Assembly: GCA_009840445.1 (NCBI GenBank)
Contig: VXNS01000051.1
Location: 1 to 33,427, forward strand
Source: Synechococcus sp. SB0662_bin_14
GTDB taxonomy: Bacteria > Cyanobacteriota > Cyanobacteriia > PCC-6307 > Cyanobiaceae
Direction of reading: 5' to 3'
Length of the DNA stretch: 33,427 bases
This document shows positions 1 to 33,427 of the stretch, piece after piece. The notes beneath the pieces were generated by a model. That model ran no database searches. It was not told the origin of the DNA and saw only the letters and a program-made list of their open reading frames with translations. Made by a program: the position numbers and the translations under genes. The first letter of the stretch is position 1. Each line of letters begins with the position of its first letter.

Positions 1-1
1 C

Positions 2-394
2 ACCCCTGAAGCCCCCTCCACCCCGCCGCCCCAGGGGGACCGTGACGGCCGGGGAATCCTCATCACGGCAGCGGCCCTGAAGCAACTGGGCCTTCTACGC
101 CAGCAGCAGGGGAGCGACTTCATCCTGCGGGTGGGGGTCCGCTCCGGCGGCTGTAGCGGCATGAGCTACACCATGGACTTCATCCAGCCCCAGGACGTGC
201 GGGAAGACGACAAGGTGTATGCCTACACGTTGGCGGACGGCGCGGGGTTTCAGGTGGTGTCCGATCCCAAGAGCCTGCTCTACATCTACGGGCTCCAGTT
301 GGATTTCAGTACGGCCCTCATTGGCGGCGGCTTCAACTTCACCAACCCCAACGCCACCCAGACCTGCGGCTGCGGCAGTTCCTTCGCCGTCTGA
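2..394 (+). CDS. IscA/SufA/HesB-family Fe-S cluster assembly protein, 5'-truncated by window edge
   Basis: A-type carrier that holds or transfers Fe-S clusters in the cytoplasm. The reading frame is open from base 2 and begins outside the window; about 130 codons are visible. The family signature is present: an opening segment [12 protein letters not shown], the first conserved cysteine in [10 protein letters not shown], and the C-terminal pair in TCGCGSSF just before the stop. These three cysteines are the expected cluster ligands. The Pro-rich stretch at the visible N-terminus suggests an extension before the fold. The stop is 46 nt before rpmB on the same strand. Which A-type paralogue (IscA, SufA or a cyanobacterial-specific one) cannot be decided here. 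The family call is secure. Confidence 0.9.
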
Positions 395-440
395 AGGGGC
401 TCCCTTGTGGGCTATGCTGACAACCCTCAGGTCTTCTTCC

Positions 441-677
441 ATGTCCCGGGTCTGCCAGCTCAGTGGCAAGCGCGCCAACAATGCCATGGCCGTCAGCCAC
501 TCCCACATCCGCACCAAAAAGCTCCAGCAGGTGAATCTGCAACACCGACGCCTCTGGTGGCCGGAAGGACGGCGCTACGTGCGCATGAGAATCTCCACCA
601 GGGCGTTGCGCACCATCCAGAAGAAGGGTCTTGACGCCTATGCCCGGCAGATGGGCGTCAACCTCAACGCCTTCTGA
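441..677 (+). CDS. rpmB: 50S ribosomal protein L28
   Basis: Structural protein of the large ribosomal subunit, 78 residues, the usual L28 length. It opens with [20 protein letters not shown] and continues with the basic [17 protein letters not shown] segment typical of bacterial and cyanobacterial L28, ending in GVNLNAF. The ATG at 441 was chosen because it gives the canonical MSRVCQ start; the same frame extends upstream without homology. It lies between the IscA-like gene and the lycopene cyclase, all on the plus strand. Confidence 0.96.
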
Positions 678-709
678 CACACCCTGTGGCGCCCCGGCAG
701 CCGTAACCC

Positions 710-1972
710 ATGGGTGCTGCATCCCTCCCGTCCTCGCCTGCCCTCTGCGACGTGCTGGTGGTGGGGGCAGGGCCGGCGGCCCTCTCCATGGCCACGGCCT
801 TGGCCCGGCACCAGCTTGCGGTCACCCTTCTTGCCGCCCAGGATCCCTGGCGGCCATGGCCCAACACCTACGGCATCTGGGGCCATGAGCTGGATGAGCT
901 GGGTCTGGGGTTTTTGCTGGCCCACCGGTGGCGGCGCTGCTCCAGCGTGTTCCTGGACGAGGAATTGGATCACGGTCTGGACTACGGGCTGATTGATAAC
1001 GACGGTCTGCAAGGGTACTGGCGGCAACTGTGCAGTCAGCACGGCGTCCGTGTTCACCAGGACGAAGCGACGACCATCCGGCACCACCCTCACCACACGG
1101 AGGTGCAGGGGGCATCGGGGCAGTGCTACCGCCCGCAACTGGTGGTGGATGCCACGGGCCACCAACCGGTGTTCGTGCAGCGTCCCCGTTGCACCGCCGT
1201 GGCGCAGCAGGCGGCCTACGGGATGGTGGGGCGTTTCTCCACACCCCCCATCCGGCCCGGCTCCTTCGTGCTGATGGACTACCGCAATCACCACCTCGGC
1301 CCGGAGCAGCAGCAGGAGCCCCCCACCTTCCTCTATGCCATGGATCTGGGCAACGGCAGCTATTTCGTGGAGGAAACCTCCCTGGCGGCCTGCCCCCCCC
1401 TCCCCTTCCCCCTCTTGCAGCACCGTCTGGAGCAGCGCCTGGAGCGGCAAGGCTGTGTGGTGGAGCAGGTGCAGGAGGTGGAGCGGTGCCTGTTTCCCAT
1501 GAACCTGCCCCTGCCGGATCGACGGCAGCGGGTGGTGGGCTTTGGTGGAGCGGCCACCATGGTTCACCCGGCATCGGGCTACATGCTGGGCTCCCTGCTG
1601 CGCCGTGGTCCCGGCCTGGCCGCCGCCGTTGCCCAGGGTCTGGGGCAGGGGCTCCGTGGCGCAGCGTTGAGTCGCGCCGCCTGGAGCCACCTCTGGAGTG
1701 ACGACCTGGTGCGCCGCCACGGCATCTACCGCTTTGGCCTGGAGAAGTTGATGCGCCTCGGCAGCAACGACCTGCAAACCTTCTTCCACACCTTCTTCCA
1801 GCTTCCTCAACCCCTCTGGAGCGGCTTCCTCACCAACACCCTCCCCCTGGCCGGCCTGACAGGGGCCATGGTGCGCCTCCTGGCGACAGCGCCATGGACC
1901 ATTCGCCGCCATCTGCTCTGGCCCCGGGGGCGTGAGCTGAACCTGCTCCTCACGGGTCTGCTGCTGCGCTGA
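710..1972 (+). CDS. crtL: Lycopene cyclase (CrtL type, beta or epsilon)
   Basis: FAD/NAD(P)-dependent flavoprotein that closes the ionone rings of lycopene in carotenoid synthesis, probably membrane-associated. The 420-residue protein has the dinucleotide-binding motif DVLVVGAGPAALSMA at about residues 14-28. It also has the cyclase signature WPNTYGIWGHELDELGL at about 48-64, the YFVEETSL motif in the middle and the GYMLGSLLRR segment with a hydrophobic C-terminal third, as in plant and cyanobacterial CrtL. Picocyanobacteria often carry two CrtL paralogues. The NTYGIW variant (NNYGVW is common in beta-cyclases) leaves beta versus epsilon specificity open. The gene is followed 41 nt later by rsmG. 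Confidence 0.9.
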   Translation: MGAASLPSSPALCDVLVVGAGPAALSMATALARHQLAVTLLAAQDPWRPWPNTYGIWGHELDELGLGFLLAHRWRRCSSVFLDEELDHGLDYGLIDNDGLQGYWRQLCSQHGVRVHQDEATTIRHHPHHTEVQGASGQCYRPQLVVDATGHQPVFVQRPRCTAVAQQAAYGMVGRFSTPPIRPGSFVLMDYRNHHLGPEQQQEPPTFLYAMDLGNGSYFVEETSLAACPPLPFPLLQHRLEQRLERQGCVVEQVQEVERCLFPMNLPLPDRRQRVVGFGGAATMVHPASGYMLGSLLRRGPGLAAAVAQGLGQGLRGAALSRAAWSHLWSDDLVRRHGIYRFGLEKLMRLGSNDLQTFFHTFFQLPQPLWSGFLTNTLPLAGLTGAMVRLLATAPWTIRRHLLWPRGRELNLLLTGLLLR

Positions 1973-2013
1973 GGTGGGTGATGCCACCGCCAGGGAAGAA
2001 GAAAACAAGGACC

Positions 2014-2733
2014 ATGACCCACTTTCCCCTGTCTCCAGCCCAGCACCAGGCCCTGACGGTCCTGCAGCAGCAACTGCGCCGGTGGAACAGCCGCTGCAAT
2101 CTCACCAGGCTGGTGGAGGGGGACGACTATTGGGTGGCCCAGGTGCAGGATTCCCTGTGGCCCCTCACCCGCCTGGATCCCCCTCTCCGCGGTCCCCTGC
2201 GGGGGGTGGACGTGGGCACCGGCGGCGGCATTCCCGGATTGGTGCTGGCCGTTGCCTTGCCGGAGAGCCGCTGGGTGCTGGTGGACTCCCTGCAGCGCAA
2301 ATGTGCGGCGGTGCGGGCCATGGCCGGCGCCCTCGGCCTCAAGGCGCGGGTGGAGGTGGTGTGTACACGGGTGGAGGTGTTGGGTCGGGACCCTCAATAC
2401 CGTGGCCGGTTTGACGTGGCGGTGGCGCGAGGGGTGGCGGCGGCGCCGGTGGTGGCGGAATATCTGGCGCCGCTTCTGGACCGCCGTGGCGTAGCCCTCC
2501 TGTACCGGGGGCGCTGGAGCACAGCGGATCACCAGGCCTTGCAACAGGCCGCCCGACAGTTGGGTTGTCGGATCCGCGCCAGAGAGCGTTGTCTGCTTCC
2601 CGGCAATCGCGGCCAGCGTCACGTGCTGGTCCTGTCACCGGAGACGGCCTGCCCGGCACCCTATCCACGTGCTGTGGGCGTACCGGCCCGGCGCCCCCTG
2701 GCCACGGCGCCTTTGCCCCAGCCACCCACCTGA
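2014..2733 (+). CDS. rsmG: 16S rRNA (guanine-N7)-methyltransferase RsmG
   Basis: SAM-dependent methyltransferase that modifies G527 of 16S rRNA. The SAM-binding glycine loop is VDVGTGGGIPGLVLAVALP, preceded by the family pattern RWNSRCNLTRL and a DSL box (VQDSLWPL); FDVAVARGVA follows as in RsmG. The length is 239 residues from the ATG at 2014, which sits behind AAGGACC. An in-frame GTG/ATG pair at 1978-1983 would add 12 residues, but the homologous start MTHFPLSPAQ favours 2014. The Pro-rich C-terminal tail of about 25 residues is longer than usual. Confidence 0.93.
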   Translation: MTHFPLSPAQHQALTVLQQQLRRWNSRCNLTRLVEGDDYWVAQVQDSLWPLTRLDPPLRGPLRGVDVGTGGGIPGLVLAVALPESRWVLVDSLQRKCAAVRAMAGALGLKARVEVVCTRVEVLGRDPQYRGRFDVAVARGVAAAPVVAEYLAPLLDRRGVALLYRGRWSTADHQALQQAARQLGCRIRARERCLLPGNRGQRHVLVLSPETACPAPYPRAVGVPARRPLATAPLPQPPT

Positions 2734-2794
2734 TGAGTGTTGCAGTCTGCTGCAACTGCCCCGCTGGGGGCGGCAGGGATGACTTTGTGTGATA

Positions 2795-4954
2795 ATGCTT
2801 AAGAACAGTTCACGGTGGTGGTCCTTGTATCTTTTGCACCTCCACCTTCACGGGTTGTTTCGTGCGCGCAACCTTGAGTTGGGCCGTGACGCCGACACGG
2901 GCGGGCAAACCCTCTACGTGTTGGAGTTGGTCAAGGCCCTGGCGGGTCAGGAGGACGTGGAGCGGGTGGAAGTGGTCACCCGACTCGTTGAGGACCGTCG
3001 GGTGTCCGGTGATTACAGCCGCCGGGAGGAGACCATTTGCCCGGGCGCCCAAATTGTGCGCCTCCCCTTCGGACCCAGACGCTACCTCCGCAAGGAACTT
3101 CTCTGGCCCCACCTGGATGAACTGGCTGATGAACTCGTTCACCACGTCTGCCGTCGTGGTCGGCGGCCCCACTGGATTCATGCCCACTATGCCGATGCGG
3201 GCTACGTGGGCGCCCTGGTGAGCCGCCGGCTGGAGATTCCCCTGCTGTTCACCGGTCATTCCCTGGGGCGCGAGAAGTTGCGCCGCCTCCTGGCCACCGG
3301 CCAGACCCGGGCCCAGATCGAGAAGACCTACGCCATGAGCCTGCGCATCGACGCCGAGGAGTTGGCCCTGGCGCAAAGCCGCCTTGTGGTGACCAGCACC
3401 CGCCAGGAGGCCACGGATCAATACGCCCGCTACGGTCGCTTCCACCCGGAATTGGCGACGGTCATTGCTCCGGGTGTGGACCTGGAGCGCTTCCATCCTG
3501 CCCAGGACAGCGATCCCTCGTTCACGGAGTTGGATGCCCTCCTGGGGCAGTTCCTGCGCCAGCCCCGGCGACCACCTGTGCTGGCCCTCTCCCGGGCGGA
3601 TCGACGCAAGAACATCCCCGCACTGGTGGCCGCCTTCGGCAGTTCGGAGCGGTTGCGGCGTCAAGGCAATCTCATCCTGCTGATGGGCTCCCGTCGGGAC
3701 ATCCGCAAAGCCGACCGTGAGCAGCGGGAGGTGTTCCAGCAGGTGCTGGAGCTGGTGGATTACCACAATCTCTACGGCCAAGTGGCCTATCCCAAGCAGT
3801 TGGGCAGCGATCAGGTGCCCCGGCTCTACCGTTGGGCGGCCCAGCGGGGTGGCGTCTTTGTCAACCCTGCCCTCACCGAACCCTTCGGTCTCACCCTCCT
3901 GGAGGCTGCGGCCAGTGGCCTGCCGGTGGTGGCCACGGACGATGGGGGACCCCGGGACATCTTGAGCCGCTGCCGCAACGGACTCCTGGCGGACGTGGCC
4001 AACATCGACCAGTTGCGCACCGCCATCGAGCGGCTGCTGGGCCAGCCCAACCGCTGGCAAACCTTTGCCCAAAACGGCCTTGAGGCGGTGCAGCGCCACT
4101 ACAGTTGGGTCGCCCACGCCCGGCGCTACCTGAGCCTGGGCTCCGACCTGGTGAAGGACTACAGCCTGCCCCGATCCACCCTGACCCTGGCCAAAAAAAC
4201 CGACGTAAAGGCCCGCCTGGGGCGCCGCCTGTTGTACTGCGACCTGGACGGCGCCCTGGCTGAAGCGGACCAGGACAGCCTGCAGGCCCTCAACAAGCGA
4301 CTGCACGCCACCCGCCCCCAAACCAGTTTCGGGATTCTCACCGGGGTGGGACCCCAGCAGGCTAAAGAGCAGTTGGCGGCCCTGGAGTTGCCCCCTGCAG
4401 ACGTGTGGATCTGCCGCAACGGTACGGACGTGTCCTATGGCCCGCATCAGGACCAGGATCTGGTCTGGCGTGACCACATCAGCGAGGGCTGGGATCGTGC
4501 CGCCCTGGAGAACGCCATGGCCGAATTCCAGGACTGCCTGACCATGCAGCCCTCCTCCCAGCAGGGGGACTATAAATTGAGCTACTGGCTCAACGGGGAA
4601 GATCTGAGCCTGGTGGCCGCCATTCGCCAGGCCATCCGCGACCAGGGTCTGCGGGCCCAGGTGGTGTTGGTGGACCACGTGTTTCTGGATCTGTTGCCCT
4701 TCGCAGGGGGGCGTCCCGACGCCATTCGCCATGTGGCCCTGCAACAGGGCATTCCCCTGGAGCACATCCTCGTGGCCGCCAGCCAGCACGGGGACGGGGA
4801 GGTGTTGCGCGGCTTGTCCCTGGGGGTGGTGCTGGCCAACCACGACCCCTCCCTGGACGAACTGCGCCAACAGCGCAGTGTGTTCTTCGCCCGTCGTCCC
4901 CAGGCCTGGGGCATTCTGGAGGGGATGGATCACTACCGCTTCTTCTCCCGCTGA
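2795..4954 (+). CDS. spsA: Sucrose-phosphate synthase with C-terminal HAD (SPP-like) domain
   Basis: Makes sucrose-6-phosphate from UDP- or ADP-glucose and fructose-6-phosphate, the first step of compatible-solute sucrose synthesis. The N-terminal GT-B glycosyltransferase (about residues 1-460) has LHLHLHGLF, the sugar-binding GRDADTGGQTLYVLEL, FTGHSLGREK, and the donor-site E-x7-E in TEPFGLTLLEAAASG followed by DGGPRDI. A HAD domain related to sucrose-phosphate phosphatase begins near residue 475 with CDLDGALAEA. In that domain the motif I threonine is alanine and the usual GDSGND motif reads ASQHGD, so phosphatase activity is doubtful. Start options are GTG 2789 and ATG 2795; a GGCAGGGA stretch lies upstream. 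The total of about 719 residues matches cyanobacterial two-domain SPS. Confidence 0.93.
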   Translation: MLKNSSRWWSLYLLHLHLHGLFRARNLELGRDADTGGQTLYVLELVKALAGQEDVERVEVVTRLVEDRRVSGDYSRREETICPGAQIVRLPFGPRRYLRKELLWPHLDELADELVHHVCRRGRRPHWIHAHYADAGYVGALVSRRLEIPLLFTGHSLGREKLRRLLATGQTRAQIEKTYAMSLRIDAEELALAQSRLVVTSTRQEATDQYARYGRFHPELATVIAPGVDLERFHPAQDSDPSFTELDALLGQFLRQPRRPPVLALSRADRRKNIPALVAAFGSSERLRRQGNLILLMGSRRDIRKADREQREVFQQVLELVDYHNLYGQVAYPKQLGSDQVPRLYRWAAQRGGVFVNPALTEPFGLTLLEAAASGLPVVATDDGGPRDILSRCRNGLLADVANIDQLRTAIERLLGQPNRWQTFAQNGLEAVQRHYSWVAHARRYLSLGSDLVKDYSLPRSTLTLAKKTDVKARLGRRLLYCDLDGALAEADQDSLQALNKRLHATRPQTSFGILTGVGPQQAKEQLAALELPPADVWICRNGTDVSYGPHQDQDLVWRDHISEGWDRAALENAMAEFQDCLTMQPSSQQGDYKLSYWLNGEDLSLVAAIRQAIRDQGLRAQVVLVDHVFLDLLPFAGGRPDAIRHVALQQGIPLEHILVAASQHGDGEVLRGLSLGVVLANHDPSLDELRQQRSVFFARRPQAWGILEGMDHYRFFSR

Positions 4955-4984
4955 TTCCCAAGGGGGAGGCGGGGTGGTGATGCT

Positions 4985-5236
4985 TCAGGACTCCACCAAC
5001 TCCAGTTGACGACCCGGCCCGTCCTCATCCAGAAAGCCGAATGCCGCAAATACGGTGGAATCCGTGTGGGTGATGTGCTGTTGGCCCCGCTGCCGTTCCA
5101 GGCAAAAGCCATCTTGATCCAGCCGTCGCATCAAGGTGGCAGCTTCCTCAAAACGGGCGGCCATGGCGGCAAGGCTGTGGCAATCCTCGCTCAACCCTTT
5201 GTCCTGCCATGTGAAGTGGGGCATGGCGAGTACCAA
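4985..5236 (-). CDS. Small conserved-looking hypothetical protein downstream of mraY
   Basis: The 83-residue soluble ORF begins 12 nt after the mraY stop on the same strand, so it is probably co-transcribed. GGGGAGCC at 5248-5241 is well spaced for the TTG start at 5236; an ATG at 5224 (MPHFTWQDKG) would give 79 residues but lies 18 nt from that site. The middle, SLAAMAARFEEAATLMRRL, looks helical, and the C-terminal half (ITHTDSTVFAAFGFLDE) looks like a short beta/alpha unit. I do not recognise a named domain. The base composition matches the neighbours. It is convergent with the sucrose-phosphate synthase gene, whose stop lies 30 nt away. Confidence 0.65.
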   Translation of the reverse strand: MVLAMPHFTWQDKGLSEDCHSLAAMAARFEEAATLMRRLDQDGFCLERQRGQQHITHTDSTVFAAFGFLDEDGPGRQLELVES

Positions 5237-5248
5237 AATCGGCTCCCC

Positions 5249-6358
5249 CTAGCCTGCCAGCACCAGCAGGCCCAAGGCAACAGACACCACGGCGGCCAGC
5301 CAGAATCCCACCACCACGGTCACCTCGCTGGCGCCACCCAGTTCAAAGTGGTGGTGCAGGGGCGCCATGCGCAGCAGGCGCCGGGGTTGCCCCCACCAGC
5401 GGCGGCTCAACTTGAACCAGCCCACCTGGAGCACCACGGAAAGGGATTCGGCCATGGGCACCGCCCCCATGACCAATAACGCCCAAAGGCTGTCGCTGAG
5501 CAGGGCCAGCCCCGCCAGAATTCCCCCCAGCGCCAAGGACCCCGTATCCCCCATGAATGCCTTGGCGGGGCGGCGATTATGCACCAGAAAGCCCAGATAG
5601 GCCCCCGCCATGGCTGCCGCAAACCCTGCCAGGGCCGGGTCCCCGTTGCTGCCCCGCGCCATAAGCTGAATGGCCATGCCCAGAAGGATGACGGCGCCAC
5701 AACCCGCCGCCAGACCGTCCAGGCCGTCGGTGAGGTTGGTGGCGTTGCTTTCCGCCAGGAAGGTCCACAGGCCCAGGGGCCAGATCAACGGACCCAACTC
5801 CAGCACCCCGCCAAAGGGGAACGACACCTGGGTGGGCAGCCATCCCTGCTGGCTGGCCTTGGCCAGGAAGACAACGGCCACCAGCCCCTGGAGCACCAGC
5901 TTGGCGGAGGGCCTCAGTCCTTGATTGCTCTTCTGCAGCAGGCTCTGCCAGTCGTCCAGCCCGCCGATGGCCATGAAACCCAGGCCAGTGGAGGCCAGCA
6001 GCAGTAGCCGACCGTCACCGGCATCCACCCATCCCCCCAGCACCACGCCACAGGGCACCAGCAGCAAGCCGGCCATGGTGGGCGTACCACTTTTCCCCTG
6101 GTGGCTTTGGGGGCCGTCAACACGAACGGTCTGGCCCATGTGCAGACGCCGCAGGAGGGGAATCCCCAGGCCGCACACCACCCCACTCACCAGGCCGGTG
6201 AAGAGGAGGGGGGGGCTGAGCTGGGGCTGGCCCACGTGGCAATCCGCCAACAGGGCCGCCAGCAGAGCCAGACCCATGAGGAGGGCTGCCCACATGGCGC
6301 CGGAGCCCGGCAGGTTGTGTGGTGTGGTGGCGGCTGCAGAGCCGTGTCCTGCACCCAT
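5249..6358 (-). CDS. mraY: Phospho-N-acetylmuramoyl-pentapeptide-transferase MraY
   Basis: Integral inner-membrane enzyme that transfers phospho-MurNAc-pentapeptide to undecaprenyl phosphate, forming lipid I in peptidoglycan synthesis. Diagnostic motifs are GGLDDW (the Asp pair), [15 protein letters not shown] at about residues 200-215, [13 protein letters not shown], and [10 protein letters not shown] near the C-terminus. About ten hydrophobic segments are visible across 369 residues, the normal length. The first 20 residues before [12 protein letters not shown] may be an over-extended start; ATG at 6295 (MWAALLMG) is an alternative. It stands apart from other mur genes, as is common in picocyanobacteria. 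Confidence 0.95.
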
Positions 6359-6411
6359 GCCGTGGCGGAAGACTGCAGCCAGCCTAGGCCTTGGGCGTCA
6401 ACGGGCCGGCT

Positions 6412-6675
6412 TCAGTCTTCCCAACTGTCCTCCTGCTCGTCGTCTTTGCTGTAGGTCTCCCGTTCACCCATGAGGACGGACAACTCCTCCTCCTCCATGG
6501 TGCTCAGGTCCTGGCCCTGGTACTTCTCTTCCTGCAAAAGCCGCCCTGTGTCCTGAAGCCAACTGAGCAGGTCCGGCTCCTCCCGCAGAGGCAGCACCGG
6601 CGCCGGGTCGTCACGCCGGTAGTAGCTGAGCGATGGGTTGGGATTGTCCAGTGGGTCAACAGGGGCGCCGCTCAT
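6412..6675 (-). CDS. DUF3134-family protein
   Basis: An 87-residue cytoplasmic protein of unknown function from a cyanobacteria-restricted family. The recognisable core is NPSLSYYRRDDPAPVLPLREEPDLLSWLQDTGRLL. A very acidic C-terminus (MEEEELSVLMGERETYSKDDEQEDSWED in outline) follows. The ATG at 6675 gives MSGAPVDPLDNPNPS. It is divergent from the small membrane-protein gene at 6734, with a short AT-richer spacer (AAAGCTATTTTAACAGG) between them that could carry promoters. The family assignment is from memory of the PAPVxPLRxEPxLLxWL pattern. Confidence 0.8.
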   Translation of the reverse strand: MSGAPVDPLDNPNPSLSYYRRDDPAPVLPLREEPDLLSWLQDTGRLLQEEKYQGQDLSTMEEEELSVLMGERETYSKDDEQEDSWED

Positions 6676-6733
6676 CCGGGAAAGGACCGTAAAAAGCTAT
6701 TTTAACAGGAGTTGCAGGAGCGTAGCCGTTCCC

Positions 6734-6958
6734 ATGGCCTCCGGTTGGTTCTTCAAGCTACAGCTCACCCTGTCCGTCTGGGGCCTGGCCTGGGTGCTGT
6801 CTCTGCTGATTCATGCCTGGGGACGCTCCACTGTTCTCACCTCGCCGCCAGCGCCGGTGTTGCTGGTGGTGGTGTTGGGACCTGGGATCGGGGCAGCGGT
6901 GGCCATTTTCAACCAGTGGCTGGCAGCACGTCAGAATCAAGCATCGAGGATGAAGTGA
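6734..6958 (+). CDS. Small two-TM membrane protein
   Basis: A 74-residue hydrophobic protein with two predicted membrane helices. The first is around [19 protein letters not shown]; the second, [20 protein letters not shown], is followed by a basic tail ([15 protein letters not shown]). The ATG at 6734 has AGGAG at 6716-6720. Its stop is 4 nt before the argG ATG, so the two are probably co-transcribed. Small proteins of this shape are found upstream of argG in marine picocyanobacteria as I recall, but I know no function. Confidence 0.7.
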
Positions 6959-6962
6959 ACCC

Positions 6963-8152
<1,190 letters not shown>

Positions 8153-8162
<10 letters not shown>

Positions 8163-8566
8163 GCCTGCTGAGCAGGGGCATCGTCCGTGGCCTTGTCCTG
8201 GCCACTACGGGAGTCCCGGGGAACGGGGGCAAAGTTCAGCTTGATGGTGAGGTAGCGGATCACGTCGTCACTCAGCCCCATGGCTTGCTCCAGCACCGCC
8301 ACCTGCTGACCGCTGCCGGCGTGGTGCAACTGCACGTAAATCCCTTCCGTGTGCTTGTCAATGGGATAGGCCAGGCGCCGCTTGCCCCGCATCTGGGTGT
8401 CGATTATCTGCCCTTCAGCACCCAGGATGCAGTCCCGGTATTTGTTCACATGGCTGTCTACGGCATCCTCGGCAATGTTGGGCCGCAGGATGTACATGGT
8501 CTCGTAATAGTTCAGCTCTTGCTGGGGTGTGGTTGGGGAGGCTTTGGTGATGGGGGTGGTGGTCAT
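8153..8566 (-). CDS. rpsF: 30S ribosomal protein S6
   Basis: Small-subunit ribosomal protein, 137 residues. The S6 fold is clear from [17 protein letters not shown], the central [25 protein letters not shown] and [12 protein letters not shown]. About 17 residues precede the YYET motif and a 25-residue polar tail ([19 protein letters not shown]) follows, both common in cyanobacterial S6. It is convergent with argG, with a 10-nt overlap of coding ends, so no independent terminator can lie between them. Confidence 0.95.
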
Positions 8567-8620
8567 GGAGGTGGGTAAGGGGCGGGCCGGGAAGGGGCAA
8601 TCTACGCTGCTGGGCGGACT

Positions 8621-9112
8621 TTAGAAAAGCTGGAGCCGCACGGCATCCGACAGGCTGGGTAGTTCGGGCTCCCGTCCGCGGATGCACTCCACAGCGGCGA
8701 AGAGCACCAGCAACAGACTGCCAAAAAACAGGGTGTTGCCAAAGGCATCGCAAGCAAGGCCTTCCGTGATGCCGGGGCGGCAGCCAAAAATGGCCAAGCC
8801 GTAGCCCGCCACCAGGAGAATAACATCCACCAGAATGGCTTGCAGGGCGTTGAAGCGGAGGAAATAGGGCGCTCGCGGGTTGCGGGCCACCGCAAAAAAC
8901 ACCACCAGCAGCAGCAACATGGCTCCCAGGCCAAAGGGTACCAGGCCGCTGATCCAGCTCAGGGGCAGCACGGGAACAACCAGGGCCGTCTGCACCGCCG
9001 GGGGCACCAGCCCCAGGGCGAAGAAGGGGCGACCCAGGGCCAGGGCATCGGTCCACGGCAGGAGATACATGGCCAGCCCCAGCCCACGTTGCCAGAAAGG
9101 AATAGGGTTCAT
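8621..9112 (-). CDS. Tic20-family membrane protein
   Basis: A 163-residue integral membrane protein of the Tic20/HOTT-like family. The plastid members are part of the inner-envelope protein-import machinery; the cyanobacterial function is not settled. The signature opening IPFWQRGLGLAMYLLPWTDAL is followed by about four membrane helices, with the conserved segment YFLRFNALQAILVDVIL in the middle. The ATG at 9112 gives MNPIPFWQRG. It lies between rpsF and aroE on the minus strand, 54 nt from the rpsF start. Confidence 0.85.
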   Translation of the reverse strand: MNPIPFWQRGLGLAMYLLPWTDALALGRPFFALGLVPPAVQTALVVPVLPLSWISGLVPFGLGAMLLLLVVFFAVARNPRAPYFLRFNALQAILVDVILLVAGYGLAIFGCRPGITEGLACDAFGNTLFFGSLLLVLFAAVECIRGREPELPSLSDAVRLQLF

Positions 9113-9136
9113 GTGGGGCTCCAGGGTATGACCAGG

Positions 9137-10027
9137 CTAAACCGGGGCGCCCCGGGATTCAGGCGGCGCCTCCAGGGCGGCGCTGGCGGCCCTGAGCATG
9201 GCGTCTTCGTCCACCTCCTGGCGACCACACCACAGGCGCAAGGCCGCTGCCCCCTGCCCCACCAGCATGGCCAGCCCGTCGATGGTGCCACAGCCCTGGG
9301 CGTGGGCCCGGCGCAGCAGTGTTGTGGGGCGGGGGGTGTAAATGACGTCGTAGACCCAGGTGTGGGGCCTGAGGCGCTCCAACTGACCCGGACCCAGGGG
9401 ACAGGCCTCGCCGGCAGGACTCATGCCCACAGGGGTGGTGTTGACCACCAACTCCACCGTGTCCAGAACGGCGTCCAGCCCATGCCAGGGCACCCCCTCC
9501 GGATGGTCCGCCAAGCCCTGGGCATCCGCCAGAAACCGCTGCAGCCGTTGTGGATCACGCCCGGCCACCAGAATCCGCCCACAGCCCAGGGCGCTGCAGC
9601 CGGCCACCACCGCCCGGGCGCTGCCCCCCCCACCCAGCACCAGGGCGGTGGTGTTCCTCAGATCCACTCCCTGCCGTTGCAGGGGCGCCATGAAACCCGC
9701 CATGTCGGTGTTGTCCCCCACCCAGCCATGGTGCTGTCGCACCAGGGTGTTGACCGCGCCAATGCGTTGGGCCAGGGGCGTCACCCCATGGAGCAGGGGC
9801 ATCACCGCCTGCTTGTGGGGAATGGTCACGTTAAGACCCACGGCTCCGAGGGCGTGCAGACCCTCCAGGGCAACGGGCAAGCCGGCGGCAGACACCGGCA
9901 ACGCCATGTAGCACCAATCCAGCCCCAGTTTGCGGATGGCGGCGTTCTGCAGGACGGGCGAGAGGGAGTGGCCCACCGGATCACCCAACACCGCCAGCAG
10001 CTTTGTGGACCCCCCAATAACGGCCAT
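9137..10027 (-). CDS. aroE: Shikimate dehydrogenase
   Basis: NADPH-dependent reduction of 3-dehydroshikimate in the chorismate pathway. Substrate-site motifs are GDPVGHSLSPVLQNAA near the N-terminus, NVTIPHKQAV (catalytic Lys) and GDNTDMAGF (catalytic Asp). The nucleotide-binding loop is VLGGGGSARAV, followed by NTTPVGM and a C-terminal DGLAMLVGQGA segment. The ATG at 10027 (MAVIGGSTKLLAVLGDP) fits the family; the frame stays open 48 nt upstream without homology. Length is 296 residues, slightly long because of an Ala/Pro-rich tail. It is divergent from dnaK. Confidence 0.95.
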   Translation of the reverse strand: MAVIGGSTKLLAVLGDPVGHSLSPVLQNAAIRKLGLDWCYMALPVSAAGLPVALEGLHALGAVGLNVTIPHKQAVMPLLHGVTPLAQRIGAVNTLVRQHHGWVGDNTDMAGFMAPLQRQGVDLRNTTALVLGGGGSARAVVAGCSALGCGRILVAGRDPQRLQRFLADAQGLADHPEGVPWHGLDAVLDTVELVVNTTPVGMSPAGEACPLGPGQLERLRPHTWVYDVIYTPRPTTLLRRAHAQGCGTIDGLAMLVGQGAAALRLWCGRQEVDEDAMLRAASAALEAPPESRGAPV

Positions 10028-10149
10028 AGGGCTTTGAAAACGCTGGGTTGAGCGTAGGCAGGGTTCGGGAACCACGCCTCTGCAGCGATGAGCATGGCAG
10101 GGGAGGATGCATCACGCTTTTAGCAGTCACGTTTTGAGGTATCGCAATC

Positions 10150-12078
10150 ATGGGCAAGGTCGTTGGCATTGATCTCGGCACCACCAACAGTTGTGTCGCC
10201 GTGATGGAGGGTGGCAAGCCCACGGTGATCGCCAATGCCGAGGGGTTCCGCACCACCCCGTCCGTGGTGGCCTACACCAAGAACAAGGACCAGCTTGTTG
10301 GGCAGATTGCCAAGCGTCAGGCGGTGATGAACCCTGGTAACACCTTCTATTCGGCCAAGCGGTTCATTGGTCGCCGCACCGAGGAGGTGAGCGAGGAACT
10401 CAAGGAAGTGGCCTACGGGGTGAAGAATGCCGGCAGCCGGGTGAAAATTGACTGCCCGATGCTGGCCAAGGAGTTTGCGCCGGAGGAAGTGTCTGCCCAG
10501 GTGTTGCGCAAGCTGGCGGATGATGCCAGCACCTACCTGGGGGACAAGGTGACCCAGGCGGTGGTGACGGTGCCCGCTTACTTCAACGACTCCCAGCGCC
10601 AAGCCACCAAGGACGCGGGCAAAATTGCCGGCCTGGAAGTGAAGCGCATCATCAACGAACCCACGGCCGCGGCTCTGGCCTACGGCTTGGAGAAAAAGAA
10701 CAACGAGCGCATCCTGGTGTTCGATCTGGGGGGCGGCACCTTTGACGTGTCTGTGCTGGAAGTGGGAGACGGGGTGTTTGAGGTGCTGGCAACAAGCGGG
10801 GACACCCACTTGGGCGGTGACGACTTCGACAAGATGATCGTGGACCACCTGGCCGGTACGTTCAAGTCCGAAGAAGGAATTGACCTGCGTCAGGACAAGC
10901 AGGCCCTGCAACGGCTGACGGAAGCGGCGGAGAAGGCAAAGATCGAACTCTCCAGCGCCACCCAGAGCGAGATCAACTTGCCGTTCATCACCGCCACTCA
11001 AGACGGCCCCAAGCACTTGAACGTGACCATCACCCGGGCCCGCTTCGAGGAGCTGTCCAGCCATCTGATCGACCGTTGCCGCACGCCGGTGGAGAGGGCG
11101 CTGGCCGACGCCAAGCTTTCCGCAGGCGAACTGGACGAGGTGGTGATGGTGGGTGGCTCCACCCGCATCCCCGCCGTGAAAGAGCTGGTGAAGAAGGTGA
11201 CCGGCAAGGATCCCAACCAGTCGGTGAATCCCGACGAGGTGGTGGCCGTCGGCGCCGCCATTCAAGGTGGGGTGCTGTCCGGTGACGTGAAAGACATCCT
11301 CCTGCTGGACGTGACGCCCCTGTCCCTCGGTGTGGAAACCCTCGGTGGCGTGATGACCAGGATGATTGACCGCAACACCACCATTCCCACCAAGAAGGAG
11401 CAGGTGTACTCCACGGCGGTGGACGGCCAGACCAACGTGGAAATTCAGGTGCTCCAGGGTGAGCGGGAGATGGCCAAGGACAACAAGAGCCTGGGCACCT
11501 TCAAACTGGAGGGCATCCCCCCGGCGCCCCGTGGCGTGCCCCAGATCAAGGTGACCTTCGACATTGACGCCAACGGCATTTTGAACGTCACCGCCCGGGA
11601 CGAGGGCAGCGGCAAGGAGCAGTCCATTTCCATTACGGGATCCTCCACCCTGAACGAGAAGGAGGTGGACCGGATGGTGAAGGACGCCGAAGACAACGCC
11701 ACTGCCGACAAGCAGAAGCGGGAACGCATTGACCTGCGCAACGAAGCTGACAGTTTGGTCTACCAGGCGGAAAAGCAACTGGCGGAGCTGGGAGACAAGC
11801 TGCCCGCTGCCGAGAAAGAAAAGGTGGAAGCCCTCAACAAGGACCTCAAAGAAGCCCTGGAGAGTGAAGACCTGAACCGCATCAAGTCCTTGAAGGATCA
11901 GGTGCAGCAGGCCCTCTATGCTGCGGGAGCATCGGTCTACCAGCAAGGTGCCGGCCAGGGCCCAGACGCTGCCCCGGGTCAGGACCCAACGACTGCCGCC
12001 ACTGCTGGAGCCTCCACAGGCGGCTCCAGCAGTGGCGGCGACGACGTGATTGATGCGGACTTCACGGAGACCAAGTAA
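10150..12078 (+). CDS. dnaK: Chaperone DnaK (Hsp70)
   Basis: ATP-dependent protein-folding chaperone. The ATPase domain opens with [17 protein letters not shown] and includes [19 protein letters not shown] and [16 protein letters not shown]. The linker and substrate-binding domain begin at [19 protein letters not shown]. The C-terminus has a Gly/Ser/Ala-rich spacer and ends with the tail [12 protein letters not shown]. Length is 642 residues. ATG 10150 is preceded by GAGG at 10136-10139. No dnaJ or grpE is adjacent and I see no CIRCE element upstream. Two strong hairpins follow the stop. Picocyanobacteria have several DnaK paralogues; the DDVIDADF tail suggests the general cytosolic type. Confidence 0.97.
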
Positions 12079-12104
12079 AGGGAAACCAAGTCAAAGGAGT
12101 AAAA

Positions 12105-12124
12105 GGGAGGTGTTGGCGCCTCCC
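12105..12124 (+). terminator. Hairpin after dnaK (first)
   Basis: GGGAGG at 12105-12110 pairs with CCTCCC at 12119-12124 across an 8-nt loop, 26 nt after the dnaK stop. No T-run follows, so it may act as an RNA 3'-end stabiliser or an attenuated terminator rather than a classical intrinsic terminator. Confidence 0.5.
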
Positions 12125-12147
12125 ATGGCCATGACGTTGGGGGACCA

Positions 12148-12167
12148 GGGGGGCACGTCGTCCCCCC
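12148..12167 (+). terminator. Hairpin after dnaK (second)
   Basis: GGGGGG at 12148-12153 and CCCCCC at 12162-12167 form a perfect 6-bp G:C stem with an 8-nt loop. It is followed by ATTCCTTTGTG, a weak U-rich tail. It lies between the convergent dnaK and beta-barrel protein genes and could serve either. Confidence 0.5.
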
Positions 12168-12202
12168 ATTCCTTTGTGATTGCCCCCGGTCCACGACAGT
12201 GT

Positions 12203-13225
12203 TCAAAAGGCATATCTTAATGAAGAGATAATGCTTGTCTCGTTTGTATCCGTGAATCGTACGCCATCGATTATCGTCTTGGATCGAGCATGATTGAGCC
12301 CAAAGTTTGCAGATAATCCCCGTGCAACGTCATACTGAGCGCCAAGGGCTATGGAGATCTCGTCATGACCTTCGATGCGGCCGACATGGCCTTCAATGGA
12401 AAGAGTTACGACACCCACCTTGGTGGAAACACCTGACGATACATGGCAGCGATTCGCATCTGGCCCCTTTGATGAGAACCATTCACAACCAACGCCAATG
12501 TCGAATAACGAACTGCCGTAGATGAACTCACTGACGAGAGCGAGGGCTGTTGTATCAAACGAAGAAGAGTCAGCGGCCGTGAAATCACCAGTTGTGGCGC
12601 GAAAGGTCAGGCGATAGTCTCTGGTGCCGGCGGGACGCTGGACCATGGCCCCCAGATCCATGTGTCCTTCCCCATCCACAACGCCACTGAATACCCAAGG
12701 TCCAAAGCGGCCCACATAGCCGCCTCCCCATTCCCCCAACTCCCCAAGGGCGTTGTCAAACGCCAAGAAGGCATTGCCCGCTCCCCGCTGGCGCCGTGTC
12801 TGTTCACGAACAACATCGGAGACATTGCCAGCCAATACGGTGCCCCAGGCGCCACTCACCGATAATGTTGTATTGTCGGTGTAACCTTGGTCCAATTCGG
12901 CATGGAACACGTCGTCACTGGCATAGTAACCGGAATAATCCAACTCGACACGCAAGCGATTCGGCAGTTGGGTTAGAGCGCCGATTTGAAGATTGCCAAC
13001 CAGGCCAGCGTCGATGGCGTGTTCGACCGAAACATCGTAAGTTGCCATGGTGTCCAGAAAACCGCTCAGCAGCAAGGTCACGTCACCGATTTCAGTGGCC
13101 ATGGGTTTTTCCATGAAGGACAGGCGCTCGGGAAAATCCTGACCGGCGGCTGGAGTGGCGACAAGTGTGCCAGCGACCATTGCCGCTGCAACCGCCCATG
13201 GTTTTCCGTGTGTGTGGATCGTCAT
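12203..13225 (-). CDS. Predicted outer-membrane beta-barrel (porin-like) protein
   Basis: A 340-residue exported protein. The N-terminus has a signal peptide (basic start, hydrophobic AVAAAMVAGTLVATPAAG, likely cleavage before QDFPER). The rest alternates short amphipathic strands with Gly/Asp/Asn turns, for example RVELDYSGYY, YVGRFGPWVFSGVVDG and DYRLTFRATTGDF. The protein ends in IISSLRYAF, a terminal aromatic strand of the kind recognised by the BAM complex. It lacks the S-layer-homology domain of normal cyanobacterial porins and looks more like proteobacterial porins. GC content is low (29 of 60 bases at 12241-12300 by my count). It lies 6 nt downstream of the haloperoxidase, so it is probably the second gene of an operon. 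The exact family is not recognised. Confidence 0.7.
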   Translation of the reverse strand: MTIHTHGKPWAVAAAMVAGTLVATPAAGQDFPERLSFMEKPMATEIGDVTLLLSGFLDTMATYDVSVEHAIDAGLVGNLQIGALTQLPNRLRVELDYSGYYASDDVFHAELDQGYTDNTTLSVSGAWGTVLAGNVSDVVREQTRRQRGAGNAFLAFDNALGELGEWGGGYVGRFGPWVFSGVVDGEGHMDLGAMVQRPAGTRDYRLTFRATTGDFTAADSSSFDTTALALVSEFIYGSSLFDIGVGCEWFSSKGPDANRCHVSSGVSTKVGVVTLSIEGHVGRIEGHDEISIALGAQYDVARGLSANFGLNHARSKTIIDGVRFTDTNETSIISSLRYAF

Positions 13226-13231
13226 TGTGTG

Positions 13232-14629
13232 TCAAGCCTTGGGTGGAAACGTCCCATGGAAAGCCTGCCGGGCAATGGCGCGCCCGGCTTTCATGGCCTC
13301 GCTATGGTCTACCGGCCAATGGACGCCGCCATAGAGACGGCTCATCCCGTTTTCGTCCGCCATGTGACTCAGACTGCTCCAGTGCCGAACGACGCCCCGC
13401 AATTGGGGCCACAGCACTTCATCAGGGGAGCGTCCGGAGAACGCAATGTCGTCCCGTCCGTGGATCAGGGCGATCATTTCAGCGGCAGCGGCGCCGAAAG
13501 TGGAGTGCCCGGATGTATAGGCCGGAAACTCGGGCGTCGGAATGTAGCTATGCCAGCGGGGATGGCGTTTGACCCGCGGATCCGGGTTGCCAAACTGCGG
13601 CGCCCGGGCACGAATGGCGCTCTCCGGTCTGAGGATGTCATAATGGTACTTGTTATCCCAGGCGCAGATGGAGGCGTCGCATTGCGTCATGCCGATCAGG
13701 GCAAACGCACGGGCAAGCTCAATGAAGCTGAGGCCCCGATCCTGAAGGAGCTGCATGGCAATATACAGGAAGTGTCCAGGTGGCGTTATGCCCCAGGGGC
13801 CATCTTCCCAAAACAACGCAATCTGCGATTGATCGTCGGTTCGCACGGTGCTGTTCGCTGCTCCCAAATGGCAGATCTTGTCAAACACCTGGGCAAATTC
13901 TGGGCTGGCTGGATCATAGAAATCGGTTGCGCGGAATTGCGAACCACTGGTCATCGTCCAGGGCTTCATCTTTCCCTGTCCTGGACGTAAACCCCGGTCA
14001 AAAGATGCAAATGCTGGACCTGGTGTGGCGCCATAGAATGGACCTGTCGGGTACCAGCGCAAGGAATCGGCACGCCGCCCATAACGGTCAAAATAATAAT
14101 TGACCTCGCTAGGCTCAGAGCCGTCGTTGGTGCGCATTTTACAGATCCTTCGCCCCACGGTCTTGCCCCATTCAACCCCCAGGGACTTGGCCTCGTTGTT
14201 GGGAAACTGGTTCAGGAACGCAATGCGCTCAAACAAAAAAGGTTGTTGAAACGCTTCAGCCGCCGCTTCTGCAAAAGCGATCCCATAGGCAACTTCCGGG
14301 TTTGCCTCACGTGGTCCAGCGCCAATTCCAAACGGTTCCCCATAGGCTTGAACGATCCCGTTTGCGGCAAGAAAACCTGCCGCTGTGGCCAGGCCGTAAT
14401 TGTAAGCCGCCTGGGGTGTAAGGACTCTTTGGTCTCGCACCTGTTGCAACACCGCATCCACACACTGGAAAACAGTGTTCCAATGCTGTGGCTGGACAAT
14501 CTGGGTGCCATAGGAGGATTGGTGACCAAAGGGGGCAATATGGGGAGAAGGGCAACCTGTAACCAGAGTGGCGACGCCAGTGGCAGCGGTGGCCAGGAGA
14601 AACTTTCGCCTAGAAAAAGTACTTCTCAT
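13232..14629 (-). CDS. Vanadium-dependent haloperoxidase-like protein (PAP2 superfamily), Tat-exported lipoprotein
   Basis: Enzyme of the vanadium haloperoxidase/acid phosphatase superfamily; the likely reaction is oxidation of halide with H2O2, but phosphatase activity is not excluded. From ATG 14629 the protein has 465 residues. The N-terminus carries a twin-arginine motif (SRRKFLLA) and a lipobox VTGC, so export by Tat and lipid anchoring are predicted. All vanadate-binding signatures are present: K-x6-RP in NKYHYDILRP, SGH in YTSGHSTFGAA, and R-x5-H in SRLYGGVHWPVDH. The frame is open to 14683, but MRSTFSRRKF is the plausible start. The porin-like gene follows after 6 nt. GC is lower than in the flanking core genes, suggesting acquisition. 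Halide specificity cannot be read from sequence. Confidence 0.85.
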   Translation of the reverse strand: MRSTFSRRKFLLATAATGVATLVTGCPSPHIAPFGHQSSYGTQIVQPQHWNTVFQCVDAVLQQVRDQRVLTPQAAYNYGLATAAGFLAANGIVQAYGEPFGIGAGPREANPEVAYGIAFAEAAAEAFQQPFLFERIAFLNQFPNNEAKSLGVEWGKTVGRRICKMRTNDGSEPSEVNYYFDRYGRRADSLRWYPTGPFYGATPGPAFASFDRGLRPGQGKMKPWTMTSGSQFRATDFYDPASPEFAQVFDKICHLGAANSTVRTDDQSQIALFWEDGPWGITPPGHFLYIAMQLLQDRGLSFIELARAFALIGMTQCDASICAWDNKYHYDILRPESAIRARAPQFGNPDPRVKRHPRWHSYIPTPEFPAYTSGHSTFGAAAAEMIALIHGRDDIAFSGRSPDEVLWPQLRGVVRHWSSLSHMADENGMSRLYGGVHWPVDHSEAMKAGRAIARQAFHGTFPPKA

Positions 14630-14693
14630 AAGGGCAGAACGAGAAAAGGCAAACCCCAGGAACAGAGTGGGAGGGATGTCCACTGTGTTCTTG

Positions 14694-14711
14694 TGACAAT
14701 AGTGTTGACAA
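14694..14711. repeat. 12-bp-period direct repeat upstream of haloperoxidase
   Basis: TGACAA occurs at 14694-14699 and again at 14706-14711 with 6 nt between them. Read on the minus strand it is TTGTCA twice, 65-82 nt upstream of the ATG at 14629. Each copy resembles a -35 hexamer, but the -10 regions at normal spacing are poor. It could be a regulator site; the evidence is weak. Confidence 0.3.
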
Positions 14712-15350
14712 GCCGCAGGAACTTTGTCCGCTGCTGGAGAGAGTTCTTCAGCAGAAGCACGAGAGTCTGGAGGGGCGCAAAAGGATCGACGTGATCGTTG
14801 TATTCAGAATGTTGATCCTTTCCAATAATTCAATGGTCTCATTGTTCGTTCATGGTAAAGCTTGAGACAAGGAGGATTAATTCTTTTTGGTGTTGTTGCG
14901 GGGGGGGGTAAATCGCCTTGCAAGAAGCAAAAAGCATGGGGTCAGTCCTGCATCAATCGCTATTAAGCGTAGCTCTCCACTTCAACCCAGGCAACCACCT
15001 GTTGATCGTTTGGTATCAAAAGTAGCACTCTTTTCGACTTTTTAAGAAATCTCTGAAGACATGCCACAAAAATTGAAACCTCAAGAAGGACACTCCCCTC
15101 TTACCAACACTGGAGCACTGGCGTCTCATCCGCTCCAGAAATCGCTCCCTTCACTCCCCGATACCCAGGCATTCTCCAACTTCAGGCCCCCAAGCCGGCT
15201 GGGCATCGCCCATGCCTTCAAAATTTGGGAATGATGCCTGTGCCCCATGAACCAGCACCAACACACCGCGCCGTAGTCAGGCCCCCCTGCATAGCCTTGA
15301 CCATGGCCAGTTCCCAGCCCAGCCCCCAAAGCGCTAAACTCTTCCCCACG
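14712..15350. other. Long non-coding, AT-richer stretch between haloperoxidase and glyoxalase II
   Basis: About 640 nt without a convincing gene. It contains a perfect anti-Shine-Dalgarno match (AAGGAGG, 14869-14875), a G9 homopolymer (14900-14908), and AT-rich DNA up to about 15120, after which GC rises again. A 52-codon frame starting TTG at 14887 and stopping at 15045 lies 11 nt after the AAGGAGG, but its product is basic and unrecognisable. No tRNA-like fold or strong intrinsic terminator was seen. The stretch probably marks the right edge of the accessory island. Confidence 0.5.
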
Positions 15351-15358
15351 GTGACGGA

Positions 15359-16150
15359 GTGACCTGCTTGCGCATTCGTCGGCTGCCTGTCCTGCGGGAT
15401 AACCTCATCCCCCTGTTGGAACGTCCCCACCAACGGCAGGCCGCCGTGGTGGACCCAGCGGATGCCGAGCCGGTGATCACGGCGCTGGAGCAGGGGGAGA
15501 TGGAGTTGGTGGCAGTGCTGCACACCCATCACCACTGGGACCATGTTGGCGGAACCACGGAGCTGCTGCGCCGCTGGCCCCGGGCCATGGTGGCGGGCAA
15601 CGCCAAGGACCAGCACCGCCTGCCGCCCCTCTCCCATCCGGTAACGGACGGGGACAGCTTTGAATTGTTGGGGCGTTCCGTGCAGGTGCTGACCCTCCCG
15701 GGTCACACCGTTGGTCACGTTGCCTATCTCTTGTCGGCCTGCGTGGTCGATGGCCAACGGCAACCGCCGGAGTTGTTTTGTGGGGATACCCTCTTCTCCT
15801 GCGGCTGTGGCCGTCTATTTGAGGGCACACCGGCTCAAATGCTCGGGTCGTTGCAGCGCCTGGCCGCCCTGCCGCCCGACACACGCATCTGGTGTGCCCA
15901 TGAGTACACCGCCAAAAACGTGGACTTTGCCCTTTCTCAGGATCCCCACAACCCGCACCTGCAAGCCTTCGCCCACCACGTGGAGCAACTGCGCCAGGCC
16001 CAACTGCCCACCATCCCGTCCCGCCTGGAGACGGAGTTGCGGGTGAACCCCTTTCTGCGCTGCCATGCCCCCGCCTTGCAGGCGGCCACGGGCAAGACGG
16101 ATCCCGTGGAGGTGCTGGCGGAGTTGCGCCAACGGCGTAACCAGGTTTAG
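15359..16150 (+). CDS. gloB: Hydroxyacylglutathione hydrolase (glyoxalase II)
   Basis: Metallo-beta-lactamase-fold thiolesterase that releases D-lactate from S-lactoylglutathione in methylglyoxal detoxification. The binuclear-metal motif is THHHWDHVGG (THxHxDH), with further ligands in LPGHTVGHVAYLL, the Asp in FCGDTLFSCGCGRLFEGT, and the histidine in WCAHEYTAKN. These FSxGCGRxFEG and HEYT blocks separate glyoxalase II from other family members. Length is 263 residues. The start is uncertain between GTG 15359 and TTG 15365; ACGGAG overlaps the first and would suit the second. Confidence 0.93.
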   Translation: MTCLRIRRLPVLRDNLIPLLERPHQRQAAVVDPADAEPVITALEQGEMELVAVLHTHHHWDHVGGTTELLRRWPRAMVAGNAKDQHRLPPLSHPVTDGDSFELLGRSVQVLTLPGHTVGHVAYLLSACVVDGQRQPPELFCGDTLFSCGCGRLFEGTPAQMLGSLQRLAALPPDTRIWCAHEYTAKNVDFALSQDPHNPHLQAFAHHVEQLRQAQLPTIPSRLETELRVNPFLRCHAPALQAATGKTDPVEVLAELRQRRNQV

Positions 16151-16160
16151 GAGTGGTCCT

Positions 16161-17018
16161 GTGGAATCGAACCATCCCGTCACGTCCAGCGCCACCACGC
16201 CAATCTGGCGGGTACGGCTTGTTCATGCCGAGTTGGGGGCACGGGTGGTGGAAGCCAGTTGTGAGGAGAGGGGGCAAGTGCTGGCCATGGCGTTGGGGGA
16301 AGCCACCACCGCCGAGGTGGCGGAAGACCGGGCCCGCCGCCGGGCTGCCCAGGTGTTGCTTGAGCCCCACCCTGCCCCGGCGCCACTCCCGTCCGGGGAA
16401 CCTGGGGATGCAGAGCCTGGAACAGCAGCAGCCCCGCCCCGCCCACCGGATCAACAACCCTCCCCTCTGCCGCCTCCCCCTGAGCAGTCTCCCGCTCCAC
16501 AACCCGCTATCTCCCCCCAGCCCGCACCGCCGCCCCTGCCCCAACCGTCTCCCCCCAGCTTTGCCGCCTCCGAGCCGGCGGACTGGAGCGAGGACCTGGC
16601 TGTGGTGGAGGCGCAACTGGAGAGACTGGGCTGGGATCGGCACCAGGAGAGTGTGTACCTGGAGCGGTCTTTTGGCCGCATGGAGCGCAGCGGCATCACC
16701 GATTACCAGGATCTACGGCTCTACATTGACGCCCTGCAGAAATTGTCACCCCCGGCGGATCCCTGTACGGTGCCGTTGCCCGGGCAGCATGGGCCGCCCC
16801 CCCCGCCGCCCCTGCCGTCGCGAGAGCTGCTGATCCAAAACGGCAATATCCTGTTGCGCCAGTTGGGCTGGACCACGGACCAGGGCCGCGCCTTCTTGAA
16901 ACGCCACTTCGGCCACACCAGCCGCCAGGCCCTGGACGATGAGCAACTGATGCAGTTCAACCAGCAACTGGAAACCCATCAGGCCACCGGAGGCGGTGAT
17001 GCGTCCCCGGTGGCTTGA
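16161..17018 (+). CDS. Proline-rich cyanobacterial protein with two C-terminal repeats
   Basis: A 285-residue protein of unknown function. A GTG at 16161 is preceded by TAGGAG at 7 nt spacing, and the stop of the glyoxalase gene lies just upstream. Three parts are visible. The N-terminal 70 residues (IWRVRLVHAELGARVVEAS...) look like a small alpha/beta unit. A linker of about 85 residues is nearly all Pro, Ala, Gln and Ser. Two similar modules of about 50 residues follow: LERLGWDRHQESVYLERSFGR and LLRQLGWTTDQGRAFLKRHFG, each ending in a conserved helix (LRLYIDALQKL; LMQFNQQLETH). A second linker full of prolines separates the modules. The coding end overlaps the larC start by 20 nt, implying translational coupling. 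Confidence 0.75.
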   Translation: MESNHPVTSSATTPIWRVRLVHAELGARVVEASCEERGQVLAMALGEATTAEVAEDRARRRAAQVLLEPHPAPAPLPSGEPGDAEPGTAAAPPRPPDQQPSPLPPPPEQSPAPQPAISPQPAPPPLPQPSPPSFAASEPADWSEDLAVVEAQLERLGWDRHQESVYLERSFGRMERSGITDYQDLRLYIDALQKLSPPADPCTVPLPGQHGPPPPPPLPSRELLIQNGNILLRQLGWTTDQGRAFLKRHFGHTSRQALDDEQLMQFNQQLETHQATGGGDASPVA

Positions 17019-18258
17019 CGAGGGGCGCCCCCACTCCACCCCAGCCATGGCTGCAACACTTCTCCACTGGGATTGTCCCACCGGCATTGCGGGGGACATG
17101 GTGCTGGCGGCCCTGGCGGATTTGGGTGTCCCGGAGGCCGTTCTCAATCGGCCCCTGCGCCAACTGGGCCTGGCGGATCAATGCCGCATCGTGACCCGGG
17201 CGGGCAGCAACGGCGGCCTGAGGGGGATCAAGGCCCATGTGGACGTGCTGACGCCCCAGGAGGAGCATCGCCATTGGCGCCACTTGCGCCAACTCCTGCT
17301 GACGGCTCCCCTGGAGGAGCAGGTGCGGCAAGCGGCGCTGCGTTGCTTCGGGCTGTTGGCGGAGGCGGAGGCCCGGGTCCATGGCTGCCCGGTGGATGCG
17401 GTGCATTTCCATGAGGTGGGCGCCCTGGATGCCGTCGCCGACGTGCTGGGCGCCTGTGCCGGCCTGTGCCATCTCCGTGTGCAAACCATCAGTTGCTCGC
17501 CCCTGCCCCCAGGCCATGGCGCCGTGACCACGGCCCACGGCCTGTTGCCCGTCCCCGCTCCAGCGGTGTTGGAATTGGCCAGCGCCCACCAGGTTCCTTT
17601 GCTGAGTTGTGAAGGCTGGCCCCAAGGGGAGTTGGTGACCCCCACGGGATTGGCACTGGCCGTCACCTGGGCCGGGCGTTTCGGTGGGGCGCCGGCGCTG
17701 GCGCCGCGCCGGGTGGGCATCGGTCTGGGGCAACGGCAATTGGATCGCCCCAACCAGTTGCGGCTACTGCTGGGGGAGCCATGGCCCAGCCATGGGCATC
17801 CCGCCGCCACACTGGAGCCGTTTCAGGAGTGGGTGGTGCTGATGGGTTGCCAGATTGACGACATGGACGGGGAAGCCATGGCCACCCTGCAGCAGACGGT
17901 GCTGGATGCCGGGGCGCTGGATGCCTGGTTGCAGCCCGTTCACATGAAAAAACAGCGCCCCGGTCACCTGGTGCAGGTGCTGGCGCGGCCGGATCAACTG
18001 AAGGCCCTGCGGCAGGTGTTGTGGAGCCACTCCAGCACCTTGGGGTTGCGGGAGCAGTGGCACCACCGTTGGATCCTGCCGCGGCGTGAGGAGCAGCGGC
18101 AGACCCCGTTGGGGCCGGTGCGGATCAAGTGGGCCACCTTGCCGGACGGCAGCCGGCGGGGCAAGGCGGAACACGAGGACCTGGCAGCCCTGGCCCACCA
18201 CCATCACCTGCCCCTCCAGGAGGTGCGACGGCGGATCCAACCGTTCCTGGAGCCTTGA
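16999..18258 (+). CDS. larC: LarC-family nickel-insertion protein (nickel-pincer cofactor synthesis)
   Basis: Homologue of LarC, the CTP-dependent cyclometallase that inserts nickel into the pyridinium-bis-thiocarboxylate cofactor of lactate racemase and relatives. Family features are the N-terminal block LHWDCPTGIAGDMVLAALADLG, the DAVHFHEVGALDAVADVLG region with GHGAVTTAHGLLPVPAPA, and the C-terminal domain with QIDDMDGEAMA and MKKQRPGHLVQVL. The ATG at 16999 follows GGAGG at 5 nt; a later ATG at 17047 (MAATLLHWDCP) fits homologues better but has no site. The gene is one uninterrupted frame, unlike the lactobacillar larC that needs frameshifting. No larB, larE or larA is near. Confidence 0.88.
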   Translation: MRPRWLDEGRPHSTPAMAATLLHWDCPTGIAGDMVLAALADLGVPEAVLNRPLRQLGLADQCRIVTRAGSNGGLRGIKAHVDVLTPQEEHRHWRHLRQLLLTAPLEEQVRQAALRCFGLLAEAEARVHGCPVDAVHFHEVGALDAVADVLGACAGLCHLRVQTISCSPLPPGHGAVTTAHGLLPVPAPAVLELASAHQVPLLSCEGWPQGELVTPTGLALAVTWAGRFGGAPALAPRRVGIGLGQRQLDRPNQLRLLLGEPWPSHGHPAATLEPFQEWVVLMGCQIDDMDGEAMATLQQTVLDAGALDAWLQPVHMKKQRPGHLVQVLARPDQLKALRQVLWSHSSTLGLREQWHHRWILPRREEQRQTPLGPVRIKWATLPDGSRRGKAEHEDLAALAHHHHLPLQEVRRRIQPFLEP

Positions 18259-19235
18259 GCGTTCCAGCGTCGTTGGTGAACAAGAAAACAGGCCTGGTGG
18301 TTCGCTGGGCTGTAAGCCTGGCGTGCATCGCCTACCTGGCCCGGACCATGGCGGATCAGGGGCGTCAGCTTCTGGAATTGACCCCAAGCCCCTCGGATTG
18401 GGGGCTGTTGTTGGCCGGGGCGTTGGTCAGTGGCCTGGCCGTGGTTGTCAACGGCGTGGCCTGGGCGGTGCTGCTGCGCTGGTTGCGCTGTCCCCTGCCC
18501 GCAGCTCAGGCGGTGGTTGTCTTTGCCTGGACCAATCTGCTGAAGTACGTCCCAGGCGGGATCTGGCATTTGGCAGGCCGGATCCAACTGCTGCGCCGCC
18601 ACGGCCATGGCTGGGGGCAAGCCGCCATGGCCGTGGTGCTGGATCCCCTGCTGATGGCCGTGGCCGCCCTGTTGCTGCTGCCCCTGGGGGGCTGGCAGCA
18701 GGGGTTGGGGCTGCTGGGGCCTTTGGCGGTGGTGTGCTTGCTGGCGGGTTGGCAACGGCCCCTCATGAAGCGCCTCCTGCGCCGCGTCAAGCTGCCCCGG
18801 GTTGGCGGGAGCGCCACCGCCAAGCTCTCCCCCGGCCCGGTGCTGCCCGGCGCGTTCCCGGGCGGCCCGTTGCTGGCGGAGACGGCCTTTGTGCTGGTGC
18901 GTTACCTGGGCTTTGCCCTCTGCGCCCACGGGTTCCTCCCCCCAGGGACGCCGCCGGGATCCCTGCTGGCTGCCTTTGCCCTGGCGTGGACCGCCGGCCT
19001 GGTCGTCCCTGGGGCGCCCGCCGGCTTGGGGGTCTTCGAGCTGGTGCTGGTGCTGTGGCTGGGGGGGGTGGTGCAGAACGACGCGGCCCTGTTGGCCACC
19101 GCCCTCAGTTACCGGGTGGCGTCCACCATGGGGGATGTTCTGGCGGCGGCAGGGGCCTGGGGGGTGAGGGGTTGGACCCGTTGCGGTCCTGAAGCCGACG
19201 CAGAGCCATGCCGACCCCATGGGGGGAGGCCGTGA
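18255..19235 (+). CDS. YbhN/UPF0104-like integral membrane protein
   Basis: A polytopic membrane protein of about 325 residues, of the lysylphosphatidylglycerol-synthase TM-region-like group (UPF0104). About eight hydrophobic segments are visible. Characteristic elements are WTNLLKYVPGGIWHLAGRIQLLRR (the K-Y-x-PG-x-W/x-x-G-R pattern) and the later VVPGAPAGLGVFELVLVLWLGG (PGGxGxxE-like motif). No catalytic domain is attached, so a transport or lipid-related role is inferred only from the family. The start is uncertain: TTG 18255 overlaps the larC stop (TTGA), and GTG 18276 is an alternative giving MNKKTGLVVRW. The C-terminal 25 residues are polar. Confidence 0.75.
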   Translation: MSVPASLVNKKTGLVVRWAVSLACIAYLARTMADQGRQLLELTPSPSDWGLLLAGALVSGLAVVVNGVAWAVLLRWLRCPLPAAQAVVVFAWTNLLKYVPGGIWHLAGRIQLLRRHGHGWGQAAMAVVLDPLLMAVAALLLLPLGGWQQGLGLLGPLAVVCLLAGWQRPLMKRLLRRVKLPRVGGSATAKLSPGPVLPGAFPGGPLLAETAFVLVRYLGFALCAHGFLPPGTPPGSLLAAFALAWTAGLVVPGAPAGLGVFELVLVLWLGGVVQNDAALLATALSYRVASTMGDVLAAAGAWGVRGWTRCGPEADAEPCRPHGGRP

Positions 19236-19258
19236 CGGATGGGGGACAAGCCTTGGGG

Positions 19259-19440
19259 TCAGGGGGCTCTAGCCACCCGCAGGCCTTCCATCAACCGGTC
19301 CACCTTGGCGCGGAGTTCTCTCATGTCTTCCCGCTGGCGGGCTCCATTGCTTCGAGGGCTCCTTGCTGGCGGACCTCACCGGCCTTAATTTCTGCCCAGA
19401 TCACCTCCAGGGCGCCGAGGAGGACGGTCCAAACCGCCCG
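19259..19440 (-). pseudogene. Frameshifted remnant of a small coiled-coil protein
   Basis: On the minus strand one frame (19440 to 19321) reads VLLGALEVIWAEIKAGEVRQ and stops, while the frame ending at 19259 reads RQREDMRELRAKVDRLMEGL. Joined by a single frameshift near 19335 they give a continuous, heptad-like helix of about 60 residues, so a disrupted gene (or a sequencing error) is the simplest reading. A TGA at 19441-19443 blocks further extension upstream in the first frame. I do not recognise the family. Confidence 0.4.
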
Positions 19441-19514
19441 TCAGCAGTGCGGGCAACAACCAGGAGGGCATCCGAGGGAAGTCCAGCCTTCCATGGTGCC
19501 CACGTGGCGCTTAG

Positions 19515-19658
19515 TGTACCGACAGCACCAGGCTGACGGTCTGCCACAATGGGCGCATCAACCGTAACCGGGTCTTCCGGGGTCTGGCCAGGCGTGGTCC
19601 CACCACTGTGGGGTGGTTCTTTGGCTTCAAGCTCCATCTGCTCATCAACCACAAGGGT
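19515..19658 (+). mobile_element. IS982-family transposase fragment
   Basis: A 48-codon piece without start or stop resembles the central DDE region of IS982 transposases: DSTRLTVCHNGRI, then RVFRGLARRGPTT, then GWFFGFKLHLLINHKG. The first Asp in DST is the first catalytic acid of the family. A stop (TAG, 19512-19514) precedes the fragment in the same frame, and similarity ends abruptly at 19658, where the sequence turns AT-rich. No terminal inverted repeats were found. It is an inactive remnant. The family call rests on the memorised VDST..VCHN.RI / KGLA.RGK / GWF.GFKLH pattern. Confidence 0.7.
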
Positions 19659-19725
19659 GCCGCGAAAAATTGGATAAGCTGTGGCAAGAGATGGGGGGAA
19701 CAAATACCTTCCATTAAACAAGCCA

Positions 19726-20364
19726 CTAAAACACGTCAGACATTGCTTTTTCACAGGAATCTTCAAGGGGTGTGTAGAAGTCAACAAGAAGATACCCCTC
19801 GCTGATGCTGAAGGCTGTAGCATTAACAATTATACTATTTATACTGCTACGATGCGCAGCCGGTAAATCTGACAAATTCCAATAGTAATAATAATCTCGT
19901 AGCCCTTCCGAAAGCGAGTACATCCACAATGATGGTGAATCAAAAGAGCGACCCTCCAACTCATCGATTTTGAAACTGTATTGTCCATACTTAATCTTTA
20001 TTTGGTTAGCGATGCTATCAGTCTGGCTTCTTAAATGGGATCCGCTTCTATCAGTGTAAATGTCCGTAATCACGCCTCTCACACCACATATACCAACATT
20101 TTTTACAAACCTTACAAGATAAGTATCCATCTCAGGGTGAGGCTTGGGTGCAGTAGTACACAAATAGTTCCAATGACCATCACCCTCTGAACAAAAGCTA
20201 TAAAGCCTCGAAGGCTCCACGGAACTCTCCAGATCAAAGCCAAACGGCCCCGCAGTGGCTGCACCGGCAAATAGCGCCCCGGCACCCCCAATGAGCGCAG
20301 CCCAGAGTGCCCCGGTCAACCCGGCGGCAGTCGTCCGCTTCCGTGGTGAGGTAGCTGTTTTCAT
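19726..20364 (-). CDS. Exported hypothetical protein, AT-rich, coupled to the iron permease gene
   Basis: A 212-residue protein with an Ala/Gly-rich signal peptide (LTGALWAALIGGAGALFAGAATAG, likely cut near residue 39). The mature part has three spaced cysteines (about 58, 69 and 93) and one near the C-terminus. It shows the pattern KPHPEMDTYLVRF, then GICGVRGVITDI, LRSQTDSI, KYGQY, and GYLLVDFYTP before a late Cys. I recall unnamed exported proteobacterial proteins with this layout (KPHP, GLC, LRS, KYG, GY.L.Y), but no function. Its ATG overlaps the permease TGA (ATGA). The first 45 codons are GC-rich like the permease, but the remainder is AT-rich (23 of 60 G+C at 19861-19920), so it may be an acquired or chimeric gene. 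Confidence 0.65.
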   Translation of the reverse strand: MKTATSPRKRTTAAGLTGALWAALIGGAGALFAGAATAGPFGFDLESSVEPSRLYSFCSEGDGHWNYLCTTAPKPHPEMDTYLVRFVKNVGICGVRGVITDIYTDRSGSHLRSQTDSIANQIKIKYGQYSFKIDELEGRSFDSPSLWMYSLSEGLRDYYYYWNLSDLPAAHRSSINSIIVNATAFSISEGYLLVDFYTPLEDSCEKAMSDVF

Positions 20365-21941
20365 GACGGAACTTTGAGATCTGCTGCCGACAGTTTAGCG
20401 TCGCCTCCCCACTCCGACGCCTCCTGTTCCTGTGAGGCCAGGGTTTCCGTGGTGCGCATCATGGCAAAGGACGCCACCAGACCCAGGAGCAGAATCAGCG
20501 CTGCCGGCCCCAGGGCCGAATTCAGCCTTTCGTCTCCCGCATACTGAAACACCCGCACGGAGAGGGTGTCAAAGTTCATGGGCCGCAGCGCAAAGGTGAG
20601 GGGCAACTCCTTGATGGTGTCCACAAACACCAGCAGAGCCCCCACCCGCAGGGGACCGGCCAACAGGGGAAGGTGGATGCGCCGCAGTGTTTGCCACCAG
20701 TTGTTGCCCAGACTGGTGGCGGCTTCCTCCATGGTGGGGGGAATCCGCTCCAGGGCGGCGTCAAAACCACCGCGCCCCACCGCCATGAAGCGGTCCGTAT
20801 AACCCAGCACCAGGAGGGTCAGGGGTGTCCAGCCCAGGGAGCCGCCCAACACCAGCAGACCCAGGGCCAGCACCGTTCCGGGAATGGCGTAGCCCATGGA
20901 GGCCACAAACACCAGGCGTTGCAAGAGGGGTTGCTGGATCCAGCGGCGCGCCACGGCCAGAAACAGGGCCACGGCAACGGTGAGGGCCGCCGCCACGGCA
21001 GCCAGGATCAAGCTGTTCAAGGTCAGGGTGAGCAGCTCGTGCGGCGCCTCAACCATGCCCTGCCAGCGCCGACTCATCCACAGCAGGGGTACCCCCAGGC
21101 TCAGCACCGGGGGAAGGGCGCAAACCGACTGGGCGGCGGCGGCGCGCCACCCCGTCAAAGGCCACGCCGACGATGTGTTACGACCACGACCATCCAGGGC
21201 CCAACGGCGACTGCGGCGGCGGAGCCAGCGCTCCAAAGCGATCAAGCCGGCCACCACAGCCAAGGTGACCAGAGCCATCTGGGCGGCGCTGGTGGGATTG
21301 CCCTGCTCCTGCCAGCGCTGGAGGATGCCGTAGGACAGGGTGGGGATGCCCAGCAACTCCACGGCGCCCAGCTCGTTGACCACCTCCATGCCACTGAGGG
21401 CAATGCCAGCTCCAACGGCGGGCAGGGTCAGAGGCAACGCGACCCGAAAGAAACTTCCCCAAGGCCCCAGGCCCAGGGTGCGACAGGCCTCCAGTTGCCG
21501 TTGGCCCAGCCGGGAAAAGCTGTCCGTCGTGAGCAGGAACACGTAGGGATAGTTGGCCAGGCTGAGCACCACCACCCCCCATGCAAACCCGTAGACGCGC
21601 CATCCCTGAATGGAGCCCAGGTCCACCAGGGTTGCCGCCAGCAGGTAGGCCGGCGTGGCCAGCGGCAGCAGTTGGACGGAGCGCAGCAAGCGACGGCCGG
21701 GGAAGCGGCAGCAGGCGGTTATCCATCCCGTGGTGACCCCCAACAGGGTCACGCCAAGACCAACGGTGGCCAAAAGACCGATGGTGCCTCTGAGCTGGCG
21801 GGTGTTGATCACGCCAATACCGATGCCCTCCACAATGCCTTGATCCCGTAGCGCCAGCAGCACCACCATCAGCACGGGCGCAAGGGCCAAGCCTGCGACG
21901 GCCAGCACCAGGACGGTCAGGGAAGGACGCCGTTGCAGCAT
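20361..21941 (-). CDS. futB: Iron(III) ABC transporter permease, fused two-domain (FutB type)
   Basis: Inner-membrane permease that carries Fe3+ from the periplasm with a binding protein and an ATPase. At 526 residues it contains two tandem binding-protein-dependent permease domains, each with about six helices. The EAA-type cytoplasmic loops are QLEACRTLGLGPWGSFFRVALPL in the first half and EEAATSLGNNWWQTLRRIHLPL in the second, the ATPase contact sites. This fused layout is that of FutB/SfuB/FbpB. No futA or futC is adjacent. The ATG is 6 nt after the upstream G3E GTPase stop, and the stop overlaps the next gene by 4 nt, so a three-gene operon is likely. Thiamine or putrescine permeases share the fold, but the fused form favours iron. 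Confidence 0.88.
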   Translation of the reverse strand: MLQRRPSLTVLVLAVAGLALAPVLMVVLLALRDQGIVEGIGIGVINTRQLRGTIGLLATVGLGVTLLGVTTGWITACCRFPGRRLLRSVQLLPLATPAYLLAATLVDLGSIQGWRVYGFAWGVVVLSLANYPYVFLLTTDSFSRLGQRQLEACRTLGLGPWGSFFRVALPLTLPAVGAGIALSGMEVVNELGAVELLGIPTLSYGILQRWQEQGNPTSAAQMALVTLAVVAGLIALERWLRRRSRRWALDGRGRNTSSAWPLTGWRAAAAQSVCALPPVLSLGVPLLWMSRRWQGMVEAPHELLTLTLNSLILAAVAAALTVAVALFLAVARRWIQQPLLQRLVFVASMGYAIPGTVLALGLLVLGGSLGWTPLTLLVLGYTDRFMAVGRGGFDAALERIPPTMEEAATSLGNNWWQTLRRIHLPLLAGPLRVGALLVFVDTIKELPLTFALRPMNFDTLSVRVFQYAGDERLNSALGPAALILLLGLVASFAMMRTTETLASQEQEASEWGGDAKLSAADLKVPS

Positions 21942-21947
21942 GGGCCT

Positions 21948-23003
21948 TCAGGCAGCGTCCACCACCGCCCCTGCCCGGACACAGCACGCCTCCAGTTGCC
22001 GCCGCAGAGTGGGGTGGTCCAGTTCCCGGCCAATCAGAACCAGGCGGTTGCTGCGCGGCATGGCGGCAGGCCAATCGTCGTCGTCAATGGAAAAGCGCTT
22101 ACCGGCCAGGTGGAAGAGGTGGCGCCGCTCACTCTCGCGAAACCAGAGAATCCCCTTGGCGCGAAACACCGTCTGGGGAAGCTGATTGTCGAGGAAATTC
22201 TGGAAAGCGCGCAAGTCCAGGGGCTGGTCACTGCGGAAGGAGAGGGACGTGAACCCCTCAATGACGCCGGCCTCTTCTCCCTCCGCAACGTGATGATGGT
22301 GATGGTGATGGTCTCCGCCGCCGTGGCCATGGGCGGATGCAGGGTCCTCGGCCTGCAGCCAACGATCAGAGTCGAAGAGGCCCACGCTGAGCAGCAGCCC
22401 GAGGGGAACGTTGCCGCGCCGGCAGGGAAGAATGCGGGCATCCGGCTTGATGTCCAGGAGGGCGTGTTCCACACGCTTCAACCGCTCCTCGCTCACCAGA
22501 TCGGTCTTGTTGAGGAGCAAAACATCGCCGTAGACAACTTGCCTGCGGCCCACGTCGCCGGTCAGCAGGTCCAGGGAAAAGTTCTCCGCATCCACCAGGG
22601 TGATGATGGAGTCCAAACGGCACTCGTCCCGCAGTTCGCTGCTCAAAAAGGTCATGGCCACGGGCAGGGGGTCCGCCAGCCCCGTCGTTTCCACAACGAC
22701 GTAGTCCAACGGTTGGGGGCTCGCCAGAAGGCGATCCATGGCATCCACCAACTCCCCGTTGATGGAGCAACAGATACAACCGTTGCTCAACTCCACCATG
22801 GCGTCGCTGGTGGCCACAATCAGGTCGTTATCAATGCCGATTTCACCGAACTCGTTGACCAGCACAGCGACTTTCAGCCCCTGCTGGTTGCTGAGGATGT
22901 GGTTGAGCAGCGTCGTCTTCCCCGCCCCGAGAAATCCGGTCAGGATGGTGACCGGCAGTCCTGTCTTTGTCCCAGTGTCCGGGGTCGGTTGATGGGTTGT
23001 CAT
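21948..23003 (-). CDS. G3E-family GTPase (CobW/COG0523 metal chaperone)
   Basis: P-loop GTPase of the family that delivers zinc, cobalt or other metals to target proteins. Walker A is TGFLGAGKTTLLNHIL at the N-terminus. The diagnostic metal-binding motif CxCC is in NGCICCSINGEL, and NKTD gives guanine specificity. A histidine-rich loop (AHGHGGGDHHHHHHH) lies near residue 225 before the C-terminal CobW_C domain (LFHLAGKRFSIDDDDWP). Length is 351 residues. It is the first gene of the unit with the iron permease. No Zur-like palindrome was seen upstream. There is no nearby cobalamin gene, so the substrate metal is open. Confidence 0.92.
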   Translation of the reverse strand: MTTHQPTPDTGTKTGLPVTILTGFLGAGKTTLLNHILSNQQGLKVAVLVNEFGEIGIDNDLIVATSDAMVELSNGCICCSINGELVDAMDRLLASPQPLDYVVVETTGLADPLPVAMTFLSSELRDECRLDSIITLVDAENFSLDLLTGDVGRRQVVYGDVLLLNKTDLVSEERLKRVEHALLDIKPDARILPCRRGNVPLGLLLSVGLFDSDRWLQAEDPASAHGHGGGDHHHHHHHVAEGEEAGVIEGFTSLSFRSDQPLDLRAFQNFLDNQLPQTVFRAKGILWFRESERRHLFHLAGKRFSIDDDDWPAAMPRSNRLVLIGRELDHPTLRRQLEACCVRAGAVVDAA

Positions 23004-23144
23004 GGTGACTGCGCCTGGTAAGTGCTGCTGTGGTGAGCCAGGGATTCAGGCTATCGCTGGGCCAGCTTTCCTGCCAAGTGGCCTGACCGTTGCCAGCCTG
23101 CTTTGGTCTCGTACCATTTTGGATACACGTTGTCTTCCCTGCTG

Positions 23145-23681
23145 ATGCCCAACCCCTGGCAATCGTCTGCCGGCTACGCCATGGCCCTGGCGGCTGCCGT
23201 GGCCTTGCCCCTTGCCAACGGGGCTTTTGCACAAGACCAGGACTCGTCGGACCCCACCAAGGTTCTTCAGTCCGGAGACACCAGCTTTAACCCCAGCGCC
23301 GTGGAACGCCTCCTCAGCCAAGGGGACGAGTCCGTCGCGGCGGGGGATCTGGAGACGGCGCGCAAGCACTACGATGACGCCCGCGATGCAGCGCGGGCAT
23401 TGGCGGGCTTCTATCGGGACCTCAGTGGCGGCTTTCGTGGCCTGGATGCCCGGGTGCCACGGGAGATGGACACCAAAGGTCGCCGCTCCATTACGTTGCA
23501 GGCAGAAGCCGGTCTTCGCCTCGCCGCCCTCTATCGTCGTCTGGGGCAATCCGAGGTGGCGGTCCCGTTGCTGGTGGAGGTGATCAAGTTGATGACGGTC
23601 ACCAATCCCCTGGGCGTTCAGGCCTATCAGCAACTGGTGGAGTTGGGCTTTGCCGAGACCCCGTACGACGGACCCGGCTGA
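23145..23681 (+). CDS. Exported TPR-like protein
   Basis: A 178-residue protein with a signal peptide (MPNPWQSSAGYAMALAAAVALPLANGAFAQ, cut after FAQ or AFA). A helical mature part carries two TPR-like helix pairs: ERLLSQGDESVAAGDLETARKHYDDARDAA, then LRLAALYRRLGQSEVAVPLLVEVIKL. It resembles short periplasmic proteins common in marine picocyanobacteria and probably mediates protein contacts. The start ATG 23145 was chosen because it opens the signal peptide directly. The gene is followed 39 nt later by bolA. Function unknown. Confidence 0.75.
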   Translation: MPNPWQSSAGYAMALAAAVALPLANGAFAQDQDSSDPTKVLQSGDTSFNPSAVERLLSQGDESVAAGDLETARKHYDDARDAARALAGFYRDLSGGFRGLDARVPREMDTKGRRSITLQAEAGLRLAALYRRLGQSEVAVPLLVEVIKLMTVTNPLGVQAYQQLVELGFAETPYDGPG

Positions 23682-23720
23682 AATGTCTCCCCGCTAAAAT
23701 CAAGGTGTGCTTCCCCGATC

Positions 23721-23966
23721 ATGGTGACTCCAGCCGCTGTTGAGGCTGCCATCTGCGCAGCCCTCCCCGATGCCCACGTGGCCGTTGAGGATCTCACCGG
23801 TTCCGGGGACCACCTGCAAGTCTCCGTGACCTCGGCGGCGTTTGCCGGTGTCTCCCGTGTGCGTCAGCATCAACTTGTTTACGCTGCGCTCAAGAACGAG
23901 TTTGCCAGCGCCGCCATTCATGCCCTGGCCTTGACAACAACGGCGCCGCCCACCCAGGGAACATGA
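23721..23966 (+). CDS. BolA-family protein
   Basis: An 81-residue BolA-like protein. BolA proteins form heterodimers with CGFS glutaredoxins and take part in Fe-S cluster handling and iron sensing. Conserved features are [17 protein letters not shown] near the N-terminus and [21 protein letters not shown], containing the family helix with the Gln-His cluster-ligand histidine. The ATG at 23721 has no clear ribosome site. It lies 67 nt upstream of the monothiol glutaredoxin gene, the classical pairing. Confidence 0.9.
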
Positions 23967-24033
23967 GACTCGTCTCCAAGGTGAAGAATTAACCTCGGTC
24001 TCCCTGGCGCCCATTTCCCCCATTTTCCCCGTC

Positions 24034-24357
24034 ATGGACTCTGCTCTCAAGAACCGCATTGAAACCCTGGTGGCCAGCAGCCCTGTTTTCGTCTTCATGA
24101 AAGGAAGCAAGCTCATGCCCCAGTGCGGGTTCTCCAACAACGTGGTGCAGGTGCTCAACGCCCTTGGCGTGCCCTACGAGACGTTTGACGTGCTCTCGGA
24201 TCCGGAGATTCGACAAGGCATCAAGGACTATGCCGACTGGCCGACCATTCCCCAGGTGTATCTCAAGGGTGAATTCCTTGGCGGCAGCGACATTCTGATC
24301 GAGATGTACAACTCCGGTGAACTGCGAGAGACCATGGAGGTGGCCCTGGCGTCCTGA
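24034..24357 (+). CDS. grxD: Monothiol glutaredoxin, Grx4 family (CGFS)
   Basis: Cytoplasmic Fe-S cluster-binding glutaredoxin, 107 residues. The active-site motif is CGFS in LMPQCGFSNNVVQVLNALG, preceded by VFVFMKGSK. WPTIPQVYLKGEFLGGSDIL holds the cis-Pro and glutathione-binding GGSD. All are diagnostic of the Grx4/Grx5 class, which holds a glutathione-ligated [2Fe-2S] cluster and partners BolA. The start at 24034 gives MDSALKNRIETLV. Adjacency to the BolA gene supports a joint role. Confidence 0.96.
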   Translation: MDSALKNRIETLVASSPVFVFMKGSKLMPQCGFSNNVVQVLNALGVPYETFDVLSDPEIRQGIKDYADWPTIPQVYLKGEFLGGSDILIEMYNSGELRETMEVALAS

Positions 24358-24368
24358 AATCCCCCGTT

Positions 24369-24411
24369 GCCGGCCCGGTCCTGCTGGGGAGAGCTTGCTG
24401 GTGAGGCCGGC
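24369..24411. terminator. Long-loop inverted repeat between convergent genes
   Basis: GCCGGCC at 24369-24375 is complementary to GGCCGGC at 24405-24411, with a 29-nt loop. It sits between the convergent glutaredoxin and DUF6761-like genes, where a bidirectional terminator would be expected, but no T-run is present and the loop is long. Confidence 0.3.
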
Positions 24412-24674
24412 TAGTTGAGAAGGCGATGCAGGCCATGGCTGCTCCCTTCCGGCCAGATGCTGCTGGAGGGATCAAGAATCCAGCGGCCGACCAGGTCTTC
24501 CAGCCGCTGTTGCGCCATGGGATTCAACTGCTGGCTGCGGCACAAACAATGGAGGTAGCCATCCGCGTAGAGACGTAGCTCCGAGGCGTTGGAGCCACGG
24601 CCGGCCATCTCGCGGCACGCATCGCAGAGGGCCTGGAAGTGACGGATGGCATCGGGATCTTGAAGGGCCGTCAT
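24411..24674 (-). CDS. DUF6761-like small cyanobacterial protein
   Basis: An 87-residue soluble protein conserved in cyanobacteria, function unknown. The core reads DPDAIRHFQALCDACREMAGRG, then ELRLYADGYLHCLCRSQQLNP, then LEDLVGRWILDPSS. This matches the remembered DUF6761 pattern (I-R-x-Y-Q-x-L-x-D..., Y-x-DGYL, LE..V.R.L.DPS). ATG 24674 is taken as the start; the frame is open up to 24869, but the extension has no homologous look. It is convergent with grxD, and divergent from the response-regulator gene with about 125 nt between. Confidence 0.7.
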   Translation of the reverse strand: MTALQDPDAIRHFQALCDACREMAGRGSNASELRLYADGYLHCLCRSQQLNPMAQQRLEDLVGRWILDPSSSIWPEGSSHGLHRLLN

Positions 24675-24798
24675 CGGTGTTGCGTGAGGCTGGAGGGCGA
24701 GTTCGGTCAGCGTGTCTTTAACAAAAGTCAATGCTATCCATAGTTTATTCAGGCATGGGCAGCACCCAAATCCTTTCCAGGGATAGCTTAACCATAAC

Positions 24799-25584
24799 TT
24801 GCACCGGCCTGGTTTGGAGTCCAACCTTGGCGCAACCGAGCACACTCCCCTGACCTCGGCAGCGCGCATTCTTGTGCTGGAGGCCCATCCAGCGCTGCGG
24901 GTTGTGCTGGCCCAGCGCCTTCGGCAAGACGGTTACCTGACGGCTGGCGTCTCCACCGCCCACCAAGCCATGCACGTCTGTGCCAACGAAAAGCCCGACT
25001 TGCTGGTGACCACGGAGCTTTTGGAGGACTCCACCGGCTTGCGACTGGCGGAGTCCCTGGGCTGCTGTGCGTTGATTCTCACGGCTCGTACAGCGACAGA
25101 GGCCGTTGTGGATCTGCTGGATAGCGGCGCTGACGATGTTTTATGCAAGCCCTTCGGGTTGGAAGAGTTGGCTGCCCGCTGCCGGGCTTTACTGCGTCGC
25201 ACCAACAGCCTGAAGGAACGGGTCAGCGTGGGACCCCTGGATGTCCATCTGCTCTTGCGGCGGGTCACCCTGCGGGATCAACCCGTGGAACTGAGCCCGC
25301 GGGAGTTTGCTTTGCTCTGTGCGCTGCTGATGCCCCCTGGCATCACCCGCAGCCGTCAGGAGTTGTTGCGCATGGCCTGGCCACCCCATAGTGGCGGTCC
25401 CCGCTCCGTGGATACCCAGGTGCTGACCTTGCGGCGCAAGCTGGAGCAGGCAGGATTGTTGGGGGGGGAGAGCGGTGTGATTCAGACGGTGCGGCAGCAG
25501 GGATACCGCTTCAGCCTGGACGGGCTGAACCACCAGGTCATGGAGACGAATCTGCACAAGAGCAGCGCGGAAGCCCGGCCCTGA
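24799..25584 (+). CDS. OmpR-family response regulator with degenerate receiver domain
   Basis: DNA-binding transcription regulator. An N-terminal receiver-like domain (about residues 23-135) is followed by a winged helix (VELSPREFALLCALLMPPG, then VDTQVLTLRRKLEQAG, then IQTVRQQGYRFSLDG). The receiver lacks its phosphorylation chemistry: the acidic pair is ILVLEAHP, and the phospho-acceptor Asp falls on the second threonine of DLLVTTELLEDSTG. The threonine (LILTART) and lysine (VLCKPFG) remain. Control by phosphorylation is therefore unlikely; dimerisation or ligand control is inferred. The TTG start at 24799 is tentative, since the receiver begins near residue 23. No histidine kinase is adjacent. 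Another degenerate-receiver regulator follows on the same strand. Confidence 0.85.
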   Translation: MHRPGLESNLGATEHTPLTSAARILVLEAHPALRVVLAQRLRQDGYLTAGVSTAHQAMHVCANEKPDLLVTTELLEDSTGLRLAESLGCCALILTARTATEAVVDLLDSGADDVLCKPFGLEELAARCRALLRRTNSLKERVSVGPLDVHLLLRRVTLRDQPVELSPREFALLCALLMPPGITRSRQELLRMAWPPHSGGPRSVDTQVLTLRRKLEQAGLLGGESGVIQTVRQQGYRFSLDGLNHQVMETNLHKSSAEARP

Positions 25585-25641
25585 ACGGGCAACGGGTGTG
25601 TGGAGGTGCCATGGCGAGAATCTCCCACCGGTTTCTACTAT

Positions 25642-25656
25642 TGCTTATCATTCTCA
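25642..25656. promoter_or_regulatory. Fur-like 7-1-7 box upstream of LuxR-type regulator
   Basis: TGCTTATCATTCTCA (reverse TGAGAATGATAAGCA) matches the Fur/Zur-type consensus TGATAATNATTATCA at 11 of 14 informative positions. It sits in a short AT-rich patch (about 25630-25665) in otherwise GC-rich DNA, 22 nt before the ATG at 25679. The position suggests repression of the downstream regulator by iron or zinc; this is a prediction only. Confidence 0.4.
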
Positions 25657-25678
25657 ATAATTGCCTGCCGCCCCGCCA

Positions 25679-26428
25679 ATGCTGCTGTGTACTCCCCCTC
25701 TCCAGGCTTCCACCCCCGTCCCGAATCGCAGCCAGTGGGCCGAACCGTTTGCAGGCATCTCCATGGTGGTGGTCTGCGACCGTCAGGACATCCTCAGCCT
25801 TGTGTTGATCGGCAGCGTTGTTCTGTTTCCCCAGGCGCTGAACCTGGAGCTGTCCACCTGTGCAACCCACGGCCTGGCTCTGGTCCGCGCCAGACAACCT
25901 CAACTGCTCGTCTGTATCGAACCCTTGGCCGAAGGGGACACACTTGCACTCGTCTCCCAAGCCAAACGCCTGCCCGCAGCCCCAAAAATTCTCTTGATCC
26001 GCAACTCTACTGATTCTCAATTATTTCCCGTGACCGTGGAGACCTACTGCGACGGCATCCTTGGCGCCGACGCGGCGGATGCCGGCACCGTCTTTCAAGC
26101 CTTGCGCATTGTCGCCGGTGGGGACACCTACAGGGATTACCCGGTCACCACCGCCTCCTCCCAGGGCGGCAACGGCTTCAACCGGCCTCAGGGAGACCGC
26201 AAGCTCACGGCGCGAGAACGACAAGTCCTGGAACTGATTGTGCGCGGATGCTCCAACCAGGAAATCAGTCGGCAGTTGCATGTGGGACCCAGCACCGTCA
26301 AGACCCACGTGTCCCGCCTGCTGGACAAGCTGGATGCCCGCGACCGCACCCAGGCCGCGGTTCGAGCCATTGCCCTGGGGCTGGCGCCCTGGCCTCCAGG
26401 GGAGCAGACGGTGCGCCCGGCGCCATGA
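25679..26428 (+). CDS. LuxR/NarL-type regulator with degenerate receiver domain
   Basis: Transcription regulator with a receiver-like N-terminal half and a C-terminal LuxR helix-turn-helix: LTARERQVLELIVRGCSNQE, then VGPSTVKTHVSRLLDKLDARDR, a canonical GerE domain. In the receiver-like half the phospho-acceptor position is isoleucine (PQLLVCIEPLAEGD), the conserved Thr region reads LLIRNS and the conserved Lys position is alanine (ILGADAAD). The DD pair is reduced to CD. It is thus not phosphorylatable by the usual route. Starts are uncertain: ATG 25679 or ATG 25763 (MVVVCDRQD), the latter just before the domain. It is preceded by a Fur-like box and follows another degenerate regulator by 94 nt. 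Confidence 0.82.
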   Translation: MLLCTPPLQASTPVPNRSQWAEPFAGISMVVVCDRQDILSLVLIGSVVLFPQALNLELSTCATHGLALVRARQPQLLVCIEPLAEGDTLALVSQAKRLPAAPKILLIRNSTDSQLFPVTVETYCDGILGADAADAGTVFQALRIVAGGDTYRDYPVTTASSQGGNGFNRPQGDRKLTARERQVLELIVRGCSNQEISRQLHVGPSTVKTHVSRLLDKLDARDRTQAAVRAIALGLAPWPPGEQTVRPAP

Positions 26429-26434
26429 ACAGGC

Positions 26435-26451
26435 CCCCGGCTCCTGCGGGG
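26435..26451 (+). terminator. Hairpin after the LuxR-type regulator
   Basis: CCCCG at 26435-26439 pairs with CGGGG at 26447-26451 with a 7-nt loop. AATTCCAATTTT follows, giving a short T-run. It begins 7 nt after the regulator stop and is a plausible weak intrinsic terminator. Confidence 0.4.
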
Positions 26452-26512
26452 AATTCCAATTTTCTACGAAGAGGGAAAATCCTGTTACAGTACGGCAACT
26501 GCCTGAACCCTG

Positions 26513-26659
26513 TTGGACAATCTCACCGCCATCAATCTCTCCTTGCTGATTGGCGCTTCTGCCCTGGCGCTGTTCTTCGTCAGCGACGGTTTCCCCAACG
26601 ACGACGACGACGACTCGTCCGACGGCGGTCTGATGCAGCCTGTCGGCGCCACAATCTGA
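26513..26659 (+). CDS. 48-residue single-TM peptide with polyaspartate tail
   Basis: The small ORF starts with TTG directly after an in-frame TGA (26504-26506), so TTG 26513 is the only usual start. It encodes a short N-terminus, one hydrophobic helix (AINLSLLIGASALALFFV), and then an acidic linker with five consecutive aspartates (PNDDDDDSSDGG) and the tail LMQPVGATI. The amphipathic layout, and the helix plus acid cluster, are coding-like rather than chance. I think similar peptides occur in marine picocyanobacteria but know no name. It could be a small subunit of a membrane complex. No strong ribosome site is seen. Confidence 0.5.
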   Translation: MDNLTAINLSLLIGASALALFFVSDGFPNDDDDDSSDGGLMQPVGATI

Positions 26660-26699
26660 GGCCGCAGCGGCACGTTCCCCCGCCGGGAACTCCAGGTCC

Positions 26700-27998
26700 C
26701 TAGAAATTCCGGGTCTCGCTGCCTTCAGGCTGAGCCAACGCCTTCAGGAGGATCCCTTCCGCAACCCGGTATTGGCGATCCTGGTCCGTGCCCAGGCCGT
26801 CCACCCCCAAATCCCGAAGTTCCTCGACGCTCAGCAGGGACTCCACGTCCGGCGCAATCCCTTCCCGGTGGATGTCGCGGCCGTTGGGGGTCAGATATTT
26901 GGAGATGGTCACCGTCATGCCGGAACCATCCGACAGCCCACGCACGGACTGCACCAAGCCCTTCCCGAAGGTTTGCTCCCCCACAAGCCGTCCCCGATCA
27001 TTGTCCTGAATGGCGCCGGATAAAATTTCACTGGCGCTGGCGCTCACCTCGTTGACCAGGACCACCAGAGGGTCCTCCGTGAGGGGTTCCTTGCGTGTGA
27101 AGCGGATGCTCCTGGATCGCTCACTCTGGATGCTCACAATGGGCACGCCAACATCCAGCCACTGGTCGCTAATGGCCACGCTGGCTTCCAGCAGGCCGCC
27201 GGGATTGAAGCGCAGATCCAGCACGTAGGCATCAACACCTTGGGCTTCCATGTCCTTGACCACCTCGGACATGTCCATGGCCGCGTTGGCGCTGAACTGC
27301 TTGAGGCGAATGTAACCCACCTGGGCGCCGGCCGCGGTGGTATTGATCCGGCTCACCACCGGGTTGATGCTGATGCGGTCCCGGATGATGACCACGTCGA
27401 AGTCCTCCTCGTCGTCCCGCTCGATGGTGAGCATGACCAGGGAGCCGATGGGTCCGCGGATCAGTTGAACCGCTTCCTGGGAGCTCATGCCTCGGGCATC
27501 CTTGCCGTCAATGCCCACAATGCGGTCGCTGGTCTGCACGCCGGCGGCGGCGGCAGGGCCGTCCTCGATGGGCGCCACCACGGTCAAACGCTGGGTGTCC
27601 TCGTCAAAGCTGAGCTGGATCCCGACCCCCGTCAACTCACCGCTGGTATCGATGTGCAGTTCCTTGAACTCGTCAGGATCCATGAAGCGGGTGTAGGGGT
27701 CGTCCAGGGTGAGCAACATGCCCCGAATGGCCTCGTAGGCCTCCTTTCTGGTGCTGTAGGTCTTCGAGAGAAGGTCTTTGCGCAGTTGGCGCCAACTGTC
27801 CTTGTCGTAGTCCCCTATGGAGGCCAGGTAGTTGCGGTAGACGATCTGCCACGCCTCGTCAATCACCTCCTTGGGGCTGTCCGTAATGAGGGCCGCCCAA
27901 CCGCCACTGGGCAGGACGGCGCTGCCGAGCACCAGCAAGGCGCTGCACCCGGACAGCGCCAGGGCGCGCTTTAACCATAAGGGGGTTGGAGAATTCAT
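26700..27998 (-). CDS. C-terminal processing peptidase (CtpA-type, S41 family)
   Basis: Periplasmic or lumenal serine protease that trims C-termini; the cyanobacterial CtpA matures photosystem II D1, and paralogues have other targets. A signal peptide or anchor (ALALSGCSALLVLGSAVLP) opens the protein. The PDZ domain includes GVGIQLSF and the VQTSDRIVGIDGKD segment. The catalytic serine lies in NEVSASASEILSGAI and the catalytic lysine in EQTFGKGLVQSV. Length is 432 residues. The start was set at ATG 27998; GTG 28001 is adjacent. Which Ctp paralogue (A, B or C) is not decided. Confidence 0.92.
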   Translation of the reverse strand: MNSPTPLWLKRALALSGCSALLVLGSAVLPSGGWAALITDSPKEVIDEAWQIVYRNYLASIGDYDKDSWRQLRKDLLSKTYSTRKEAYEAIRGMLLTLDDPYTRFMDPDEFKELHIDTSGELTGVGIQLSFDEDTQRLTVVAPIEDGPAAAAGVQTSDRIVGIDGKDARGMSSQEAVQLIRGPIGSLVMLTIERDDEEDFDVVIIRDRISINPVVSRINTTAAGAQVGYIRLKQFSANAAMDMSEVVKDMEAQGVDAYVLDLRFNPGGLLEASVAISDQWLDVGVPIVSIQSERSRSIRFTRKEPLTEDPLVVLVNEVSASASEILSGAIQDNDRGRLVGEQTFGKGLVQSVRGLSDGSGMTVTISKYLTPNGRDIHREGIAPDVESLLSVEELRDLGVDGLGTDQDRQYRVAEGILLKALAQPEGSETRNF

Positions 27999-28068
27999 CA
28001 CGTCGTGATCACGCAGAACATCAGCCTATAGATGGCCGTCTCCTGAACACGGCCCTGGCGGGACAGGT

Positions 28069-29064
28069 TCAGGCCATGGCCGTGTTGTTCAGGGTGTCCA
28101 GCCATTGCAACAGGACCCGGTTGAAGTGCTCCGGCTGTTCGTCATGGGGGCAGTGGCCGGCATCCAGAATCACTTCCTTGGCGTCCGGCGCCGCTTCACG
28201 AAACAGCGCCAGCCGTGGAACGGGGTTGATCCAGGGGTCATGGCGTCCCCAGCAGAACAGCAGCGGCGCCCGCACCTGGGCAAACCACTCGTCCACCGGC
28301 TTGTGGGCAGGCATGTTGAGGATGTTGGCAAACACGGCGAAGGCGCCCGGATCCAGGGCGGGGCGGCGAATGGCGTCCACCAGAGCCTCGTCCACGTTGG
28401 TGGGATCCACGTACACCTTCCGCAACTGGCGGCGGATGCTGCCGGGGCGCCGCAGACTCTCGAACAACAACCTCTGGAAGACCCGGGTTTTGAAAAGGGC
28501 CAGCCCCATGGCCGCAAGACCGCTGACGGCCCAGGAGAATGGCCTGTTCCCCGTTGTCCTGCCTTGCTCACGGCGAAACCGCCCCATGGGATTGAGCAGA
28601 GCCACGCCGGCGCTGGCATGGGGCTGAGCCGCCGCCGCCCGAAGGGCCACGTATCCCCCGAGGGAGTTGCCCACGAACACTGCCGGTCGCCCCACCCGCT
28701 CCCTGGCGTAGTCCAGAAGCTGGTCGCGCCAGAAGGTGGTGTCCAGCGCCAGATCCGTGGGCTTGGCGCTGCGGCCGAAGCCCAGCAAGTCGAAGGCGTG
28801 GACTTCGTACTGCTGAGCGAGACAGGGAACGTTGTGGCGCCAATGCTGGGTGCTGGCGCCAAAGCCGTGAACCAGCACCAGGGGCGGGCGCCTCCGGCTG
28901 TCCTTCACCGCGCCCTGGTCTTGGGGCGTTGCCCTCAGGCAGTGGACGGACTGCCCCCGAAACTGCCAACGGTGACTGGTGACGCTAATCGGGTGTGTTG
29001 CTGCACCGCCGGCCGGCCGCGATGCCGGCAAGGCTGCTGGAGATTTTGAAGGAATCGCGGCCAT
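28069..29064 (-). CDS. Alpha/beta-hydrolase, pheophytinase/chlorophyll-dephytylase-like
   Basis: Cytoplasmic esterase-fold enzyme of 331 residues. The catalytic serine is in the nucleophile elbow VGNSLGGYVALRAA. The acid is probably the Asp in CWGRHDPWINPV and the base the His in LDAGHCPHDEQP. The oxyanion segment is LVHGFGASTQHWRHN, and DLLGFGRSAKP follows. This combination (HWR-N-P, DLLGFGxSxKP, GNSLGGY) is close to pheophytinase and chlorophyll dephytylase relatives, so a chlorophyll phytol-ester substrate is possible but inferred. ATG 29064 is chosen. It is convergent with nothing and lies downstream of the antiporter, 33 nt after its stop, on the same strand. Confidence 0.8.
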   Translation of the reverse strand: MAAIPSKSPAALPASRPAGGAATHPISVTSHRWQFRGQSVHCLRATPQDQGAVKDSRRRPPLVLVHGFGASTQHWRHNVPCLAQQYEVHAFDLLGFGRSAKPTDLALDTTFWRDQLLDYARERVGRPAVFVGNSLGGYVALRAAAAQPHASAGVALLNPMGRFRREQGRTTGNRPFSWAVSGLAAMGLALFKTRVFQRLLFESLRRPGSIRRQLRKVYVDPTNVDEALVDAIRRPALDPGAFAVFANILNMPAHKPVDEWFAQVRAPLLFCWGRHDPWINPVPRLALFREAAPDAKEVILDAGHCPHDEQPEHFNRVLLQWLDTLNNTAMA

Positions 29065-29097
29065 GGCGTACACCGGGACGGGGGACGAAGAAAATCC

Positions 29098-30477
29098 TTA
29101 GGACGAGGCAGTGTTCACCAGCTTGGGGTCGCCGCCGGCTGCGCCGGGGAGCACCAGGCGCAGCAGCAGGGGCGCCAGGAAGGTGGTGCCAATCACCATC
29201 AGGAGAATGGCCGCCTCCAGGTTGTCGCTGAGCACGTGGGTGCTGCCCCCCAGGGCCAGGAACACCAGACCCACCTCTCCCCGGGGCATCATGCCCAGGC
29301 CTACCGCCAGGCGGTTGGTTTTTTCCTTGCTCCAGTAGGCCCAGCCCGTGGCCACCTTGCCCAGGATGGCCACCATGAGCAGGAAGCCAGCCATCACCAG
29401 GCCGCTCCGGTTGGCGGGATCCAGGGGATTGATGACGGAAAAATCGAAGCCGGTGCCGATCATCACGAAGAAAAGGGTGGCAAAGAGGGCCACGATGGGC
29501 TCGGTCAGGGCCGTGAGCTCATGGACGTGTTTGGAATTGCTCAGGATCAAGCCCGCGGCAAACGCGCCAAGCACCGCCTCCAGGCCAATGGCCGTGGCCA
29601 CGAAACAGCCCAGAGCCAGCACGATAAAGCCGCAGACGATTTTCTCCCCCGGGGCCTCCAGGGCATCCACCAGTCGGTCGAACCAGGGGGCGGCCGTGCG
29701 GCTCAGGAACAGGGAAACGGCCACGAATCCCACCGCCACCACCAGCAGCTTGAGGATGGGCGCGGCGGCCAGGGAACCACCCGTGGCCAGCTTGGCCACC
29801 ACCGCCAGGATCACGATGCCCAGAATGTCGTCCAGCACCGCGGCGCCAATCACCGTCTGCCCTTCGCTGGTTTTCAGGTACTTAAGCTCGCCGAACACCT
29901 TGGCGGTGATGCCGATGCTGGTGGCGGTCAGGGCTGCGCCGGCAAAGATGGCTGGAATCATGTCGATGCCGAAGAGATAAATCAGCCCCAGCGTGCCTCC
30001 TGCAAACGGCAGAACCACGCCGACGGTGGCGACGCTCAAGGCCCGAACCCCCACCCGGAGCAGTTGCTTCAAGTCGCTTTCCAGGCCCGTGAGAAACAGG
30101 AGGGCATAAAGCCCCACCTGGGAGAAACTGGTCAGCTTGACCGATGTTTCCACGTAGATCTCGTCCACCACTTCCTTGGGAACGGAAGACAGGCCACTCA
30201 CCAGTTGGAGCAGGTTGGTGCTGATGTGGGTCTGGATCTCGGGCGGAAGCACCAGGTGGAGACCGGAGGCGCCGATGATGACGCCGGCCACCAACTCGCC
30301 GATCAACGTGGGCAGGCTGAGACGGACAAGAACCTCCGCAAGGAGCCGGGCCGCCAGAAAAATCACCACGAATTCGGCAGCACCCAGAAGAGTCTCGGCG
30401 GATTCCTTGTCATGGGCGCTCACCACCAGCGGGTGCAGTGGCAGTTCCCGGAACAGGGCCTGGAACATGGGCATCAT
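29098..30477 (-). CDS. CPA2-type cation:proton antiporter
   Basis: Integral membrane Na+/H+ or K+/H+ exchanger (Na_H_exchanger fold) of about 460 residues with around 12 helices. The expected motifs are LPTLIGELVAGVIIGASGL near the N-terminus, the ALTATSIGITAKVFGELK segment of the unwound-helix region, and the paired aspartates in GAAVLDDILGIVILA that carry protons. It lacks the C-terminal RCK/TrkA-N domain found in KefB. Cyanobacterial relatives include NhaS3-like thylakoid or plasma-membrane antiporters. ATG 30477 was preferred over GTG 30486. It is divergent from glycogen phosphorylase. Confidence 0.9.
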   Translation of the reverse strand: MMPMFQALFRELPLHPLVVSAHDKESAETLLGAAEFVVIFLAARLLAEVLVRLSLPTLIGELVAGVIIGASGLHLVLPPEIQTHISTNLLQLVSGLSSVPKEVVDEIYVETSVKLTSFSQVGLYALLFLTGLESDLKQLLRVGVRALSVATVGVVLPFAGGTLGLIYLFGIDMIPAIFAGAALTATSIGITAKVFGELKYLKTSEGQTVIGAAVLDDILGIVILAVVAKLATGGSLAAAPILKLLVVAVGFVAVSLFLSRTAAPWFDRLVDALEAPGEKIVCGFIVLALGCFVATAIGLEAVLGAFAAGLILSNSKHVHELTALTEPIVALFATLFFVMIGTGFDFSVINPLDPANRSGLVMAGFLLMVAILGKVATGWAYWSKEKTNRLAVGLGMMPRGEVGLVFLALGGSTHVLSDNLEAAILLMVIGTTFLAPLLLRLVLPGAAGGDPKLVNTASS

Positions 30478-30520
30478 TGGGGGCACAGGTGGAGACGATT
30501 AGCTGAGATGGTTCATTAAC

Positions 30521-30546
30521 ACTAGACTCTAGTCCTGGATTCCAGG
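30521..30546. promoter_or_regulatory. Two abutting perfect 13-bp palindromes in a divergent promoter region
   Basis: ACTAGACTCTAGT (30521-30533) and CCTGGATTCCAGG (30534-30546) are each perfect inverted repeats of 6+1+6 bases, with no gap between them. They lie 44 nt upstream of the antiporter ATG and about 125 nt upstream of the glgP ATG at 30671. They could be operator sites for two different regulators or form RNA hairpins in either leader. There is no known binding-site assignment. Confidence 0.5.
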
Positions 30547-30670
30547 GGTAACAACGGCGTCCACAAGGGCGCCAAAAGCTTCCGAGGGAGTTTAACAACT
30601 GCCCGGTTGGTCCTCGTTAGCATCAATGCCGGAAGCCAGGTGGTACAGCCTGTTCACCGTCCTCCCCAAG

Positions 30671-33202
30671 ATGACCAATCCCACGCCCGCAGAGTTCCGT
30701 CTCCCAACGCCTGGTTGCTACGCGGATCCGGAGCGCAGTGGCCTCAAGGCCAGCGAGCTGTTTGACGGCATGACCGAGCACCTGTTTTTCACCCTCGGGA
30801 AGCTGGCGCCAAGCGCCACCAAGCACGACCTCTATATGGCCTTGAGCTATGCGGTGCGGGATCGGCTGATGATGCGCTACCTGGCGGGGAAGCAGGCCTT
30901 GCGGGAAACGCCCCGCAAGACCGTGGCCTATCTCTCGGCAGAGTTCCTCATCGGTCCTCAACTGGGCAACAACCTGGTCATGCTGGGGATTGAAGACGCC
31001 GCAGCCCTGGCCCTGCAGCAGTTTGGGGTCCAGAGCCTGGATACGGTGTTGGAGGTGGAGGAAGAGCCCGGGCTCGGCAACGGCGGCCTGGGGCGACTGG
31101 CCGCCTGCTACATGGAGTCCCTGGCCAGTTTGCAGGTGCCGGCCGTGGGGTACGGCATCCGCTACGAGTTCGGCATTTTCGACCAGTTGATCCGCGACGG
31201 TTGGCAGGTGGAAATTACGGACAAGTGGCTGAAGGCCGGATGGCCGTGGGAACTGCCCCAACCGGATGAAGCCTGCGTGGTGGGCTTTGGCGGCCATACC
31301 GAAAGCTACACCGACGACAAGGGGCACTACCACTCCCGCTGGGTGCCGGCAGAGCACGCCATTGGCATCCCCCACGACGTGCCGGTTCTGGGGTACCAGG
31401 TGAACACCTGCAACCGCCTGCGCCTCTGGCGGGCCGACGCCACCGAGAGCTTTGACTTCTATGCCTTCAACATCGGCGACTACTACGGCGCCGTGGAGGA
31501 AAAGGTGGGGTCTGAAACCCTCTCCAAGGTGCTCTATCCCAACGACGGGACCGACGAGGGTCGCCGCCTGCGCCTCAAGCAACAGCACTTCTTTGTGAGC
31601 TGTTCCCTTCAGGACATGCTGCGGTCCTTTGAAAAGCGGCAGATCCCCCTGGAGGAGTTTCCCCAGCATTGGGCCATCCAGATGAACGACACCCATCCCG
31701 CCATCGCCGTGGCGGAGCTCATGCGGCTGCTGATTGACGAGAAGCGCCTGTCATGGGACGGTGCCTGGAGCATCACCAGTCGTTGCCTGGCCTACACCAA
31801 CCACACCCTGCTCCCTGAAGCGCTGGAGAAGTGGAACCTGCCCCTGTTTGCCTCCCTCTTGCCGCGACACCTGGAAATCATCTACGAGATCAACCGCCGC
31901 TTTCTCCAGCAGGTGCGTCTGCGCTATCCGGGAAACAACCAGATTCTGAGAACCCTCTCCATCATTGACGAAGACGGGGACAAGGCCGTGCGCATGGCCC
32001 ACCTGGCCACCATTGGCGCCCACCACGTCAACGGCGTAGCGGCATTGCACAGCGAGCTGGTGAAAACAAACCTGATGCCGGAGTTTTCAGCCCTCTGGCC
32101 GGAGAAGTTCACCAACGTCACCAACGGCGTCACCCCCAGGCGCTGGCTGGTTTTGGCCAACCCCAAGCTGCGCACCCTGCTCAACGAGACCATTGGTGAG
32201 GGGTGGATTCAGGACCTGGACCAACTGAGCGAGCTGGAAGCGTTTCAAGAGGACAAGAGTTTCCTGGAGCGCTGGGAGCAAACCCACCTGGCCGCCAAGC
32301 GGAACCTCGCCGGCATCATTCATCGCCGCACCGGGATTCTGGTGGATCCCGGCTCCCTCTTCGACGTGCAGGTGAAGCGGATTCACGAATATAAACGGCA
32401 ACACCTCAACGCCCTTCAGGTGGCGGCCCAATACGTGCGTATCAAAGAGGGCGACGCCGACCATATGCCGTCCCGTACCGTCCTGTTTGGCGGCAAGGCG
32501 GCGCCGGGCTATTACATGGCCAAGCTGATCATCCGCTTCATCAACGGCATCGCGGACACCATCAATTCCGACCCGGATATGGACGGCCGCCTGCAGGTGC
32601 TCTTTTTGCCGGACTACAACGTCACTACAGGTCAGTCCATCTATCCCGCCTCGGATCTTTCCGAGCAAATTTCCACAGCGGGAAAAGAGGCTTCCGGCAC
32701 CGGCAACATGAAGTTCGCCTTGAACGGCTCCCTCACCGTCGGCACCCTTGACGGTGCCAATCTAGAGATCCGTGATCGGGTGGGCACGGACAATTTCTTC
32801 CTCTTTGGCTATACAGCAACGGAGTTGCAAAGCCTGCGTCAAGAGGGCTACTGCCCCGGGGAGGTCCTGTCCCGGCAGCCTTTGCTCCAACAGGTGGTGA
32901 ACCTGGTGCAACAAGGGCACTTCAGCAACGGGGACCGGGACATGTTCCAGCCCTTGATCAACAACCTGATCCATCACGACCCCTTCTTCGTCTTTGCCGA
33001 CTTTGGGGACTACCTGCGGGCCCAGGAAGAGGTGAGCCATGCCTGGCTGGATCGTCCCCGCTGGAATCGCATGTCTCTGCTCAACAGTGCGCGCAACGGT
33101 TTCTTTTCTTCAGACCGTTCCGTTCGGGAGTACTGTGAACACATCTGGAAGGCCCAACCCTTCCCCGTGGAAGTCAAGTGTGAATTACCGGGGATCACTT
33201 AA
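30671..33202 (+). CDS. glgP: Glycogen phosphorylase
   Basis: PLP-dependent enzyme releasing glucose-1-phosphate from glycogen, cytoplasmic; this is the degradative side of carbon storage. The family start is LPTPGCYADPERSG. Key blocks are EPGLGNGGLGRLAACYMESLA, QMNDTHPAIAVAEL, TNGVTPRRWL, QVKRIHEYKRQHLNALQ, and the PLP-lysine signature KEASGTGNMKFALNGSLTVGTLDGAN. The protein has 843 residues from ATG 30671 (MTNPTPAEF); an upstream ATG at 30626 would add 15 residues without homology. With the sucrose-phosphate synthase elsewhere in the window it belongs to glucose storage and osmolyte metabolism, though not in one operon. Confidence 0.96.
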   Translation: MTNPTPAEFRLPTPGCYADPERSGLKASELFDGMTEHLFFTLGKLAPSATKHDLYMALSYAVRDRLMMRYLAGKQALRETPRKTVAYLSAEFLIGPQLGNNLVMLGIEDAAALALQQFGVQSLDTVLEVEEEPGLGNGGLGRLAACYMESLASLQVPAVGYGIRYEFGIFDQLIRDGWQVEITDKWLKAGWPWELPQPDEACVVGFGGHTESYTDDKGHYHSRWVPAEHAIGIPHDVPVLGYQVNTCNRLRLWRADATESFDFYAFNIGDYYGAVEEKVGSETLSKVLYPNDGTDEGRRLRLKQQHFFVSCSLQDMLRSFEKRQIPLEEFPQHWAIQMNDTHPAIAVAELMRLLIDEKRLSWDGAWSITSRCLAYTNHTLLPEALEKWNLPLFASLLPRHLEIIYEINRRFLQQVRLRYPGNNQILRTLSIIDEDGDKAVRMAHLATIGAHHVNGVAALHSELVKTNLMPEFSALWPEKFTNVTNGVTPRRWLVLANPKLRTLLNETIGEGWIQDLDQLSELEAFQEDKSFLERWEQTHLAAKRNLAGIIHRRTGILVDPGSLFDVQVKRIHEYKRQHLNALQVAAQYVRIKEGDADHMPSRTVLFGGKAAPGYYMAKLIIRFINGIADTINSDPDMDGRLQVLFLPDYNVTTGQSIYPASDLSEQISTAGKEASGTGNMKFALNGSLTVGTLDGANLEIRDRVGTDNFFLFGYTATELQSLRQEGYCPGEVLSRQPLLQQVVNLVQQGHFSNGDRDMFQPLINNLIHHDPFFVFADFGDYLRAQEEVSHAWLDRPRWNRMSLLNSARNGFFSSDRSVREYCEHIWKAQPFPVEVKCELPGIT

Positions 33203-33372
33203 GGTCACCACGAAAAATCGAGCAAGACCTTGCAGTGGGCTGTCATCTCACCGTGAGAAAGTCAGCTGTGGAGGGATTTCTCGTAGCCTGTCAGGACTCT
33301 CCAATGCGGGGAGAGGGCAATTTTCATGGTGCCCGCCCTGAGGACTCTTCTGAGCTTTTCTGAAGGAAGGGT
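33203..33372. other. Intergenic region after glgP
   Basis: The sequence between glgP and the minus-strand frame at the right edge. AAGGTC (33200-33205) and GACCTT (33225-33230) could pair across 19 nt, but the loop is long and no T-run follows. No gene or RNA is recognised here. Confidence 0.3.
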
Positions 33373-33427
33373 TCAGAGTTGTAGTGAGAAGCGAAGGTTG
33401 AGGGAGTGGTTGGCGGTGGAGTCCGTT
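33373..33427 (-). CDS. Possible C-terminus of an outer-membrane protein, truncated by window edge
   Basis: The minus-strand frame ending in TGA at 33373-33375 reads TDSTANHSLNLRFSLQL up to the window edge. Alternating polar/hydrophobic residues and a final hydrophobic residue resemble the last strand of a beta-barrel protein. Only 17 codons are visible, so this is tentative; an unrelated gene end or chance frame is possible. Confidence 0.3.
   Translation of the reverse strand, partial: TDSTANHSLNLRFSLQL

Follow-up and report, generated by a model that had tools for sequence, protein, structure and literature searches.

The window, that is, the whole stretch of 33,427 nucleotides that was analysed, belongs to a Candidatus Synechococcus spongiarum-type cyanobacterium and carries a two-gene cassette between dnaK (10150–12078) and gloB (15359–16150). 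The inserted segment, to which no strand is assigned, spans 12085–15333 as delimited by blastn of the window against contig C47 of a close relative (G008). Both genes are read from the minus strand. The first encodes a vanadium-haloperoxidase-type enzyme with an RR (Tat) motif and a lipobox (13232–14629, counted from its likely ATG), as judged from the ORF, the alignment, the AlphaFold2 model, the PDB match and the ligands. The second (12203–13225; ORF, AlphaFold2 and Foldseek) encodes a predicted 16-strand general-porin-like outer-membrane barrel with an N-terminal signal and a C-terminal Phe and without an SLH domain. The 6 nt that the initial annotation had counted between the two genes are those at 13226–13231, a spacing consistent with a single transcript for both. 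An upstream non-coding segment of the cassette, recognized by comparison with G008, covers 14630–15010. The enzyme ORF can be read on the minus strand from a GTG (13232–14683); the initial annotation had extended the range to 14711, which falls outside this ORF, whose outermost codon is the GTG at 14683. As the alignments with almost all homologues begin at about residue 18–26, translation probably starts from the ATG at 14629, giving MRSTFSRRKFLLATAATGVATLVTGC. A scan for terminators and promoters gave a result no better than shuffled sequences.

PAP2 is the only Pfam family that scores above the cut-off on the enzyme, the second bundle of VCPO lying just below it. By sequence, the solved proteins most similar to the enzyme are the iodoperoxidase of Zobellia (E 8e-19) and the chloroperoxidase of Curvularia. 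The AlphaFold2 model of the enzyme (pLDDT 84.3) matches the former (4cit) with a Z of 38.2 over 374 residues at 2.7 Å, spanning residues 49–465, and the fungal vanadium chloroperoxidase (VCPO) with a Z of 29.4, against a Z of about 10.5 for acid phosphatases. In the model, the helical-bundle fold of vanadium haloperoxidases (VHPOs) extends over the whole enzyme, in contrast to the small fold of PAP2 phosphatases. The complete set of vanadate ligands claimed for this haloperoxidase-like enzyme by the initial annotation was located as K327-x6-R334-P335, S373-G374-H375 and R431-x5-H437 (numbered from ATG 14629) and is conserved across 71 aligned homologues, with K, R, P, G, H, R and H identical in all of them and S373 in 69. 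W324 and F368, which align with W350 and F397 of the fungal VCPO, are invariant in the same 71. The vanadate ligands are common to PAP2 acid phosphatases too. Three positions before the active-site Lys, the window enzyme has a Trp; the residue at this position has been discussed for halide choice, with the conclusion that specificity is not traceable to one residue (PMC11871015), and for this reason no halide preference is predicted here.

The Tat motif and lipobox noted earlier are both present: an RR-x-(F/L) motif is followed by the lipobox Cys, SRRKFLLATAATGVATLVTGC, which predicts export and lipidation. The lipobox residue, Cys26, is at least 90% conserved in the homologue alignment, and the RR motif is found by a strict pattern in 64 of the 71 homologues. 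TatC is present in the host genome, so Tat export is possible in this host. Five Paracoccaceae homologues from Silicimonas/Boseongicola MAGs (L043, L046, L053, L057 and L058) have no Cys at the lipobox position and seem to be exported as soluble proteins; lipid anchoring is thus not universal.

The window porin has no Pfam or NCBIfam match, and neither an SLH nor an OprB domain was found in it with Pfam at E up to 1, which sets it apart from the SLH-OprB porins of cyanobacteria. The description of the protein as porin-like and free of an SLH domain therefore stands, with a porin barrel in the model. A search of its sequence against the PDB gave chance matches only. In the AlphaFold2 model (pLDDT 84.4), strands fill residues 42–339 and form a 16-strand-type barrel, with a helix at 138–143 within the segment of the inward (L3-type) loop. 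The best structural matches are Omp32 (Foldseek, E 6e-11) and OmpU (VIA, Z 26.8), and the model also resembles OmpT. A C-terminal F closes 66 of 71 homologues. The predicted barrel, the inward loop and the C-terminal aromatic are those expected of trimeric diffusion porins. When 67 homologues were compared with Pfam, three matched Porin_4 (best 2e-13) and four OMP_b-brl. In the homologue alignment, Arg140, 144, 145 and 147 of the inward segment are conserved, which suggests that the porin may prefer anions.

The two genes are strictly paired. Scanning 84,980 species genomes yielded 80 loci that encode relatives of the enzyme at 53–89% identity. Adjacency over genomes, the check proposed with the initial annotation, was found in every testable locus: the porin gene lies next to the enzyme, in the same order and on the same strand, in 78/78, and the other two loci stop at a contig edge. 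Such pairing is far beyond chance. The stop-to-start gap has a median of 4 nt in 70 homologous pairs and is 15 nt or less in 62 of them. Around the cassette there is otherwise no conservation, other neighbour gene families recurring in at most 8 loci. Among 289 Alphaproteobacteria sampled from across the class, all six strong enzyme matches (E <1e-180) adjoin a porin gene and a porin profile recovers the same six genomes only; the flanks examined around eight distant enzyme matches (~1.5 kb) contain no porin. In a similar sample of 369 Gammaproteobacteria, both strong matches are likewise paired; next to the distant matches, the flanking sequence examined contains no porin. The protein distance matrices of enzyme and porin correlate with r = 0.85, the permutation maximum being 0.18. 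An apparent enzyme–porin fusion (L089) was discarded, as the single ORF reads across a run of N in the assembled sequence. Some Alphaproteobacteria MAGs hold two diverged copies of the cassette per genome bin (L030 and L054 in G105; L035 and L038 in G106).

The lower GC relative to flanking genes, from which transfer had been proposed, is confirmed. The enzyme gene has a GC of 57.4% and a GC3 of 0.61, the porin gene 54.4% and 0.56, and the flanking genes a GC3 of 0.71–0.83. In both the enzyme and the porin tree, the window copy forms one fully supported clade with those of SH4 and G008, and this cyanobacterial clade is nested among mainly Alpha- and Gammaproteobacteria MAGs, many of them sponge-derived; single Nitrospinota and Binatota MAGs also fall within that group. 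Neither tree, built as had been suggested together with the claim of transfer, is vertical within cyanobacteria. In a sample of 99 genomes of relatives, the porin occurs in only three, namely the window genome, SH4 (G006) and G008, and the other enzyme matches are distant haloperoxidases, besides a broken fragment in G002. Vertical cyanobacterial inheritance was rejected on the basis of both trees and this patchy distribution. For this genome, contamination of the bin was discarded too, given that the contig of 33 kb has the cassette in its interior, flanked by cyanobacterial dnaK and gloB, and that other assemblies of cyanobacteria contain the cassette as well. A plasmid or phage vector was rejected because plasmid and phage collections contain no close homologue (best identities 26–39%) and the cassette has no integrase. 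Composition, both trees, the empty dnaK–gloB site in G008 and a donor pool among sponge-associated Proteobacteria strongly support that the cassette was acquired by transfer.

The insertion sites differ within the genus. G006, of the same genus, matches record NZ_JENA01000184 (strain SH4), and G008 matches JAJDVL010000030, whose bin name belongs to the jk18x series, MAGs of Ircinia sponges (PMC9531527). In G008, dnaK and gloB are only ~317 nt apart, without the cassette, according to blastn of the window against C47. Its cassette lies instead between two tRNA-Leu(UAA) copies beside trpA, with a decayed trpA fragment alongside, and in the window genome the ndhH/tRNA-Leu/trpA site is empty. In the G008 locus (L166, 7534–10479), the direct tRNA-Leu(UAA) copies bound the cassette and have ~120 nt in common at 90% identity, and the decayed trpA fragment is at 7647–7741; it looks as if the tRNA-Leu/trpA region had been duplicated in tandem around the cassette. 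In SH4 (L023, 2425–3294), trpA is convergent with the porin gene and slightly overlaps its end, which places that cassette on the opposite side of trpA from the one in G008. Synonymous divergence between the window genome and G008 is 0.53–0.61 in the cassette and 0.12–0.33 in 17 host ORF comparisons, a contrast that codon bias could enlarge by lowering the host values. As the dnaK–gloB site of G008 is empty, another site is used and the cassette is more diverged than host genes, we think that the genus probably acquired it on more than one occasion. The most straightforward interpretation is that the window cassette arrived independently of that in G008/SH4, from a related source.

The regions upstream of the window and G008 cassettes have ~110 nt in common (near 14895–15008), 67% identical, which shows that one cassette lineage lies behind both. 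In the window, this segment (14895–15008) contains a run of G on the plus strand. It is possibly a promoter or leader, presumed to have moved with the cassette. The G-run motif is not a genome-wide repeat, for it occurs once in the window genome (G000) and once in G008, each time upstream of the cassette. Values of dN/dS among the cyanobacterial copies, 0.10–0.14 for the enzyme and 0.21–0.26 for the porin, correspond to purifying selection and indicate that the cassette is in use. G002 holds only an enzyme gene fragment (L167, 7244–7941), frameshifted and cut by the contig end, which could be a pseudogene or reflect a mistake in the draft assembly.

That enzyme and pore genes almost always travel together suggests that both share one job at the cell surface. 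The interpretation that we favour, with a probability of roughly 55%, is that the two genes form a mobile unit for halogenation in the envelope, with a pore of its own, present in marine, mostly sponge-associated Gram-negatives. The enzyme would fold in the cytoplasm, leave it by the Tat pathway and be held by a lipid anchor, either on the outer face of the inner membrane or in the inner leaflet of the outer one. The porin would be a 16-strand outer-membrane pore dedicated to it, passing small reaction solutes: H2O2, halide or vanadate inwards, and/or hypohalous acid or halogenated product outwards. H2O2 from photosynthesis, from neighbours or from the sponge might then be turned into reactive halogen at the cell surface, so that peroxide would be removed and neighbours affected (antimicrobial or quorum-quenching action). 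What the data themselves show is the anatomy, the predicted fold, the conserved ligands, a pairing both strict and exclusive, purifying selection, and uptake of the cassette by the cyanobacterium at more than one site; vanadate binding, halogenation, lipidation, location, transported solute and biological benefit are what we infer in this scheme. The initial annotation had proposed a joint envelope oxidant system; anatomy and co-occurrence lend good support to a haloperoxidase located in the envelope with its own pore, and the halogenation and the solute stay conjectural. Halide and H2O2 already pass through general porins, so that the need for a special pore is not evident in their case.

Two other readings are the main rivals of the dedicated-pore model. 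The barrel might be a scaffold that docks or surface-displays the lipoprotein enzyme, with halogenation outside the cell. Lipoprotein–porin complexes are known and offer a model for such an assembly, most enzyme members have a lipobox, and strict pairing with correlated evolution suits a physical complex no less than a common route for solutes. We nevertheless consider this unlikely, as the predicted fold is that of an ordinary diffusion porin, with its inward L3-type helix and no extra docking domain. A distinctly improbable reading, in our opinion, takes the enzyme for a periplasmic acid phosphatase or a non-halogenating VHPO homologue and lets the porin admit organic phosphate or another substrate. 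Vanadate and phosphate sites are interchangeable, PAP2 is the sole Pfam family above the cut-off, and the structure matches include NapH3 (8cxl), which has the VHPO fold and is described as an alpha-hydroxyketone rearrangement catalyst. However, the enzyme matches genuine haloperoxidases along its full length (Z 38 and 29, versus ~10.5 for acid phosphatases), and the residues aligned with VCPO W350 and F397 are invariant, both of which speak against this reading. That two genes without a shared function merely hitchhike in one operon is very unlikely: adjacent genes do move together and donor flanks vary freely, but this pair stays adjacent across Alpha- and Gammaproteobacteria and Cyanobacteria as all other neighbours change, and in none of the 289 alphaproteobacterial genomes was the porin found unaccompanied by the enzyme.

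Work on haloperoxidases usually treats them as enzymes acting on their own. Halogenated compounds abound in sponges, and little is known about which members of the sponge microbiome make reactive halogen. VHPOs and porins are both familiar, and a VHPO subfamily tied to its own porin is apparently undescribed in the searchable literature: no paper was found that joins S. spongiarum with a haloperoxidase, co-mentions of VHPO and porin come from unrelated work, and a subfamily tightly linked to its own porin and moving among sponge symbionts did not appear, which is weak evidence since subscription papers were mostly outside the search. An enzyme subfamily that is almost never without a pore would imply that outer-membrane transport is part of the way in which the reaction proceeds or in which the cell survives it. 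We tentatively propose, at somewhat less than even odds, that haloperoxidase and porin form one self-contained surface halogenation module that is spreading laterally among unrelated members of the sponge microbiome and gives them a shared halogen chemistry. The spread would span Proteobacteria and Cyanobacteria, and possibly the Nitrospinota and Binatota MAGs as well. The cassette can serve as a marker of what may be a common trait passed on laterally, and even the photosymbiont Candidatus Synechococcus spongiarum carries the cassette.

Among known systems, the vanadium iodoperoxidase of Zobellia galactanivorans (4cit, 4usz) is the best match in both sequence and structure, with identical residues at the aligned vanadate-site positions and ~21% identity to the window enzyme over the structural alignment; we know of no Tat lipoprotein start or partner porin for it. 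The vanadium chloroperoxidase of Curvularia inaequalis (1idq, 1vnc and others) has the same fold (Z 29), and its ligands K353, R360, S402, G403, H404, R490 and H496, together with W350 and F397, align with the window enzyme, but it is a fungal protein of 609 residues with lower similarity. The VHPO of Acaryochloris marina (5lpc), a cyanobacterial haloperoxidase, has the same catalytic core at far lower similarity (Z 9.6), and it carries an Arg three positions before the active-site Lys (PMC11871015), where the window enzyme has Trp. On the porin side, Comamonas Omp32 (2fgq/1e54) and Vibrio OmpU/OmpT (6ehb/6ehf) are porin barrels with an inward loop like the window porin, at only 12–17% identity, and the window protein has no sequence-family match. 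Unlike the genes of these trimeric porins, that of the window porin is tied to a haloperoxidase.
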